NCBI RefSeq assembly: GCF_001590905.1
Contig: NZ_BCTT01000007.1
Span: forward strand, 248,001-312,000
Direction: 5' to 3'
Source: Serratia grimesii NBRC 13537
GTDB lineage: Bacteria > Pseudomonadota > Gammaproteobacteria > Enterobacterales > Enterobacteriaceae
DNA length: 64,000 nt
The notes under the pieces are model-generated. The model was given only the letters and a program-made list of their open reading frames with translations, was not told the DNA's origin and ran no database searches. The translations under genes and the position numbers were made by a program. Below are positions 1-64,000 of this stretch, one piece after another; the first letter of the stretch is position 1, and every line of letters begins with the position of its first letter.

Positions 1-164
1 AACGGTGGAAAAATGATAGTTTGCCATAAGAAAATTCTTAGTCTTATTCGCATGTTAATAATCACAATCAACAACCATACAATGCGGGTGTTTAATTCAT
101 ACCGGAAGAATTTTTCGCAACCTTAATTTTTCGACAGATCGATATTGTAAAGAGTGAATCCCGT

Positions 165-1238
165 ATGAACGCGCGTTCTTATCAGGAACTGCTGAACAGC
201 AAGCACCGCTTATCATTATTTTTATTTTTGTTGATGAACACTGCGTCTTCCTTATTTACATTATTGGTCCCATTTAAAGATAAACCTGCTTTTACCCTAC
301 CGTTATTAGGTATACCGCTATTTTGTCTGGTAGCACTGTTATTTACCTTGCAGTCTCCACGGTTATACGTCAGAAAATTGAATCTATTTTCCTTTGTTAT
401 CGGCCTGCTGTGGGCGGCACATATTTACCTTAAAAGTCAGTACTGTGCGCCGAACAACCAAAGTTTTCTATTAATTAGTCTGTTCAGTATGTTTTTTATA
501 AGTGCTATTGCCCTAACGGATAACTTTATCGCTTTCTGTCTGCATGCCGTGCCTTCTGCATTGGTCATTCTATTTTTGGATGGTATGCACAATACGATGC
601 GGATCGTATTCACCACGGTATTGCCGATTATCGCTTTCTCTATCCATCACCTGATGCTCAAACGCAGTGAGCTCTTTACCCAAGCACTGGTGGCTAATCT
701 GTATAACGAACGTGACAGGTTTAGCAATTTAAGCATGATCGATCCGCTAACCGGGCTTTATAACCGCCGTGGCCTGGAAAATAAAATCAATATGCTAACG
801 GCTCCCCCGTCCGGCTGTCATTTCGTGGTGTTACTCGATATCGACCATTTCAAAGCCTATAACGATAACTATGGTCATACCATGGGCGACCAAGCGCTGG
901 TGCAGGTAGCCATCGCTATCCGGGATTCGGTACGTTCACGTGATATTGTGGTGCGCTACGGTGGGGAAGAGTTTTTGGTGCTGCTGACCAACGTGAGTGA
1001 AGATTACGCAACTCAGCTGGCTGAACAAGTGCGGCAACGTGTGCAGGAATTAAAAATCCCTCACCGGTTTAACCAATTAGAAGTCACCACAGTCACGCTC
1101 AGCGCCGGGATCTCCGCGTTGGACAAACTGGATGTATCGTCGGCTATTCGTGCAGCAGACGCTGCGTTATATCACGCGAAAAACAGCGGTCGTAATAATA
1201 TTCAGTTGGCGCAAAACACGCAGCCCGCCGCTGTCTGA
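165..1238 (+). CDS. Membrane-anchored diguanylate cyclase (GGDEF)
   Basis: Predicted to make cyclic di-GMP from two GTP at the inner membrane. The N-terminal half (about residues 17-165) is a run of hydrophobic segments, probably five or six membrane spans without a recognisable named sensor domain. The C-terminal half is a full GGDEF domain with the active-site signature GGEEF at residues 266-270 and an RSRD inhibitory (I-site) motif at 257-260, so the enzyme should be active and product-inhibited. No EAL domain is present. The start ATG has a GAGTG-like ribosome site. It is a lone gene, convergent with the fucose operon. The signal it senses cannot be told from the sequence. Confidence 0.9.
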   Translation: MNARSYQELLNSKHRLSLFLFLLMNTASSLFTLLVPFKDKPAFTLPLLGIPLFCLVALLFTLQSPRLYVRKLNLFSFVIGLLWAAHIYLKSQYCAPNNQSFLLISLFSMFFISAIALTDNFIAFCLHAVPSALVILFLDGMHNTMRIVFTTVLPIIAFSIHHLMLKRSELFTQALVANLYNERDRFSNLSMIDPLTGLYNRRGLENKINMLTAPPSGCHFVVLLDIDHFKAYNDNYGHTMGDQALVQVAIAIRDSVRSRDIVVRYGGEEFLVLLTNVSEDYATQLAEQVRQRVQELKIPHRFNQLEVTTVTLSAGISALDKLDVSSAIRAADAALYHAKNSGRNNIQLAQNTQPAAV

Positions 1239-1248
1239 GCCGGCGGGC
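1223..1248. terminator. GC-rich hairpin between convergent genes
   Basis: An 8-bp inverted repeat (GCCCGCCG / CGGCGGGC, 10-nt loop) spans the stop codon of the diguanylate cyclase and lies just beyond the fucP stop on the other strand. It lacks a clear T-run on either side, so its role as a bidirectional terminator is inferred from position. Confidence 0.4.
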
Positions 1249-1255
1249 GATAAAA

Positions 1256-2485
1256 TTAGCGGCGACGTTGCTGCAAGCCGTAAACAAATACCACGGCAAA
1301 GCACAACAGCGGCAACAGATACGACCACGCTGTACTGTAGCGATCCGCCAGCGCCCCCATGAAGTAAGGCATGATGGCTCCCCCGACGATCGCCATGATC
1401 ATAAAGGAACTGGCACGCTTGGTGTGTTTGCCCATGTTTTTCACACCCAGGGCAAAAATGGTTGGGAACATAATCGACATAAAGAAGAACACGGCGATCA
1501 ACGCCACCACCGAAACCCCCTCTATGCTGAGCATCACTACGCCGCACAACACAATGTTAATCAGCGAGTAAAACATCAACAACGTGGCAGGTTTGATTCT
1601 GCCCATCAGCCAGGTACTGAAGAAGCGCCCCACCATAAAGCAAATCATGGCGATAGAAAGCAAGTAGGACGCGCTTTGGTTGGAAACATCACGCCAGTGT
1701 TCGGTAGCATAGTTAATAAAGAACGCGCCAACCCCAACCTGAGCCGCCACATAGAAGAACTGGGTAATCACCCCGCCGACAAAGTGTTTGTGTTGCCACA
1801 GCCCTTGAGCGATTTCACCGTGCTCAGGCTGTTCTTCTTCACGGATATCCGGCAGCCGAGTACGACTGAACAAAAAGGCAATCAACAGCACCAACACGGC
1901 GATCGCCACGTAGGTCATCTTCACTGCACTCTGGTCACCGCTACTGGTGCCCTGGGTGGCGGAGAAAAACAGCGTACCGCCAATCATCGGACCGATAAAC
2001 TGCCCCAGACCGTTAAACGACTGGGAAAGATTCAGTCGCCGTTCAGCGCCCTGCGCGTCCCCCAACACCGTTGCATAGGGGTTAGCAGCCGTTTCCAAGC
2101 ACCCCAACCCACAGGCAATGACAAACAGCGCGAACAGGAACATACCGAAGCTGTTCGCCGACGCGGCGGGCACAAACAGCAATGCCCCCAGCGCATACAA
2201 ACACAGTCCTATCAGGATACCGGCCTTGTAGCCTTTTTTATCCATAAAATAGCCGGCAGGCAGCGCCACCAGGAAATAGGCACCGAAATACGCGGCCTGT
2301 AATAATCCTGATTGCGCCTTGGTAACGTGCAACGTTTCTTGAAAATGTTTATTCAATACGTCTAACAGGCCATACGACAGTCCCCACATAAAGAACAGAC
2401 TGGTGACCAAGATAAACGCCCAACGCAGATTGGCAGTCGCCCTGGCGCCCGCCTGAGGTGGGGCCACAGTTTTTTCAGCAAGCAT
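1256..2485 (-). CDS. fucP: L-fucose:H+ symporter, FucP-like MFS permease
   Basis: Major facilitator permease of 409 residues with 12 hydrophobic segments, of the FucP/FHS (fucose-glucose-galactose) type. It has the FFMWGLSYGLLD segment near the first helix and AANPYATVLG in the middle, both typical of FucP. The start chosen is the ATG at 2485, preceded by GAGGA; an in-frame longer form would run into the upstream mutarotase gene. It is the last gene of the minus-strand fucose operon, which supports L-fucose as the imported sugar. A related 6-deoxysugar or D-arabinose cannot be excluded. Confidence 0.85.
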   Translation of the reverse strand: MLAEKTVAPPQAGARATANLRWAFILVTSLFFMWGLSYGLLDVLNKHFQETLHVTKAQSGLLQAAYFGAYFLVALPAGYFMDKKGYKAGILIGLCLYALGALLFVPAASANSFGMFLFALFVIACGLGCLETAANPYATVLGDAQGAERRLNLSQSFNGLGQFIGPMIGGTLFFSATQGTSSGDQSAVKMTYVAIAVLVLLIAFLFSRTRLPDIREEEQPEHGEIAQGLWQHKHFVGGVITQFFYVAAQVGVGAFFINYATEHWRDVSNQSASYLLSIAMICFMVGRFFSTWLMGRIKPATLLMFYSLINIVLCGVVMLSIEGVSVVALIAVFFFMSIMFPTIFALGVKNMGKHTKRASSFMIMAIVGGAIMPYFMGALADRYSTAWSYLLPLLCFAVVFVYGLQQRRR

Positions 2486-2508
2486 TGATATATCCTCGGT
2501 AGGGTAAG

Positions 2509-4476
<1,968 letters not shown>

Positions 4477-4490
4477 GGGCTGTTTCCCGT

Positions 4491-5768
4491 TCAACCGCGG
4501 AACCGATACTGCTCGAGCGACGATGCATGCATTTCGATCGAATAACCGGGATTGAGCGGTGGCATGTAGGCCGCTCCCTTGATGTCACAAGGGTGGACAA
4601 AATGTTCATGCAGATGATCGACGTATTCAATGACCCGACCGTCGTGGGTACCTGCAATGCACAGGTAATCAATCATCGACAGATGCTGGACGTATTCGCA
4701 CAGACCTACACCGCCCGCATGCGGGCATACCGGCAGGTTGTATTTGGCGGCCATCAACATCACTGCCAAGACTTCATTAACGCCGCCAAGACGACACGCG
4801 TCGATCTGCACCACATCAATCGCTTCACGCATGATGAACTGCTTGAACAGGATACGGTTTTGACACATCTCGCCGGTGGCAACCTTAACCGGGTAAACGC
4901 CCTCGCGGATGCGGCGGTGTCCTTCCACATCGTCCGGACTGGTAGGCTCCTCGATAAACCAGGGTTTGGCGAATGCCAGATGTTTCACCCAGGGAATGGC
5001 GTCGTTAACTTCCCATACCTGGTTCGCATCAATCATCAGTTGACGATCAGGACCGATGACCTCGCGAGCGATACGCACCCGACGGATATCGTCTTCCAGA
5101 TCGCGACCCACCTTGAGCTTCAGATAGGAGAAACCCGCGTCGACCGCTTCCTGACACAACCGACGCAGTTTGTCGTCCGGGTAACCCAACCAGCCAGCGG
5201 ACGTGGTGTAACAGGGGTAGCCTTCTTCCAGTAGGCGCTCCAGACGCTGTGCTTTGCCTTCTGCCCGCTGTTTGAGCAAGCTGAGTGCCTCTTGCGGTGT
5301 AATGCAGTCGGTGATGTAACGAAAATCGATACAACGTACCAGTTCCTCTGGCGTCATCTCTGCCACCAGTCGCCACACTGGCTTACCCACTGCTTTGGCC
5401 CACATATCCCATACCGCATTGATCACGGCGCCGGTCGCCAGGTGAATCGCGCCCTTGTCCGGCCCAATCCAACGTAACTGGCTGTCGCCGGTGAAGCGCC
5501 GCCAGAAGGCCCCCATATCGGCAGTGATCTCCTCGAGTTGAACCCCGACGATCTGGTGCTCCAGTGCCCGGATCGCCGCGCAGCAGATCTCATTGCCACG
5601 GCCGATGGTAAAGGTCAGCCCGTGGCCGGTGAGATCTTCGTGGTCGGTCTCCAGGATCACATAAGCGGCAGAGTAGTCTGGATCCGGGTTCATTGCGTCG
5701 GAACCGTCCAGCGCCAGCGAGGTCGGGAAGCGAATATCTTCAACCCGCAGTGCGGTAATCGTCGTCAT
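4491..5768 (-). CDS. L-fuconate dehydratase (enolase superfamily)
   Basis: Mandelate-racemase/enolase superfamily protein of 425 residues, close to the usual fuconate dehydratase length. It shows a KxKxG-type motif (LKLKVG), the DANQVW metal-ligand strand, EEPTSPDD, and the VCPHAGGVGLCEYVQHL segment typical of fuconate dehydratases. The reaction is L-fuconate to 2-keto-3-deoxy-L-fuconate. The start ATG at 5768 is preceded by GAGGAGC at good spacing, which is better than the in-frame upstream codon. It lies third in the operon. Confidence 0.88.
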   Translation of the reverse strand: MTTITALRVEDIRFPTSLALDGSDAMNPDPDYSAAYVILETDHEDLTGHGLTFTIGRGNEICCAAIRALEHQIVGVQLEEITADMGAFWRRFTGDSQLRWIGPDKGAIHLATGAVINAVWDMWAKAVGKPVWRLVAEMTPEELVRCIDFRYITDCITPQEALSLLKQRAEGKAQRLERLLEEGYPCYTTSAGWLGYPDDKLRRLCQEAVDAGFSYLKLKVGRDLEDDIRRVRIAREVIGPDRQLMIDANQVWEVNDAIPWVKHLAFAKPWFIEEPTSPDDVEGHRRIREGVYPVKVATGEMCQNRILFKQFIMREAIDVVQIDACRLGGVNEVLAVMLMAAKYNLPVCPHAGGVGLCEYVQHLSMIDYLCIAGTHDGRVIEYVDHLHEHFVHPCDIKGAAYMPPLNPGYSIEMHASSLEQYRFRG

Positions 5769-5782
5769 GGCAATGCTCCTCA

Positions 5783-6628
5783 TCAGGCTTGTACGGTTGT
5801 TTGACGCTGTTCACCCAGTCCTTCAATGCCCAGACGCATTGTCTGTCCGGCCTTCAGGTAGATTGGCTGCGGTTTCTGTCCCATGCCGACGCCCGGCGGT
5901 GTGCCGGTGGAGATCACATCGCCCGGTTGCAGACTCATGAAACGACTCAGATAGCTGATGATGTGCGGAATGCGGAAGATCATGGTGCTGGTGTTGCCGT
6001 CCTGATAGCGTTTGCCGTCCACTTCCAGCCACAGATTCAGGCTGTGGGGATCGGCGATTTCGTCGGCCGTGACCAGCCAGGGGCCTGTCGGGCCAAAAGT
6101 ATCGCACCCTTTGCCTTTGTCCCAGGTGCCACCGCGTTCGATCTGGAATTCACGCTCGGAGACGTCGTTAATCACGCAGTAACCGGCGACGTGACGCATT
6201 GCATCCTGCTCGCTGATATAACGTCCGCCCTGACCAATGATCACCCCTAGTTCCACTTCCCAGTCGGTCTTGACCGAGTCACGTGGGATCTGCACCTCGT
6301 CGTTCGGCCCGACCACGGCGCTGGTCCACTTGCTGAACACCACGGGTTCAGGCGGGATCGCTGCGCCGGTTTCCGCTGCGTGATCGGCGTAATTCAGACC
6401 AATGCAGATAAATTTACCGATACTGCCGACGCAAGGGCCAAGCCGCGGCTGGCCCTGCACCAACGGCAGACTGGCGATATCCAGCGCGCGCAGTTGATCC
6501 AATGCGGCGGGCAACAGTGCGTCACCACTCAGATCGGCGATATGCTGCGAAAGGTCACGGATTTGACCGTTATCATCGAGAATTCCGGGGCGTTCTTGCC
6601 CAGGTGCGCCATAGCGTAAAAGTTTCAT
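5783..6628 (-). CDS. 2,4-diketo-3-deoxy-L-fuconate hydrolase (FAH family)
   Basis: A 281-residue fumarylacetoacetate-hydrolase-fold protein. It contains GLNYADHAAETG, the metal-binding EVELGVIIG strand, and the TGTPPGVGMG loop near the end, all diagnostic of this fold. In the fucose pathway that avoids phosphorylation, such an enzyme splits 2,4-diketo-3-deoxy-L-fuconate to pyruvate and lactate. That matches its place next to the keto-deoxyfuconate dehydrogenase gene. The start has a GAGAGGA ribosome site. Other FAH substrates are possible, but the neighbourhood makes this one likely. Confidence 0.85.
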   Translation of the reverse strand: MKLLRYGAPGQERPGILDDNGQIRDLSQHIADLSGDALLPAALDQLRALDIASLPLVQGQPRLGPCVGSIGKFICIGLNYADHAAETGAAIPPEPVVFSKWTSAVVGPNDEVQIPRDSVKTDWEVELGVIIGQGGRYISEQDAMRHVAGYCVINDVSEREFQIERGGTWDKGKGCDTFGPTGPWLVTADEIADPHSLNLWLEVDGKRYQDGNTSTMIFRIPHIISYLSRFMSLQPGDVISTGTPPGVGMGQKPQPIYLKAGQTMRLGIEGLGEQRQTTVQA

Positions 6629-6687
6629 GCAGTCCTCTCTGAAAAAGTATGTCGGAGGAAGGGATCAGCAATCTGATACCCCATTCC

Positions 6688-7428
6688 TCAATTGCTCCAA
6701 CCGCCATCAATAATCTGCACCGTACCGGTGGTGTAAGAGCTGGCATCGGACGCCAGATACAGCGCCAACTGGGCTATTTCACCGGTGGTGCCGATGCGAC
6801 CAATTGGCTGACGGGCAACGAACGCCTGATACACCTCTTCTTCACTTCGCCCCTGTTCACGCGCCTGCTCAGCAATACGTTGACGCAACGACGGTGACTC
6901 CACCGTGCCGGGGCAAATGGCATTGCAACGAATGCCTTGCGTGACGTAATCCGCCGCGACAGAACGTGTCAGGCCGATCACTGCGGCTTTGGTGGCGCTG
7001 TAGGCAAAGCGGTTCGGTACCCCTTTCACACTGGAGGCAACTGAAGACATGTTGATAATCGAACCGTTTTTGCGCGCCAACATGCCGGGCAGGAAGGCGC
7101 GGATCATGCGGAACATCGCGGTCACATTAAGATCGACGGCGAAAGCCCATTGATCCTCACTGCATTCCAGGATCGAACCGCTGTGCACCACGCCCGCACA
7201 GTTGAATAACACGTCGATCGGTCCAAGCGTTTCTGCCGCTGCGGCGATCGCCACGGGATCGGTCACGTTCAGCGTCATCGGCTGAATGCCGGGCAATCCC
7301 CGCAGTTGTTCAGTGTTGATATCGGTGGCAATGACATCCGCGCCTGCATCGGCAAAAAGCCTGGCGGTGCTGAAGCCAATCCCCTGCCCAGCCGCAGTAA
7401 TCAGCACGCGTTTTCCGGTTAAATTCAT
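6688..7428 (-). CDS. 2-keto-3-deoxy-L-fuconate dehydrogenase (SDR)
   Basis: A 246-residue SDR with TAAGQGIG at residues 11-18, NCAG, SS at 128-129, and Y143/K147 (YSATK). It is the first gene of the fucose operon and resembles the human DHRS6-like/bacterial keto-deoxyfuconate dehydrogenase group (start KRVLITAAGQGIG). It would oxidise C4 of 2-keto-3-deoxy-L-fuconate to give the substrate of the FAH hydrolase. The start ATG follows AGGGGAGC. Transcription would start in the operator-bearing gap between it and the divergent GntR gene. Confidence 0.85.
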   Translation of the reverse strand: MNLTGKRVLITAAGQGIGFSTARLFADAGADVIATDINTEQLRGLPGIQPMTLNVTDPVAIAAAAETLGPIDVLFNCAGVVHSGSILECSEDQWAFAVDLNVTAMFRMIRAFLPGMLARKNGSIINMSSVASSVKGVPNRFAYSATKAAVIGLTRSVAADYVTQGIRCNAICPGTVESPSLRQRIAEQAREQGRSEEEVYQAFVARQPIGRIGTTGEIAQLALYLASDASSYTTGTVQIIDGGWSN

Positions 7429-7451
7429 TTTCGCTCCCCTGGCTCAAAGGT

Positions 7452-7470
7452 CTAATGGTCAGGCCACTAA
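7452..7470. promoter_or_regulatory. Operator-like palindrome 1 of the fucose operon
   Basis: CTAATGGTC-A-GGCCACTAA is an imperfect inverted repeat (6 of 9 pairs) about the A at 7461. It lies 24 bp before the first operon gene. The GGTC-A-GGCC core is shared with the second palindrome 25 bp away. Confidence 0.55.
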
Positions 7471-7476
7471 GGGCGG

Positions 7477-7495
7477 TTAAAGGTCAGGCCTTTAA
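7477..7495. promoter_or_regulatory. Operator-like palindrome 2 of the fucose operon
   Basis: TTAAAGGTC-A-GGCCTTTAA is an almost perfect inverted repeat (8 of 9 pairs) centred at 7486, exactly 25 bp from the centre of palindrome 1. GGTC-containing palindromes are common targets of FadR-type GntR proteins, and the divergent gene at 7664 encodes one. Binding is inferred. Confidence 0.6.
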
Positions 7496-7663
7496 CATGA
7501 CAAAAGACGCTGTTCGCGTTATGGTTTGGTGATAATGTTATAAGACACAGTTAAAACAGCATTTTGGTTAACCAATTTTTTACACTTGAATAACTATTAC
7601 TCAAGCAGCTTGACTAATAATTGTGCGCTGAATCACTTTTACCCGAACAGCCTAAGGTAACAT

Positions 7664-8422
7664 ATGCCGATCACTCGACTGGAAAACCCAAGGATTTACA
7701 GACAGATAGCTGACCAACTGAAACGGCTTATCGATAATAATGAATTTCCTCCGGGCAGCCGCCTGCCGTCCGAGCGAGATCTGGCTCAGCAGCTACAAGT
7801 TAGCCGTGCTTCCGTCCGTGAGGCGCTGATTGCGCTGGAAGTGATCGGATTGGTGGATGTCAAAGTGGGCAACGGGGTGATCGTCCGCGCACAGACGCCG
7901 GTGTTGGCCTCGCAGGAACCGGTAATGACGCAGGCCGGGCGTGATCAGTGGGCAGAAATCGATGATGAACTGAATATCGAGCTGGATTTTAACGCCGAGC
8001 TGCCGCCTTTCTCACTGCTGCAAACTCGCCTGTTGATCGAACCGGAAACCGCCGCCCTGGCCGCACGTCATGCCACAGATCTGGAACTGGTCGGCATTCG
8101 TGAAGCTTATGAGCAAAACTGCCGCGATAACCGCGCGGGCTCAGCAACCCACCCCGGCGATCGGCTGTTTCATATCCGCATCGCCCAGGCCAGCGGTAAC
8201 CCGGCCTATGCATTTATCATCGGCCATCTGCTCGGCCACCGTTATGGCAGCATGTTCCGTGTACTGCAACGCCACTATACGCCTGACGATATGCCACACC
8301 GTTCCGAGCAAGAACACCGGGAGATTCTGGCGGCAATTGAAGCACGTGACGTACGCGGCGCGCGCAAGGCGATGAAAGCCCATTTGGATGAAGTGATCGC
8401 CATTTTCACCCGCGCACAGTAG
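7664..8422 (+). CDS. GntR-family (FadR subfamily) transcriptional regulator
   Basis: A 252-residue regulator: winged helix at about residues 10-75 (IYRQIADQLKRLI, PPGSRLPSERDLAQQLQVSRASVREAL) followed by an all-helical FCD ligand domain at about 95-240 with metal-binding His residues (RLFH, HR, QEHREI). It is transcribed divergently from the fucose operon across a 235-bp gap carrying two palindromes, so it is probably the local repressor, released by a pathway intermediate. The start is the ATG with AAGGT upstream. Ligand identity is not visible in the sequence. Confidence 0.88.
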   Translation: MPITRLENPRIYRQIADQLKRLIDNNEFPPGSRLPSERDLAQQLQVSRASVREALIALEVIGLVDVKVGNGVIVRAQTPVLASQEPVMTQAGRDQWAEIDDELNIELDFNAELPPFSLLQTRLLIEPETAALAARHATDLELVGIREAYEQNCRDNRAGSATHPGDRLFHIRIAQASGNPAYAFIIGHLLGHRYGSMFRVLQRHYTPDDMPHRSEQEHREILAAIEARDVRGARKAMKAHLDEVIAIFTRAQ

Positions 8423-8522
8423 GTCAATCGGGCTTCACTTGGGCGGTGGAAAATTTTTTATCAAAACGCTCTTTTTTCCACATGCAGCCAAGGCCCAGGC
8501 ACATTACACTGACATCAGACCG

Positions 8523-8580
8523 TACCCTATGGCTTTCAAGTTGCAGCTAGGCGGCCAGCTCGCTCATCCTCAAGTCAGGT
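8523..8580. repeat. ERIC-like end fragment
   Basis: GGCTTTCAAGTTGCAGC followed by GGCGGCCAGCTCGCTC resembles one end of an ERIC element (compare the full copies at 57801 and 60358). Only about half of the element is recognisable, so it is called a fragment. Confidence 0.4.
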
Positions 8581-8620
8581 AGTGGCGCTGCATACTGCCC
8601 TTTAAAATGGATAACGACCG

Positions 8621-9763
8621 TTGAAGAACTCTTTCTCCGCTTCATTGCTGGCGCTGTGCCTGTGTGCCGCACCGCTGGCCGCGCAGGCCGCCGCCCCGCA
8701 ACTGGCTTCGCAAATCGTCGACCAGTATGCCGAACATATTTTCTACAACAGCGGTGCCACCGGTATGGCGCTGGTGGTGATCGACGGTAATCAGGTGGTT
8801 AACCGCAGTTTTGGTGACACCAAACCCGGGAATAACCTGCGCCCACGCCCGGATTCACTGATCCGCATCGCCTCCATCACCAAGCTGATGACCAGCGAGG
8901 TAATGGTTAAGATGGCGGCGGAAGGTCGGGTTAAGCTCAATGACCCATTGCGTAAATATGCCCCGCAGGGCGCTTACGTACCGGCTTATAACACTCGCCA
9001 ACCCATCACACTGCTGAACCTGGCAACCCACACCAGCGCACTGCCGCGTGAACAGCCAGGCAAGAAGCCGCCAAAGACACCAGTATTTACCTGGCCGACC
9101 AAAGCGCAACGCTGGCAATGGCTGGAACACGCCAACGTCACCGTACCACCGGGCGTACGTGCTTCTTATTCCAACCTGGCGTATGACCTGCTGGCAGATG
9201 CACTGTCACGCGCAGCAGGTAAACCATACAGCGCGCTGCTGAAGGAAAAAATCACCGCACCGCTCGGCATGGTCGACACCACCCTCACTCCAAGTGCCGA
9301 ACAGTGTTCACGCCTGATGGTGGCTTCGGCTGGACCGAGTGCCTGCCGTGACACAACGGCTGCCGGGGGCAGTGGCGGTGTTTACTCCACCCCACGCGAC
9401 ATGCAACGTTGGATGCAACAGTTCCTTACCTCTAACGTCTCAGGCTCACGCAAATCGACCGCTGCCAGCGAACAGACCATGTACTTCCAGCGTAACGATC
9501 TGGTCTCGTTGAAAGGCATGGACGTACCGGGCGAAGCCAGCGCACTGGGTCTGGGATGGGTATATATGGCGCCAAACGGCGAGCTGCCCGGGATAATTCA
9601 GAAAACGGGTGGTGGCGGCGGCTTTATTACCTATATGGCAATGATTCCGCAGAAAAATGTTGGGGTATTTGTGGTCGTTACTCGCTCAGAACTGAGCAAA
9701 TTCACCAATATGAGCGATCCAGTTAACCGGCTGGTGGGCGAATTAGCCGCCAATAAAAGCTAA
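8621..9763 (+). CDS. ampH: AmpH-like D-alanyl-D-alanine carboxypeptidase/endopeptidase
   Basis: A 380-residue class-C beta-lactamase-fold penicillin-binding protein with an N-terminal signal peptide ending near AQAA. Active-site motifs are SITK at residues 85-88, YSN (in ASYSNLAYD), and KTGGGGGF in the C-terminal part. Length and motifs match E. coli AmpH, a periplasmic peptidoglycan hydrolase involved in cell wall recycling. The only sensible start is TTG at 8621: the nearest upstream ATG (8607) meets a stop after five codons. The ribosome site is weak, so low translation is likely. It is a lone gene between the fucose and hpa clusters. Confidence 0.88.
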   Translation: MKNSFSASLLALCLCAAPLAAQAAAPQLASQIVDQYAEHIFYNSGATGMALVVIDGNQVVNRSFGDTKPGNNLRPRPDSLIRIASITKLMTSEVMVKMAAEGRVKLNDPLRKYAPQGAYVPAYNTRQPITLLNLATHTSALPREQPGKKPPKTPVFTWPTKAQRWQWLEHANVTVPPGVRASYSNLAYDLLADALSRAAGKPYSALLKEKITAPLGMVDTTLTPSAEQCSRLMVASAGPSACRDTTAAGGSGGVYSTPRDMQRWMQQFLTSNVSGSRKSTAASEQTMYFQRNDLVSLKGMDVPGEASALGLGWVYMAPNGELPGIIQKTGGGGGFITYMAMIPQKNVGVFVVVTRSELSKFTNMSDPVNRLVGELAANKS

Positions 9764-9769
9764 GGTTAA

Positions 9770-9794
9770 GGGGTGCAGCATGCCGCTGCACCCC
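9770..9794. terminator. Palindromic hairpin between ampH and hpaC
   Basis: GGGGTGCAGC-ATGCC-GCTGCACCCC gives a perfect 10-bp stem between two convergent genes. It belongs to the GC-rich dispersed palindrome family and probably serves as a bidirectional transcription stop, though no T-run follows. Confidence 0.55.
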
Positions 9795-9801
9795 GTTAAT
9801 C

Positions 9802-10314
9802 TCAGGCTAAACTCATCTCGTGTATCACCGGATGGAAGTTGCGCTTGAAGTAGATCAAGCCGTTGCCCGCCGCACTCACCACAATCTGACGGATCTGAAC
9901 CAGATACACCTGATGGGTGCCAATACTCTGGATCTGCTCAATCTCCCCTTCCAGACTCGCCAGCGTATTACGTAACACCGGTTGGCCCAACGCACCGTTT
10001 TGCCATTCATCCAGACGGAAACGCTCTTCCATGCTGACCTCCGTCATACCGGCAAAGTGGCGCGCCATCAGCTCTTGCTCATGGTTCAACACGTTGACGC
10101 ACAGTCGCTGATTCGCCTGGAAAACCGGGTTCATCGCGCTGTTACGGTTGATACACACCAGTAACGTCGGTGGCGTATCCGTCACTGAGCACACTGCGGT
10201 GGCGGTAATACCACAGCGCCCCGCCGGGCCATCGGTCGTCACGATATTCACCGCCGCAGACAGGCTGGCCATAGCGTCGCGAAACAGCAGACGGTGTTCA
10301 TTTTCCTGAGACAT
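9802..10314 (-). CDS. hpaC: 4-hydroxyphenylacetate 3-monooxygenase, flavin reductase component
   Basis: A 170-residue NADH:flavin oxidoreductase that feeds FADH2 to HpaB. The family pattern is visible: FRDAMASLSAAVNIVTTDG, GITATAVCSVTDTPPTLLVCIN, and the G-H late motif GTHQVYLVQI. It starts 17 bp after the hpaB stop with a strong AGGAGG ribosome site and is the last gene of the hpa cluster, as in E. coli W. Confidence 0.93.
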   Translation of the reverse strand: MSQENEHRLLFRDAMASLSAAVNIVTTDGPAGRCGITATAVCSVTDTPPTLLVCINRNSAMNPVFQANQRLCVNVLNHEQELMARHFAGMTEVSMEERFRLDEWQNGALGQPVLRNTLASLEGEIEQIQSIGTHQVYLVQIRQIVVSAAGNGLIYFKRNFHPVIHEMSLA

Positions 10315-10331
10315 ACAAACCTCCTACCGGA

Positions 10332-11894
10332 TCACTTAAGCAGTTTATCCAGTTGATTAATATCGTCATTGTTATGCAGATGCGGTACTTTCCAGCCATA
10401 TTGATCGTAATCGGACAGGCATTTGTCGACCATTTCCATCATCTTGCCCATGGTGCCAGATCCTTGTGCATGACGCAGACATTGTAGACGGATCTCGTCC
10501 TGGCTACCGGCATAGTTGATCTCATACAACTCGTGACGACCGCCGAATTCACTGCCGATCGCATCCCACATCAATTTGAGGATCTTGATACGTTCGACAT
10601 GATCCATGCCGTCAGATCCGCGCACATAGCGAGACAGATACTTGTCGATCTCTGGGTTATTCATGTCACGCACACTCGACGGCAGGTAAATCAAACCGCT
10701 GGTGACGTTCTTTTCGATGATGTTCTTCACCTTGGCGTAGGCCATCGGCGCCATCACGCGATACGTCTGCAACGCGGCGGAATCCGGCAGATAAGCACCG
10801 TTTTCCCACTTGGTGGCTTCAGCGCACATTGCATCGCTCAACGACCAGAACAGATTACGCCAGGCGACCACTTCACCGAGATCGGCCTGCACGCCACGGA
10901 ATTCAAGCACCCCAGTACAAGACAGGCTTTTTTGCAGCAGTGCGGTAATAAAGTCCATTTTCACCGCCAGGCGTACGCACGCCTGTAACGGGAACAACCG
11001 GGCAAATCCGCCTTCAGTGCTCCAACGACGGCAACGATCGAAATCACGGTAGATCAGGACGTTTTCCCACGGGATCAACACATGATCCATGATCAGGATC
11101 GCATCGTTTTCATCAAAACGGCTCGATAGCGGGTAATCAAACGGCGATCCGGTGGCACCAGCGACCAATTCATAAGAAGCACGGGAGATCAGTTTCACTC
11201 CTTCGGCGTCCATCGGTGCGACAAACATTAGTGCGAAGTCCGGGTTATCGCCCATCACCTGTGCCGAGCCAAAGCCGATAAAGTTGTAGTGAGTCAGCGC
11301 CGAGTTGGTCGCCACCACTTTAGCGCCGCTGACGATGATGCCGGCATCCGTCTCTTTTTCCACCTTAATGAACACATCTTTCACTTCGTTAACCGGCTTG
11401 TGGCGATCAATGGGCGGGTTGACGATAGCGTGGTTAAAGTACAGGCCGGTTTCCTGAATACGTTTGTACCAGTGGCGCGCGTTGTCAGCGAACTGGCCAT
11501 AAAACTCCGGATTGGCACCCAGTGCGCAACCAAACGCCGCTTTGTAATCTGGGGTACGTCCCATCCAACCGTAGCTCTGACGTGACCAGTCGGCGATGGC
11601 ATCGCGCTGCTGACGCATTTCTTCAGGGCTGCGGGCGTAGCGGAAGAATTTGTGAGTGTAACCGCCGTTGCCGGTGTCGGTATTCCAGCACAGACGATCC
11701 TGGCTGACCGGATCGTGCAATGAGTCATACAACTGGCCGACTGACGCCGCCGCGTTACGGAACGCCGGGTGAGTGGTCACATCTTTCACTCGCTCGCCGT
11801 AGATGTAGATTTCACGGCCGTCCTGCAAACTTTTAAGATACTCAGCCCCGGTGAACGGACGTTTGCTGTCAGCACGAAAGTCTTCTGGTTTCAT
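10332..11894 (-). CDS. hpaB: 4-hydroxyphenylacetate 3-monooxygenase, oxygenase component
   Basis: A 520-residue FADH2-dependent monooxygenase that converts 4-hydroxyphenylacetate to 3,4-dihydroxyphenylacetate (homoprotocatechuate). The N-terminus FTGAEYLKSLQDGREIYIYGERV and the YARSPEEMRQQRDAIADWSR region are typical of the HpaB/PheA1 family, and length equals E. coli HpaB. A GAGGAAG ribosome site precedes the ATG. A 193-bp gap separates it from hpaA, which would hold the HpaA-activated hpaBC promoter known from E. coli. Confidence 0.95.
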   Translation of the reverse strand: MKPEDFRADSKRPFTGAEYLKSLQDGREIYIYGERVKDVTTHPAFRNAAASVGQLYDSLHDPVSQDRLCWNTDTGNGGYTHKFFRYARSPEEMRQQRDAIADWSRQSYGWMGRTPDYKAAFGCALGANPEFYGQFADNARHWYKRIQETGLYFNHAIVNPPIDRHKPVNEVKDVFIKVEKETDAGIIVSGAKVVATNSALTHYNFIGFGSAQVMGDNPDFALMFVAPMDAEGVKLISRASYELVAGATGSPFDYPLSSRFDENDAILIMDHVLIPWENVLIYRDFDRCRRWSTEGGFARLFPLQACVRLAVKMDFITALLQKSLSCTGVLEFRGVQADLGEVVAWRNLFWSLSDAMCAEATKWENGAYLPDSAALQTYRVMAPMAYAKVKNIIEKNVTSGLIYLPSSVRDMNNPEIDKYLSRYVRGSDGMDHVERIKILKLMWDAIGSEFGGRHELYEINYAGSQDEIRLQCLRHAQGSGTMGKMMEMVDKCLSDYDQYGWKVPHLHNNDDINQLDKLLK

Positions 11895-12087
11895 TCGTTG
11901 TCTTCCTCGTAATCGGCATTTTATGGGCCGTGTATTCGGCCACTTGTTAAAATAATGTTTTCTTTTGGTTGCTTAATTGAAGCTCTCAACGCCGATTTCG
12001 AGAAGAGACTTTTGCGGCAATCGCGGGTACTTTTCAGGTGGGTTTGCCGCTTTCGCGGCAAAGTGTGATCCAGGTGCTGTCCTGCTT

Positions 12088-12984
12088 TTACGAAAGAGGA
12101 TGTTGTGCGGCGCGGTAGCTTGAGGGAGAGCAACCTTCCAGCCGATTGAAAAAACGGGCGAAATAGGCCGGATCCTTAAAACCCAGGCTATAAGCGGTTT
12201 CATGCACCGTGCAGGCACTGAACAGCAGCATACGCTTGGCTTCACGCAACACACGATCGAATATCAGTCGTTTGGGAGGCTGATTGGCAAAACGCCGACA
12301 CAGGTCATTGAGCCGTGATTCGGTCACTCCCAGCGCCTGGGCATAGTCCGGTACCGGCAGGTGATCGCGGAAACGTTCATCCACCATCTTGTTAAAGCGC
12401 TGGAACAACTTCAGCTCACCGCGCACGCCGCTGGTCGCAGAATCTTCCAGTGCGGCATTGCGTAACAGCAGAGTCAATACCGCCTGTGCCAACAGCGCCA
12501 GCGTCTGCTCGCGACCGGCCAGCCCTTGGCTGAACTCACGGCGGATCAACGCCCAATAATGGCTGAGCGCCGTCAATTCGTGTGGCGCATCTGCCATCGA
12601 CAAACAGATACCTGGCATATCCAGTGCCAAATTGCTGCCAGGGTACAAGCGTTCCAGCAACGGCCATATCAGCTCCTGACGCACCGTCAATACGTGACCA
12701 TCGCTGTCCGGTTCAGTGAAGAAGGCATGTGGTACCGAGGGCGGTGTCAGGATAAATAACGGGGCCTGCACCGAATAGTGTTGGCTGTCCAACTGCAACT
12801 CAATCTTGCCGGTCTCCAGGAAATGTACCTGGAAGAAACGGTCATGCCAGTGCACCTGCATATCGCGGCCAAAAAACGCCGCCAGCCCAGCGAAGGTTTC
12901 GTAGTGCACTTCATCCGTGGCGTAACGCGCATCGTATTCTTTGCATATATCGATATTGGCGATAAAACCGGTACTTTTCTGCAC
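12088..12984 (-). CDS. hpaA: AraC-family activator of hpaBC
   Basis: A 298-residue AraC/XylS protein: N-terminal cupin-like sensor domain (HWHDRFFQVHFLETG) and two C-terminal helix-turn-helix motifs at about residues 195-292 (ESRLNDLCRRFANQPPKRLI, ETAYSLGFKDPAYFARFFNRLEG). In E. coli W, HpaA with 4-hydroxyphenylacetate activates hpaBC, and here too it lies directly before hpaB. GTG at 12984 is the start, with GGGAGG upstream; the overlapping ATG codons are in another frame. Confidence 0.9.
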   Translation of the reverse strand: MQKSTGFIANIDICKEYDARYATDEVHYETFAGLAAFFGRDMQVHWHDRFFQVHFLETGKIELQLDSQHYSVQAPLFILTPPSVPHAFFTEPDSDGHVLTVRQELIWPLLERLYPGSNLALDMPGICLSMADAPHELTALSHYWALIRREFSQGLAGREQTLALLAQAVLTLLLRNAALEDSATSGVRGELKLFQRFNKMVDERFRDHLPVPDYAQALGVTESRLNDLCRRFANQPPKRLIFDRVLREAKRMLLFSACTVHETAYSLGFKDPAYFARFFNRLEGCSPSSYRAAQHPLS

Positions 12985-13046
12985 ATCATCCTCCCTCAGC
13001 GATGAGATCAGTGATAAGCCTTATTAGGCATCATTGTCGCAGGCAG

Positions 13047-13110
13047 TTTGGCCATGGACAGCGCACATGAACCCATTCCGTAAGGTTTACGAGCACTGTC
13101 CCAGGCCAAA
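13047..13110. other. Long imperfect inverted repeat between hpaX and hpaA
   Basis: TTTGGCCATGGACAGCGC at 13047 and its near-complement ending at 13110 pair at 15 of 18 positions around a 28-nt loop. It sits between co-directional genes and could be a processing, attenuation or partial termination hairpin. No family was recognised. Confidence 0.45.
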
Positions 13111-13126
13111 ATGGCTAATATCAAGC

Positions 13127-14497
13127 TTATGGTGTGGCCCGTGGACGCGAGCCTTGCATCGGAATACGCCACACGATCAGTGCGCCGATGATCAACAATG
13201 CCGAAACAAAATACAGTCCGGAGTTAAAGCTGCCGGTCAGGTCCTTGAACCAGCCGATCAACAGCGGGCTAACCGCCGATCCTATATTGCCTGTGGCATT
13301 GATCACCGCGATCCCAATTGCACGAGCCTCCAGACTGATCGACTGATCCGGTGTGGTCCAGAAGATCGCCATTGCCGTGAAAGACCCCACCGATGCCATC
13401 ACGATCCCCAACAATTGGATCATGCTGTGGTCGGTCGCCGAAGCCAGCAACCACCCGGCTGCGGCAAACAGGTACGGAAGCGCCGTATGGTGTTTACGTT
13501 CCTGCAATCGATCCGATCGTTTACTCCACCAAATCATCCCGGCAATGGTACAGATCTGCGGGATCGCCGCCAGAATACCGATCACAATGTTGCTGCTGCC
13601 TTGATTGAAGCTCTGCAAGATCTGCGGCGTCCAGATGTTGATGGCGCTCAGCGTATTGGTCAGGCAGAAGTAAGCCAGCGTATACATCAGCACAATTGGC
13701 GTGAACACTTCCCGCCACAGGCTGCGCTGCTGCATCGCCCGATGGCTGCCCGGCCCATTGGGCTGTACCAGTTGCAGCTTATCAGCATCCATCATCGCCT
13801 TCAGGCTGCTTTTTTCTTCATCGGTCAGCCATTTGGCTTTGGCCGGGGTATCGTCCAGATAGAACCACACCACTACACCCAGCAGCACCGAAGGAATCCC
13901 CTCCACCAAGAACAGCCATTGCCAGCCTTTGAGGTTCATCAGGCCGTCCAGTGCCAAAATATAGCCGGATACCAACGAACCGATCGCCATGGTCACTGGC
14001 ATAGCAATCATAAATAACGCATTGGCACGGGCACGGTAAAACGCTGGGAACCAGTAGGTGAGGTACACCAAAATGCCCGGCAGAAAACCGGCTTCGGTAA
14101 TGCCGACGATCATCCGTAGCACATACAAACTTGTCGGCCCGGTGGCAAATAGGGTGCAGGTTGAGGCGATCCCCCACAACACCATGATGGTCGCGATCCA
14201 GCGTCGTGCCCCCACGATCCCCAGCATGATATTGCTCGGGATACCAAAGATCACATAGGTGACGTAGAACAAGGTCGCTGCCAGGCCAAACATGGTCGAA
14301 CTGAGGCCGAGATCCTTACCCATCGTCAACCCGGCGAAACCGATATTGATGCGGTCGAGAAAAGAGAAAACAAACAGCACAAACAGGAAAATAATCAGTC
14401 GCCGAAATAACTTTTTAATCACCGATTGCTCGGCGGCGGTTAACGCTTTATGTTGCTGCGCCGGATTGACCGGCGGCAGCGAATCGACGTTGCTCAT
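13127..14497 (-). CDS. hpaX: 4-hydroxyphenylacetate permease
   Basis: An MFS anion:cation symporter family transporter of 456 residues (E. coli HpaX has 458) with 12 predicted spans. The first loop has FSFLDRINIGFAGLTMGKDLGLSS, typical of this family. The start is ATG at 14497 with AGAGAAG upstream; an in-frame extension upstream would overlap hpaI. It takes up 4-hydroxyphenylacetate and follows hpaI in the order known from E. coli W. Confidence 0.92.
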   Translation of the reverse strand: MSNVDSLPPVNPAQQHKALTAAEQSVIKKLFRRLIIFLFVLFVFSFLDRINIGFAGLTMGKDLGLSSTMFGLAATLFYVTYVIFGIPSNIMLGIVGARRWIATIMVLWGIASTCTLFATGPTSLYVLRMIVGITEAGFLPGILVYLTYWFPAFYRARANALFMIAMPVTMAIGSLVSGYILALDGLMNLKGWQWLFLVEGIPSVLLGVVVWFYLDDTPAKAKWLTDEEKSSLKAMMDADKLQLVQPNGPGSHRAMQQRSLWREVFTPIVLMYTLAYFCLTNTLSAINIWTPQILQSFNQGSSNIVIGILAAIPQICTIAGMIWWSKRSDRLQERKHHTALPYLFAAAGWLLASATDHSMIQLLGIVMASVGSFTAMAIFWTTPDQSISLEARAIGIAVINATGNIGSAVSPLLIGWFKDLTGSFNSGLYFVSALLIIGALIVWRIPMQGSRPRATP

Positions 14498-14513
14498 GGT
14501 GTCTTCTCTCAGT

Positions 14514-15308
14514 CTAATAAACGCTCGGGGATTGCACAGGTGGCTGCTCTTGTTTAAAGCGGCTTGCCAGGGTTTCCGCCGCTCGCGCCAGCAGAGTGGT
14601 ATCCACGCCCACCGCAACAAACAGCGCACCAGACGCCAGGTAATGCTGCGCCAGTTCCGGATTAGCCGTCAAAATGCCCGGTGCTTTGCCGGCTGCGCTG
14701 ATACGCGCAATAGCATCGTCGATAGTGCGCTGCACCTCCGGTTGCTGCGGATTACCGGCAAACCCCATATCCGCGCTCAAATCCGCCGGACCGATAAATA
14801 CCCCGTCGACGCCTTCCACCTCCAGGATCTCGTCCAGATTTTTCACTGCCTCACGTGTTTCGATCTGCACCAATACACACATCTGTGCATCAGCCTGTTG
14901 CAGATAATCCGGTACCCGATTCCAGCGAGAGGCCCGCGCCAACGCACTGCCGACACCGCGTATACCGTTCGGCGGATAACGGGTGGCACGCACCGCATCA
15001 CGCGCCTGTTCGGCGTTCTGAATCATCGGGATCAGCAGCGTTTGCGCACCAATATCCAACAATTGCTTAATCATCACCGCGTCATTCCAGGCCGGGCGTA
15101 CCACCGGATGGCTCGGGTAAGGCGCGATAGCCTGCAACTGGCCCAGCACCGTTTGTACGTTGTTAGGCGCGTGTTCACCGTCGATTAACAGCCAATCGAA
15201 ACCGGAACCGGCCAGCAGTTCTGCGCTGTAACTGCTGCATAAACCCAGCCACAGGCCAATCTGCGGGCGCTTTTCCTGCAACGCCTTCTTAAAAGAGTTG
15301 GTTAACAT
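14514..15308 (-). CDS. hpaI: 4-hydroxy-2-oxoheptane-1,7-dioate aldolase
   Basis: A class II metal-dependent aldolase of the HpcH/HpaI family, 264 residues from the ATG at 15308 (AGGGAG upstream). It shows [39 protein letters not shown] and FIGPADLS. It cleaves 4-hydroxy-2-ketoheptanedioate to pyruvate and succinate semialdehyde, the last step of the ring-cleavage pathway. Confidence 0.94.
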
Positions 15309-15327
15309 CACATTCTCCCTGATTAAC

Positions 15328-15347
15328 GGGCGCAGCCAGCAGCGCCC
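15328..15347. repeat. Dispersed GC palindrome (GGGCGC...GCGCCC)
   Basis: GGGCGC-AGCCAGCA-GCGCCC lies in the 75-bp gap between hpaH and hpaI. It is a member of the recurring GGGCGC(AGCATGCT)GCGCCC family. Confidence 0.5.
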
Positions 15348-15383
15348 CGACACGCTTGAGGTTCGGCCTACCGAACCGGCTGA

Positions 15384-16187
15384 TTACACAAACCGGCAGC
15401 TAATGCAGCCCATCGGGCCGTAATCCGCATGGAAGGTGTCGCCGCGCCGAGCGGCAACTGGCCGGGTGAAGGAGCCGCCAAGGATCACCTGACCAGCCTC
15501 CAGTTCCACGTCATACGGGAACAGCTTGTTGGCCAACCAGGCAACACCATTAGCCGGGTGGTTCAGCACTGCCGCCGCCACGCCAGACTCTTCGATGACG
15601 CCATTGCGGTACAGAAGTGCACTGATCCAACGTAGATCCAATGCATCCGGTTTGATCGGTCTACCGCCCATCACCACACCGGCGTTGGCGGCGTTATCGG
15701 AAATGGTGTCGAACACCTTGCGGGGACGCTGCGTTTCGGGATCGACGTTATGGCTACGTGCATCAATGATCTCCAGCGCCGGAATGATGTAATCCGTGGC
15801 GTTGTAGACGTCAAACAGTGTGCAATTCGGCCCACGCAATGGCTTGGCCAGCACAAATGCCAACTCAACCTCAACGCGTGGCACGATAAAACGATCGATG
15901 GGAATGTCGCTGCCGTCATTGAAAAACATGTCATCAAGTAAGGCGCCAAAATCCGGTTCAGTGATCTGCGAACTGACCTGCATAGCACGCGATGTCAGGC
16001 CGATCTTATGGCCCTTCAATGTGCGGCCTTCGGCGATCTTTAGCGCCACCCATTGCCGCTGAATGGCGTAAGCGTCTTCGATGGTGATCTCGGGATGATC
16101 CAGTGATAACGCGCGGATCTGCTCACGATTCTGCTCCGCCTGATGCAAACGCTGCACGGCACGGCTAACCAGCTCTTTATCCAACAT
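15384..16187 (-). CDS. hpaH: 2-oxo-hept-4-ene-1,7-dioate hydratase
   Basis: A 267-residue hydratase, the same length as E. coli HpaH, of the FAH-like 2-hydroxypentadienoate hydratase family ([44 protein letters not shown]). It hydrates 2-oxo-hept-4-ene-1,7-dioate. The ATG at 16187 lies 10 bp after hpaF. Confidence 0.94.
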
Positions 16188-16197
16188 TGACGGCCCC

Positions 16198-16584
16198 TTA
16201 CTCTTTGCGGAATAGCGCGTGGACATTGTTTTGTTTGTAGTTCAACACCGGATCCAGCTCTTCCATGGTGAAGGACAACGCCAGATAGCGGCTGGCCATC
16301 AACGCAGCGAAGTGCTCGGTGATCAGAGCGAACAACATTTCTCCCACTTGTTCACGGCTCTCCAGACTGCGGCCGTGACCAATCTTCAGCGTCATATGCA
16401 CGAAGGCGTAATCCTGCTTGCCGTCGGCCATCTGCCAGGTATCCAGCCAAATAGCGCGGCTGCGTACGCCGGCCAACGGGAAAATGCCGGTGTCCGCCAG
16501 CGCCTGATTAACCTTGGCGAACAGTGTGGGCAAATCCGCCTCAAGGCGGATATTGTCGGTACATTCAGCGTAAAAATGGGGCAT
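16198..16584 (-). CDS. hpaF: 5-carboxymethyl-2-hydroxymuconate delta-isomerase
   Basis: A 128-residue isomerase beginning [12 protein letters not shown], which keeps the catalytic N-terminal Pro2 of the tautomerase/CHMI fold. It isomerises 5-carboxymethyl-2-hydroxymuconate. A GAGGAG ribosome site precedes the ATG, 9 bp after hpaD. Confidence 0.94.
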
Positions 16585-16593
16585 GGATACTCC

Positions 16594-17451
16594 TCAGGCT
16601 TCAGCCGGCAACGGGAACACGGCATTAACCTGCCCGGTGCCTGAACTGGCGAACAACGGCGTAATGAACTCCACTTTGCCGTCATATTTATCCCACCCCA
16701 GCAAGCCAAGCAGCATCACGGTGTCATGCATGTTGCCTTCGCCGTAGCAATAATCGGCGTACTCCGGCAGCATTTCGCAAAACTCACGGAAACGCCCTTC
16801 TTCCCACAACTTGACCACCCGTTCGTCCATCTGCTGGTCGAACTGACGTGTGTAGCTGTTCATGCCTTCTTCAGCACGTTGGTCGTCGATGAAACGGTGT
16901 GAAAGAGAACCGCTGGCCAATACCGCCACCGTACCGTCGTATTTCTCAATCGCGGTTTTTATCGCTTCACCCAAACGGCGGCTGTCGGCAAAGTCATGCA
17001 CGGTGCAAAACGCCGAAATTGAGATCACCTTGAAATGCTTGTCGCTGTTCATGTAACGCATCGGCACCAACGTGCCGTACTCCAGCTTCAGGCTTGGGAT
17101 CTCATGCGCTTTGGCTCGTACCCCGAGTTTGCAGGCCTCGGCGGCGATCAGCTGACCTAACGCCGGGTTGCCGTCATATTCGTAGGTCATGTCGCGGATG
17201 AAGTGCGGCAATTCATTGCTGGTATACAACCCTTCGAAATGCGGGCTGCAATTGATGTGATAGGCGCTGTTCACCAACCAGTGGGTGTCGAACACAATTA
17301 TGGTGTCGACGCCCATTTCACGGCAGCGCGCACTGATCTCTTTGTGACCGTCGATCGCCGACTGGCGACAACCGTGGTTTTTTCCTGGAAGTTCCGACAG
17401 GTACATCGATGGAACATGCGTAATCTTGGCGGCCAGAGCTAACTTACCCAT
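16594..17451 (-). CDS. hpaD: Homoprotocatechuate 2,3-dioxygenase
   Basis: An extradiol (LigB-type, class III) ring-cleaving dioxygenase of 285 residues from the ATG at 17451, which has a near-ideal AGGAGG site. Fe(II) ligands are likely in FDTHWLVNSAYHINCSPHFEG and in SGSLSHRF. It opens 3,4-dihydroxyphenylacetate to 5-carboxymethyl-2-hydroxymuconate semialdehyde. In-frame sequence upstream of 17451 is not needed for the fold. Confidence 0.94.
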   Translation of the reverse strand: MGKLALAAKITHVPSMYLSELPGKNHGCRQSAIDGHKEISARCREMGVDTIIVFDTHWLVNSAYHINCSPHFEGLYTSNELPHFIRDMTYEYDGNPALGQLIAAEACKLGVRAKAHEIPSLKLEYGTLVPMRYMNSDKHFKVISISAFCTVHDFADSRRLGEAIKTAIEKYDGTVAVLASGSLSHRFIDDQRAEEGMNSYTRQFDQQMDERVVKLWEEGRFREFCEMLPEYADYCYGEGNMHDTVMLLGLLGWDKYDGKVEFITPLFASSGTGQVNAVFPLPAEA

Positions 17452-17460
17452 ACAACCTCC

Positions 17461-17604
17461 TATACCCGGCATCCTTGAAGCTGCATCGGTGTTGACTGCA
17501 AGCATTCACCCTAGGGGGCGAATTATTCGCCCCGGCTAATACGGGCGCAGCGTGCAACGCCCGTACCATCTGCCTTGATGCACTCCAATGATTTTGGGTA
17601 TATC
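17461..17604. repeat. ERIC-like ends enclosing two GC palindromes
   Basis: TATACCCGGCATCCTTGAAG and GATTTTGGGTATATC look like the two ends of an ERIC element. Between them lie palindromes GGGGCGAA-TTA-TTCGCCCC (17515-17533) and ACGGGCG...CGCCCGT (17541-17564) instead of the usual ERIC core. It fills the gap between hpaE and hpaD, inside the operon. Confidence 0.5.
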
Positions 17605-17632
17605 TTTTTTAGTTATAAAACAGGGAGCGGAT

Positions 17633-19087
17633 TTAGACGCCCCAGCGTGGGATCGGGTGATCACCCATGGAAATACACACGTTCTTCATCTCGGCGAACA
17701 CTTCGAAGCTGTATTCCCCACCTTCACGGCCGGTGCCGGACGATTTCACGCCGCCAAATGGCTGGCGCAGATCGCGTACGTTTTGGGTGTTAACGAAAAC
17801 CATGCCCGCTTCAATATTGCGGGCCAGACGCAGTACCTTGCTCACATCCTGCGTCCAGATATACGACGCCAGGCCGTATTCCACGTCGTTGGCCATACGC
17901 AGGCCGTCTTCTTCTGATTTGAACGGCAGCAGGCAGGCCACTGGCCCAAAAATCTCCTCCTGCGCGATGCGCATACGGTTGTCGACATCCGCCAGCACCG
18001 TCGGGCGCAGGAAGTTGCCGTGGCTCAAGCCAGCCGGTTTATCCGGACCACCCGCCAGTAGAGTGGCGCCTTCTTCCAGCCCAAGGCGGATATAGCCAGA
18101 GACTTTTTCCCAGTGCTGCGGGCTGATCAGCGCCCCCACTTGGGTGTTGGGATCCTGCGGATCACCCACGCGCAGGCGGTTGGCACGCTCGGCAAAGCGT
18201 TTAACGAATTCCGGATAAATGCTCTCCTGAATGAAGATGCGCGAACCGGCCGTGCAGCGTTCACCATTGATAGAGAAAATGGTAAACAGCGCGGCATCCA
18301 AGGCACGTTCGATGTCCGCATCTTCAAAAATCAGTACCGGCGACTTCCCACCCAGTTCCATGGAAAACTTCTTCAGCCCAGCGCTTTCAATAATGCGGCG
18401 GCCGGTGGCGGTACCGCCGGTAAAGGACACTGCACGCACATCTTTATGGCGTACCAATGCATCCCCGGCAGTCGCACCGTAACCCTGTACCACATTGAGT
18501 ACCCCTGCCGGGATACCGGCTTCCAGCGCCAGTTCACCCAGGCGGTCAGCGGTCAGCGGCGACAGCTCGGACATTTTCAGCACTGCGGTGTTACCCAATG
18601 CCAGGCAAGGCGCCGTTTTCCAGGTGGCTGTCATAAATGGCACGTTCCACGGCGACACCAGCGCACACACACCCACCGGCTGGATCAGCGTGTAGTTGAG
18701 CATCTTGTCGTCCACCGGATAAGTACGGCCATTCATCTGTTGGCAGATCTCGGCGAAAAACTCAAAGTTGTGCGACGCACGTGGGATCAGCACATTTTTG
18801 GTTTGGTGGATCGGCAGGCCAGTATCGGCAGTTTCCATCTCGGCGATCTGCGGGACATTCTCATCGATCAATTCCCCCAGACGACGCATCAGGCGCGCAC
18901 GCTCTTTCATTGGCGTATTGGCCCATTTAGGGAATGCCGCCTTAGCAGCGGCTACTGCCTGATCGATCTCCAACTGTCCGCCTGAAGCCACTTCCGCCAG
19001 CACCTCACCGTTAGCCGGGTTGGTGGTGGTGAAATACTCTTTGCTGGCTACATTCTTACCGTTAATCCAATGGTTGATGGTTTTCAT
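17633..19087 (-). CDS. hpaE: 5-carboxymethyl-2-hydroxymuconate semialdehyde dehydrogenase
   Basis: A 484-residue NAD-dependent aldehyde dehydrogenase. FTGGTATGRRI binds NAD, MELGGKSPVLIFEDAD carries the general base Glu, and NGERCTAGSRIF has the catalytic Cys. The dehydrogenase oxidises the ring-cleavage semialdehyde. Its ATG overlaps the hpaG2 stop (ATGA), with GAGGAAAG upstream. A 181-bp repeat-bearing gap separates it from hpaD. Confidence 0.93.
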   Translation of the reverse strand: MKTINHWINGKNVASKEYFTTTNPANGEVLAEVASGGQLEIDQAVAAAKAAFPKWANTPMKERARLMRRLGELIDENVPQIAEMETADTGLPIHQTKNVLIPRASHNFEFFAEICQQMNGRTYPVDDKMLNYTLIQPVGVCALVSPWNVPFMTATWKTAPCLALGNTAVLKMSELSPLTADRLGELALEAGIPAGVLNVVQGYGATAGDALVRHKDVRAVSFTGGTATGRRIIESAGLKKFSMELGGKSPVLIFEDADIERALDAALFTIFSINGERCTAGSRIFIQESIYPEFVKRFAERANRLRVGDPQDPNTQVGALISPQHWEKVSGYIRLGLEEGATLLAGGPDKPAGLSHGNFLRPTVLADVDNRMRIAQEEIFGPVACLLPFKSEEDGLRMANDVEYGLASYIWTQDVSKVLRLARNIEAGMVFVNTQNVRDLRQPFGGVKSSGTGREGGEYSFEVFAEMKNVCISMGDHPIPRWGV

Positions 19088-19848
19088 CGCAGGCTTTCCT
19101 CGTAATCTTTTTCACTGATGATGTGGTTAACCAAACGGCCAATGCCCTCGATCTCCACCACCACTTCGTCACCCGGCAGCACATCAGCCAGCCCTTTCGG
19201 CGTGCCGGTGGCGATCATGTCGCCGGGTTGTAGCGTCATGAATTCGCTCAGGTAGCTGATCAGGTACGGAATATCGAAAATCATATCGGCAGTGCTGCCG
19301 CGCTGGCGTAACTCACCGTTGACGTAAGTACTGAGCGCCAGACGGTGCGGATCGGCGATATCATCACGATCCACAATGTAAGGCCCAATAGGGGTCAAGG
19401 TGTCGCGGCTTTTCACGCGCAGATTCGGGCGGTAGTAGTTTTCCAAATAGTCGCGAATGGCGTAGTCGTTACACAGGGTGTAACCCGCAACATAGTCCAT
19501 GGCGTTTTCTCGGCTGACGTTACGCGCAGTCTTGCCGATCACCGCCACCAGCTCGGCTTCATAGTGCATATACTCGACGTCGGCCGGGCGCACTGATACC
19601 TGACGGTGTCCGGTCAGGGTGTTTGGCGCTTTCAGGAATACCAAAGGTTCTTCCGGTGCCTTGAACTCCAACTCGCTGGCGTGATCAGCGTAGTTCAAAC
19701 CCAAGGCAAACACCGTGCCCTGTGCTGGCGGTAACCACTCAGCGTCCAACTCGTTCAGAACGCTGCCGTCCGGCAGGGTAACGCGCAGTTGCTCATCAAC
19801 GCTGACGTTAACAACTTTGCCGTGATGGCGAATTCGGGCGTGTCTCAT
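19084..19848 (-). CDS. hpaG2: HpaG C-terminal subunit (isomerase/decarboxylase)
   Basis: A 254-residue FAH-fold protein equivalent to the C-terminal half of the bifunctional HpaG of E. coli: GLNYADHASELEFKAPEEPLVF, ELVAVIGKTARNVS, and TGTPKGLADVLPGDEV. It acts in decarboxylating 5-oxo-pent-3-ene-1,2,5-tricarboxylate and isomerising 2-hydroxyhepta-2,4-dienedioate. Start and stop overlap both neighbours by 4 bp, suggesting coupled synthesis with the N-terminal subunit. Confidence 0.92.
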   Translation of the reverse strand: MRHARIRHHGKVVNVSVDEQLRVTLPDGSVLNELDAEWLPPAQGTVFALGLNYADHASELEFKAPEEPLVFLKAPNTLTGHRQVSVRPADVEYMHYEAELVAVIGKTARNVSRENAMDYVAGYTLCNDYAIRDYLENYYRPNLRVKSRDTLTPIGPYIVDRDDIADPHRLALSTYVNGELRQRGSTADMIFDIPYLISYLSEFMTLQPGDMIATGTPKGLADVLPGDEVVVEIEGIGRLVNHIISEKDYEESLR

Positions 19849-20477
19849 GCTGTTTCTCCTGCCTGCGTCACACGGTTGGTCAGGGTCGGCAAACCGGCAG
19901 CGCGCACCGTCACTTCATCCCCCGGTTTGATCTCAACACGCTGGTGTGGCGTGCCGATCAGTACCGCGTCCCCCGGCTGCAAGGTAATGAAATCGCTGAT
20001 GGCCGCGATCAGTTCCGGCACCGAACGCACCAGATCGGCCGTCGACCAACGATCCTGCTCTACGCCATTGATTTCGGTGATGATCTCCAGCTTGGTAGAG
20101 GTCGCTAACTGGCCGATATCGCCTAACGGACAAAAACCGTCGCGGCATTTCGCTTTGATTGCCGGGCGATAGAAGCTGCTTTCCGGCAGGCTGATGTCAT
20201 TAGCCAGTGCATAACCGGCCAGATAATCAGCCACACGCTCAACCGGCACCTTACGCGCGGTGTCGCCAATCACTACCGCCAGCGTTGCACCACTCTGCAC
20301 CTGCTCACCAGCAGGAAACGGGATCGCCCCGCCATTGGCGAGGTGGGTATTACGCGGTTTGATAAACCATACCGGGGTCTTCGGCGGGGTTTTATACGGT
20401 AGTTCATGGAACGCCTGATCCCAGGCGTCAATTTGGCTGCGGTGGTTTAACGCGACGGAAAATACGGTGCCTTTCAT
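19845..20477 (-). CDS. hpaG1: HpaG N-terminal subunit (isomerase/decarboxylase)
   Basis: A 210-residue FAH-fold protein equivalent to the N-terminal half of E. coli HpaG (KGTVFSVALNHRSQIDAW at the start, IGTPHQRVEIKPGDEV at the end). The start is ATG at 20477 with AAGGAG upstream. In E. coli C/W both halves are one chain of roughly 430 residues; here they are separate genes with a 4-bp overlap. It is the first gene of the catabolic operon, under the HpaR-type operator 39 bp upstream. Confidence 0.92.
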   Translation of the reverse strand: MKGTVFSVALNHRSQIDAWDQAFHELPYKTPPKTPVWFIKPRNTHLANGGAIPFPAGEQVQSGATLAVVIGDTARKVPVERVADYLAGYALANDISLPESSFYRPAIKAKCRDGFCPLGDIGQLATSTKLEIITEINGVEQDRWSTADLVRSVPELIAAISDFITLQPGDAVLIGTPHQRVEIKPGDEVTVRAAGLPTLTNRVTQAGETA

Positions 20478-20515
20478 GCAAACTCCTTTCAATGACAGAA
20501 CATGACAACCGGCAT

Positions 20516-20533
20516 TCATTAATATGTTAATGA
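20516..20533. promoter_or_regulatory. HpaR-type operator before hpaG1
   Basis: TCATTAA-TATG-TTAATGA is a perfect 7-bp inverted repeat with a 4-bp spacer, 39 bp from the hpaG1 ATG. Its NATTAA-N4-TTAATN layout is repeated in front of hpaR, as expected for a MarR-type repressor that controls both directions. Confidence 0.65.
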
Positions 20534-20581
20534 TTACTTTTATACGCTGTTCAGCTTTTACGCAACGCGGGTGGGTTGATT

Positions 20582-20597
20582 TGTGATCGTGATAACA
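20582..20597. promoter_or_regulatory. Possible CRP site in the hpaG1/hpaR gap
   Basis: TGTGA-TCGTGA-TAACA matches the CRP consensus at 9 of 10 half-site bases. The hpa operon is catabolite-controlled in E. coli. A 5-5-5 inverted repeat TTCAC-AAACC-GTGAA follows at 20603-20617. Confidence 0.4.
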
Positions 20598-20712
20598 AAA
20601 TATTCACAAACCGTGAACATTAGCGTGATTATTCAACGTATTAATCATTTTCAGGCGATTTTTCCACCCACAGGTGCATTTTCGCTTTATCCGGCAAGGT
20701 AAACTTGGCTAC

Positions 20713-20728
20713 TATTAAGTTATTAATA
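20713..20728. promoter_or_regulatory. HpaR-type operator before hpaR
   Basis: TATTAA-GTTA-TTAATA, a perfect 6-bp inverted repeat with 4-bp spacer, lies 74 bp before the hpaR start. Same architecture as the site at 20516, so autoregulation is likely. Confidence 0.6.
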
Positions 20729-20802
20729 AATCCAGGCAGCATATTGCGTTCCCAGCGATCAACGCCGGAATAACAAACACCTTGATAGCAAAGGCTAAAT
20801 CT

Positions 20803-21255
20803 ATGCATGAATCCTTAACTATTGCCCTGCTGCAGGCGCGTGAAACCGCCATGGGGTTTTTCCGCCCGATCCTGAAAAGCCATAATCTGACGGAACAGCA
20901 GTGGCGTATCATTCGCGTGCTGGCCAATAGCCGCTCTATTGAATTCCATGAATTGGCAGCAGAAACCTGCATCTTGCGCCCCAGCCTGACCGGCATCTTG
21001 TCGCGCATGGAGCGCGATAAGCTTATTTTCCGCCTGAAGCCGGTTAACGATCAGCGCAAGCTCTACGTTTCACTGACCCAGCAAGGCCAGGAGTTGTATG
21101 AGGTGGCTCGCCATCAGGTAGAACAGGGGTACGGTGAGATTGAAGCTGCGTTTTCGCAGCAGAAGATGGGCCAACTAATGGCACTCTTGGACGAACTGAT
21201 CACCCTGGGGGATAAACTGCCCGCCAACGTGACCGCCCATCCAACAAAAAAGTGA
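20803..21255 (+). CDS. hpaR: MarR-family repressor of homoprotocatechuate catabolism
   Basis: A 150-residue MarR protein with the winged helix at about residues 30-100 (LTEQQWRIIRVLANSRSIEFHELAAETCILRPSLTGILSRMERDKLI, DQRKLYVSLTQQG). HpaR represses the hpaG operon until homoprotocatechuate or a relative binds. It is divergent from hpaG1, as in E. coli W. The ATG at 20803 (AAGG upstream) is preferred to an in-frame TTG seven codons earlier. Confidence 0.93.
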   Translation: MHESLTIALLQARETAMGFFRPILKSHNLTEQQWRIIRVLANSRSIEFHELAAETCILRPSLTGILSRMERDKLIFRLKPVNDQRKLYVSLTQQGQELYEVARHQVEQGYGEIEAAFSQQKMGQLMALLDELITLGDKLPANVTAHPTKK

Positions 21256-21272
21256 TTCAAACATTTCCTCCG

Positions 21273-21324
21273 TACGGGCGCTGCATGCTGCGCCCGTATC
21301 AATCGGGACGAACATGTTCGTCCC
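21273..21324. repeat. Paired GC palindromes after hpaR
   Basis: Two palindromes in tandem: TACGGGCGC...GCGCCCGTA (21273-21298) and the perfect GGGACGAACATGTTCGTCCC (21305-21324). They fill the gap between two convergent genes and may end transcription both ways. One member of each dispersed family is present. Confidence 0.6.
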
Positions 21325-21330
21325 CTACCT

Positions 21331-22119
21331 TCAAGTTAGAGGATGGGCTTCAGGTAACAACGCGCCGCCATCCACCACCAGCGTCTGCCCGGTAATATAG
21401 GCCGCCGCCGGTGAGGCCAGGAACACCATCGCAGCAGCGATGTCTTCAGGTTCTCCCAGCCGTCCCAGCGGCACTGCGGCGGCAATCGCCTGATTGAGCG
21501 CAGTCCCCCCCAGGTTGGCCATCGCCGGTGTGCGGATCATCCCTGGCTCTACGCCGTTAACCCGTACGCCTGCCTCTGCCAGCTCCAACGCTGCCGCGCG
21601 AATAAAACCGTTAACCCCCGCTTTGGAGGCGGCATAGTGCGCCAGCCCAGGATAAGCCACCCGTGGTCCGGTCACCGATGAGGTCACCAGAATGCAACCG
21701 CCGCCCTGGCGCTGCATCCACGGTAACGCCGCCTGCGCCAGAAAGAACGGTGCCATCAGATTGACGCTCAGCGTACGTTGCAACAGCACAGCATCTATTT
21801 CGGCAAACGGCGTCAACGGGAAATAAGCCGCATTGTGGACCACAACATCCAGCCGCTGATAACGTAGCCCCACCGCCGCTACCCATTCGGCAATCTGCCC
21901 TGGATCGGCCAGATCGCAGGCCATCGCTTGCACCTGCCAACCCTGTTGTTGCAGCGTCTCGGCCGCTTCCTGCGCTTTTTGCAGTTGCAGATCTGCCATC
22001 ACCACCGTCGCACCCAGTTGGGCAAAGGCGCTGACAATCGCCAGCCCAATACCCTGCGCACCGCCAGTCACCAACACTACCTTGCCGCTGAAGGCATCGG
22101 CCGCATACGTCGTCTTCAT
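21331..22119 (-). CDS. SDR of the monoamine-type cluster (MoaE-like)
   Basis: A 262-residue short-chain dehydrogenase: TGGAQGIG in the Rossmann fold, NAAY, S in TSSVTG, and YAASK. It ends the minus-strand operon running from 25762 to 21331 (permease, DUF3156-like, SDR, MoaF, SDR). A related SDR lies beside MoaF in the Klebsiella monoamine regulon, but the exact substrate is unknown. It starts 4 bp after the moaF stop. The two SDRs in this operon are paralogues of different subgroups, suggesting two successive alcohol/ketone steps. Confidence 0.75.
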   Translation of the reverse strand: MKTTYAADAFSGKVVLVTGGAQGIGLAIVSAFAQLGATVVMADLQLQKAQEAAETLQQQGWQVQAMACDLADPGQIAEWVAAVGLRYQRLDVVVHNAAYFPLTPFAEIDAVLLQRTLSVNLMAPFFLAQAALPWMQRQGGGCILVTSSVTGPRVAYPGLAHYAASKAGVNGFIRAAALELAEAGVRVNGVEPGMIRTPAMANLGGTALNQAIAAAVPLGRLGEPEDIAAAMVFLASPAAAYITGQTLVVDGGALLPEAHPLT

Positions 22120-22123
22120 CGGC

Positions 22124-22921
22124 TTATCCCCGTGGATGGCGGGTCGTGTTCAGCACTTGCGCATGAGCGCCCACCGCAAAATTGCTCAGCGCACTGAAAT
22201 CGCTGCCCTGATAACCAAGGATCTTGCCGTCAGTCCGCATGCCTTGCAGATCGATCATCACCACCCCTAACGTCGGCACGATCTTCTCGCGCCAGACGAA
22301 CAGGTAGAGTTTTTCAGCCACTTTCACGTAATGACAACGATCCACATCCGCCAGCCCTTTCTCCACACCATCCAGACACTGCCAGGCGTAGAAATTGTCG
22401 TTCAGGTAGATATGTTCGTAACGCTCTGTCGGGCTGTAGGTGTACATATTGCGCATACCGATCAACTCGTCGGTGAAATGCGGTGGTGCAACCGTGGCAC
22501 CATCCAATGTGCCGAATTGGAATTCGACGTTGACGGCCGTCAGCGGCAGCCCCTGCTCAACGCGGCTAAAGGCGTCCAAACGGGTTTGCTCCTCATCCGG
22601 CAATTGGCCATACACCGCAGTAAAATTGCCCTGATTGCGATCGCACACCAGCGTGATACTGGCGTTATCCTGTGCGGGATCGAGAAAATCGATAAATAAA
22701 ATGCCGGGACGAATACTGGTGGCACGATAAGCAATGCCCCGGTATTCACCCCAACTCAGCGTTTGCTCGTCGACAAAATGACAGCTCAGCATTTCCCCAT
22801 CGGTAAAGCGCAATGCTAGCGTACTGCCGCTCAGTCCGTGTTGTTGTTCCAGTGTATTGCTGTGCGGTGCAAAACCTTCCGCCAACGCGCCAACCTGAAT
22901 AAATACCGCTTCTGAACTCAT
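22124..22921 (-). CDS. moaF: MoaF-family protein (monoamine regulon)
   Basis: A 265-residue protein of the MoaF family, recognised by FIDFLDPAQDNASITLVCDRN and YLNDNFYAWQCLDGVEKG with LYLFVWREKIVPTLGVV. The N- and C-terminal halves are both calycin-like beta-rich domains. In Klebsiella, MoaF is linked to production of a monoamine-inducible 30-kDa protein; its biochemical role is not known and it should not be confused with molybdopterin Moa proteins. ATG at 22921 with AAGGAG. It lies between two SDR genes. Confidence 0.8.
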   Translation of the reverse strand: MSSEAVFIQVGALAEGFAPHSNTLEQQHGLSGSTLALRFTDGEMLSCHFVDEQTLSWGEYRGIAYRATSIRPGILFIDFLDPAQDNASITLVCDRNQGNFTAVYGQLPDEEQTRLDAFSRVEQGLPLTAVNVEFQFGTLDGATVAPPHFTDELIGMRNMYTYSPTERYEHIYLNDNFYAWQCLDGVEKGLADVDRCHYVKVAEKLYLFVWREKIVPTLGVVMIDLQGMRTDGKILGYQGSDFSALSNFAVGAHAQVLNTTRHPRG

Positions 22922-22931
22922 GTGATGCTCC

Positions 22932-23714
22932 TTATAGAGAAGTGAAAGCCAATGTCGGTACGTCAACAATGGTTGAACCGCCGTCGGCTACAAGCGCCGC
23001 GCCGGTGATGATTGACGCTTCCGGCGAACAGAGAAAACGACAGATGCCGGCAATTTCTTCGGCGCTGGCAGGACGGCGCAGCGGCACGTCACGGCAGACA
23101 TGTTGGTAGGCCTGTTCCAGCGTAAGTTGGTGCGCAGCCATCAACGGCAGCATCTCTTCATCCGCCATCGGGGTTGTGACCCAACCCGGACAGACGGCAT
23201 TGGCACGCACGCCTTGTGGGCCATAATCACGGGCGATAGAGCGCATCAACCCGATCAAAGCGTGTTTGGCGGTGACATAGCCGCAGACCTCTGGCCCGGC
23301 AGCCAGTGACGCGATAGACGCGACAAACAACAGATTGCCGCCCGTTTTAACCAGTTCCGGCAGGCAGGCACGGGCGCTGGCGAAGGCGCTGTTGAGATTG
23401 CTGTCCAGCGCTTGCCGCCAGTGGTCATCACTCATCTCGGTAATGCGCCCCAATCCCATGCCACCTGCGCTCCCTATCAGGCAGTCGATGCGCCCAGCCT
23501 GCTGTAAAATGGCCGGTAACAGTACGGATTTCCAACTGTCCCCGCTGGACGCGTCGCCCACCAAAGCCTGTACACCAATCTCGTCCGCCAGCGCCGTCAA
23601 GGGTTCACGGCGTCGGCCGATGATAAACACACGGTCTCCGTTATCCGCCAGTAATCGGGCACAAGCGGCACCCACACCTGTGCCACCACCGGTAATCACT
23701 ACGACTCTACTCAT
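22932..23714 (-). CDS. Short-chain dehydrogenase/reductase
   Basis: A 260-residue SDR with TGGGTGVGAAC at the N-terminus, SAGG, the catalytic Ser in VASIASL, and Y/K in YVTAK. The C-terminal DGG motif is intact. It overlaps the upstream DUF3156-like gene by 8 bp and lies 10 bp before moaF, so it belongs to the same operon. Substrate unknown; context suggests an aromatic or amine-derived alcohol. Confidence 0.75.
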   Translation of the reverse strand: MSRVVVITGGGTGVGAACARLLADNGDRVFIIGRRREPLTALADEIGVQALVGDASSGDSWKSVLLPAILQQAGRIDCLIGSAGGMGLGRITEMSDDHWRQALDSNLNSAFASARACLPELVKTGGNLLFVASIASLAAGPEVCGYVTAKHALIGLMRSIARDYGPQGVRANAVCPGWVTTPMADEEMLPLMAAHQLTLEQAYQHVCRDVPLRRPASAEEIAGICRFLCSPEASIITGAALVADGGSTIVDVPTLAFTSL

Positions 23715-24294
23715 CGAGTTTCTCCATCAATTGGCCGATCATCAGCAAACTGCTCAACAGTAGCCGCCGCTGCTCCGGCTCCAACCGCAGATAACGGCGC
23801 CCCGCCGGCAACCGACTGACCACCTCGGATGCCGCAAAATGCTCTATCTCCAACCGCCAACGGCCGGCGACCACCGTCAATTGAATACGACGGAAATCAA
23901 GTTGCTCCAACGTTTGGTCTATTTGCGGATAACGCTGTAGGGCAGCAATCACCTGCTGTGCTATGGCATCATCTCGACGGGCGCGATACACCACACCGCG
24001 TCGACGTAGCCAACCGCCTGCGGTAATGCGTAGCGTCAGGGGCGCTTTCAGCGAGCAGTCGCCCTGCAATAGGAAACGATGGCTGACGATATGCGCCATA
24101 AACAACGCGCTAACCTGTTCACTAATGTCGATCACTGGCCCCTGTGGCAACGTCAGGCGCAGCAAACAGGGCGAAAGCCGCTCGCAGGCATAAGGCTGCA
24201 GGTTGCTTGCCAGGCGACTGAGGGTCACCCCTGGCTGATAGCCGGTTGGCGCGCGCTGCCAAAGGCGGTTAAGTGAGGGAAGTAAGCCGATCAA
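23707..24294 (-). CDS. Uncharacterised protein, probably DUF3156
   Basis: A 195-residue Arg- and Leu-rich protein without membrane spans or signal peptide. I believe it is the DUF3156 family, which occurs next to MoaF-type operons, but I am not certain. The start is TTG at 24294: AGGAGG sits 6 nt upstream, while the longer open frame would lie wholly within the permease gene. It therefore overlaps the permease 3' end by 26 bp. No catalytic motif is evident. Confidence 0.65.
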   Translation of the reverse strand: MIGLLPSLNRLWQRAPTGYQPGVTLSRLASNLQPYACERLSPCLLRLTLPQGPVIDISEQVSALFMAHIVSHRFLLQGDCSLKAPLTLRITAGGWLRRRGVVYRARRDDAIAQQVIAALQRYPQIDQTLEQLDFRRIQLTVVAGRWRLEIEHFAASEVVSRLPAGRRYLRLEPEQRRLLLSSLLMIGQLMEKLDE

Positions 24295-25762
24295 ACTGCG
24301 CCTCCTCGTTTTCTGCTTTCGCAAAGGCAGTTTCCAGCACCTGCTCAACTGGCACCGGTTTGAACGGGTTGACCTTCTGCACACACAGGGTCCAGAACAG
24401 CGCATAGGCTGCGGTCAGGCCGATCATGATGCTGAAAGGAATGTAGACGGCACGTGGGTTCATGCCCGGCGGGGTGATATAGATAATCGCCAGCACGATG
24501 CCCACACTGGAAATGATTTGCGGCAGTGGGAACCACGGTGATTTATAAGCACGCGGCAAGTCTGGACGACGAATACGCAGGATCACTACCGAACAGGTCA
24601 CCAGCAGGTAGGCCACGCCCCAGGCACAGACTGCCGCCAACACCAACGGAATAATGCGATCGAGATTGCCCTGAATGGCAAAGGCATGTACGCAAGGGAT
24701 CAGCACCGCCACCAAAATCCCCACCACCGGGGTTTTAAAGCGCGGGTGCAGATAAGCGAAGATACGTGGCAGCGCGCCATCCAACGCCATGCCATACAGA
24801 ATACGTGGCACGGCCGCCATTAGCGTATTAATGGTCGCCGCCCCGGCCAGTAACAGCCCGACGCCCAGCCAATATTTGCCGAACTCCCCCATAACCTGAC
24901 CAGCAAAGGCCGGGATCGCCATCGGCGTATCCAGCAGGTGAACGCCATTAGCAGCATCCACTACCACGTTTTCCACCTGATGACTGAGTGCCGCACCGTA
25001 TAGCGCCATGCAAACCGCCACGCCGCACAAGCCCAGCGACATCGCACGCGGGATCACACTGGCGGAACGTTTGATCTCCGGCGCCATCGGCGTAACCAAC
25101 TCACAGCCGACGAACATGAACATCGCCATGCCAATCAGACTAAACACAGCGAACGGATCGCTCAGACTCAACGTACTGCCAAACCAACCTTCCAGTGGAA
25201 CCGCATGCGGCGACAGCAATCCAGCAATGCCAAAGATCACCAGCGTGCTCCACATAGCGAACGTCAGCACGATTTCCGCTTTGCCGAACGCCTCAATACC
25301 GAATGCGTTAAGTAACCCGAATACGATCACCAGCCCGACCCCGACCATCCAGGACGCATTGTGGGTTTCCATCAGGGTATTGAGGTGTTCAAAATTCACC
25401 AGCGCCATGATGCCGGAGAGAATGGTTTCCGCGGTACCGGCAAAGATATGCACGATCAAGTAGGCTGACAGCGCGCCGGTGATGGCAAAAAAGCGCCCCA
25501 TGCCACAGGCAATGTAGTCGTACACCGAGCCGGAGGTCGGCAATATCGCCGCCGCCTCGGAGAAAGTGGTGAGCTGGGCCTGCATCATAATAAAAGCGAT
25601 CAACATCGCCAGCGCGAAGGTGTCGCCGCCGATACCGAAACCACTGGTGACAGTGAGGATCACCGGACTGGCCATAATCACCCCGACCGAACTGGCCAGC
25701 GTGGTGGGGAATCCGACCTTACCCCGCTCAAGGTGGGCGTGAAGCCGCGACGACAGGTTCAT
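24269..25762 (-). CDS. APC-superfamily amine/amino acid permease (TynP-like)
   Basis: A 497-residue transporter with about 12 hydrophobic spans. It has the APC pattern GVIMASPVILTVTSGFGIGGD in the first span and GCELVTPMAPEIKR in the middle. In Klebsiella, a permease (TynP) accompanies tyramine oxidase. Here it heads the minus-strand operon, 107-126 bp downstream of a palindrome shared with the arylsulfatase promoter. A substrate such as tyramine or another monoamine is inferred. Confidence 0.75.
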   Translation of the reverse strand: MNLSSRLHAHLERGKVGFPTTLASSVGVIMASPVILTVTSGFGIGGDTFALAMLIAFIMMQAQLTTFSEAAAILPTSGSVYDYIACGMGRFFAITGALSAYLIVHIFAGTAETILSGIMALVNFEHLNTLMETHNASWMVGVGLVIVFGLLNAFGIEAFGKAEIVLTFAMWSTLVIFGIAGLLSPHAVPLEGWFGSTLSLSDPFAVFSLIGMAMFMFVGCELVTPMAPEIKRSASVIPRAMSLGLCGVAVCMALYGAALSHQVENVVVDAANGVHLLDTPMAIPAFAGQVMGEFGKYWLGVGLLLAGAATINTLMAAVPRILYGMALDGALPRIFAYLHPRFKTPVVGILVAVLIPCVHAFAIQGNLDRIIPLVLAAVCAWGVAYLLVTCSVVILRIRRPDLPRAYKSPWFPLPQIISSVGIVLAIIYITPPGMNPRAVYIPFSIMIGLTAAYALFWTLCVQKVNPFKPVPVEQVLETAFAKAENEEAQFDRLTSLT

Positions 25763-25868
25763 GGTTATTTCCTCTTATAGTTTTATCGTTTTGCCCTGAT
25801 GGTGCATTTGCAGGTTTTACGTCGCCAGTGGCGGCAATATCACTATAGAGAGGAATAGAAAATGCTGA

Positions 25869-25888
25869 CTATCGTCCTTAAGGACGAG
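25869..25888. promoter_or_regulatory. Putative MoaR operator before the permease operon
   Basis: CTATCGTCCTTAAGGACGAG contains a perfect 16-bp palindrome (25872-25887). It is 18/20 identical to the site at 28953 in front of atsA. It lies 107 bp upstream of the permease ATG, inside the last codons of atsB and the short gap after them. Confidence 0.65.
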
Positions 25889-25894
25889 AGGAAC

Positions 25895-27079
25895 TCAAGC
25901 TGTGCTGCCGCTCACAGCAATGCGCCATTGCATGGCGCCCTGCGGGCTACGCGGGTAAGCACGCAACGGCTCAAGCAGTGCAGAAAAGAAGGCGTAATAA
26001 CCCGCACACAGCCGGTTGTAGCGATCCGCACCGATATGCGCCGGGCAGCCGCCCTGACAGACACTTTTCACGCTGCAACTCTGGCATTCGCGACGCAGAC
26101 TTTTGACCTGACCGAATGCCATGGCTGTTGCCGCCGATACAGAATCCGCGAAGGACGTGTGCTGATCGAAATGCCCCAGATAATGCTGTGCGTCCATCAG
26201 ATGATCGCAGGCGTAGAGGCGACCATCCGGCTCCATCACCAAATTGCCGCCGCAGCGTTCAGCATGCACGCAACTGGGGCTGACTTGGGTGAAGTACTGC
26301 GCGTAAACATGTTCGATGTTCATCACAAACACCTTCCCCCAATGCCCCTGCCCACGCCAACGACGGTAAATCGCTAACATAAAACGCCCCCAGTTGGCGG
26401 CGCTCAATCCGTACCCGGCATCCGGGGCGTCACCTTCCAGCATCAGTGGCTGAAACTGCAAGTAACGTGCACCGAGGGCGACAAAATGGTCGTACATCGC
26501 CTGTGCCCGCTCCACCACACCGTCATGTACCACCACCAGCAGGTTGAACTCGATGTGATACCGATGCAGCAGCGCAATACCGCGCAGAGCATCGTCATAG
26601 CTACTGTCGCCACGCTTATCCGGACGGTGCGCGTCTTGGATCTGTCGGTCGCCGTCAAGGCTGACGCCGATGATGAAATCATGCTGTTTGAACAACCGAC
26701 ACCATGCGGCATTCAGCAATGTGCCATTGGTCTGTATGCTGTTGCTGATCCTGACGCCTGGAAGCGCATATTTTTGCTGCAACGCCAGGGCCCGTTTGTA
26801 AAAACCGATGCCTGCCAGCAGTGGCTCACCGCCCTGCCAAACAAAGTTAATCTCGCGGCTGTAGCGCGGTTGGGCGGCAATATAGCGACGGATAAAATCC
26901 TCGAGCAGCCCGTCGTCCATTTTTTGCGTTCGCTCGCCCTGCCGCTGCGGGTAATAGCAATAGTTGCAGGCCAGATTACAGCCAGCCCCGATCGGTTTGA
27001 CCAACAGATGGAACGGCACCGCCGCACGTGGTTCAACGGCAACCGGGATCTGCTGCGCACGCAGTTGAGTCAGGTTCAT
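25895..27079 (-). CDS. atsB: Anaerobic sulfatase-maturating radical SAM enzyme
   Basis: A 394-residue anSME-type enzyme. The radical SAM CxxxCxxC motif is C34, C38, C41, and a C-terminal SPASM/twitch domain has many Cys ([29 protein letters not shown]). It converts the active-site residue of sulfatases to formylglycine. The neighbouring AtsA has Ser at that site, and AtsB of Klebsiella is the classic Ser-type maturase. It overlaps atsA by 4 bp (ATGA). Confidence 0.92.
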
Positions 27080-28788
27080 TCTGCTGCCTCAGGTAAAGGC
27101 TTATGGGTAACTGGATCGAGACCAATATAGTTGCCGGATTTAGCGTCCACCCCAAGGTAATCAATCGCTTCGCCTTTAGCTTCAATCACCATGCCTTTAT
27201 CAGCGTACTGCTGGTATTCCTCACTCAGCCGCTTAACCCGCTCGGGGTTGGCGGCAGCCACATCCTGTGTTTCGAGGGGGTCATTCTGTAAGTTGAACAG
27301 CCCCCAAGCGGCCATTTGCGCCGTCGGTCCGGCTTTCACCAGCCGTCGCAGCTTCCAGATGCCCTCCACGAAGGCAGCTTGATTGTGCAGCTCAACGCCG
27401 TAGGTCGAGCGCGGTACAGTGTCGATATCACCGCTGAAATACCGCCTGAAGCTGACGCCAACCATCGGCAGCGTCGGTTTTCCCTTCAGTTGCTTACTGG
27501 CATCAATACCAGCGTAGTCGTAGAGCGTCGGTGCGATGTCATACACCGCCATGGGCGTTTTATCGATGCCACCGCGTCCTTTCAGCTGCGGTGCAGAAAT
27601 GATGAAGTCAGTATTGATCCCACCCTGCGCGCTGGTGGTTTTATGATAGTTAGCGTAAGGCGCATTGCTGACGTTAGCCCAGTGTGGCCCATAAGAGATA
27701 AAGGACCCCTTACGACCAATATTCGCGTAGCTGTTGTCAAACTGCTGCCAATATTCCGGCTTCGATCCGTAGTAGAAGCCGCTGGCCGGGTTGGCGCCGT
27801 TGTCGGTGGCGAAGATGATCACCGTGTTCTTATCACGCCCAGTTTGTTTCAGCGTCTTCAGTACCCCACCGACCTGATCGTCCATATAGGCAATCATCGC
27901 TGCGTACACCTGCATGGTTTTCGCCGCGTATTTCTGTTGCTCCGGCGTCATGTCTTTCCAGGCTTTATCCAGTGCCAGCGTCGGCATCGGCGTGTTATCG
28001 GAAATGATCCCCAATGCCTTCAACCGCTGAATACGTTGCTGATAGGCCTGCTGGTAACCGGCATCATACTTGCCGTCAAATTTTGCGATCCAGTCATCCG
28101 GTGCCTGCAACGGATCGTGCGGGGCGGTGAAAGCCAGATAGGCGAAGATAGGTTTATCCTTCGGCGTATCGCTGATCCACTGCTCCATCTGGGTGGCGTA
28201 GGCCTTGCTGGAATAGAAATCCTGCGGCAGCGAGACGCGTTTGCCATTCAGGGTGTAGAAGGTATGAAAGGCTTCGACAGTGCCTAGCGGTTTTGCATCG
28301 TCGAAATGGCTGGTACCGCCCCCCATAAAGGCAAAAGCGCGTTCGAAACCGCGATCGGTTGGTTTAGCACCGTCGACATAGCCCAGATGCCATTTACCCG
28401 CCATCATGGTGGCATAGCCAGCGTCCCGGAAACGTTCAGGCATCGTGGTCACCCGGTCGGTCAGTCGCATTTCATAACCCGGCTGCGCCGCCGTGCTTTC
28501 GTACCACCACATGCCGCCCATACCGGCCTGTTGGTTGGTATTGCCAGTCATCAACATCGAACGTGCTGGGGCAGACATCGGCGAAGTATAATACTGGCTC
28601 ATGCGCACCCCTCGCTCGGCCAGTGCCTGCAGGTTGGGCGTGGGGATCTCACTGCCGAACGGGCTAATGTCGGAATAGCCCATGTCATCGACCAGAATTA
28701 TCAGCACGTTGGGACGCCCAGTGTCTGCCGCATGAGCCATCCCCGACAGTGCGCTACCCAGCGCCACCGCGAGTGTTTTCTTCTTCAT
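27076..28788 (-). CDS. atsA: Periplasmic arylsulfatase, Ser-type
   Basis: A 570-residue type I sulfatase with a signal peptide ([21 protein letters not shown]). [12 protein letters not shown] gives the metal-binding Asp pair and [11 protein letters not shown] is the sulfatase signature. The modified residue is Ser72 when counted from the ATG at 28788, the number known for Klebsiella AtsA, which supports this start over the ATG three bases earlier (28791). The protein would cleave aryl sulfate esters such as tyramine O-sulfate, supplying sulfate and phenols. Confidence 0.93.
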
Positions 28789-28952
28789 CATCACCTCATC
28801 CCCTGCATTGTCATTCGGGTTGAACAACCAAACACCTCAGCCCGAGAAAGGTCATAGTTTTTTCGTCTTATCCTTTTTCCGTCGGCTGCCGTTATCTTCA
28901 AAGCATGGCCTGAGCGGTTTTTGGCAGTGTAGGAAGCAATGGAAAAGCCTGG

Positions 28953-28972
28953 CTATCGTTCTTAAGAACGAG
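28953..28972. promoter_or_regulatory. Putative MoaR operator before atsA
   Basis: CTATCGTTCTTAAGAACGAG holds a perfect 16-bp palindrome (28956-28971) 168 bp upstream of atsA, in the 568-bp gap between atsA and moaR. Nearly identical to the site at 25869. The rest of the gap holds the TTAA-type site at 29081 and no convincing gene. Confidence 0.65.
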
Positions 28973-29080
28973 GCGCCGGAATGAAGAAGCCGAGATGTAG
29001 CACGCAGAACGCAAAGGTGTCCGCACTGAGGGAAGAGGGGAAACCGCTGTAAATTCAGCGGGAAAACGTCACAAAAATTT

Positions 29081-29096
29081 CATTAATGTATTAACG
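29081..29096. promoter_or_regulatory. TTAA-N4-TTAA palindrome upstream of moaR
   Basis: CATTAA-TGTA-TTAACG, flanked by TT and AA so that 7 of 8 base pairs match. It has the same layout as sites at 20516, 20713, 35955 and 36108. Confidence 0.4.
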
Positions 29097-29356
29097 AAAC
29101 AGACGGGAGATTGAGTAAAGACCGCGATGATGAGCCAAGTGTCATCTTGTTATTTATGTATTTTATTGCAATCAGGCTCACGTTGTTAATATGTTTTTAT
29201 TGTGTTGCGAAATTGCTACAACTATGCTTGTATCGTTCATATTGTATACAGATACACGTACCGTCCCAGTACCTGAATGACATACCCAATGAATTTAACG
29301 TTGCCGCTAATCACGCTGCGGCTTTAAAGACGACGGGTAAAGGGAGGAAATGAATC

Positions 29357-30004
29357 ATGCACACTGCATCACCTGATGCCTTTATCACTAGCTGTCTGAC
29401 CACCATTGCACACCTGATCCCGGTGTCCGCTGGGGTATTTTATTTGGTGAATTCAGATCTGCGGCCGGATCACTATATTTTGCATGGCATTTCCGATAAA
29501 ACCCATCAGCAGTATTTGAATCATTTCCAGCAAATCGACCCACTCAAACCGGCCAATTTCCACCATCAGGATATCAATATGGTCGGTATGAGCCCGATGG
29601 CGATTGCCAATAATCGTCATTACTATCATGATTTTATGCTGCCCAATGACATGCGCGACATGACCGAGATATTTATCCGCCAGCGCAAACGCATCGTCGC
29701 CGGCGTGTCGTTGATCCGCGATACCCCCTTTACCGAGCTGGAACGTAGCCGCTTGCGGGCGGTTATGCCGTTGATCGAACTGGCCACCCGCGATCTGCTG
29801 CCTGAGGGGGAAGCCCAATTACTGACCGCCAAAGAGCAAGAAATCGTGAATATGGTGCGCGAAGGGGCGAGCAATAAACGTATTGCGCTGAAGTTAGGTA
29901 TTTCACTGTCAACGGTGAAAACCCACATGCGTAATATATTTGCCAAAACCGACGTGGTAAATCGTACCGAATTAGTGGCCAGCAGCTTTATTGCCCACGG
30001 CTAA
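29357..30004 (+). CDS. moaR: LuxR-type regulator, monoamine regulon activator-like
   Basis: A 215-residue protein with an N-terminal sensor region of no clear family and a C-terminal GerE/LuxR helix-turn-helix at about residues 150-212 (LTAKEQEIVNMVREGASNKRIALKLGISLSTVKTHMRNIF). Klebsiella MoaR, a similar-sized LuxR-type protein, positively controls arylsulfatase and amine oxidase genes. Divergent from atsBA. The ATG has GGGAGGA upstream. The gene name rests on context plus the HTH type. Confidence 0.78.
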   Translation: MHTASPDAFITSCLTTIAHLIPVSAGVFYLVNSDLRPDHYILHGISDKTHQQYLNHFQQIDPLKPANFHHQDINMVGMSPMAIANNRHYYHDFMLPNDMRDMTEIFIRQRKRIVAGVSLIRDTPFTELERSRLRAVMPLIELATRDLLPEGEAQLLTAKEQEIVNMVREGASNKRIALKLGISLSTVKTHMRNIFAKTDVVNRTELVASSFIAHG

Positions 30005-30151
30005 TTAATAAAACTGTTTTTATAACAATGAGTTATAGCGCTGTTAATTCAACGCGTTAATTATTCGCCATCCATGGCGCGGTGTCCGCCTGCCCCAAAC
30101 ACGGCATCGCGGGTATATCTGATTCAGGCTTAACCTGCGGGGATAATTATT

Positions 30152-31324
30152 ATGTCCAGTGATTCCGTTTCTGTGCCCGCTGCCGGGGCGGCTCTCCCCT
30201 GCCCGCCGCGGCTGTTGACTGCCATTATTATCTTTGCCGCCATTGCGCCGGGCATCCTGATGACTGCCCCAGCGGTAGCAGCACAATTAGCCAGCCAATG
30301 GCACCTCACTCCTGCGCAAATCGGGCACCTGTTCTCCACCGAACTGGGCGCAATGAGCCTGGCGACCCTGCCCGCCTGGTGGTGGATTGGGCGCGTTAAC
30401 TGGCGTCGAATCGCGGCGCTGGCGGCAGCGGTATTTATTGCCGGAAATCTGGCCTCGGCACTGGTCAGTGATTTCAGCCTGCTCCTGGGGCTACGCTTTG
30501 TCGCTTCGCTCGCGGGCGGCACGCTGATGATCCTGTGTATCACCTGCGCCGCCAGCACCGCTAATCCGAGCCGAGTCTACGCTCTGTGGGTGCTGGGACA
30601 ACTGGTACTGGGGACCGTCGGGCTGCTGGTACTGCCGCCGTTGTTTGCCCATTTTGGCCTTATGGCGGTTTATCTGATTCTGGCAGCCATCATGCTGTGT
30701 TGCCTGCCACTGATCCGCGCCTTCCCCACTGGATTTCACCCTGCGCATACCGCAGTCCAAACCGCAGCAACTCCCTGGATCCGTAAAGCCTTCGCCGTAC
30801 TGTCCGTACTGACCTTTTATATCAGCCTGAGCGCAGTCTGGACCTTTATCGGCAGCATCGCCGCCGCCGCGGGTCTCTCGCCGGTCAACAGCGGTCAGGT
30901 ACTGGCCGCCGCCACACTGTTTGGCATCGTTGGCGCGGGTGGTGCCGCGTTAATCAGTGCACGCCGTGGCGGCAACACGCTGATTTGGCTGAGTTACGGT
31001 TTATTGATCGCCGGTATTGGGCTGTTGTTCAGGGAACCCTTGCTGCTGCGTTTCGCCGCCGCCGCAGTGCTGTTCAAGTTCACCTGGACCTTTGTACTGC
31101 CGTTTATTTTGGCCCGCGTTGCCGGGTTGGATAACAACGGCAAACTCATGAACAACATCAATCTGGTGATTGGCGGTGGCATGGCGATTGGACCAACGCT
31201 GGCCGGTTATCTGATTGAGTCTTTCGGCGGCTTCGATGCACTGTTGGTCGGCGCACTGGGTAGTGCGCTGCTGTCGTTACTGTTGATTTTGTTGGCTTCA
31301 CAGCGCGTTCGCCGCGCCGTTTAA
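30152..31324 (+). CDS. MFS transporter
   Basis: A 390-residue major facilitator protein with about 12 spans rich in Ala/Gly/Leu. The first cytoplasmic loop is short and lacks the strict GxxxDRxGRR motif. It starts a plus-strand operon with the deacetylase-like amidohydrolase gene 13 bp downstream, so it probably moves that enzyme's substrate or product. Direction and substrate are unknown. Confidence 0.78.
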   Translation: MSSDSVSVPAAGAALPCPPRLLTAIIIFAAIAPGILMTAPAVAAQLASQWHLTPAQIGHLFSTELGAMSLATLPAWWWIGRVNWRRIAALAAAVFIAGNLASALVSDFSLLLGLRFVASLAGGTLMILCITCAASTANPSRVYALWVLGQLVLGTVGLLVLPPLFAHFGLMAVYLILAAIMLCCLPLIRAFPTGFHPAHTAVQTAATPWIRKAFAVLSVLTFYISLSAVWTFIGSIAAAAGLSPVNSGQVLAAATLFGIVGAGGAALISARRGGNTLIWLSYGLLIAGIGLLFREPLLLRFAAAAVLFKFTWTFVLPFILARVAGLDNNGKLMNNINLVIGGGMAIGPTLAGYLIESFGGFDALLVGALGSALLSLLLILLASQRVRRAV

Positions 31325-31337
31325 CAGGAGTAAAAAG

Positions 31338-32450
31338 GTGAAAAGAAAAACCGGTTTCTTGTTTGATGAACGCTGTTTCTGGCACAGCACCGGCCTGCAC
31401 GCCACCACGCTACCGGTCGGCGGCTGGGTACAACCTCCTTCGGGGGCGGGACATGCAGAATCGCCGGAAACCAAACGGCGCATGAAGAACCTGATGGACG
31501 TGTCCGGTCTGTCGCGCCAGCTCACGCTGCTGAGCGCGGAACTGGCATCGGATGAAGACCTGCTACGCATTCATCCGGCCCACTATTTACAACGCTTCAA
31601 ACAGTTAAGCGACAACGGCGGCGGCATGCTGGGCGAGGAAGCGCCACTGGGCCCCGGCAGTTACGAGATAGCCAAGTTGTCCGCCGGATTAGCCTGTGCA
31701 GCCGTCGAGGCGGTGCTGCAGGGCGATCTGGACAACGCCTATGCACTGTCACGCCCGCCGGGTCACCACTGCCTGCCGGACCAATCGATGGGTTTTTGCT
31801 TTTTGGCCAATATCCCCATCGCCATCGAACGTGCCAAGGCAAAATACGGTCTGGGCAAGGTGGCGGTGCTCGACTGGGACGTCCATCACGGCAATGGCAC
31901 TCAGCATATCTACTGGCAGCGGGACGACGTGCTAACACTGTCACTGCATCAGGATGGCTGCTTCCCGGCAGGATACTCTGGTGAGCAGGATCGCGGGGCC
32001 GGTGCGGGCGAAGGCTATAACATCAATATTCCGCTGCTGGCCGGGGCAGGTGATGATGGTTACCTGCACGCCATGCGCCAAATTGTCATTCCGGCGCTGG
32101 AACAATTCCAACCGGAAATGATCATTGTCGCTTGCGGTTACGATGCCAACGCCCTCGATCCGCTGGCGCGTATGCAATTACACAGTGACAGTTTCCGTCA
32201 CATGACAGCCCTGGTGCAGGACGCCGCCGATCGCCTGTGCGATGGCAAATTGGTGATGGTGCATGAAGGCGGTTATGCCGAATCCTACGTACCGTTTTGC
32301 GGTCTGGCAGTGATGGAAGAACTCAGCGGCATCCGTACCGAAGTACAGGATCCGCTACTGGAGTTTATCCAACAGCAGCAACCACGCGAGGCCTTCAATC
32401 AGTTCCAGCGTCAGGCTATTGATCAACTGGCACAGCAGTTCATTCACTAA
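31338..32450 (+). CDS. Class II histone-deacetylase-like amidohydrolase
   Basis: A 370-residue zinc hydrolase of the arginase/deacetylase fold, closely resembling the bacterial histone-deacetylase-like amidohydrolases of about 369 residues. Visible motifs: RPPGHH (catalytic His pair), AVLDWDVHHGNGTQ (zinc Asp and His), CGYDANALDP (second zinc Asp), HEGGY (near the catalytic Tyr). Bacterial members hydrolyse N-acetylated polyamines or other N-acyl amines. The start is GTG with AGGAG upstream. It is followed by a hydrolase gene and, on the opposite strand, an amine-oxidase-like gene. Confidence 0.88.
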   Translation: MKRKTGFLFDERCFWHSTGLHATTLPVGGWVQPPSGAGHAESPETKRRMKNLMDVSGLSRQLTLLSAELASDEDLLRIHPAHYLQRFKQLSDNGGGMLGEEAPLGPGSYEIAKLSAGLACAAVEAVLQGDLDNAYALSRPPGHHCLPDQSMGFCFLANIPIAIERAKAKYGLGKVAVLDWDVHHGNGTQHIYWQRDDVLTLSLHQDGCFPAGYSGEQDRGAGAGEGYNINIPLLAGAGDDGYLHAMRQIVIPALEQFQPEMIIVACGYDANALDPLARMQLHSDSFRHMTALVQDAADRLCDGKLVMVHEGGYAESYVPFCGLAVMEELSGIRTEVQDPLLEFIQQQQPREAFNQFQRQAIDQLAQQFIH

Positions 32451-32458
32451 TCACCTCA

Positions 32459-32478
32459 GGGCGCAGCATCTTGCGCCC
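32459..32478. repeat. Dispersed GC palindrome
   Basis: GGGCGCA-GCATCT-TGCGCCC lies between the deacetylase-like and hydrolase genes, about 70 bp before the next start. Member of the GGGCGCAGCATGCTGCGCCC family; it may partly uncouple the two genes. Confidence 0.5.
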
Positions 32479-32547
32479 CTACCAATTCCTCGCTTTGCCA
32501 CTACGCTGAATAGGGTTTCCGTTTATCCTACCGATGAGAAAAATAAT

Positions 32548-33354
32548 ATGTCTGAACAGAAGATTAGCTTTATCAAAGGTGGCCAGGGCGATATCGCGGT
32601 ACATGATTGGGGCCATGACCGACCGCGCTTTCTGGCGCTGCTGGTACACGGTTACGGCGAGCATCTCGGTCGCTATCAGTACGTAGCACGCACGCTGGAA
32701 GCCCAAGGTGCGCGCGTGTTTGGCCCCGACCATGTTGGCCACGGCTTGTCACAGGGTGAGCGCGTATTAATTGAAGATTATGACGCCGTCGTCGACGACG
32801 TTCACCGCGTGGCGGCACATTTCCAGCAACTGCACCCTGGGGTACCACTGGTGGTCATTGGTCATTCCATGGGCGGCATGATCGCCACCCGCTACGTTCA
32901 GCGTTATGGTGATAACGTGCGTGCGCTGGTGCTTTCCGGTCCACTAATTGGCGAAAGAACCCAAATTTCCGATCTGCTGAATCTCTCGAAGATCCCTGAC
33001 GATCCGCTTGATACCGCCACCCTGTCGCGCGATCCGGCAGTTGGCACTGCCTATCAGGCCGACCCGCTGGTGTGGCACGGCCCATTCAAGCGCCCAACCT
33101 TGCATGGCATGCAGCAAATGCTGGCCAAAATCAACGCCGGGCCGGGCTTTGGTGCATTGCCAACGTTATGGATACATGGTGATGACGACCGGCTGGTGCT
33201 TATGGCGCAGTCGCAAACCGCCATCAACGTGCTGAAGGGCCACGATTTTGAATCCATGGTGAACCCCGGTGGGCGTCATGAAAGCTTTAACGAGACGAAC
33301 AAAGATCAGATCTTGAGGCGGATCGGCAGTTTTATTGAACGGGTGCTGGGGTAG
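32548..33354 (+). CDS. Alpha/beta hydrolase, monoacylglycerol-lipase-like
   Basis: A 268-residue hydrolase of the serine aminopeptidase S33/lysophospholipase group. VHGYGEH forms the oxyanion region, GHSMGG has nucleophile S107, and HGDDDRLV and GGRHESFNE give the Asp and His. The ATG at 32548 is the natural start; an in-frame extension overlaps the previous gene. Substrate is unknown: an ester or amide released in the same pathway as the amidohydrolase is possible. Confidence 0.8.
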   Translation: MSEQKISFIKGGQGDIAVHDWGHDRPRFLALLVHGYGEHLGRYQYVARTLEAQGARVFGPDHVGHGLSQGERVLIEDYDAVVDDVHRVAAHFQQLHPGVPLVVIGHSMGGMIATRYVQRYGDNVRALVLSGPLIGERTQISDLLNLSKIPDDPLDTATLSRDPAVGTAYQADPLVWHGPFKRPTLHGMQQMLAKINAGPGFGALPTLWIHGDDDRLVLMAQSQTAINVLKGHDFESMVNPGGRHESFNETNKDQILRRIGSFIERVLG

Positions 33355-33359
33355 CGGAT

Positions 33360-33382
33360 CCCCCTCTCCAGCGAAGAGGGGG
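33360..33382. terminator. Hairpin between convergent genes
   Basis: CCCCCTCT-CCAGCGA-AGAGGGGG makes an 8-bp perfect stem between the alpha/beta hydrolase and the cupin gene, probably a shared terminator. Confidence 0.5.
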
Positions 33383-33392
33383 AAGTACGAGA

Positions 33393-33758
33393 TCAACCTT
33401 CGACTATCGCCAGGTAGTGTTTTACAAAACGATCGGAGGTGATTTCCCAGCGCACCGGCGTGCCCTTTTCGACAAACCAGGAGTCACCGGCCTGATATTG
33501 CACGGATTTACCGGTGTTCTCATCAGTCAGCGTTGCCGTGCCTTCCCACACGGTGGCGTGTTCAGCAAACGGGTACTCCATCACGAAGGTACCGCGTGTA
33601 CAGCTAAAGATGCCACAATTCAGGTTATCCGTTGGCTCACCAAAAATACTCGCGACGCCCACGTTTGGCTCACCAGCGATTACCTTGGCACCGAGGTTGC
33701 TGACGCTGCCAATCTCCAGCAATTCAGGCAACGCTTGCTTCAGCAGTAATGGTTTCAT
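33393..33758 (-). CDS. Cupin-domain protein
   Basis: A 121-residue single-domain cupin of the ethanolamine-utilisation EutQ-like/DUF861 type (GIFSCTRGTFVMEYPFAEHATVWEGTATLTDE, YQAGDSWFVEKGTPVRWE). Such small cupins often follow amine oxidase genes. It lies 21 bp after the flavin oxidoreductase stop, so the two form an operon. The metal-binding His/Glu set is only partly present, so catalysis is uncertain; it might be a binding or isomerase accessory. Confidence 0.75.
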   Translation of the reverse strand: MKPLLLKQALPELLEIGSVSNLGAKVIAGEPNVGVASIFGEPTDNLNCGIFSCTRGTFVMEYPFAEHATVWEGTATLTDENTGKSVQYQAGDSWFVEKGTPVRWEITSDRFVKHYLAIVEG

Positions 33759-33779
33759 GTCTCTCTCCTCTCATAAGAA

Positions 33780-35081
33780 TTAACGGCGGCCTTTCCAGTA
33801 GCCGGATGTCTGGTGCCAAACCTTGCCGGCAGTGGTCATCACCCGCCGCAGTTTGTCCTTGCCGAAGATATTGACGTGCGGAATCGAACTCATCAGATCG
33901 TAACGATCGGATCCTTCACTCATGCCCTCCGCCAACACCTTGCAGACGATATGGCTCGGCGTGACGCCAAAGCCGGAATAACCCTGCACGTAGAACACGT
34001 TATCGTGCTGTGGCAGGGTGCCAATCTGCGGGAACAGATTGGCGCTACAGCACAGCGGCCCGCCCCAGGCCAGGTCGATCTTGACGTCATGCAGATAGGG
34101 GAACACCTTCAACATCAGATTACGGTTCCAGGCTTTGAGATCCGCCGGAATGTATTCGATCAGTCGGGTCGCGCTGCCGAACAGCAAACGGTTTTCATTG
34201 GTCACACGGTAATAGTCAATCACCGGACGGATGTCGCTGTAAGCACCGCGAATCGGGCTGATCTGGCGGATCAGTTCGTCAGGCAGCGGTTCGGTCGCCA
34301 GTTGGAAAGCATAGGTATTGATGGTTTTGTTGTAGATGAACGGTTCCATGCCGTTGAGAAAACCATTACAGGCCCACAGCATCTTGTTGGCGCGTACCGA
34401 TCCCATGGCGGTACGTACCTTAATACGCGAACCGTATTCCACGCCGAGCACGCTGCTGTTTTCAAAGATCTTCACGCCATAGCCGCTCAGCGCCTGAGCT
34501 TCCCCTAACAGCAGGTTAAGTGAATGCACGTGCCCGCCACCCATGTGTTTCAATGCGCAGGTATAAGCGTCTGAACCCACCACCTGCTTCACTTCCGCAC
34601 CGGTATAGAGTTCGATCTCTTCATCCGGCGATACCGCTTTAAACTCCTTCAGCCAGCTGCGCAGGGTTTTCTCCTGGCGCGCGTTGCTGCCGAGATAGCC
34701 GTAGCCAAAACAGAAGTCGGCATCGATGTGGTATTTTTTGATGCGCTCGCGAATAATCCCGGCACCGAGGTTGCTGATTTTAAAGATAGTTTCTAGCCCG
34801 GCAGGACCGACATGACGTTTGATCTTTTCCAGATCATGGCCGATCCCCGCCATCACCTGTCCACCGTTGCGGCCAGTGCCGCCGTAGCCCAGGTGGCGTC
34901 CTTCAAGAATGGCAATATTGGTGATGCCCCGTTCCGCCAGCTCCAGTGCGGTATTAATGCCGGAGAAGCCACCACCGATGATGACCACGTCAACGTCCAG
35001 ATCTTCTTCCAGCGTCGGGAAGCGCAGATCGTACTTCTTGGTTGCCGCGTAGTAGGTTAACGATTCGATATTATTATTCAC
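33780..35081 (-). CDS. FAD-dependent amine oxidoreductase (PuuB/DAO family)
   Basis: A 433-residue protein of the D-amino-acid-oxidase-like family. VVIIGGGFSGINTALELAERG binds FAD, and GRNGGQVMAGIGHD is the motif seen in gamma-glutamylputrescine oxidase (PuuB) and ordL-type proteins. It would oxidise a primary or secondary amine to an aldehyde. It lies upstream of the cupin gene and downstream of a palindrome at 35145. The substrate may be a free amine released by the deacetylase-like enzyme (inference). Confidence 0.82.
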   Translation of the reverse strand: MNNNIESLTYYAATKKYDLRFPTLEEDLDVDVVIIGGGFSGINTALELAERGITNIAILEGRHLGYGGTGRNGGQVMAGIGHDLEKIKRHVGPAGLETIFKISNLGAGIIRERIKKYHIDADFCFGYGYLGSNARQEKTLRSWLKEFKAVSPDEEIELYTGAEVKQVVGSDAYTCALKHMGGGHVHSLNLLLGEAQALSGYGVKIFENSSVLGVEYGSRIKVRTAMGSVRANKMLWACNGFLNGMEPFIYNKTINTYAFQLATEPLPDELIRQISPIRGAYSDIRPVIDYYRVTNENRLLFGSATRLIEYIPADLKAWNRNLMLKVFPYLHDVKIDLAWGGPLCCSANLFPQIGTLPQHDNVFYVQGYSGFGVTPSHIVCKVLAEGMSEGSDRYDLMSSIPHVNIFGKDKLRRVMTTAGKVWHQTSGYWKGRR

Positions 35082-35144
35082 TGCCGCACTCCCGATGACC
35101 TTGGCTCTATCATCGGATTATCAGCAAGCGACGTCGTCGTCGCT

Positions 35145-35162
35145 ATGTCCCCTTAGGGACAT
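35145..35162. promoter_or_regulatory. Operator-like palindrome before the amine oxidase gene
   Basis: ATGTCCC-CTTA-GGGACAT is a perfect 7-bp inverted repeat 64 bp upstream of the oxidoreductase start. It resembles the putative MoaR site (both CTAT followed by a GTCC..TTA..GGAC palindrome) and could be bound by the neighbouring LuxR-type regulator. Confidence 0.5.
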
Positions 35163-35182
35163 TCGCAACAAATAATTAACAC

Positions 35183-35941
35183 TCAGGCACTGCGTCGCAG
35201 CGGTGTGGCCAACAGCAGGCTGAACAGCTCGGCCTGTGAGCCGATATTCAGCTTGCTGTAGATGTTCTTGCGGTGATTTTTCACCGTACCCAGGCTGATA
35301 AACAGCCGGTCGGCGATCTGCTGTGAACCGGAGCCTTCAAGGATCAGATCCACAATTTCACGCTCACGTGGCGTCAACAGATAACGTGCCTGCACGGCAT
35401 GGTCCGTCACCTTGTCCGGCGCAGCGGGCGCCGCGATCACTTCACCATGCAGGCGAGCGACACTTTTCAACAGTGTCAGCGCGTCGCGCAACTCTGTCAG
35501 TTGCGGAGAGCGTACTCCCACAGACTGACGCGCCGAGCCGAAAAACACCCCCAGCCCGCGTTCCGTCGTCAGGGGCAGCAGTACGCCAGCTTCATCGTGC
35601 CAGCCGGTTTTTCGGTAAAAATTACGGTAATAATCAGTATGGTAAAAACCGCACGGTGCGAGCTGGCGCAACGTTAACACTCCGTCACTCCCACCGCCAT
35701 TCAGCGCCTGATAAAACGGATCCTGCAAATAAGCGCCCTGCTGGTAGAGTTGGTTAACCGCGTCGCTGTTTTCCTTCTCGGTTTTTATCAGGCAACGTGG
35801 TGCCTGGCCGCGTTCAAAAGCGTAGACAATAGCATTATCAAAGGCGAAAAAGCCTTCCAGCCAGGCCAGCAAGCTAGGATAAAAGCGTTGAGTCGCCACC
35901 GCGTCGATCACTGCTGATAATCGTTCGACCTGAATAGTCAT
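35183..35941 (-). CDS. LuxR-family transcriptional regulator
   Basis: A 252-residue regulator with a C-terminal GerE helix-turn-helix at about 188-248 (LTPREREIVDLILEGSGSQQIADRLFISLGTVKNHRKNIYSKL). The N-terminal region (ACGFYHTDYYRNFYRKTGWHDEAGVLLPL) resembles GAF-like sensor regions of catabolic LuxR proteins and not acyl-homoserine-lactone binding domains. It lies between the amine oxidase gene and the alcohol dehydrogenase gene and is divergent from the latter, so it is the likely regulator of both. Confidence 0.85.
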   Translation of the reverse strand: MTIQVERLSAVIDAVATQRFYPSLLAWLEGFFAFDNAIVYAFERGQAPRCLIKTEKENSDAVNQLYQQGAYLQDPFYQALNGGGSDGVLTLRQLAPCGFYHTDYYRNFYRKTGWHDEAGVLLPLTTERGLGVFFGSARQSVGVRSPQLTELRDALTLLKSVARLHGEVIAAPAAPDKVTDHAVQARYLLTPREREIVDLILEGSGSQQIADRLFISLGTVKNHRKNIYSKLNIGSQAELFSLLLATPLRRSA

Positions 35942-35954
35942 ATTCGCCCGCCAT

Positions 35955-35970
35955 CATTAATAAATTAACA
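35955..35970. promoter_or_regulatory. TTAA-N4-TTAA site at the luxR promoter
   Basis: CATTAA-TAAA-TTAACA lies 14 bp before the regulator start codon. Layout shared with the 20516, 20713, 29081 and 36108 sites. Confidence 0.35.
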
Positions 35971-36044
35971 ATCACTTTGCTCCGGCTTCATTCTGGCCTG
36001 CTTGTTATAGAAAACACTCAATAGCGCCAAATGCAATCCCTGAA

Positions 36045-36063
36045 TTGTTTACATGTTAAACAA
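36045..36063. promoter_or_regulatory. Palindrome in luxR/alcohol dehydrogenase gap
   Basis: TTGTTTA-CATGT-TAAACAA is a perfect 7-bp inverted repeat near the centre of the divergent promoter region. Likely operator, regulator unknown. Confidence 0.45.
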
Positions 36064-36107
36064 ATCACACCTTCGCGAGATTATCGCACCCTGAAGCAAT
36101 CATGCTG

Positions 36108-36123
36108 GGTTAACATATTAACG
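36108..36123. promoter_or_regulatory. TTAA-N4-TTAA site before the alcohol dehydrogenase gene
   Basis: GGTTAA-CATA-TTAACG contains the perfect repeat GTTAA/TTAAC, 84 bp before the dehydrogenase ATG. Confidence 0.4.
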
Positions 36124-36206
36124 GAATGTCTTTCAGGCAGCGAAAAGCAGTGGTTCAGCCGCAGAGGCTGGCTTATGCTGTGGTTTTCGTGCGCCAAGGA
36201 GAGACT

Positions 36207-37334
36207 ATGACCACCAGCCTGACGATCGCCAACCGCCATACCTGGTTCGGCCACGGCAGCATCAGCCAATTGATCCCGCTACTGACCGCAGAGCCGCAGC
36301 CGACGCTGCTGTTTAGCTGCCGCTCATTTCTCAATGGCGCGGTGTATTCTTCCCTGGCGGACACGCTGACACCGCTGCTGATCGGTACCGAAATAGTCAG
36401 TCACGAGGCGTCGCCGCAAGAGATCGACGCCTGGGTCGCGCGCTGGCGCGGAAAGGCCCAGCGCGTAGTCGCGATCGGCGGTGGCAGCGTACTGGATGCC
36501 GCCAAGGCATTTGCCGCACTGGTTGAACACCCGTTACCGACCCTACGCTATATGGAAAAAGTCGGCGACACTAAAATCAGTGGTGCCACCTTGCCGCTGA
36601 TTGCCATTCCGACCACTGCCGGCACCGGCAGCGAAGTGACCCAGAACGCGGTAATCACAGATACTCACTTCAGCAAGGTAAAAGCCTCGCTGCGGCATAA
36701 CAACTTTGTGCCACATACCGCGATCCTGGATCCACAACTGCTACAGGGTGCACCGGACAAGGTACTGGCTTATTGCGCCATCGATGCCTTCACCCATTTG
36801 TTCGAAGCTTACTTATCCAAAACCGCCAATGCCATGACACGTGAGATGTCGCTGACCGGTATCCGCCACTTCCTGCGTGCCTGGCCGACACTCAACCGCA
36901 GTGCTCAGGCACGTGAGGACATCATGCAAGCTTCCTACCTTGGTGGGCTGACGCTGAGCGCCGCAGGGTTAGGTGTGATCCACGGTATTGCAGGTGAAAT
37001 TGGCGCATTGCGCGACTACCACCATGGACAGGTGTGTGGCCGTCTGCTGCTGCCCTTTCTCGAGCTGCTAGCGCAGAGTGAACAACCGCAACAGCGGGCA
37101 CTGATGGCCGAACTCGCCACTCGCCTGTTCCCCGAACAACAAGACAGCCCGGAACGCTATCTGATCGACTTCATTACCCGCAACGCCATCGCCACGTTTT
37201 GGCAGGACGATCTGCCCATTTCCGCCGACGAACTGGCCGTCACACTGGCCAAATCCAACAGCAAGAACTCACTGATCGACTACAGTGCGCCGCAGCGGCA
37301 GCTGATGATCGAAGGCGCATTCCGCGTCGAATGA
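36207..37334 (+). CDS. Iron-containing alcohol dehydrogenase
   Basis: A 375-residue group III (Fe-ADH) dehydrogenase from the ATG at 36207 (AAGGAG upstream). GGGSVLDAAKA binds NAD(P), and TTAGTGSEVT is the family signature. Metal ligands are likely the Asp and His in DAFTHLFEAYLS and the two His of HGIAGEIGALRDYHHG. It probably reduces or oxidises the aldehyde or alcohol produced by the amine pathway nearby. An in-frame upstream ATG at 36126 has no good ribosome site. Confidence 0.85.
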   Translation: MTTSLTIANRHTWFGHGSISQLIPLLTAEPQPTLLFSCRSFLNGAVYSSLADTLTPLLIGTEIVSHEASPQEIDAWVARWRGKAQRVVAIGGGSVLDAAKAFAALVEHPLPTLRYMEKVGDTKISGATLPLIAIPTTAGTGSEVTQNAVITDTHFSKVKASLRHNNFVPHTAILDPQLLQGAPDKVLAYCAIDAFTHLFEAYLSKTANAMTREMSLTGIRHFLRAWPTLNRSAQAREDIMQASYLGGLTLSAAGLGVIHGIAGEIGALRDYHHGQVCGRLLLPFLELLAQSEQPQQRALMAELATRLFPEQQDSPERYLIDFITRNAIATFWQDDLPISADELAVTLAKSNSKNSLIDYSAPQRQLMIEGAFRVE

Positions 37335-37372
37335 TTATATAATTAGATCAAAGTAATAGCGGGAGATCGGAA

Positions 37373-37465
37373 ATGGGTATCATCAGCTGGATTTTCACCG
37401 GCATCGCGATTGGCATACTGGTCGGCGTGCTGATCAAGATTTTCGGCAAGAAGAAAGATCAGTAA
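37373..37465 (+). CDS. 30-residue predicted small membrane protein
   Basis: Translates as MGIISWIFTGIAIGILVGVL followed by IKIFGKKKDQ and a stop. One hydrophobic span with Gly-rich packing (residues 3-23) is followed by a positively charged tail, a typical inside-facing small membrane protein. GGGAGA lies upstream of the ATG at good spacing. It lies 38 bp after the alcohol dehydrogenase and ends just before the convergent lysR gene. The N-terminus faintly recalls GlsB/YeaQ proteins, but it is far shorter. Function unknown. Confidence 0.5.
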   Translation: MGIISWIFTGIAIGILVGVLIKIFGKKKDQ

Positions 37466-37467
37466 CA

Positions 37468-38397
37468 TCATGCTGTTCCATGAGCCGCCAGCAGGCACTC
37501 GTGGAACAGCTTCACGACCCGTTGCGGGCTGGGTGAACGCCGTAATACGCTGGAATACTCACAGTGGTAGCAGAACAGCGAGGGTTTGATCGCCCGCATC
37601 ATCTTCTGCGCGACAAAAAATGCCGCATAGTGGTCGGGGAGAAAACCGACGTACTTACCGGAAAGGATTAATGTCGCTATCGATTCTTGGGCAAAACCCG
37701 TCGCTTTGCGATGCAAATGCTGTTGCAGGCTCAGTTCCATATTCGGCGAATGGTAACCTAATCCAGCAAAGGCATAATTGTGCAATAGATCCCAATTCAG
37801 CGTTTCATGATTAGCAGAAAATAATTCATGCTGCGCACCGCAATATAAGAACATCCTCTCATTAAATAACGAACTATAAGATAAACTTTCTGCACTACGG
37901 TGCATGGGAATAATGCCAACCTGAAATTGCCCATCAATAACGCCGCGCTCAATGGTATTTATCGGCTCCACATACATTTGCAAAGACACGTCCGGTGCCT
38001 GTTCACTAAATAACGCAATAGCTCGCCCGATATGTGCCTGTGGATTACTGACGGTATGATCAAATATCGCCACATGCAGTTGTCCACCCAAACGCTGGTG
38101 CACATCATCCACGCCACGACGGAAAGCCTCGGTTGCCGCCAAGAGATTAATGGTTTCCTGGTAAATCAGCAGCCCTTCGTCAGTGACCGCAAACCCCTCA
38201 CGCCCGCGATGGCACAGTGTCAGGCCCAAACGCTGTTCCAGATCTTTGATATGCTTGCTGATGGTCGACAGACTGATATTCAACTCCAATTCGGCGGCGC
38301 TCATGCCACCACAGTCAACCACGGCCTTAAACACTCGCAGCAACCGCAAGTCCATATCCGATAACTGCCCCAAAAGTGCGCGCTTTTTTACTTGCAT
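37468..38397 (-). CDS. LysR-family transcriptional regulator
   Basis: A 309-residue LysR protein. The winged helix is at about residues 15-75 (LRLLRVFKAVVDCGGMSAAELELNISLSTISKHIKDLEQRLGLTLCHR), and the effector domain follows. It is divergent from the transaminase gene across a 135-bp AT-rich gap, so it likely controls the beta-amino-acid operon at 38533-44046. The effector is unknown. Confidence 0.88.
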   Translation of the reverse strand: MQVKKRALLGQLSDMDLRLLRVFKAVVDCGGMSAAELELNISLSTISKHIKDLEQRLGLTLCHRGREGFAVTDEGLLIYQETINLLAATEAFRRGVDDVHQRLGGQLHVAIFDHTVSNPQAHIGRAIALFSEQAPDVSLQMYVEPINTIERGVIDGQFQVGIIPMHRSAESLSYSSLFNERMFLYCGAQHELFSANHETLNWDLLHNYAFAGLGYHSPNMELSLQQHLHRKATGFAQESIATLILSGKYVGFLPDHYAAFFVAQKMMRAIKPSLFCYHCEYSSVLRRSPSPQRVVKLFHECLLAAHGTA

Positions 38398-38532
38398 AAA
38401 ACCTTAAGTAAGTTTCGACATATGATTATTCACATTAGTGAAGAAGCAGAACATAGTCAATTTCAAGCAACAATTCATTAACACGCCAGGTTATTTAATT
38501 AACCTCATCGATTCTCCCGCCCGGAGGGAAAA

Positions 38533-39873
38533 ATGGCTGATTTAAATCACCCTAAAAATAAACCCGAACGTGAATGGTTAGAAGCACATTGGATGCCGTT
38601 TACCGGTAACCGTAATTTTAAAGCTAACCCGCGAATGATAAGCCACGCTGAAGGCGTTTATTATACCAGCCAGGACGGGCGTAAAATATTTGACGGTTTA
38701 TCAGGGCTATGGTGCTGCGGTTTAGGCCATGGCCGCAAAGAAATAGCCGACGCGGCTCATAAACAACTTTCCCAATTGGATTACTCCCCGGCATTCCAAT
38801 TCGGCCATGCCTTATCGTTCGAGTTGGCGAATAAAATTAAAGCCATGACACCAGCCGGGCTGGATTATGTCTTTTTCACCGGATCCGGCTCCGAAGCGGC
38901 AGACACTTCATTAAAAATGGCGCGGGCCTACTGGCGAGCCAAAGGTCAGGCAGGAAAAACCTGCTTTATCGGCCGCGAAAAGGGCTATCACGGTGTTAAC
39001 TTTGGTGGGATTGCCGTGGGTGGGATTGCCGGTAACCGCAAAGCCTTTGGTACCAGCGCCGAGGCTGATCACCTGCCGCATACCTTGCTGACGGATAACG
39101 CTTTTTCACGCGGGATGCCTGCGCAGGGGGCCGAGCTGGCAGAAGAACTGAACCGGATCATCGCGCTGCGTGATGCTTCAACCATTGCTGCCGTCATTAT
39201 TGAACCCTTTTCCGGCTCCGCTGGGGTGATTGTGCCGCCCGTTGGCTATCTGCAACGCATCCGTGAAATCTGCACCCAACACAATATTCTGCTGATCTTT
39301 GACGAAGTGATAACCGCCTTCGGCCGCTGCGGCGCGTTGACCGGTGCCGAAGCGTTCGGTGTCACGCCAGACATTATGAATATCGCCAAACAGGTGACCA
39401 ACGGCGCACAACCAATGGGGGCGGTAGTGGTTCGCCCAGAGATTTATCAGGCCTTTATGGACACCGATGACCCCGAGTATTTGCTCGAATTCCCGCACGG
39501 TTATACCTATTCTGCCCACCCGGTTAGCTGTGCCGTTGGGTTGGCGACACTGGATATTATTCAACGCGAGCAGATGATTGAGCGGGTTCAGGCACTGGCA
39601 CCGTATTTTGAGCAGGCAGTGCACGGTTTACAGGGCTGCCACTACGTTACCGACATTCGCAATTTTGGCTTGGCGGCCGGTATCACGCTGGCGGCACGAC
39701 CGGGAGAAGCAGCACGCAGGCCCTACGAGGTGGCAATGCGTTGTTGGGAAAAAGGGTTTTATGTCCGCTACGGCGGCGACACCCTACAACTGGCGCCGCC
39801 GTTTATCAGCAGTGAGGCGCAGATCGATTCGTTAATCAACGCCCTGGGCGACGCCATCAACGCCACTGAATAA
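38533..39873 (+). CDS. Omega-amino acid (beta-alanine):pyruvate aminotransferase
   Basis: A 446-residue class III PLP transaminase. WMPFTGNRNFKANPRMI at the N-terminus and the FDGLSGLWCCGLGHGRKEI segment are characteristic of beta-alanine:pyruvate transaminases. GSGSEAADTSLKMARAYW binds the PLP phosphate, DEVITAFGR holds the PLP Asp, and K286 (IAKQVTNG) is the Schiff-base lysine. It would turn beta-alanine into malonate semialdehyde. Strong GGAGGG ribosome site. Confidence 0.88.
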   Translation: MADLNHPKNKPEREWLEAHWMPFTGNRNFKANPRMISHAEGVYYTSQDGRKIFDGLSGLWCCGLGHGRKEIADAAHKQLSQLDYSPAFQFGHALSFELANKIKAMTPAGLDYVFFTGSGSEAADTSLKMARAYWRAKGQAGKTCFIGREKGYHGVNFGGIAVGGIAGNRKAFGTSAEADHLPHTLLTDNAFSRGMPAQGAELAEELNRIIALRDASTIAAVIIEPFSGSAGVIVPPVGYLQRIREICTQHNILLIFDEVITAFGRCGALTGAEAFGVTPDIMNIAKQVTNGAQPMGAVVVRPEIYQAFMDTDDPEYLLEFPHGYTYSAHPVSCAVGLATLDIIQREQMIERVQALAPYFEQAVHGLQGCHYVTDIRNFGLAAGITLAARPGEAARRPYEVAMRCWEKGFYVRYGGDTLQLAPPFISSEAQIDSLINALGDAINATE

Positions 39874-39885
39874 GGAGCGAATACC

Positions 39886-41394
39886 ATGCCAATTGCACAT
39901 TGGATCAACGGTCAGTCCGCCACTGGCGGCACCCGCAGCCAACCGGTATTCGATCCGGCGACCGGGCTGTCACATCAGGACGTGTTACTGGCTGACCGTG
40001 CCACCGTGGAAAGTGCCATAGATGCCGCCGAACGGGCCTATCCAGCCTGGCGAGATACCCCGCCGTTGAAACGGGCCAGGATCATGATTCGTCTTAAAGC
40101 GTTGCTGGAACAGCATGCCGACCACATCTGCCAACTGATAACCGCCGAGCATGGCAAAGTACTCAGTGACGCCATGGGTGAACTCCAACGCGGCATCGAA
40201 AATATTGAGTACGCCAGCTATGCACCGGAACTACTAAAAGGGGAACACAGTAAGGATGCCGGGCCCAGTATCGACAGTTGGAGTGAGTTTCAGCCACTGG
40301 GTGTCGTAGCCGGTATCACGCCCTTTAACTTCCCGGCGATGGTGCCGTTGTGGATGTGGCCGATGGCTGTGGCATGCGGCAATACCTTTGTATTGAAGCC
40401 TTCTGAACGCGTGCCCTCCTCCACGTTATATATCGCTCAACTGGCATCGGAGGCTGGGCTGCCACCCGGCGTATTGAATCTGGTCAACGGCGACCGCGAA
40501 GCCGTGGACACTCTGCTGCATGATCCACGCGTTAAGGCGGTGAGTTTTGTCGGATCGACGCCGGTAGCGGAGCATATTTATCACACCGGCTGCGGCCAAA
40601 ACAAACGGGTGCAAGCATTGGGCGGTGCGAAAAATCACGCAGTGGTATTACCGGACGCTGACATCACCGGCAGCGTCAATGCACTGATGGGGGCGGCATT
40701 CGGCTCTTGTGGGCAACGTTGCATGGCAATTCCACTGGTTGTCGCGGTAGGAGATGAAACCGCCGATGCTCTGATCGCCAGCTTGCAACAGCAAATGGCC
40801 AACATGCGGGTGGGTGCCGGTTGCGATAACCACAACGACATGGGTCCGCTGGTCACTCAGCAACATTATCAAAAGGTAAAAAGCTACATCGATCAGGGTG
40901 TTGAAGAAGGTGCCCGGTTGGTGGTCGACGGCCGTGAGTTGAAGGTACAAGACGGTAACGGGCAGCCCAGCCAAGGTTATTTCCTCGGCCCGACGCTGTT
41001 TGACCGCGTACAACCCGGTATGCGGATTTATCAGGAGGAAATCTTCGGCCCCGTGTTAGGCATAGTGCGGGTCAACACGCTAAAAGAGGCAATGGCGATG
41101 ATTGATGCCCATGAATACGGTAACGGCACCTGTCTGTTCACCCGCGACGGCGAGGCGGCACGTTACTTCTCTAATCATATTCAGGTCGGCATGGTGGGGA
41201 TTAACGTTGCATTGCCGGTACCAGTGGCCTACCACTCATTTGGCGGTTGGAAACGTTCGCTGTTTGGCGACTTGCACGCTTACGGCCCGGATGCCGTCAG
41301 GTTTTACACCAAGCGCAAAACCATTACCCAGCGCTGGCCTTCGTCCCATGACGCCCAGCATGCCAGCTTCAGCTTCCCGTCCGGGCAAGGGTAA
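39886..41394 (+). CDS. CoA-acylating (methyl)malonate-semialdehyde dehydrogenase
   Basis: A 502-residue aldehyde dehydrogenase of the MmsA/IolA type. FNFPAMVPLWMWPMAVACGNTFVLKPSE, VGSTPVAEHIY and LGGAKNHAVVLPDAD are diagnostic, and the last carries Asn where ordinary ALDHs have the catalytic Glu. The catalytic Cys is most likely C279 in GQRCMAIP. It converts malonate semialdehyde to acetyl-CoA, which matches the transaminase 12 bp upstream. The C-terminal tail is slightly longer than the family core. Confidence 0.9.
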   Translation: MPIAHWINGQSATGGTRSQPVFDPATGLSHQDVLLADRATVESAIDAAERAYPAWRDTPPLKRARIMIRLKALLEQHADHICQLITAEHGKVLSDAMGELQRGIENIEYASYAPELLKGEHSKDAGPSIDSWSEFQPLGVVAGITPFNFPAMVPLWMWPMAVACGNTFVLKPSERVPSSTLYIAQLASEAGLPPGVLNLVNGDREAVDTLLHDPRVKAVSFVGSTPVAEHIYHTGCGQNKRVQALGGAKNHAVVLPDADITGSVNALMGAAFGSCGQRCMAIPLVVAVGDETADALIASLQQQMANMRVGAGCDNHNDMGPLVTQQHYQKVKSYIDQGVEEGARLVVDGRELKVQDGNGQPSQGYFLGPTLFDRVQPGMRIYQEEIFGPVLGIVRVNTLKEAMAMIDAHEYGNGTCLFTRDGEAARYFSNHIQVGMVGINVALPVPVAYHSFGGWKRSLFGDLHAYGPDAVRFYTKRKTITQRWPSSHDAQHASFSFPSGQG

Positions 41395-41421
41395 TTTCAT
41401 AATAAAAATAATGATTTTATA

Positions 41422-41447
41422 GGGGCGAAGACATTCGCCCTCTTTTT
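41422..41447 (+). terminator. Intrinsic terminator after the semialdehyde dehydrogenase gene
   Basis: GGGCGAA-GACA-TTCGCCC followed by TCTTTTT. The stem is also a member of the GGGGCGAA...TTCGCCCC palindrome family, showing that these elements can act as terminators. Confidence 0.7.
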
Positions 41448-41557
41448 CCACGCGCTCTATTTAATCAGGCCCGGACAACGACATGCCATCGCAATGTGCT
41501 ATCGCATGATCGCCGTCCGCAACATCACTCACTTACGCGTTGTTAATGGGGTATTGA

Positions 41558-42934
41558 ATGAAAGAGCCCACACCAGAACATAAATTCAAAGGTAATCTCA
41601 GCGTCCTCGACGTCGTGATGATTACGGCCTCCGGCGTCACACCGGCCAGCTCTATCTTTGTCATCGCTCCACTGGCGATTGCCAGCGCCGGCAGCGGCGC
41701 CTTTATTTCATTTCTGATCGCCGCCTTTATCGCAGCCACCATCGCGCTGTGCTACGCAGAGCTAGGCGCCGCACACCCCAGCGCAGGCGGCGAATACAGC
41801 ATCATTAAACGGCTGTTCGGCACCCTGTGTGGGCTACAAACTTACCTTTTTATCCTCAGCGCCGCACTCTTTGTCCCGGCCGTGCTGGCTACTGGCGCGG
41901 TGCCCTATTTAAATACCGCGCTGGGCACGCAATTTGACGCCTCTACGGCAGGCATGATCACCATCCTGATCGGCGGTGCCTGCGCCATTTTCAATATCAA
42001 GGCCAACGCCCTGCTGACCGGCACCTTTCTGGTGGTCGAGATCGCAGTGCTGGGCTTAATCGCCTGGCTGGGGTTCAGCAACCCGCACCAGAGCGCAGAC
42101 ATACTCACCGCCCCAGTGATGCTCAATCCCGAAGGGGTGCTGGCGCCAGTCTCCGTGCCGTTAATCGTCGCCATGGTCGGCGTCGCACTATTTTCCTACA
42201 ACGGATATGGCGCGGCGGTGTACATGGCAGAAGATATGCGCGAACAGGGCAAACCGATGGCGACCGCCATCATGTTAACGCTGGTGATCGTGGTGCTGGT
42301 TGAATTGCTGCCCTTCACCGCGCTGTTGATCGGTGCGCCGTCTTTGGTTGAAATGGCCAAACAGGCGGACCCCGTCGGCTACGTAGTCAGTCAATTGGGC
42401 GGACCGACGCTGGCGCGGGTGGTCAGCGGGGCCATTTACCTCTCTGTGTTCAACGCCATTATCGCCATCGTAGCCCAGTTCAGCCGGATGATGTTTTCCA
42501 GTGGCCGTGACGGTTTCTGGCTGCCACAGGTGAACCGGGCACTGAAAAAGATCCACCCGCGTTTTGGCACGCCGTGGATCGCCACCCTGCTGTTCGGCAT
42601 CCCCTCAGCGCTGCTGGCCTTTTGCTCCAACCTCGGCGATCTAACCTCCTTTACCGTGATCCTGCTGCTGCTGGTGTACATCATTATGTCCATCGCTGCG
42701 CTGATCAGCCGTCGCCGTTTGCATTTCCATCACCCGTACCTGATGCCACTGTGGCCGCTGCCTGTGGTGATAGCACTGCTTGGCTGCCTGTACGTGTTGT
42801 GGACAATTTTGATCGCCAGCAGCCTGAAAGACTTTATTATCATTGCCGGTATCCTCTGTTTTGGCCTGGTGCTGAGCTATATGCACACCCGTCAAACCGT
42901 CCCGCTCGTTGAACCCTCAATAGAAGGAGAATAA
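41558..42934 (+). CDS. APC-superfamily amino acid permease
   Basis: A 458-residue transporter with about 12 spans. VVMITASGVTPASSIFVIAPLAIASAGSGAF in the first span and SYNGYGAAVYMAEDM in the sixth fit the APC family. It ends 2 bp before the aminopeptidase gene, so both are translated together. A beta-amino acid or a small beta-peptide is the likely substrate, judged only from neighbours. Confidence 0.82.
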   Translation: MKEPTPEHKFKGNLSVLDVVMITASGVTPASSIFVIAPLAIASAGSGAFISFLIAAFIAATIALCYAELGAAHPSAGGEYSIIKRLFGTLCGLQTYLFILSAALFVPAVLATGAVPYLNTALGTQFDASTAGMITILIGGACAIFNIKANALLTGTFLVVEIAVLGLIAWLGFSNPHQSADILTAPVMLNPEGVLAPVSVPLIVAMVGVALFSYNGYGAAVYMAEDMREQGKPMATAIMLTLVIVVLVELLPFTALLIGAPSLVEMAKQADPVGYVVSQLGGPTLARVVSGAIYLSVFNAIIAIVAQFSRMMFSSGRDGFWLPQVNRALKKIHPRFGTPWIATLLFGIPSALLAFCSNLGDLTSFTVILLLLVYIIMSIAALISRRRLHFHHPYLMPLWPLPVVIALLGCLYVLWTILIASSLKDFIIIAGILCFGLVLSYMHTRQTVPLVEPSIEGE

Positions 42935-42936
42935 CC

Positions 42937-44046
42937 ATGTCGCAGCGCGCTCAGGATTTGGGCATTAAGATTGGTCACGGCGTTGCCGGCCCGCTGAACG
43001 CCATCACCGACGTGCCCGGTGTCCGCGTTGGTCACACCAGCATCCACGCCGATCTGGCCGACGGTCGTAGCGTGCGGACCGGCGTTACGGTCATTGAACC
43101 CCGTGCCGGTCAGGCCCGAAAATCCCCCTGCTTTGCCGGTGTGCATGTCCTCAACGGGAACGGTGACGCCACGGGGTTGGAATGGATCCGCGAAGCCGGT
43201 CTGCTCACCAGCCCAATCGCCTTCACCAACACCCACAGCGTCGGGGTGGTGCGTGACAGCCTGATTGCCCTGGAACGTGAAACACTGCCCGCCGACGACA
43301 ATGCGGTGTACTGGAATATGCCGATAGTCATGGAAACCTTCGACGGTTTGCTCAATGACATCAACGGATTTCACGTCAAACCGGAGCACGTGCGACAAGC
43401 ACTGCAAGCGGCGCACGACGGATTGCCGCAGGAAGGTGCAGTCGGCGGCGGCAGCGGCATGATTTGTCATGAGTTCAAAGGGGGGATCGGTACGGCATCC
43501 CGTCGTCTGCCCGCCGATCGCGGAGGTTGGACGGTTGGCGCCATCGTGCAGGCCAACCACGGTAAGCGTGCGTCGCTTTTGGTTGGCGGATATCCGGTGG
43601 GTCGCCATCTGGAGCATATTCATTCGCCATTCACCCCGCAACTGCCGCATCCGGGTATGGGATCAATCGTCGTTACACTCGCCACCGACGCGCCGCTGTT
43701 GCCGCACCAATGCGCGCGACTGGCCCAGCGTGCCAGCATTGGCATTGCCCGTACCGGCGGCGGCACCGAAGACTCCAGCGGTGATATCTTTATCGCCTTC
43801 GCCACCGGCAACGATGGGCTGCCGCCAGCCGACTACGCCAATAAGGGAGCCTTCACCACCCCATTGCGCATGGTGAATAACGATTACATTTCCGAGCTGT
43901 TTGCCGCGGCGGCTGAGGCGGTAGAAGAGGCGATTATCAATGCGTTGCTGGCGGCCAATACCGTTTCCGGTAACGGCCATCGGGCGGAAGGATTAAGTGC
44001 AGAGCAGTTGCTGACGGCACTGGAGCAAGCCGGCTGGCGGAAATAA
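42937..44046 (+). CDS. DmpA/BapA-type beta-aminopeptidase (P1/S58 family)
   Basis: A 369-residue Ntn-type peptidase related to DmpA and the beta-aminopeptidases. TDVPGVRVGHTSI, THSVGVVRDSL, GGGSGMICHEFKGGIGTASR and RTGGGTEDSSGDIFIAFATG are family hallmarks. The last has a Ser near position 281 that should become the N-terminal nucleophile after self-cleavage. Such enzymes release N-terminal D- or beta-amino acids. With the transaminase and dehydrogenase genes upstream, release of beta-alanine or similar is a good fit. GGAGAA precedes the ATG. Confidence 0.87.
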   Translation: MSQRAQDLGIKIGHGVAGPLNAITDVPGVRVGHTSIHADLADGRSVRTGVTVIEPRAGQARKSPCFAGVHVLNGNGDATGLEWIREAGLLTSPIAFTNTHSVGVVRDSLIALERETLPADDNAVYWNMPIVMETFDGLLNDINGFHVKPEHVRQALQAAHDGLPQEGAVGGGSGMICHEFKGGIGTASRRLPADRGGWTVGAIVQANHGKRASLLVGGYPVGRHLEHIHSPFTPQLPHPGMGSIVVTLATDAPLLPHQCARLAQRASIGIARTGGGTEDSSGDIFIAFATGNDGLPPADYANKGAFTTPLRMVNNDYISELFAAAAEAVEEAIINALLAANTVSGNGHRAEGLSAEQLLTALEQAGWRK

Positions 44047-44066
44047 TTCAGCAACGCCAAAGGCAG

Positions 44067-44133
44067 GGGCGCTGCATGCCGCGCCCAACGACAGAATTAA
44101 AAGGGTTATATCGGGTCGAACATGTTCGACCCG
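44067..44133. repeat. Paired GC palindromes after the aminopeptidase gene
   Basis: GGGCGCTGCATGCCGCGCCC (44067-44086) and a perfect 22-bp palindrome around GGTCGAACATGTTCGACC (44112-44133), separated by 25 bp. They lie between two convergent genes and match the pair at 21273-21324 in order and type. Confidence 0.6.
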
Positions 44134-44168
44134 ACCGGTTTAGTGTTGACGAAGACCTGCCGACAATC

Positions 44169-45419
44169 TCAGGACTCGCCGCCCGGTTTGGGTGCCGGGT
44201 AGTCGTAATCCAGCTTAAGCGGTTCGGCGTAAACGCTGTCCCACAGTTGGCTGTAGAGCTTATCCACCCGCTGGCTCATCACTGGGTTGTGCAACACCAG
44301 CTCCAGATTGCGTGAATTATCCAGATAACCGCCGGTCCAGTTGCTGGTGCCGATCCATGTCGTTTCACCGTCGATGGTCATCATTTTGCTGTGGATTACC
44401 CTGGCGAACGGGATAAACCCGTTACTTGCCGGTGGGATCGTGACGATCTTTATCTGCACATTCGGCACCACTGACAGGCTTTTCAGCCAGGCGATATCCG
44501 GCTTTTTGGTGTTCCAGTTGGCAACCATCAGCTCGATCTTCACGCCGCGTGCAGCGGCACTGCGCAGGGCGTTGTCGATCACAGCATAGTAAGGCCGGCT
44601 GCGTTCCGGGCCATAGGACAGCGGCGCGTAATCCATCACCTGCACCCGAACCTGCTGCCTGGCGGTTGCCAACAGACGCGGCAACTCCACCTGCGAGTCA
44701 ATCACCCCGGCAGGATTGTAAGCGCGCGGACTGGCGACCAAATAGTTGCCCTGCGGTGTTTCGGTATTTGGCTGGTACGGCAGTTGCGGCACCGGTTTAG
44801 CCGCGGCCAGCAAGGCCTGAGCCTGCCAGTCCTGCTCGAAGATCGCCTGGATCTGCCCAACAACCCCGGCATCGCTGATACGCAATCCCGTTTCGTGGAT
44901 ATGCGCCAATGCACGCCAGTCAAAGTTTTGGCTGCCGACAAATGCCTGCTCACCGTCCACCAGCAGATACTTCGCGTGCAAAATGCCACCGCTCAGACGC
45001 TGGTAAGGAATAATGCGCAGCTCCAGATTCGGGATCGCCTTAAGCTGTTCCAGTGTCTCAGGAGTAGAGATGCGAATACCCTTCTCTTCCATCAGAAACC
45101 GGATTTTCACCCCGCGCTCACCTGCGGCTTTCAGATGCTGCAATACACCGTCCAGCAACGATCCCTGTTCATTCGCCACATAGAACTGGCCCAGATCAAT
45201 ACGGGTTTTCGCCGCATCAAACATCTGTTGCCACACTTCCGCAGTGTTGCGCAGGTCATCTGCCTGCAAAGCGGTTTCCACCGGTGCGGTGTATACCAGC
45301 TCGTAGCCGGGAATCTCAAAACGTGCAGTCGCACTCTGGCTCAACATCAACAGACAGCCACCCCATAACGCAGTGTAAAGGCGGCCCAACGGCCGCCGTG
45401 GTTGACGGCCATTAGGCAT
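44169..45419 (-). CDS. Exported phospholipase D-fold protein
   Basis: A 416-residue PLD-superfamily protein with an Arg-rich start and hydrophobic export segment ending near SATA. Two complete HKD motifs are visible: HAKYLLVDGEQAFVGSQNFD and HSKMMTIDGETTWIGTSNWT. It is therefore likely an active phosphodiesterase or transphosphatidylase in the periplasm. The ATG at 45419 overlaps the exbB-like gene by 8 bp, so it belongs to the TonB-system operon. That pairing is unusual and suggests processing of the imported compound. Confidence 0.85.
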   Translation of the reverse strand: MPNGRQPRRPLGRLYTALWGGCLLMLSQSATARFEIPGYELVYTAPVETALQADDLRNTAEVWQQMFDAAKTRIDLGQFYVANEQGSLLDGVLQHLKAAGERGVKIRFLMEEKGIRISTPETLEQLKAIPNLELRIIPYQRLSGGILHAKYLLVDGEQAFVGSQNFDWRALAHIHETGLRISDAGVVGQIQAIFEQDWQAQALLAAAKPVPQLPYQPNTETPQGNYLVASPRAYNPAGVIDSQVELPRLLATARQQVRVQVMDYAPLSYGPERSRPYYAVIDNALRSAAARGVKIELMVANWNTKKPDIAWLKSLSVVPNVQIKIVTIPPASNGFIPFARVIHSKMMTIDGETTWIGTSNWTGGYLDNSRNLELVLHNPVMSQRVDKLYSQLWDSVYAEPLKLDYDYPAPKPGGES

Positions 45420-46062
45420 AGCGTGGTGCCTCGCTGTCAACCCATTGCTCGCGGCTGCCGTTTTCCGGGCGGCTGGTCGGCGCACCCGCACGGATCAGCA
45501 GCACTTTCAGCAGTTCATTAATACGTTCCATACGGCTTTGCAGATAGTTATTTCCCACCAGGCACAGCAACGCGATGGCGATACCCAACCCGGTGGCGTA
45601 CAGCGCCGTCCCCATACCAGCAGAAACCAGACTTGGCTCAGACACCCCAGAGGCAGCCAGTGCCTTAAAGGTTTCGATAATCCCCATTACCGTGCCCAGC
45701 AGCCCCAATAATGGCGCAGCAGTCACGATGGTTTCCAACAGCCACAGGCCACGCGCCATCAGCGGTTTACTCAACAGGTACTGAGCATCAATCAGATCGC
45801 CAATCGCCTCACGGTCGCCGGCACGGTGCTTTTGATCCAACACCGGTGAAATCACCGCCAGTGGCAGGCTGTTGCGTTGCGTCAGTTCATCCGGTAAATC
45901 GGCGGTACGATGCACGTCCAGCGTCAGCGCCTGCTCCAGTCGGCGCGCCTGACGTTGGGTGTAAGCGAAGTACAGCGCGCGCTCGACAATGATCACCAGC
46001 GCAATCGCCAGTGCGGCGTACATCACGTAGAAAATAATGTCGTGTAACAGATTGGCATTCAT
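45412..46062 (-). CDS. ExbB/TolQ/MotA-family proton channel protein
   Basis: A 216-residue inner-membrane protein from the ATG at 46062 (AGAGGA upstream). It has a first span near residues 6-26 and two more spans in the conserved ExbB region (LLETIVTAAPLLGLLGTVMGIIETFKALA, GMGTALYATGLGIAIALLCLVGNNYL). It would form the proton-driven motor with the ExbD-like protein encoded at 49174, powering the TonB-like protein and the receptor of the same operon. Confidence 0.9.
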   Translation of the reverse strand: MNANLLHDIIFYVMYAALAIALVIIVERALYFAYTQRQARRLEQALTLDVHRTADLPDELTQRNSLPLAVISPVLDQKHRAGDREAIGDLIDAQYLLSKPLMARGLWLLETIVTAAPLLGLLGTVMGIIETFKALAASGVSEPSLVSAGMGTALYATGLGIAIALLCLVGNNYLQSRMERINELLKVLLIRAGAPTSRPENGSREQWVDSEAPRYA

Positions 46063-46086
46063 CGTTCGGTCCTCTTGCCCATCGTC

Positions 46087-46121
46087 TTTCACGTTGCAGC
46101 GTTGTTGGCTGCAACGTGAAA
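46087..46121. other. 13-bp perfect hairpin inside the TonB-system operon
   Basis: TTTCACGTTGCAG and CTGCAACGTGAAA flank a 9-nt loop between the receptor and exbB-like genes. No T-run follows, so it may stabilise or process the mRNA rather than end it. Confidence 0.5.
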
Positions 46122-46139
46122 ACCATAGCGTTTAATTAG

Positions 46140-48386
46140 TTAAAAGGTGGCTTCCAGCGAGACGCTGAAGGTACGTTCTTCCCCGACGTTGTAGTACGGC
46201 GTGCTGGCCCTCACACCGCCATAAGGGGCCGCGTTGAAGGTGGTGGTGCGCACCGAGGTCAGGTACTCCTTGTCAAACAGGTTGCTGATACCAAAGCGTA
46301 ACGCCGCACTCTTGACGATCTTTTTGTCCACCGGCAAATGCACACCCGCGGCCAAGTCGAATACCGTACGGCCGCCAATCTTCTCGTCATTGGTCAAGTC
46401 GCCGTAGAACGCCCCGACGTATTTGCCACTGACGCTGCTGTAGTACAGGCCATCGTCATAACCCAGTGTCATGTTAAGCAGGTTTTTCGGTACGTTCGGC
46501 ACCTCTTTGCCACTGGTTGGCAGCGGCAGACCGCCGTTGCTGACGATGTCGCTCTTCTGCTTAGATTGGGTGTAGGTATACGAGGTGTAGTAGTTGAAGT
46601 TATGCGGCAACTGGCCACTCCACTCCAGCTCCAGCCCTTTGTTCTCGACGTTGCCGATGTTCATCATCTCGTAGTCACCGGCCGGGTTGGTGGTGGAGAT
46701 TTGACGATCGCTGTAGCGCATGTAGAACAGCGTGGCACTCATCAGCATATTTTCCTGCTGAAAACGCCAGCCCAACTCGTGGTTCCAGCTCAGTTCCGGC
46801 TTGGTACTGATTGAATCCCCCACGTTGTACAGCACGTAGTTTGGCGGGGTACGCATGTTACGTGTCAGGTTATAGAACACCTGGTTTTCCTGATTCAGCT
46901 TGTAGCTGGCGCTGAAGTTCGGCAGGAATTCATGGTATCTGGCATCGCGCTTTTCCGGCACGTTATACAGACTGCCTTTATTATCCCCATTTCGTTCAAC
47001 GTACTGATAGGCCAGCCCGCCGACGAAGGTTAAGTCCGGCGTGGCAAACCAGGTGTCCTGCAGCCACACTTTTTGCGCTGGGGTGATGGTGTACTGGTTA
47101 CGCCCCTGCACGGTTTTGCCATTGGCATCCTTTACCTGATCGGAACCGCCCGGTTTACCCGAAATTTGCTCTGGGTTACCGTCGTCCTTGATACCGATAA
47201 ACGGTTGGGTCTGTGACTGACGCGCACGTTCATACCAGTAGCCGATATCCAGGCTGTGTTGATCGTTGATGTCCCACTTCAGCTTGGTGGTGATACCCGG
47301 ACGCCAGGTCTGGGTCCAGGATGGGCGGTAATAAGTGTTGGATTTCAAATTGCTGAGATCGTACTGACCCGCCTTATCTGATGTATTGGACAGCACAGAA
47401 GCAGTTTGGCCGTTGAAGCTACCACCATTACCCCAGTAGTAATAGGGTTGTACCGTCAACGCCAGGTTGTCACGCAGTTGCAGTTTTTGGGTGAACGACA
47501 GGGTAAAGGTATCGAACGGATTGCGGTTAAGTTTGTAGTACTTGGTCAACTGGCCCTTGCTGTTGTACTCCGGCGTAGCAGAGTAATCGTTGGCATAACG
47601 GCCGTCATTTTCAAACTGCGCCTTGCTCAGGGTGTTATAGTTGACGTTATTCTGACGGTTGTACTTCATTACCAGGTTGCTGCTGTTGCCGTTACCGTCC
47701 TCATACAACGAGCTCATCTCAAACTTATCGGAATAGTTGCGCCCTTCACCACGCCACTTTTTCGCTTCAGTGTGCGAGTAGGATAGCCAGTTGCTGAAGC
47801 CGTTGTATTCACCGGTCTCTAAACGCGCAAAGGTTTTGCTCAGGTTGTTGCTGCCCAGCGTCTGTTTAACAAAGCCGCCAAAGTCCTTCGACGGACGGCG
47901 CGTTACCATCCCAATGTTACCGCCGCTGGAACCGATATGCGGGCCATCAACCTCAGAGGAACCTTGGGTAACGAATATCTCCTCCAGGTTCTCCGAGTCG
48001 CCCAGCAAGTTCGGGTACACCGCATAGTTGCCGGAGTCGTTGATGGGAATACCGTCCATCGACAGACCGATCTGATCGGAGTTCATGCCGCGCATGGTGT
48101 AATCAACGCCGCTCAGGCCGCTGGCGTCATTACTGTTAACGTTCAGGCCCGGGGTATATTTCAATTTGTCGATGGCGTTGGCCGCCGCCGGCATTTTATC
48201 CATCGCCTCTTTGGTAACGGTGGAGCGTGACTTGGCGCTGTCGTCCTGCACCATCATGCCACCGCCCAGCGACTGCCCCTTTACACTGATGGTACCGACG
48301 TCGGTCGAGTCCGCCGCCAGTGCCGCACCCGGCAATATCGCCGACATCACTGCCAGATAAATCCCAGATCGATTGAAAGATTTCAT
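46140..48386 (-). CDS. TonB-dependent outer-membrane receptor
   Basis: A 748-residue receptor: signal peptide ending near GAALAA, a TonB-box-like DVGTISVKG stretch, a plug domain at about 45-165 (YTMRGMNSDQIGLSMDGIPIND, EIFVTQGSSEVDGPHIGSSGGNI), and a 22-strand barrel ending in the terminal Phe expected for outer-membrane proteins. The substrate is unknown; the plug resembles siderophore or TonB receptors broadly. It lies between tonB-like and exbB-like genes. Confidence 0.92.
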   Translation of the reverse strand: MKSFNRSGIYLAVMSAILPGAALAADSTDVGTISVKGQSLGGGMMVQDDSAKSRSTVTKEAMDKMPAAANAIDKLKYTPGLNVNSNDASGLSGVDYTMRGMNSDQIGLSMDGIPINDSGNYAVYPNLLGDSENLEEIFVTQGSSEVDGPHIGSSGGNIGMVTRRPSKDFGGFVKQTLGSNNLSKTFARLETGEYNGFSNWLSYSHTEAKKWRGEGRNYSDKFEMSSLYEDGNGNSSNLVMKYNRQNNVNYNTLSKAQFENDGRYANDYSATPEYNSKGQLTKYYKLNRNPFDTFTLSFTQKLQLRDNLALTVQPYYYWGNGGSFNGQTASVLSNTSDKAGQYDLSNLKSNTYYRPSWTQTWRPGITTKLKWDINDQHSLDIGYWYERARQSQTQPFIGIKDDGNPEQISGKPGGSDQVKDANGKTVQGRNQYTITPAQKVWLQDTWFATPDLTFVGGLAYQYVERNGDNKGSLYNVPEKRDARYHEFLPNFSASYKLNQENQVFYNLTRNMRTPPNYVLYNVGDSISTKPELSWNHELGWRFQQENMLMSATLFYMRYSDRQISTTNPAGDYEMMNIGNVENKGLELEWSGQLPHNFNYYTSYTYTQSKQKSDIVSNGGLPLPTSGKEVPNVPKNLLNMTLGYDDGLYYSSVSGKYVGAFYGDLTNDEKIGGRTVFDLAAGVHLPVDKKIVKSAALRFGISNLFDKEYLTSVRTTTFNAAPYGGVRASTPYYNVGEERTFSVSLEATF

Positions 48387-48425
48387 TGTTCCCTTCCCAT
48401 AAAGATCAAACTGTTATGCCAGGCG

Positions 48426-49172
48426 TCAAGGCGCCTGATAATTGAACGTGGCTGAAAATCGTTTTGTTGTTTGCCCGTTGAAAGCGTCGCTTGGGAACGG
48501 TTTCACCTGGCTGATGCTTTGCAGACTGCTCAGTGCCGCACGGTTGAGCAGCATGCTGGTGGCTTTATTCGTGATGCCGGACGAGAGCACCCGACCGCTG
48601 CGATCAACCTCCAGCCACACTTCTACGTTGCCCTGAGGTCGCTCGAGAGAGGCCTGCCGTCCGCTGGGGTAGCGCTTGCGCTGTTCCAGCTCGTGGCGTA
48701 ACGCCTGCAAATACCCGTTTTCGATCGCCTGCGTATTCACCTTTGGCGCTGCCGGTGCTGCCGGAGCGGTTACTGCCGCTGGCTTGCTGACCAATGCTCG
48801 TGGCGCTGCCGGTGCAGCGACGGGTTTGGCCTTCTCCACCGGTTTGGCTTTTTCTTTTACCGGTTTAGGTTTCGGCTGCGGTTTTGGCACCGGCTTGGCT
48901 TCAATAATCGGCTCTGGGGCCGGCACTACCGGTTCAGGAATAGGTTCCGGCTCTGGCGGTGGGGGTTCGGGTTGTGGCGGCGTTTCCACCGGAGGTTCTG
49001 GTTCTGGCTGTGTCTGAGGTTCCGGCTCGACCAACGCCAGCTCCATGGCAGTTTCGTCATAGCGCGGCTGAATTTTCAGTGCCGCCTGCTGGCTGGCAAA
49101 CAGCACACAGCCCGCGACAATCAGCGCCGGTAACCAACTGAAAAGGTGACGTGAACGATAGAGCAGATACAT
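48426..49172 (-). CDS. TonB-like energy transducer
   Basis: A 248-residue TonB-type protein: one N-terminal span (WLPALIVAGCVLFASQQ), a long Pro/Glu then Pro/Lys-rich rigid linker (about residues 48-115), and a C-terminal TonB domain (YLQALRHELEQRKRYPSGRQ, NVEVWLEVDRSGRVLSSGIT). It begins one base after the exbD-like stop. Because it is encoded with its own receptor, it is probably dedicated to it, separate from the housekeeping TonB. Confidence 0.9.
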   Translation of the reverse strand: MYLLYRSRHLFSWLPALIVAGCVLFASQQAALKIQPRYDETAMELALVEPEPQTQPEPEPPVETPPQPEPPPPEPEPIPEPVVPAPEPIIEAKPVPKPQPKPKPVKEKAKPVEKAKPVAAPAAPRALVSKPAAVTAPAAPAAPKVNTQAIENGYLQALRHELEQRKRYPSGRQASLERPQGNVEVWLEVDRSGRVLSSGITNKATSMLLNRAALSSLQSISQVKPFPSDAFNGQTTKRFSATFNYQAP

Positions 49173-49173
49173 G

Positions 49174-49581
49174 TCACAGCTTCCGTGTGGCGATAGAGAC
49201 GGAGTAGAAGCCGCCCTGACGCAGGTTATCCATCACCGCCACCAGCCGCTCTACCGCCACGCCTTTGTCACTGTTGACGATAATGGTGGTGGTCTGGTTT
49301 TCCTGCTGCTGCTGTTTCAGCGTGCTGACCAGTGCATTCAGTGCGACCGGTTGGCCGTCGAGCTGCAATTGATCCTCTGCACCCAGCGTGATGATCGCCT
49401 TTTTCTGCGGCTTCAATTGCTGAGCACTGCCCGCAGACGGCAGTTGGGTCTTCAGCCCGAGGGCCGGGATCACGTTCAGGCTAATCAACACAAAAAACAC
49501 CAGCAAAAACATCATCACGTCGATCATCGGGATCAATTCGATGTGCGCTTTGTTCTTTTTCGGCTCGTTCCAGTTACGCAT
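49174..49581 (-). CDS. ExbD/TolR-family protein
   Basis: A 135-residue protein from the ATG at 49581 (GGGAGT upstream). It has one N-terminal span preceded by IELIPMIDVMMFLLVFFV, with the essential Asp of ExbD, and a periplasmic domain with DKGVAVERLVAVMDNLRQGG. It is the first gene of the five-gene operon exbD-tonB-receptor-exbB-PLD on the minus strand. Confidence 0.9.
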   Translation of the reverse strand: MRNWNEPKKNKAHIELIPMIDVMMFLLVFFVLISLNVIPALGLKTQLPSAGSAQQLKPQKKAIITLGAEDQLQLDGQPVALNALVSTLKQQQQENQTTTIIVNSDKGVAVERLVAVMDNLRQGGFYSVSIATRKL

Positions 49582-49749
49582 GGCACTCCCTCCCAAAAGC
49601 AAAGCAGCCAATATAGAGAGCCTATGTTTACCTTTTGTTACGCTTGTGTGATCTTATTTTCACAGCGCACATAATTTGAGAGAATTTTTTCAATCAGGAA
49701 CTGGTCAGAGGGGTTATATAACTTATTAATCAGCGATGATTTTTAATGG

Positions 49750-49809
49750 AATAATCACAGGATGGGCATTTCTGGTGGCGATAGCAGAGGTAAATGCACT
49801 GTGATTATT
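49750..49809. promoter_or_regulatory. Separated 11-bp inverted repeat upstream of the TonB operon
   Basis: AATAATCACAG (49750-49760) and CTGTGATTATT (49799-49809) are exact complements 38 bp apart in the 331-bp gap before exbD. The right arm also begins a CRP-like TGTGA-TTATTA-TGACA (49800-49815). It could bind a dimeric regulator at two sites. No Fur box was clear here. Confidence 0.45.
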
Positions 49810-49867
49810 ATGACAATTCACCGCAAGGCTTCCGGTTGTGCTTTCTCCCCTGAAGCGTTTTTCAGCC

Positions 49868-49895
49868 AAAAAAAAGACGCCCGAAGGCGTCTTTT
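49868..49895 (-). terminator. Intrinsic terminator of the L,D-transpeptidase gene
   Basis: On the minus strand the sequence reads AAAAGACGCC-TTCG-GGCGTC then nine T. A perfect stem with UUCG tetraloop and long U-run just after the stop codon. Confidence 0.9.
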
Positions 49896-49912
49896 CCGCA
49901 ACACTGAATCAA

Positions 49913-50833
49913 TCAGTTCACTTTAACCGGCATACCGGAACGGGCTTTGATTGCCGCATCCACTGCGCTCTGGTTAACCGCAGGGTCCATCACCACTTTG
50001 CCCACCGGCGCAGAGATGGTCAACGGCACAGGATCTTTCGACTTCAGCTGTTCTTCGTTAGCAGAAAGTGGGTTATGCACTTCCAGGTAGCGAGAACCAT
50101 CCGGTTCAACACTGGCTTTGATCGGCTCATTGATGAACTGCACGCGCGTACCGACTGGCACGTTTTCGAACAGGAACTTGATGTCGTCAGCACGCAGACG
50201 CACACAGCCGTGGCTCACGCGCAGACCGATACCGAAGTTGGCGTTGGTGCCGTGGATCGCATACAAACGACCGACGTACAGCGCATACAGCCCCATTGGG
50301 TTATCCGGACCAGCTGGGAATACCGCAGGCAGGATTTCACCGTCAGCGGCATACTCTGCACGCATTTTGGCGGTTGGCGTCCAGGTTGGGCCGTCTTTCT
50401 TACGCTGCACCGTGGTGGTCCAGTTCAACGGGGTGTCTTTACCCAGTTGGCCGATACCGATTGGCAGCACGATCACCGTGTTAGTGCCTTTCGGGTAGTA
50501 GTACAGACGCATCTCGGCGCTGTTGATGATGATGCCTTCACGCGGGGCGTCCGGCAGGATCAATTGTTGTGGAATAGTCAGTGTGCTGCCGGCCTTCGGC
50601 AGGAATGGATCCACACCTGGGTTGGCTTCCAGCATGTTGCTCAGGCCCATCTGGTATTGAGCGGCAAAGCTCTCCAGCGGCAACTTGCTGTCTTCCGGTA
50701 CGGTGATTTGGATGTTCTCACCCACCAGACGGCTGTCTTTGGCAGGCAAAGGATAGACAACGGCGAAGGCAGCTTGGCTGAATACCACCAGTGCCGTAAA
50801 CAGGGTTAGTAACGCGCGAATGCTCATTTTCAT
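49913..50833 (-). CDS. Periplasmic L,D-transpeptidase (ErfK/YbiS/YnhG type)
   Basis: A 306-residue protein with a signal peptide (ending AAFA), a LysM-like segment ([36 protein letters not shown], residues 60-94) and a YkuD catalytic domain. The nucleophile is C210 within [19 protein letters not shown], with H208 adjacent. It links Braun lipoprotein to peptidoglycan or makes 3-3 cross-links. The start is ATG at 50833, or the second ATG two codons on, which has better ribosome spacing. The paralogue cannot be fixed from sequence alone. Confidence 0.92.
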
Positions 50834-50887
50834 CTTCGTGTTGGTTGTGGCCACTGGCAATTATAGATATAGGTTAACTCGGCCCTC

Positions 50888-51014
50888 TGTACCCACAGAA
50901 TTTCAGGTTGCGGCTCGGCAGCCAATGCGCGAATACTCGGGCGCTTACTCAGGTAAGTGGACGAGGTGGACGCACACAGCCAACAACGCTGCAGCTTGAA
51001 AGGCATAGGGTATA
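50888..51014. repeat. ERIC element
   Basis: TACCCACAGAATTTCAGGTTGCGG at one end, a central CTTACTCAGGTAAG dyad, and CAACAACGCTGCAGCTTGAA..GGGTATA at the other end match the ERIC layout, with divergence. Confidence 0.7.
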
Positions 51015-51130
51015 TGACCGGATGCGCATTATATGTGCACATCAACCTAAGTGTGAAACATTACCGGCGCAATATCGAACTTTTTTGTAACCTGGTGCAG
51101 CACGAAGAGGAATTTCTGTGAAAACCGCCG

Positions 51131-52009
51131 CTAAAGTGCGGCAGTTGGCGGTGACATGCGACGAATGGGAATCAGATATTCGCAGCGGATCGCCGCGCCA
51201 TCTACGCTGCAAACGCCGCCCGGCATGGAATAAAAACGTTCGATATCCTGACCCGGTCGCCGTATCGCTTTCATCATCGGTATCGCCGTGTCATACAAAC
51301 GGGCGATAAAGTTTTGTAACTCTTCAACCTGTCCCTGATAGGCAAAACTGGCGTAATCCCCCTGTTCAATCAGCACCTGTTCCCCATCAACCCGATCGTC
51401 CGCCAGTGCCAGGGTATAAGCCATGCGCTGCCCACTGCGCTGCCGGCTGTCAGCCTCCAGGCTGGTGAGACCATACACGACCGTCGGCACCTCGGTTTCC
51501 ATCGGCAACATCTGGCGCCAGGCATGCTGGCGCAGCGCATTTTTCGACTGCAGGAGTTGCCCCAACGTACAACTGCGGTGCTGGGTACGCCCCACCAGCT
51601 GCATTGCCGGCAGCGTGATGATGTCCGCTTGCGGCAGTGGCTCATCCGTTAACCGCAATGGCGGCTGCATACCTTGACCTGACCAATCCGCACTGCGCCG
51701 ATAACCGGCCGGCGGCATGCCGAACTGTTTTTTAAAACAGCGGGTGAAGGTCTGCTGGGAATCAAACTGGTATTTATCCGCGATAAAAGCAACACCGGCA
51801 CTGGTAAGCCGCAGCTCACGGGCCGCCGCGGTCAACCTTCTGCGTCGTGCATAAGTCCCCAGTACGTGGCCGGTCAACTGTTTGAACAACCGCTGTAGGT
51901 GCCATTTGGAATAGCCCGACTTGGTGGCAATGTCGTCCAGTGACAATGGCTGTTCAAGGTTTTGCTCGATCCAGTCCAGCAGTGCCGTAATTACCTGTTG
52001 TTGATACAT
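51131..52009 (-). CDS. Rob/MarA-type AraC regulator with GyrI-like domain
   Basis: A 292-residue regulator. The N-terminal AraC/MarA DNA-binding domain occupies residues 5-105 (IEQNLEQPLSLDDIATKSGYSKWHLQRLFKQLTGHVLGTYARRRRLTAAARELRLT), and the C-terminal GyrI-like ligand domain runs from about 125 to 285. The architecture is that of Rob and related stress regulators. A similar HTH occurs in SoxS/MarA, so it may control efflux and stress genes. It lies 9 bp after the neighbouring gene at 52019. Confidence 0.87.
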   Translation of the reverse strand: MYQQQVITALLDWIEQNLEQPLSLDDIATKSGYSKWHLQRLFKQLTGHVLGTYARRRRLTAAARELRLTSAGVAFIADKYQFDSQQTFTRCFKKQFGMPPAGYRRSADWSGQGMQPPLRLTDEPLPQADIITLPAMQLVGRTQHRSCTLGQLLQSKNALRQHAWRQMLPMETEVPTVVYGLTSLEADSRQRSGQRMAYTLALADDRVDGEQVLIEQGDYASFAYQGQVEELQNFIARLYDTAIPMMKAIRRPGQDIERFYSMPGGVCSVDGAAIRCEYLIPIRRMSPPTAAL

Positions 52010-52018
52010 CGCTCCCCC

Positions 52019-52405
52019 TTATTGCACCAGCAAACGTTGCGCCAGTTCATGAGCCTGGCGTTCGCTGGCGACCACCTGAACCGGATAACCCCAGAATCGG
52101 CTGGCAAAATCGACAAATGCCTCTGCGGCCTGCCGCCGCACGTCATCCGGCTCAATCAACACCATGCCCTTCACCCAGCGCGCAAGCGCTTCACGGTGAT
52201 CACGTTTCCAGAGTGCGATTTGAGTGCGCTCATCACGATCATGCTTACCGTCGTCATCCATCCGCCGGTCGCACAACAGCACAAAGGGCTGCTCGCGCTG
52301 CAATAAGCGGCTGAATTCGGCAAATTCGGCGGCGGTGTCGTGCGGTTGCTCTGCCGTGGGCTGACGCATCCACACCAGCGGGAAGGTGGCGGAGTCTAAT
52401 GACAT
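52019..52405 (-). CDS. Conserved hypothetical protein
   Basis: A 128-residue acidic-to-neutral soluble protein with no signal peptide or membrane span. The start is ATG at 52405, with AGGAGA upstream. Notable segments are FVLLCDRRMDDDGKHDRDERTQIALWKRDHREALARWVKGMVLIEPDD. I do not recognise the family. It is divergent from the AraC gene at 52522 with a Fur-like box between them and co-directional with the Rob-like gene, so iron or stress control is possible. Confidence 0.7.
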   Translation of the reverse strand: MSLDSATFPLVWMRQPTAEQPHDTAAEFAEFSRLLQREQPFVLLCDRRMDDDGKHDRDERTQIALWKRDHREALARWVKGMVLIEPDDVRRQAAEAFVDFASRFWGYPVQVVASERQAHELAQRLLVQ

Positions 52406-52507
52406 GCGATGTCTCCTGGGAGTGCTAAAACGAGCGCTTACTGTATCGATCGCGGTGCTAGACCACATTGCACAATCAGGACATAATGTTTTTCAATTAC
52501 GCCAAAT

Positions 52508-52522
52508 TGAGAATTATTCTCA
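52508..52522. promoter_or_regulatory. Fur-box-like 7-1-7 palindrome
   Basis: TGAGAAT-T-ATTCTCA is a perfect inverted repeat that differs by one base per arm from the Fur 7-1-7 consensus TGATAAT-N-ATTATCA. It abuts the AraC-family start codon at 52522 and is also upstream of the divergent gene. Confidence 0.55.
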
Positions 52523-53340
52523 TGACCTTCATCACCACACCGCGTTTTGACATTGATCAGGTGCCACGGGCCATTTTTGCCGTCCAGGGTTCCACCATTA
52601 ACAGCGATTGGGAGATAACCCATCACCGGCACCGCAAGGCACAGTTGATTTATACGGTGCGCGGCATGATCCGCTGCGAGGTGGAAAACGGCCTTTGGTT
52701 GGTGCCCCCGCAGTGCGCGTTATGGATGCCCAGCAATGTGCTGCATAACGCGCAAGGGGCCGGCGCCAGCGAGTGCTACTGTCTGTTTGTCGATCAGGAT
52801 GCTATCGCCGGCTTACCCGAACATTGCTGCACATTGGCGGTGTCTCCACTCCTGCGCGAACTGCTGTTGCAGGCCAGCGGGTTCGATCCGCTGTACGACG
52901 AACAGGGGCCTGAAGGGCGTTTGACCAGCGTCTTGCTGGATCAGTTGGTCAGCGCGCCGGTTGAGAACCTGCACCTGCCGGTTTCCCATGACGCACGTAT
53001 CCGCCAGTTAACCGAACGCCTGCTGGCTAATCCAGCGGATAAGGCAACCCTCAGCCAATGGGCGCAACGTATCGGCATGAGCGAACGTTCCCTCAACCGG
53101 ACTCTACAACAGCAAATGGGCATGAGCTTTGGCCACTGGCGACGACAATTGCACGTGGTGCTGGCGCTACAACGTCTGACCAAGGGCGACAGCGTACAGC
53201 GGGTAGCGCTGGATCTTGGCTATGAGAGCGCCAGTGGTTTTGTCACCATGTTCCGCAAAGCGGTAGGCAAGCCACCGGCGCGTTATTTGGCGGAGAAAAA
53301 TGCAGCGGATCGGGCGCAAGGAGTCGGGATCGTCATGTAA
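52522..53340 (+). CDS. AraC-family transcriptional regulator
   Basis: A 272-residue regulator with an N-terminal cupin-like domain (HHRHRKAQLIYTVRGMIRCEV, LWMPSNVLHNAQG) and a C-terminal double HTH at about residues 165-260 (TLSQWAQRIGMSERSLNRTLQQQMGMSFGHWRRQ, VQRVALDLGYESASGFVTMFRKAVGKPP). It resembles the group of AraC-type regulators of efflux and detoxification genes. ATG at 52522 is used; an in-frame ATG at 52486 with AGGA four bases upstream is a real alternative and would place the Fur-like box inside the gene. Confidence 0.8.
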   Translation: MTFITTPRFDIDQVPRAIFAVQGSTINSDWEITHHRHRKAQLIYTVRGMIRCEVENGLWLVPPQCALWMPSNVLHNAQGAGASECYCLFVDQDAIAGLPEHCCTLAVSPLLRELLLQASGFDPLYDEQGPEGRLTSVLLDQLVSAPVENLHLPVSHDARIRQLTERLLANPADKATLSQWAQRIGMSERSLNRTLQQQMGMSFGHWRRQLHVVLALQRLTKGDSVQRVALDLGYESASGFVTMFRKAVGKPPARYLAEKNAADRAQGVGIVM

Positions 53341-53460
53341 TCCACAGCAGTACAGCGATTGAGGTGCCCGAGCCATTCGGGCCTTGCCAACATCCCTTAT
53401 CCTCTCTCCACACTGTGAGTTTCACTCCACCTCACACTGAAATAACTCCCATTCTCAATA

Positions 53461-53479
53461 AATAATGATTACTATTCGC
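53461..53479. promoter_or_regulatory. Fur-box-like site upstream of yncE
   Basis: AATAATGATTACTATTCGC matches the 19-bp Fur consensus at 13 positions by eye. E. coli yncE is iron-regulated, which fits. Its position, about 125 bp before the start codon, is compatible with a promoter site. Confidence 0.5.
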
Positions 53480-53604
53480 AAACATAAAGACCCGGTGCGC
53501 CACGACGTGACCGGCAGGACTTTACCTTCAATTCGATGATGAGCTTTCTTGGTCCCAGAGCAACGGCTCTGTGACGATAGGCTTTTTAACTCCATGGAGA
53601 GGTT

Positions 53605-54681
53605 ATGAACTCTGCAACAACTCGCAACCGTCGTTTCGGCGGGCGCACAGCTTTCCCACTGATACTACTCACTTCAATGCTGTTTTCCGCTCCGCTGTTT
53701 GCGCAGGGTGAGCCAGAACTGCTGCGTAAACCGGTCGGCAAAGGCGCTTATGAAATGGTGTACAGCCAGGGCGAGAACGCGCTGTATCTGGCCACGTCGC
53801 AAAGCCGTAAGCTGGATAAAGGCGGCGTGGTGTACCGTTTGGATCCACAGACACTGGATATCACCCAGATCATTCACAACGATATCAAACCGTTCGGCGC
53901 AGCCATTAACAGCAAAACCGACACGCTGTTCTTCGGCAACACCGTCAATAATTCGGTGACCGCCATCGACGGCAAAACCGGTGAAGTGAAAAGCCGCCTG
54001 GTACTGGATGCCCGTAAACGCTCCGAGACGGTAAAACCCTTGGCGCCACGTGAGCTGGTCGCTGATGCCACCACCGATACCCTGTATATCACTGGGCTGG
54101 GTGAATCCAGCGTGGTGTGGGTTGTGGACGGTAAAGACCTGGCGCTGCGCACCACCATCACCGAAACCGGTAAGTACGGTACCGGTCTGGCACTGGACGC
54201 TGCTGCAAGCCGCCTGTACGTGACCAACGCCGACGGCGAACTGGTGACTATCGACACCAAAACCAACAAGGTTGTCAGCCGCAAGAAACTCGATGAATCC
54301 AAAGAGCACTTCTTCCTGAACATCAGCCTGGATCCAGCCACGCACCGCGCCTTTATCACCGACTCCAAGCAGGCACAGGTGTTGGTTGTCGATACCCGCG
54401 ACGGCAACATTCTGAGCAAAATCGACGTGCCAGAATCCCTGGCAGTACTGTTCAACCCGGCGCGCAATGAAGTCTACGTGACCCATCGCCAGGCGGGTGA
54501 AGTCAGTGTGATTGACGCCAAGAACTACAAGCTGTTGCAGACGATCAAAACGCCAACCCACCCGAACAGCCTGGCGCTGTCACCGGATGGCCAAACGTTG
54601 TACGTCAGCGTTAAGCAGGCTTCCAGCCGTGAGAAAGAAGCCACGGCGCCGGATGACGTGATCCGTATCGCTTTGAAATAA
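53605..54681 (+). CDS. yncE: YncE-like periplasmic beta-propeller protein
   Basis: A 358-residue protein with an Arg-rich signal peptide (cleavage near LFAQ) and a seven-bladed propeller, shown by repeated xLYVTxxxxxxVxVIDxxxxxxxxxI strands. The profile is that of E. coli YncE, a single-stranded-DNA-binding, iron-responsive periplasmic protein whose role is unclear. The Fur-like box upstream supports the match. In E. coli a TonB receptor gene (yncD) is adjacent; here it is not. Confidence 0.87.
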   Translation: MNSATTRNRRFGGRTAFPLILLTSMLFSAPLFAQGEPELLRKPVGKGAYEMVYSQGENALYLATSQSRKLDKGGVVYRLDPQTLDITQIIHNDIKPFGAAINSKTDTLFFGNTVNNSVTAIDGKTGEVKSRLVLDARKRSETVKPLAPRELVADATTDTLYITGLGESSVVWVVDGKDLALRTTITETGKYGTGLALDAAASRLYVTNADGELVTIDTKTNKVVSRKKLDESKEHFFLNISLDPATHRAFITDSKQAQVLVVDTRDGNILSKIDVPESLAVLFNPARNEVYVTHRQAGEVSVIDAKNYKLLQTIKTPTHPNSLALSPDGQTLYVSVKQASSREKEATAPDDVIRIALK

Positions 54682-54690
54682 CACCGACAA

Positions 54691-54813
54691 GGGGCGCTAC
54701 GGCGCCCCTCAGACGGCTGAAAAACCGGTGTGATGGCTTAAACCAGTGGGGTCGAACATACTCGACCCGAGCTAACCCATTGGTTATACAATAGGGCGCA
54801 GCATGCAGCGCCC
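54691..54813. repeat. Cluster of three dispersed GC palindromes
   Basis: GGGGCGC-TACG-GCGCCCC (54691-54708, 10 bp after the yncE stop), GGGTCGAACATACTCGACCC (54749-54768) and GGGCGCAGCATGCAGCGCCC (54794-54813). The first can serve as the yncE terminator. The stretch beyond to about 55055 holds only a short stop-to-stop open reading on the minus strand without a start codon, so no gene is called. Confidence 0.6.
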
Positions 54814-55055
54814 CTACCACGAAGGCCCCTAATCGATTATCCCTCATTCATCCTGAACCCTGAATGGCGGCTGTACCTTACCCACCAGCCCGTCGGCATC
54901 CTGGCTCACCGCTTTTTTGGTGGCACGCTGGTAAAGGCATAGCTCTTTCCCTAATGCCGGCCTGATAGATTATTTCGTTGGTGTCTGTTAGTTGCGTGTA
55001 AGGGGAATTGCCATAAACGTAGGGCAATTATCTGTAAGAACAATGTCCGGCAATT

Positions 55056-55081
55056 GGAGGGGCCTAAGGCGCGGCCCCTCC
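55056..55081. terminator. Strong hairpin downstream of the small secreted peptide gene
   Basis: GGAGGGGCC-TAAGGCGC-GGCCCCTCC, a 9-bp perfect GC-rich stem 30 bp after the stop of the 44-residue minus-strand gene. No T-run, so termination is probable but unproven. Confidence 0.5.
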
Positions 55082-55110
55082 CTCCGCCTTCGCTTAAGAC
55101 CCTCTGTCTG

Positions 55111-55245
55111 CTACGCAGATACCCTTGCGGCGTCACCGTTGTCGGGCGGGTCGTCTACATCGCCACTGGCCCAGGGCGCTTCGGACGACGCACCTGCACT
55201 GAATGCCATAACGGCGGCAGAAATCAAAATAAATCCCCTGAGCAT
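55111..55245 (-). CDS. 44-residue predicted secreted peptide
   Basis: Reads MLRGFILISAAVMAFSAGAS then an acidic, Asp/Pro-rich tail (SEAPWASGDVDDPPDNGDAA RVSA). The first 20 residues form a clear signal peptide with a probable cleavage at AGAS or SAGA. The start has AGGAGAG seven bases upstream. A perfect palindrome (55257-55276) directly precedes the ribosome site and a strong hairpin follows the stop, giving a complete little transcription unit. No family recognised; function unknown. Confidence 0.5.
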   Translation of the reverse strand: MLRGFILISAAVMAFSAGASSEAPWASGDVDDPPDNGDAARVSA

Positions 55246-55256
55246 AGTTTTCTCTC

Positions 55257-55276
55257 CTGAATAACGGGTTATTCAG
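55257..55276. promoter_or_regulatory. Perfect palindrome at the ribosome site of the small peptide gene
   Basis: CTGAATAAC-GG-GTTATTCAG; its edge touches the AGGAGAG ribosome site on the minus strand. As RNA it could fold into a stem that modulates translation; as DNA it could be an operator. Confidence 0.5.
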
Positions 55277-55503
55277 CAGGATATGCAGCCATTTATTATT
55301 CAGCCATCAGATCAATACGCATTATTTACAGCTTTTTTATTCTGAGCGGAAATAAAGTTACGGCGTTTTTACAGACAGTTTTTAGGGGCGCAGATAACAT
55401 CATTACATCGCCAATATGGCCTCACGAGACGGATGCCTCATGTGTTTATCCCCTACATTATTTATTATTTCCCCCTCTGTTTTTATTAAATTCGGGGGCC
55501 GCG

Positions 55504-56883
55504 ATGTATTCTAATATTATTGGCTTCAACCCGATGCTGTCGGATATACCTGCTTCACAGACACGCTCATTCCGCAAAGAAGTAGAGCAGTATTTACAGC
55601 GTTATCCGGACACCGAACACGTCGATATTTATCTTAACGATCTGAACGGCCAACTCCGCGGCAAGCGGTTACCCGTTGCCGAGCTGTTCGCGCTGGATAA
55701 GGGCTGTTATTTCCCACTGTCGATCTACGCGATGGATCTTAACGGCCGGGTGATCGAAGAAAGCGGACTGGGCCAACAAGCGGGGGAACCCGACCGGCTG
55801 TGTCTACCGGTGCAGGGTACATTGCGGCCGTGTGCCCGTGACCCACAACACCATGCACAACTGCTGCTAACGATGAAAAACACCGACGGTGACGCCTGTG
55901 AACTGGAGCCGCGAGTGGTACTGCAACAGGTACTCAAACGCCTGCAGGCCAAAGGTTATTACCCCGTGGTAGCCGCAGAGCTGGAGTTTTATCTGCATGA
56001 CCCGCTACAACAACCCGCCGACACCAGCCAGCACCCAACGCAGAGTTTTTCTGTCGATGCCCCAGAACGCCACCATGCGCTGCTCAATGACATCGAACAT
56101 CAGGCCCGGTTACAAGCGCTGCCGCTGACCGGCGTGGTGGCCGAAGCGGCCTCCGGCCAGTATGAGCTAAACCTGCACCACAGCGCACGGGTGTTAGAGG
56201 CCTGTGACCAGGTACTGGCATTGAAGCGCCTTACCCGCCAGATAGCAGAGAAACACCAGCAGCACGCCTGCTTCATGGCAAAACCTTGCGCGCAGGCAGC
56301 CGGCAGCGGTTTGCATTTTCATATCAGTTTGCAGGATGAACAGGGCAACAACCTACTGGCGTGCACACCGGGTGAACTGAGCACTACCATGACACAGGTG
56401 ATGGCCGGGATGCTGGCGCTAATGCCGGCGTCGATGGCAATACTCGCGCCAAATATCAACGCATTTCGCCGCTTCCGCCCAGGCATGCATGTGCCATTAC
56501 GCACCTCCTGGGGACACAACAACCGCACGGTAGCGCTGCGCCTGCCCTGTGCCGATAGCGCCAACCAGCGCATCGAATACCGGCTGGCAGGTGCCGACGC
56601 CAACCCTTATCTGGCGGTGGCGGTGATGCTGAGCGGCATGCTGTACGGGCTGGAACATGCTCTGCCACTGCCCCCGCCAGCCTGCGGTAACGGTGACGAA
56701 AATGATGACGCGGCAATGCTGCCGCTCAGCCAACAGGAGGCATTAACGCTCTTCCGCCAATGTCCGGCGCTGCGCGAGAACCTCGGCCCGGCATTTACTG
56801 CGTTGTGGCATACCTGTAAGACCGCAGAACTGCACCGCTTTGAAGGGCAAGTCACCGCAGCGGAAGTCAGATGGATGCTTTAA
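55504..56883 (+). CDS. Glutamine-synthetase-family ligase (PuuA-like)
   Basis: A 459-residue GS-type enzyme, residues 40-125 being the beta-grasp domain and the rest the catalytic domain (AAELEFYL, GQYELNLHHSARVLEACDQ, KPCAQAAGSGLHFHISL, RLAGADANPYLAVAVML). The group includes gamma-glutamylputrescine synthetase PuuA, which ligates glutamate to amines. A lone gene with no other puu genes beside it; the amine-oxidase-like gene at 33780 could be a functional partner at a distance. The exact amine is unknown. Confidence 0.82.
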   Translation: MYSNIIGFNPMLSDIPASQTRSFRKEVEQYLQRYPDTEHVDIYLNDLNGQLRGKRLPVAELFALDKGCYFPLSIYAMDLNGRVIEESGLGQQAGEPDRLCLPVQGTLRPCARDPQHHAQLLLTMKNTDGDACELEPRVVLQQVLKRLQAKGYYPVVAAELEFYLHDPLQQPADTSQHPTQSFSVDAPERHHALLNDIEHQARLQALPLTGVVAEAASGQYELNLHHSARVLEACDQVLALKRLTRQIAEKHQQHACFMAKPCAQAAGSGLHFHISLQDEQGNNLLACTPGELSTTMTQVMAGMLALMPASMAILAPNINAFRRFRPGMHVPLRTSWGHNNRTVALRLPCADSANQRIEYRLAGADANPYLAVAVMLSGMLYGLEHALPLPPPACGNGDENDDAAMLPLSQQEALTLFRQCPALRENLGPAFTALWHTCKTAELHRFEGQVTAAEVRWML

Positions 56884-56925
56884 CGCCGCCGGCGTTCTGT
56901 ATGTTGGGGCGAATATATTCGCCCC
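56882..56925. terminator. Two hairpins after the PuuA-like gene
   Basis: AACGCCG-C-CGGCGTT (56882-56896) begins within the stop codon, and GGGGCGAATATATTCGCCCC (56906-56925) is a perfect 20-bp palindrome of the dispersed family. Both precede the otsA-like start at 56948. Confidence 0.5.
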
Positions 56926-56947
56926 ATAATTGAACAAGGAACAAAAC

Positions 56948-57658
56948 ATGTCTCGTTTGGTTTTGATCTCGAATAAGCAGTGTGACAGCAAGGATCTGGC
57001 CTGCGCCTCGCAGGCCTTATCGTCCGGTACCACGAGTGATGACGATCAAGGTCTGTGGCTGGGCTGGAACGGCGACGTGCAAAATTTTGGCGCGGCAACG
57101 CTCCGTCCGGTCAGTTATCAGCATCGCAGCGGCTATGAACAAGTAACCTTCCCGTTGTCGACCGAGGAGTTTCACTTCCACTATCAGGGCTACTATCACG
57201 ATGGCCTGTGGCCGGTGTTCCATAACCACCCAGAGAAAGCGCACTTCACGCCGGAGAACTACCAGGCTTATCGGCAGCTCAACCAACATTTCGCTAATAT
57301 CGCCTGCGAATATGTGTGCCCGAACGACATCATCTGCATTGATGATTACCAACTGCTGCCCTGCGGCCAGGCGTTGAAGGAGCAAGGGTTGATGAACCCT
57401 TGCGCGTTCTTTTTCCATTTGCCGTTCCCATCGCCGGCACTGCTGCGGCAGATCCCCGATCACCTGGGGTTAATCGAGTCGCTGCTTTTCTACGACCTGA
57501 TCGGCTTTCAGACACTTGATGATCGCAATAACTTCCTCAACTATCTGGCCAACGAATACCCGGTGGAAATGCTGTCCGACGACCAGTTGCAGGTTAACGG
57601 TCATATCTTTACCGCCGGCATCTTCCCGGCGGGGATCAACACCCGCAAGATCTACTGA
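56948..57658 (+). CDS. N-terminal half of trehalose-6-phosphate synthase
   Basis: A 236-residue protein matching the first Rossmann domain of OtsA-type GT20 enzymes (LVLISNKQ, GLWLGWNGD, the FHFHYQGYYHDGLWPVFH segment, FFFHLPFPSPALLRQIP, DLIGFQTLDDRNNFLNYL, IFPAGIN). It stops where OtsA continues into the UDP-glucose-binding half; normal length is about 470. No continuation is seen in any frame downstream. Reading frame and a CAAGGAA ribosome site are intact, so it may be a preserved stand-alone half or a recent truncation. Enzyme activity is unlikely without the donor domain. Confidence 0.75.
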   Translation: MSRLVLISNKQCDSKDLACASQALSSGTTSDDDQGLWLGWNGDVQNFGAATLRPVSYQHRSGYEQVTFPLSTEEFHFHYQGYYHDGLWPVFHNHPEKAHFTPENYQAYRQLNQHFANIACEYVCPNDIICIDDYQLLPCGQALKEQGLMNPCAFFFHLPFPSPALLRQIPDHLGLIESLLFYDLIGFQTLDDRNNFLNYLANEYPVEMLSDDQLQVNGHIFTAGIFPAGINTRKIY

Positions 57659-57800
57659 TTCGCTGCCCGGTTGGCGTTGCCGCACAGCGTCCAACCGTTC
57701 ACCCCTGTTTTTTGACCGCTTAGCTCCCCTATAGCACCGCTGACTGAAATTCAGATGTCTTCCCCTATCCCAAGGCGCAATGATGAGCTGTTCCTAAACT

Positions 57801-57928
57801 CGTCATACTTCAAGTTGCATCGTTGTTGGCTACGGCTGTTCACCCGAATCACTTACTTATGTAAGCTCATCGGGCTTCGTGCCCTTGCCGCCCCAATGCC
57901 ACTCGAATTATTTAGAGTTCATACCCGA
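57801..57928. repeat. ERIC element
   Basis: CGTCATACTTCAAGTTGCA, the core CACTTACTTATGTAAGCTCA, and the far end CGAATTATTTAGAGTTCATACCC are standard ERIC sequence. It fills most of the 360-bp gap before btsT. Confidence 0.85.
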
Positions 57929-58018
57929 CCGTTATCCGCACCCAGGCCGTGTGCCTGAAACATCTTATAAGCGGATTAACTCACTCATTTTTTGCAGATT
58001 TGAACTAAGGACATCTCA

Positions 58019-60199
58019 ATGAACCGAGAGGGGATTTTAAAACACATACCCTGGATGCTGCTGGGAATACTGGGCGCTTCCTGCCTGGGCGTAGTGGCAC
58101 TACGCCGCGGCGAGAACATCAGCGCCCTGTGGATCATCGTCGCCTCGGTGGCGGTGTATCTGGTGGCATACCGTTATTACAGCCTGTACATCGCCACCAA
58201 GGTGATGAAGCTGGATGCCTTCCGCGCGACCCCGGCGGTGGTTAACAACGACGGCCTTAACTACGTGCCGACCAACAAGAACGTGCTGTTCGGCCACCAC
58301 TTTGCTGCCATTGCCGGCGCAGGCCCGCTCGTCGGCCCGGTGTTGGCTGCGCAGGTCGGTTACCTGCCTGGTACATTGTGGCTGCTGGGTGGCGTGGTGT
58401 TGGCGGGGGCAGTGCAGGACTTTATGGTGCTGTTCATCTCCTCACGCCGCAACGGCGCATCGCTCGGTGAGATCATCAAAAAGGAAATGGGCCCCGTGCC
58501 GGGCACTATCGCGCTGTTTGGCTGCTTCCTGATCATGATCATCATCCTGGCGGTGCTGGCCCTGATCGTGGTGAAAGCACTGGCGGAAAGCCCGTGGGGC
58601 GTGTTCACCGTCTGTGCCACCGTGCCGATCGCCCTGTTTATGGGCATTTATATGCGCTTCCTGCGCCCTGGCCGGGTGGGTGAAGTGTCGGTCATTGGTA
58701 TCGTGCTGCTGGTGGCGTCCATCTGGTTCGGTGGCGTAATTGCCCACGACCCTTACTGGGGCCCGGCACTGACCTTTAAAGACACTACCATCACCTTTAC
58801 GCTGATTGGTTATGCGTTCGTTTCCGCCCTGCTGCCTGTGTGGCTGATCCTGGCACCACGCGACTATCTGGCGACCTTCCTGAAAATTGGTGTGATCGTC
58901 GGGCTGGCGATTGGCATCGTAATCCTCAACCCTGAACTGAAAATGCCAGCGGTGACCCAGTTTATCGACGGTACCGGCCCGGTGTGGAAGGGTTCGGTGT
59001 TCCCGTTCCTGTTCATTACCATCGCCTGTGGCGCAGTGTCCGGCTTCCATGCGCTGATCGCTTCCGGCACCACGCCGAAGCTGTTGGCCAATGAGAAAGA
59101 CGCACGCTTTATCGGTTACGGCGCGATGCTGATGGAGTCCTTCGTTGCCATCATGGCGCTGGTTGCGGCGTCCATCATCGAACCTGGCCTGTACTTCGCC
59201 ATGAACACCCCACCAGCAGCACTGGGCATCACCATGCCAGACCTGCACCGTTTGGGGACCGAAGACGCACCGATGATCATGGCGTCACTGCGTGATGTGA
59301 CTGCCCATGCGGCAGCGACCGTCAGTTCCTGGGGCTTTGTCATCAGTCCGGAACAGATCCTGCAAACCGCTAAAGATATCGGTGAACCTTCAGTGCTGAA
59401 CCGCGCCGGTGGTGCGCCTACGTTGGCGGTGGGTATTGCCCACGTGTTCCACCAGATCATTCCTGGTGCCAATATGGGCTTCTGGTACCACTTCGGTATT
59501 TTGTTTGAAGCACTGTTCATCCTGACCGCACTGGACGCAGGTACCCGTTCCGGCCGCTTTATGTTGCAGGACTTGCTGGGCAACTTTGCACCGTTCCTGA
59601 AAAAAACCGACTCGCTGGTTGCCGGTATTGTCGGCACCGCAGGCTGCGTCGGTCTATGGGGTTACCTGCTGTATCAAGGGGTGGTCGATCCGCTCGGTGG
59701 CGTGAAGAGCCTGTGGCCGCTGTTCGGCATCTCCAACCAGATGTTGGCTGCTGTAGCCTTGGTGCTGGGTACCGTGGTGCTGATTAAGATGAAACGCACC
59801 AAGTACATTTGGGTCACCGTGCTACCGGCGGTGTGGCTGCTGATTTGTACCACCTATGCGCTGGGTCTGAAGCTGTTCAGTGACAACCCGCAACTGGAAG
59901 GCTTCTTCTTCCAGGCCGGTGAGTACAAGCGCAAAATCGCCGAAGGTGGTGCCGAGCTGACCGCTCAGCAAGTGGCTAACATGAACCATATCGTGGTGAA
60001 CAACTACACCAACGCCGGGCTGAGCATTCTGTTCCTGCTGGTGGTGTACAGCATCATCTTCTACGGGGTGAAAACTGCCATGGCGGCGCACAAAAACCCG
60101 AACCGCACTGACCAGGAAACGCCATACGTGCCGGTGCCTGAAGAAACGCCTGCCAAGGGCATAACTGAAGGAGACGTCAAGGTTTCACCGCAGCACTGA
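58019..60199 (+). CDS. btsT: Pyruvate/H+ symporter, CstA family (BtsT)
   Basis: A 726-residue membrane transporter with about 16-18 spans. The sequence is almost colinear with E. coli BtsT (YjiY): KHIPWMLLGILGA, NNDGLNYVPTNKNVLFGHHFAAIAGAGPLVGPVLAAQ, FHALIASGTTPKLL, LDAGTRSGRFMLQDLLGN. It takes up pyruvate. yjiX and yjiA follow as in E. coli, which separates it from the CstA-ybdD locus. Two ERIC copies lie between it and yjiX. Confidence 0.95.
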   Translation: MNREGILKHIPWMLLGILGASCLGVVALRRGENISALWIIVASVAVYLVAYRYYSLYIATKVMKLDAFRATPAVVNNDGLNYVPTNKNVLFGHHFAAIAGAGPLVGPVLAAQVGYLPGTLWLLGGVVLAGAVQDFMVLFISSRRNGASLGEIIKKEMGPVPGTIALFGCFLIMIIILAVLALIVVKALAESPWGVFTVCATVPIALFMGIYMRFLRPGRVGEVSVIGIVLLVASIWFGGVIAHDPYWGPALTFKDTTITFTLIGYAFVSALLPVWLILAPRDYLATFLKIGVIVGLAIGIVILNPELKMPAVTQFIDGTGPVWKGSVFPFLFITIACGAVSGFHALIASGTTPKLLANEKDARFIGYGAMLMESFVAIMALVAASIIEPGLYFAMNTPPAALGITMPDLHRLGTEDAPMIMASLRDVTAHAAATVSSWGFVISPEQILQTAKDIGEPSVLNRAGGAPTLAVGIAHVFHQIIPGANMGFWYHFGILFEALFILTALDAGTRSGRFMLQDLLGNFAPFLKKTDSLVAGIVGTAGCVGLWGYLLYQGVVDPLGGVKSLWPLFGISNQMLAAVALVLGTVVLIKMKRTKYIWVTVLPAVWLLICTTYALGLKLFSDNPQLEGFFFQAGEYKRKIAEGGAELTAQQVANMNHIVVNNYTNAGLSILFLLVVYSIIFYGVKTAMAAHKNPNRTDQETPYVPVPEETPAKGITEGDVKVSPQH

Positions 60200-60221
60200 G
60201 GGTGATTTAACGGATACCCTG

Positions 60222-60350
60222 CATATATCCTTCATCTTTCAAGTCTCAGGGGTGTTGGCTGCCTTCGCTCACCCCAGTCACTTGGTAGACCAAGCTTCTG
60301 GGGTTTCGCTCAGTTGCCGCCTACCTGCAACTTGAAATCTATTGGATATA
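60222..60350. repeat. ERIC element (first of a tandem pair)
   Basis: CATATATCCTTCATCTTTCAAG to CTACCTGCAACTTGAAATCT, with CTCACCCCAGTCACTTGGTAG in the core. Confidence 0.8.
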
Positions 60351-60357
60351 ATGAGAT

Positions 60358-60486
60358 CTATACCCACATACGTGGAGTTGTATCGCAGTGGCAAACCTGC
60401 GAGTCCCCGGGAGCATAGTCCACTATGTGACCGAGGTGAGTCGGCGTAGCCAACAAAGCGGCAGCTTCAAGTATGACGGGTATATA
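60358..60486. repeat. ERIC element (second of a tandem pair)
   Basis: CTATACCCACATACGTGGAGTTG to GGCAGCTTCAAGTATGACGGGTATATA; opposite orientation to the first copy. Together they fill the gap between btsT and yjiX. Confidence 0.8.
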
Positions 60487-60518
60487 TGCAGGGTATTTTC
60501 ATCAACGAGGGGAAGGCG

Positions 60519-60722
60519 ATGTTCGGAAATCTCGGCCAGGCGGGGAAATATCTCGGGCAGGCAGCGCGCATGTTAGTGGGCGTGCCTGACTACGATACCT
60601 ACGTACAGCATATGAAAGACAACCACCCGGACAAGCCGGTGATGACCTATAAAGAGTTTTTCCGCGAACGCCAGCAAGCCCGCTATGGTGGAGACGGCAA
60701 AGGCGGTATGCGCTGTTGTTAA
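60519..60722 (+). CDS. yjiX: YbdD/YjiX family protein
   Basis: A 67-residue protein, the exact length of E. coli YjiX, starting [21 protein letters not shown], with [10 protein letters not shown] and the [13 protein letters not shown] tail of the family. The ATG at 60519 has GAGGGGAAGG upstream; a longer in-frame form from 60486 would begin in the ERIC repeat and is unlikely. The role is unknown but it always accompanies CstA/BtsT transporters. 12 bp before yjiA. Confidence 0.93.
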
Positions 60723-60734
60723 CAAGGACCCGTA

Positions 60735-61700
60735 ATGAAACCCATCGCAGTCACCATTCTGACCGGCTTTTTGGGTGCCGGTAAAACTACCCTGCTACGC
60801 CATATTCTGAACGCCGAACACGGCTACAAGATTGCGGTAATCGAAAACGAGTTCGGTGAAGTGCCGATCGACAACGCATTGATTGGCGAGCGTGCCAGCC
60901 GCATCACTACCCTGAGCAACGGCTGCATCTGCTGCAGCAAATCCAATGAGCTGGCAGACGCACTGCTGGACTTGCTGGACGGTGTGGACCAGGGCCAACT
61001 GGAGTTCGACCGGCTGATCATTGAATGCACCGGTATGGCCGATCCCGGCCCGATCACCCAGACCTTTTTCTCGCACGAGATCCTCTGCGAACGCTTCCTG
61101 CTGGACGGCATCATCACCCTGGTGGACGCCGCACATGCCGATCAACAACTGAACCAGTTCAGCATCGCGCAGGCGCAGGTGGGCTACGCCGACCGCATTC
61201 TGCTGACCAAAACCGACGTGGCACCGGACTGCGAAGCGCTGATCCAACGGCTGCAACAGATGAACGCCCGCGCACCGGTGTATAAAGTGACGCACGGCGA
61301 TATCGATCTGGGCGTGCTATTCGACATCGAAGGCTTTGTGCTGAACGACAAGCTGACCCTGACGCCGCCTACCCCGCTGTTCCGCCGTATTCCGCAGGCA
61401 CAAAACAACATTGGCTCGATTGTGGTGTATCACGACCAACCGCTTGAGCTGATGCAGATTTCCGAAGTGATGGAAGGCCTGTTATTGGAATACGCCGACA
61501 GCCTGCTGCGCTATAAGGGAATTTTGTCGATCAAGGACGAGCCGCGCCGGCTGTTATTCCAGGGCGTACAACGGCTGTATAACGCCGACTGGGACCGCGA
61601 GTGGCTGGCCGACGAAGAACGCCGCAGTACGCTGGTATTTATTGGCGTGGATTTGCCGGAAGAAGTGATTCGGGCGAGGTTTACGGCATTGGATAAATAG
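60735..61700 (+). CDS. yjiA: COG0523 P-loop GTPase YjiA
   Basis: A 321-residue G3E-family GTPase. GFLGAGKTTLL is the Walker A, LSNGCICC holds the CxCC metal site, ECTGMADPGPI is the switch region, and LLTKTDV gives base specificity. YjiA binds metals and GTP and may act as a metal chaperone or insertase. Third gene of the btsT-yjiX-yjiA unit. In E. coli K-12 the gene that follows is mrr, in the restriction-rich immigration control region. Confidence 0.93.
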   Translation: MKPIAVTILTGFLGAGKTTLLRHILNAEHGYKIAVIENEFGEVPIDNALIGERASRITTLSNGCICCSKSNELADALLDLLDGVDQGQLEFDRLIIECTGMADPGPITQTFFSHEILCERFLLDGIITLVDAAHADQQLNQFSIAQAQVGYADRILLTKTDVAPDCEALIQRLQQMNARAPVYKVTHGDIDLGVLFDIEGFVLNDKLTLTPPTPLFRRIPQAQNNIGSIVVYHDQPLELMQISEVMEGLLLEYADSLLRYKGILSIKDEPRRLLFQGVQRLYNADWDREWLADEERRSTLVFIGVDLPEEVIRARFTALDK

Positions 61701-61845
61701 TTTTAGGTAATCCGCAAGGGCCATTGGCGATGATAACAATGGCCGCCGAACGTGATAATTTCGAGCCACATTCCAGACCTTACAGTAACCTACCTGTAAT
61801 TCTATACATTCTGTTTTTTAGCCTTCCTGCCAGCGCTATAGTCTG

Positions 61846-62034
61846 TTGGCTGCGGCACAATCCGCAGCCGGAGTTAGCGTTCCGAATCCCCCAACCCTGT
61901 CCGAATATGATATAAATTCGGGCATGCCGATGCGCACCCAAACAATGGTGGCTCGGGTGGTGCTTCCTTCGGGAAGGCCGGGATCCGTTGGGGCCGGTAC
62001 GCTAACGCCGCTCGAGCTACCACCCCGAGTTTAG
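61846..62034 (+). CDS. Possible Ash-family (P4-like satellite) small ORF
   Basis: An open frame from a TTG to 62034 with SAAGVSVPNPP and TMVARVVLPSGRPGSVGAGT resembles the repeated layout of Ash-family proteins found in P4-like satellite phages. There is no good ribosome site and the N-terminus looks eroded, so a remnant is as likely as a gene. The surrounding 61701-62065 gap holds nothing else clear. Confidence 0.3.
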   Translation: MAAAQSAAGVSVPNPPTLSEYDINSGMPMRTQTMVARVVLPSGRPGSVGAGTLTPLELPPRV

Positions 62035-62065
62035 CGTCTCTTCTGGTAGCGGTATTTCTCTCCCA

Positions 62066-62407
62066 ATGGAAATGACCGATATGGAAAATACTAGTCAAAA
62101 CATAGCGTCAGAAATGGTTACAAACACCGTGACTCTCTATCGAGAGCTGTTCAATCGAATTGATTTACATGAATTAACACCATCACAACTTCTCGATCTG
62201 GCAGCATTGTCAGCAGAACAAACTGAAGGCTTATGCAATGGATTGATGCTTTTCAATGAACTTTTGCAGACAAACTCCCAGTCCAATATCTTAGACTCGG
62301 AGCAGCTAAACAGTTATCTGAGCGCAACCGCGCACCTGCTTCCAGTACTATGTAACCTACATGGCCGGGCATTGAGAGAAATGGAATATCACGAAGTCAT
62401 AAAGTAA
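62066..62407 (+). CDS. Hypothetical protein
   Basis: A 113-residue, mostly helical soluble protein (LYRELFNRIDLHELTPSQLLDLAALSAEQTEGLCNGLMLFNELL, YLSATAHLLPVLCNLHGRALREMEYHEVIK). No signal peptide, span or known motif. The ATG at 62066 is used; one at 62081 is possible. AT content is higher than in the flanking btsT-yjiA genes, in line with acquired DNA. It ends in a strong hairpin at 62433. It may belong to the mobile segment. Confidence 0.6.
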   Translation: MEMTDMENTSQNIASEMVTNTVTLYRELFNRIDLHELTPSQLLDLAALSAEQTEGLCNGLMLFNELLQTNSQSNILDSEQLNSYLSATAHLLPVLCNLHGRALREMEYHEVIK

Positions 62408-62432
62408 CGTTCTGGCTTCATGCGAACAATCA

Positions 62433-62464
62433 ACAACAGGGCAGGTTTCAACCTGCCCTGTTGT
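62433..62464. terminator. 14-bp perfect hairpin after the hypothetical gene
   Basis: ACAACAGGGCAGGT-TTCA-ACCTGCCCTGTTGT. Very stable; placed 25 bp after the stop codon and before the methyltransferase promoter. Confidence 0.7.
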
Positions 62465-62496
62465 ATCAGGTCCAAACCACTCATTTACAGCCATTG

Positions 62497-62516
62497 TACT
62501 GGATATTTATCCAGAC
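62497..62516. promoter_or_regulatory. LexA (SOS) box candidate
   Basis: TACTGGATATTTATCCAGAC has the CTG-N10-CAG core of LexA sites and an AT-rich centre; about 15 of 20 positions match the consensus. It covers the -35 region of the promoter whose -10 is at 62531. Confidence 0.55.
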
Positions 62517-62530
62517 ATCTTTCAACTGGG

Positions 62531-62554
62531 TATAATGAGTGATAGGCTATCACT
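62531..62554 (+). promoter_or_regulatory. Methyltransferase promoter -10 and 17-bp palindrome
   Basis: TATAAT at 62531-62536 is a consensus -10 box. Directly after it lies the perfect palindrome AGTGATAG-G-CTATCACT (62538-62554), around the expected transcription start and 28 bp before the ATG. It is a likely operator, for example for self-repression by the methyltransferase as reported for M.EcoRII. Confidence 0.55.
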
Positions 62555-62582
62555 AAATCATTCCTAATTTGGAAGAGTCATT

Positions 62583-64000
62583 ATGCAAGAGTTGCATGAG
62601 CGTGCAAAAAATCTTCGTGCCGAAGCAGAACAACAACAGTTAGTCCAGCAGGAAGAAGACAAGGCACTCGTCGAAAAACTGGCGGGGATTTACGATCAGA
62701 AAGCCATCGCTGAGCTTCTGCGTGAAGTCAGTGGCAGCAGCGAATGGACACGAGAGTCTCTCAATCGCTGGCTTAAAGGGAAAACACCGCAAAAGGTTCT
62801 GACAGAAAGAGAGGTGGAATTCCTGCGAACAATGTTACCAAAACCTTCGCCGTTTCATCCGAACTATAAGTTTCGTTTTATCGACCTGTTTGCAGGTATC
62901 GGCGGTATTCGTAAAGGGTTCGAAGAGATTGGTGGACAATGCGTGTTTACCAGCGAATGGAACAAAGAAGCCGTTCGTACCTATAAAGCTAACTGGTACT
63001 GTGATCCCGAACATCACAAGTTCAATTCGGATATTCGCGAAATAACCCTTAGCGAAAATGATGATATTTCCGTTCAGGAAGCATATAAAAATATCGATAA
63101 AGAAATCCCTGATCATGATGTTCTGTTGGCAGGTTTTCCATGCCAACCTTTTTCCCTTGCAGGTGTATCAAAGAAGAACTCTTTGGGGAGAGCTCACGGT
63201 TTTGAGTGTGAAACCCAGGGAACATTATTCTTTGACGTAGCTCGAATTATTGCTGCTAAAAAGCCGGCAATTTTCCTTCTCGAAAACGTCAAAAACCTTA
63301 AGAGCCATGATAAAGGGAAGACATTCAAAATTATCATGGAAACACTGGATGAATTGGGTTACGAAGTTGCTGATGCTCAGGCTACTGGCGCTGGCGATCC
63401 TAAAATCATCGATGGGAAAAATTTCTTACCTCAGCACCGCGAACGCATCGTATTGGTTGGATTCCGTCGTGATTTGAATATTCATGGTGATTTTTCACTC
63501 AAAAACTTGAGTCAGTTCTTCCCGAAAAAAAGACCATCATTTGGTGAACTCCTGCTCAAGGATGTTCCTCAAAAATATATTCTTACAGAGCATCTGTGGA
63601 AGTATCTTTATAACTATGCAAAAAAACACCAGGCAAAAGGTAATGGTTTTGGCTTTGGTTTAGTTGATCCGAAAAATGAATCAAGTGTTGCCAGAACGCT
63701 TTCAGCCCGCTACCACAAAGATGGCTCTGAGATCTTGATTGATCGGGGCTGGGATATGGAGCTTGGCGAGAAAGATTTTTCAGATCCTGAAAACCAAGCC
63801 AATCGACCCCGCCGTTTAACACCAAAAGAATGTGCCCGAATTATGGGATTCGAGATTCCAGGTGGAGCAGACTTCTACATCCCAGTATCAGACACTCAGG
63901 CATACCGGCAGTTCGGTAACTCAGTAATTGTGCCGGCATTTGCAGCCGTAGCTAAGTTACTGGAGCCTTACATTGTTTCAGCTGTTTCAAAAGACAAAAG
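62583..64000 (+). CDS. DNA cytosine-5 methyltransferase, M.EcoRII/Dcm type (3' partial)
   Basis: At least 472 residues, running off the window end. All C5-methyltransferase motifs are present: [26 protein letters not shown] with catalytic C187, [33 protein letters not shown]. The target is expected to be CCWGG. The N-terminus ([25 protein letters not shown]) and [23 protein letters not shown] match M.EcoRII as I recall it better than E. coli Dcm. That points to a restriction-modification enzyme. GGAAGAG lies upstream of the ATG. The AT-richer codon use suggests transfer. A partner nuclease gene is not in the window. Confidence 0.9.

Follow-up and report, generated by a model that had tools for sequence, protein, structure and literature searches.

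Downstream of yjiA in Serratia grimesii NBRC 13537 lies what is very probably a restriction-modification operon of EcoRII type that includes a repair gene of its own, located in the immigration-control hotspot of the genus beside a PDC-M33ABC module. The genes are designated M (C5-cytosine methyltransferase), V (vsr) and R (nuclease). As read from its sequence, M-V-R is a three-gene operon for DNA marking, mismatch repair and DNA cutting, and not a solitary Dcm.

Gene content of the M-V-R operon

The window analyzed is a stretch of 64,000 nucleotides that cuts M at position 64000. The end of M was read from contig C7 of the same genome, beyond the window. Features are given in window positions, which equal L002 positions plus 59999, or in L002 positions where indicated.

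58019-60199: btsT-like ORF, named by position as in E. coli
60486-60722: yjiX-like ORF, named by position as in E. coli
60735-61700, + strand: yjiA (GTPase), left anchor of the hotspot (NF008578, 586.8 bits, cut-off 361, 9.8e-177)
61941-62027, + strand: C4 antisense RNA (RF01695, 76.3 bits, gathering score 45)
62066-62407, + strand: orf113, 113-aa ORF, companion of the C4 RNA, weakly phrog_19484-like
62433-62464, + strand: perfectly matched inverted repeat (15-nt arms) lying between orf113 and M, terminator-like on the - strand
62538-62554, + strand: AGTGATAG-G-CTATCACT palindrome before the M gene, candidate operator
62583-64013 (L002 2584-4014), + strand: M, C5-cytosine methyltransferase of Dcm/EcoRII type, 476 aa, first operon gene
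L002 4023-4496, + strand: V, vsr, 157 aa (PF03852 1.9e-31; 1cw0 E 1.2e-62)
L002 4489-5724, + strand: R, EcoRII-C nuclease, 411 aa (PF09019 2.6e-62)
L002 5809-6534, - strand: PDC-M33C (DUF6339), by PADLOC
L002 6534-7367, - strand: PDC-M33B, by PADLOC
L002 7351-7719, - strand: PDC-M33A, 3' part; larger part on contig C8:2-1597 (-)

Inspection of the operon reveals an 8-bp overlap between the end of vsr and the start of R. All three genes are full length, free of stops and retain family-invariant residues. M combines a methyltransferase domain (PF00145, 2.4e-77) with an N-terminal DNA_meth_N domain (PF18284, 3.5e-20), scores 876.6 bits against NF007772 'DNA cytosine methylase', over the cut-off, and is the sole PF00145 match in its genome. 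The original prediction had expected a nuclease gene, and perhaps other defence genes, beyond the window. The EcoRII-C nuclease gene after vsr bears out the first expectation, and the PADLOC candidate PDC-M33, with M33A, M33B and M33C all present and M33A, which contains a hexanucleotide repeat, split over two contigs, the second.

The C-terminal half of R matches EcoRII structures by sequence (3hqg, 8.5e-39; 1na6, 4e-38), and D309, K334 and E347, which we take to be the catalytic residues, are invariant in nine R proteins (this one included) and in a set of 33. In contrast to EcoRII, the N-terminal half of R goes unrecognized by the Pfam EcoRII-N model. The predicted model of an R homologue (62% identity, pLDDT 87.9) aligns with the catalytic domain 3hqg with a Z of 26.0 over 218 residues and with the N-terminal domain 3hqf with a Z of 11.1 (rmsd 3.2, 147 residues), suggesting a B3-fold plus catalytic domain as in EcoRII. 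Full-length comparison with 1na6 gives an rmsd of 10.8 over 341 residues, with the two domains of the model placed differently from those of EcoRII. For R itself, an N-terminal B3-like effector domain is predicted through the fold of this homologue.

In the proposed mechanism, M would modify host DNA at the inner cytosine of CCWGG, a specificity suggested by its similarity to Dcm, and R, as a two-domain EcoRII-like enzyme (B3-fold N-terminal domain plus EcoRII-C), would cut incoming unmethylated CCWGG DNA. The closeness of M to both E. coli Dcm and the M of plasmid EcoRII-type systems extends through the presumed target-recognition region. Vsr would nick T:G mismatches after 5-methylcytosine in CCWGG deaminates, and M probably acts as its own repressor, with its N-terminal domain at the palindrome that precedes the gene. 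The pattern AGTG-N9-CACT is also present in three of four Xenorhabdus operons, with GGTG-N9-CACT in the fourth. CCWGG occurs at 0.76 of expectation here versus 0.89 in the slices of 24 relatives and 0.84 in that of genome G018, a small difference between unmatched regions.

The interval between yjiA and tRNA-Leu/lptG

The order btsT-yjiX-yjiA, followed by a phage-like element, an unknown gene and a C5-methyltransferase gene, is as first described, with the ORFs and the C4 RNA on the same side. The btsT-like and yjiX-like ORFs fall in the CstA and KCU-star families of NCBIfam with scores below the cut-offs. The element once described as a phage-like remnant does exist, in the form of the C4 RNA and orf113 with its weak PHROG match (1.9e-5). 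Among 50,697 phage records orf113 has no match at E 1e-3. Contrary to expectation, the pair is a regular part of the site and no random debris, because orf113 is present in 21 of 25 relatives' slices and the C4 RNA lies beside its homologue in 18 of the 21 slices scanned out of these 25.

A yjiA orthologue is present in 26 of 30 genus genomes, and the site was compared across these 26, as the original prediction had proposed. Variable restriction genes adjoin yjiA, and the defence genes differ among the genomes; this methyltransferase, far from being conserved in all strains, is found at the site in two of the 26. Type I genes occupy the site in ten slices. Relatives carry an Mrr gene at the site whose DNA is 70% identical to that of E. 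coli mrr, itself a neighbour of yjiA in that species, in agreement with the earlier assignment of this place to the E. coli immigration control region.

The site shares with that region (yjiA-yjiN) the yjiA anchor, an mrr orthologue, type I restriction-modification and variable defence genes, and with Hotspot 37 (leuX/lptG-uxuR) a tRNA-Leu(CAA) near lptG at its far side, seen in this genome and the three others looked at (LptG, 465.5 bits, cut-off 240). In contrast to both E. coli islands, a single interval here runs from yjiA to tRNA-Leu/lptG. With yjiA on one side and tRNA-Leu(CAA)/lptG on the other, the two islands therefore appear merged in this genus. In 14 of the 26 genomes the comparison extended as far as a carbonic-anhydrase-like gene or lptG. 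Table 3 of PMC12707154, which covers major systems, gives no type II system at either island. Genome G018 keeps M and V (93% and 89% DNA identity) but pairs them with a nuclease from a different lineage (54% identical in protein), and after M-V and R its other strand carries genes for an EcoRII-N protein, an SNF2-type helicase and an MzaB-like product.

Relatives of the operon and alternative readings

The M-V-R operon adds one more member to a family that is widespread. An alignment scan of genome contigs gave at least 575 relatives of R, of which 80 were kept; a single-protein scan of genome contigs with R returned 15 pattern stretches and no relative. Among the 80 kept, M lies near R in every case and vsr in 70, and 51 present the order M-V-R on one strand. 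Operons of Xenorhabdus, Pseudomonas and Burkholderia phage KL3 share this order, the nuclease family, and overlapping or abutting V and R, with R identities of 62% in Xenorhabdus and 41% in phage KL3. They differ in genomic place, and KL3 has a shorter M, of 422 aa, with 49% identity. Plasmid EcoRII-type systems (Yokenella plasmid pYRW13-131, L071) likewise encode a C5 methyltransferase, 73% identical, and an EcoRII-C nuclease. In contrast to the tandem M-V-R described here, R and M are convergent in the plasmid pairs seen; the present operon further differs in carrying vsr and in its R, which is just 39% identical over residues 171-403.

Two Marinobacter loci hold M, V, M33A, M33B, M33C and R in that order on one strand, and a third locus has M33ABC next to R. 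The Marinobacter loci would fit a larger ATP-dependent system of MORC/paraMORC kind comprising M, V, R and M33ABC, with R as its effector and no free-standing type II enzyme. The genes around M-V and R in G018 point the same way, as do the GHKL-ATPase systems with SWI2/SNF2 helicases, EcoRII-like nucleases, methylases and Vsr described in the portion of PMC2292703 drawn on here. We nevertheless consider such a system unlikely, as the M33 module occurs in just three of the 80 relatives kept (of at least 575), M-V-R usually stands without it, and R keeps both EcoRII domains. The GHKL motifs of M33A were seen by eye, whereas a Pfam search and a comparison with PDB sequences gave nothing credible for this protein, and its predicted model, at a pLDDT of 35, is unusable. 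M33C likewise found nothing credible among PDB sequences, and its comparison with viral contigs returned 36 pattern stretches and no relative. In this genome, M33ABC lies on the strand opposite to M-V-R and therefore need not belong to the operon. In the preferred reading, that of an EcoRII-type operon, PDC-M33ABC probably serves systems of this kind as an accessory.

It is quite improbable that the genes are leftovers of a decaying island in which R is no longer made or active. The contig break within M33A and one relative in which a 314-bp gap now parts V from R would be in keeping with decay, but M, V and R are intact here, and the stretch directly before M (L002:2501-2575) is conserved at 74 of 75 bases between two relatives, although the C4 RNA stretch is better kept still (150 of 150).

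Least probable of all is that M and vsr form an E. coli-like housekeeping Dcm-Vsr pair that by chance adjoins a non-partner nuclease gene. M is over the NF007772 cut-off, is the only C5-methyltransferase of its genome, and is followed directly by vsr as in E. coli; an adjoining vsr had been named beforehand as a contrary sign, and it fails to separate Dcm from restriction-modification here. Order-wide, M-V pairs with no EcoRII-C gene within the ~1.5 kb of adjoining DNA examined are the commoner state (14 of 19 M relatives). In the M trees, however, M sits among restriction-modification methyltransferases, outside a supported clade of 13 (96/92) made up of E. coli Dcm plus 12 M proteins from across the order, these 12 being without an EcoRII-C gene in the ~1.5-kb flank examined. 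The sole order-wide protein outside the clade that lacks an EcoRII-C neighbour in this flank is that of G257, the nearest order-wide M (78-79%). On a short flank it seemed to be M-V alone, which was ruled out when a longer flank showed V to be followed by a nuclease gene of the MvaI/BcnI family (PF15515, 8.6e-46). For G141, no match to R was found in 15.6 kb around M-V; for the other order-wide loci classed as M-V alone, that class refers to about 1.5 kb of adjoining DNA. The clade, the overlapping EcoRII-C gene, the recurrence of M-V-R and the patchy presence across the genus speak against a solitary Dcm, a reading that we reject, and M belongs, as anticipated, with restriction-modification enzymes.

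HNH nucleases and a possible epigenetic switch

An HNH (type IV-like) nuclease gene, c4, occupies the site in 17 of the 26 genomes, and another HNH gene, c59, in two. All 19 genus copies of c4 and c59 carry CCTGG in the extended -10 of a predicted promoter, read by eye; the copies of the c4 site are not independent, since the whole surrounding block is well conserved. Upstream CCWGG was conserved in one of 11 other gene clusters tested (PTS, 15/17) and partly so in another (6/9), which weakens the view that CCTGG conservation is unusual in itself. Order-wide, c59-like matches number 19 loci, with the start placeable in 12. Three of the 12 have CCTGGCATAGT, although an in-frame stop interrupts one of these three genes. 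CATAGT without CCTGG is seen in one, two have a CCTGG in a different sequence some 111 bases upstream, and six have none.

A C5 methyltransferase is found at the site in none of the 17 genomes with c4 versus eight of the nine without it (raw Fisher p 5.8e-6). Phylogenetic correction on the yjiA tree leaves 4 supported independent pairs with a median p of 0.125, which is not significant, and mutual exclusion of c4 and C5 methyltransferases is not taken as proven. Linkage can explain the pattern, because all ten slices with type I genes also have c4. Elsewhere in the genome, a PF00145 match is present in four of the 17 (G005, G013, G019 and G023, the last a 90-aa frame), and both c59 genomes have C5 methyltransferases at the site. 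Order-wide, c4 occurs in one of 295 genomes, where a test of exclusion is without power.

In the Pectobacterium PcaRCI/PcaRCII systems, as set out in the part of PMC8989522 drawn on here, a CCNGG methyltransferase silences an HNH nuclease gene whose promoter has CCTGG in the extended -10, and the silencing was measured. The likeness lies in a Dcm-like C5 methyltransferase system set against an HNH nuclease with CCTGG in the same promoter element. In contrast to Pectobacterium, where both coexist, the c4 nuclease and the CCWGG-type system here reside in different strains and are known from sequence. From this resemblance we infer a link between the CCWGG methyltransferase and the c4 promoter, and tentatively propose, as a possibility somewhat short of an even chance, that the hotspot acts as an epigenetic switch. 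Most of the genus would hold an HNH type IV-like nuclease, of two kinds, behind one conserved promoter. An arriving CCWGG methyltransferase would methylate CCTGG in the extended -10 and so silence the nuclease, which, if expressed, would attack a genome that had just become methylated. Loss of this nuclease would follow, turning the site from restricting 5mC to making 5mC, and the incoming operon could later swap its nuclease half but retain M and V, as in G018.

This setting links, in another genus, the immigration control region of E. coli with Hotspot 37 and shows M-V retained while the partner nuclease changes. Uncharacterized PDC-M33 genes are now placed inside M-V-R operons of other bacteria. 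The comparison with Pectobacterium suggests that C5 systems may commonly establish themselves in this manner, with the methyltransferase silencing a hostile nuclease.

The methyltransferase operon and its flanks

The Serratia grimesii NBRC 13537 genome comprises 5.07 Mb in 40 contigs, where the contig carrying the window (C7:248001-312000) extends 3.7 kb beyond it. Past yjiA lie, in order, a C4 antisense RNA, an ORF of 113 aa (orf113), an inverted repeat whose 15-nt arms match perfectly, and a C5-cytosine methyltransferase gene (M), the first of an M-vsr-nuclease (M-V-R) operon. Features are given in L002, a slice in which window position equals L002 position plus 59999.

Features of the operon and the adjoining PDC-M33 genes (PADLOC candidates)
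L002 2584-4014, + strand: M
L002 4023-4496, + strand: vsr (V), 157 aa, starting 8 bases past the M stop
L002 4489-5724, + strand: R, a nuclease of 411 aa carrying an EcoRII C-terminal domain, starting 8 bp before the vsr end
L002 5809-6534, strand opposite to M-V-R: M33C
L002 6534-7367, strand opposite to M-V-R: M33B
L002 7351-7719, strand opposite to M-V-R: 3' part of M33A, cut by the contig end

The bulk of M33A forms the start of contig C8, and we infer that C7 and C8 are adjacent because one piece of the gene sits on each. C8 begins (L007:1-89) with 14.8 perfect copies of a TGCCTG hexanucleotide repeat coding for a Gly-Thr run inside M33A, which probably broke the assembly and may vary in length. 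Beyond M33A lie a HipA-like gene, a carbonic-anhydrase-like gene labeled can here (91 bits, under the cut-off of 251), tRNA-Leu(CAA), which we take to be leuX, lptG, lptF and pepA (leucyl aminopeptidase). The C4 antisense RNA and orf113 (window 61941-62407) are a near-constant pair at the site, present in 18 of 21 slices scanned, and orf113 had no match among phage records. A 275-aa protein carrying a CdiA-CT RNase A domain (PF18431; one copy scanned) lies ahead of orf113 at L054:2126-2950, and three more slices have members of its cluster.

Identity of the methyltransferase and nuclease

M is the sole PF00145 match in its genome, and the original prediction that it resembles the EcoRII methyltransferase rather than Dcm holds, since both M trees place E. 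coli Dcm apart. In the first (34 proteins), M groups at 96/96 with methyltransferases from the relative G018, Xenorhabdus, Yokenella, plasmid EcoRII-type systems and Acinetobacter (an MvaI partner), with Dcm outside. The second (34 proteins, including 18 of 19 order-wide relatives) unites Dcm with 12 proteins lacking an EcoRII-C gene in the examined flank (96/92) and leaves M among restriction-modification methyltransferases, its exact sister not resolved. Because Dcm and the EcoRII-type relatives are closely similar across the presumed target-recognition region, CCWGG is our best guess for the site M would recognize. CCWGG occurs at 0.76 of expectation and CCSGG at 0.98 in this genome (window 1-61700 plus L007:2001-20000), with 0.89 and 1.06 in slices from 24 relatives.

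Upstream of M lies the palindrome AGTGATAG-G-CTATCACT, a candidate operator; AGTG-N9-CACT is retained in three of four Xenorhabdus operons and GGTG-N9-CACT in the remaining one. The EcoRII methyltransferase represses its own gene, according to the review PMC12707154.

By sequence, R matches the EcoRII structures 3hqg and 1na6 across its C-terminal half only. A model of a Xenorhabdus homologue, 62% identical to R (33 sequences, pLDDT 87.9), matches EcoRII in both halves, with Z 26.0 for the catalytic domain and Z 11.1 for the effector domain at the N-terminus; most other B3 domains score Z 8-10. The full-length fit to 1na6 is loose (rmsd 10.8 across 341 residues), and the domains are therefore placed differently from those of EcoRII. 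Judged from this model, R has the EcoRII architecture, its N-terminal domain being strongly diverged.

Exchange of the nuclease and spread of the operon

Comparison with the same place in G018 reveals DNA identities of 92% for C4-orf113, 93% for M, 89% for V and 91% for yjiA, whereas the R genes share 58% DNA and 54% protein identity. Similarity breaks at the vsr end, and the 314 bp ahead of R in G018 match none of the other loci compared. Yokenella regensburgei R (L081) shares 71% identity with G018 R, while S. grimesii R is closest to Xenorhabdus. A single clade of the S. grimesii and G018 R proteins was rejected (p-AU 1.5e-52). The exchange is best placed in the G018 lineage because, G018 aside, S. 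grimesii M, V and R are all closest to Xenorhabdus among relatives with EcoRII-C partners, with support for M of only 84/80. What lies downstream of R differs too: S. grimesii carries the M33 genes, and G018 has a stand-alone EcoRII-N (B3) protein (PF09217; L044:8238-8678), opposite to R, with an SNF2-type helicase gene and one resembling MzaB beside it. G257 has the closest M outside the genus (L198:6578-9947), and behind it come V (67%) and a nuclease of the MvaI/BcnI family. Given these nuclease differences in G018 and G257, R appears to be the variable component and M-V the stable one. G257 also has an orf113-like ORF (37%) nearby (L198:4389-4757).

An alignment of nine R proteins was scanned against genome contigs, and the best 80 of at least 575 relatives were kept. 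Among these 80, M lies near R in all and vsr in 70; M-V-R is ordered on one strand in 51 by gene centers, or 43 on a stricter count. Burkholderia phage KL3 also carries M-V-R. M33ABC accompanies three of the 80: in two Marinobacter loci it sits inside the operon, with V before it and R after it, and in the third locus it lies ahead of R. These arrangements are the strongest indication that M33 may act together with M-V-R. PDC-M33A/B/C lie within or beside the operons at L083, L085 and L133, and GHKL-like motifs were seen by eye in M33A. The genus holds a second EcoRII-type pair, a convergent M (71%) and R, at L009 (G022:C1, a 44-kb contig).

The yjiA-lptG interval and its HNH nucleases

Of 30 genus genomes, 26 have yjiA, at 89-100% identity. 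For the 25 besides S. grimesii, slices ran as far as 20 kb downstream of it (8 kb in one, where the contig ends); in 14 of the 26 genomes, S. grimesii among them, the DNA compared extends to the can-like gene or lptG on the right side. The E. coli ER1709 genes after yjiA are, in order, mrr, hsdR, hsdM, hsdS, symE and mcrB. Six genus slices carry a cluster c14 Mrr (one scanned copy 70% DNA-identical to E. coli mrr), ten carry type I genes (by cluster, representatives scanned; past can in G007) and one carries Zorya genes; in G022, a C5 methyltransferase and vsr accompany MzaC/D/E-like genes. As described in PMC12707154, the E. coli immigration control region (yjiA-yjiN) is distinct from Hotspot 37 (leuX/lptG-uxuR). 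The genus, in contrast, has a single interval with the outer anchors of both (yjiA; tRNA-Leu(CAA)/lptG compared).

Of the 26 genomes, 17 encode c4, an HNH protein about 372-374 aa long. It comes directly after orf113 in all 15 slices that show the two together; the G001 copy lies beyond its slice. That of G008 is split across two frames (G008:C1:543467-544569), the only such split among the genus genomes searched. PADLOC places the C-terminal part of c4 in a methyl-directed nuclease group, and only two solved structures matched, via the HNH part: 6ghc and 5zmm (5-methylcytosine-specific restriction enzyme A; McrA), known as TagI and ScoMcrA. Another HNH protein (c59, HNH_2) is found in G002 and G014. 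Upstream of all 17 c4 and both c59 genes lies TAGGCA-N17-CATAGT (TGGGCA in G024); its spacer ends in the five bases CCTGG, and TGG-CATAGT reads as a putative extended -10. The reading is by eye; a scan for promoters covered the window only, and a promoter with 8 of 12 matches, as here, would not have appeared in its list. Outside the genus, CCTGGCATAGT is kept in three c59 homologues (two other genera) with otherwise changed surroundings, and not in the other nine placeable. Of 17 slices, 15 also have a conserved CCWGG upstream of a PTS gene cluster (c3).

C5 methyltransferases occupy the site in eight of 26 genomes (S. grimesii, G002, G003, G014, G015, G017, G018 and G022), and c4 is in none of the eight, G017 having a partial HNH match only. 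This is only suggestive of mutual exclusion. In Pectobacterium, a CCNGG methyltransferase silences an HNH nuclease gene through CCTGG over the extended -10, as stated in PMC8989522. Searches of the open-access literature brought up no description of the present operon, of this hotspot in the genus, or of the CCTGG promoter motif outside Pectobacterium.

The best reading of the locus is a predicted working CCWGG restriction-modification operon that includes a repair gene, placed where the genus exchanges restriction genes. A comparable switch, held only tentatively, in which the CCWGG methyltransferase would silence the HNH nuclease through its promoter, would account for how a C5 system could settle at the site.
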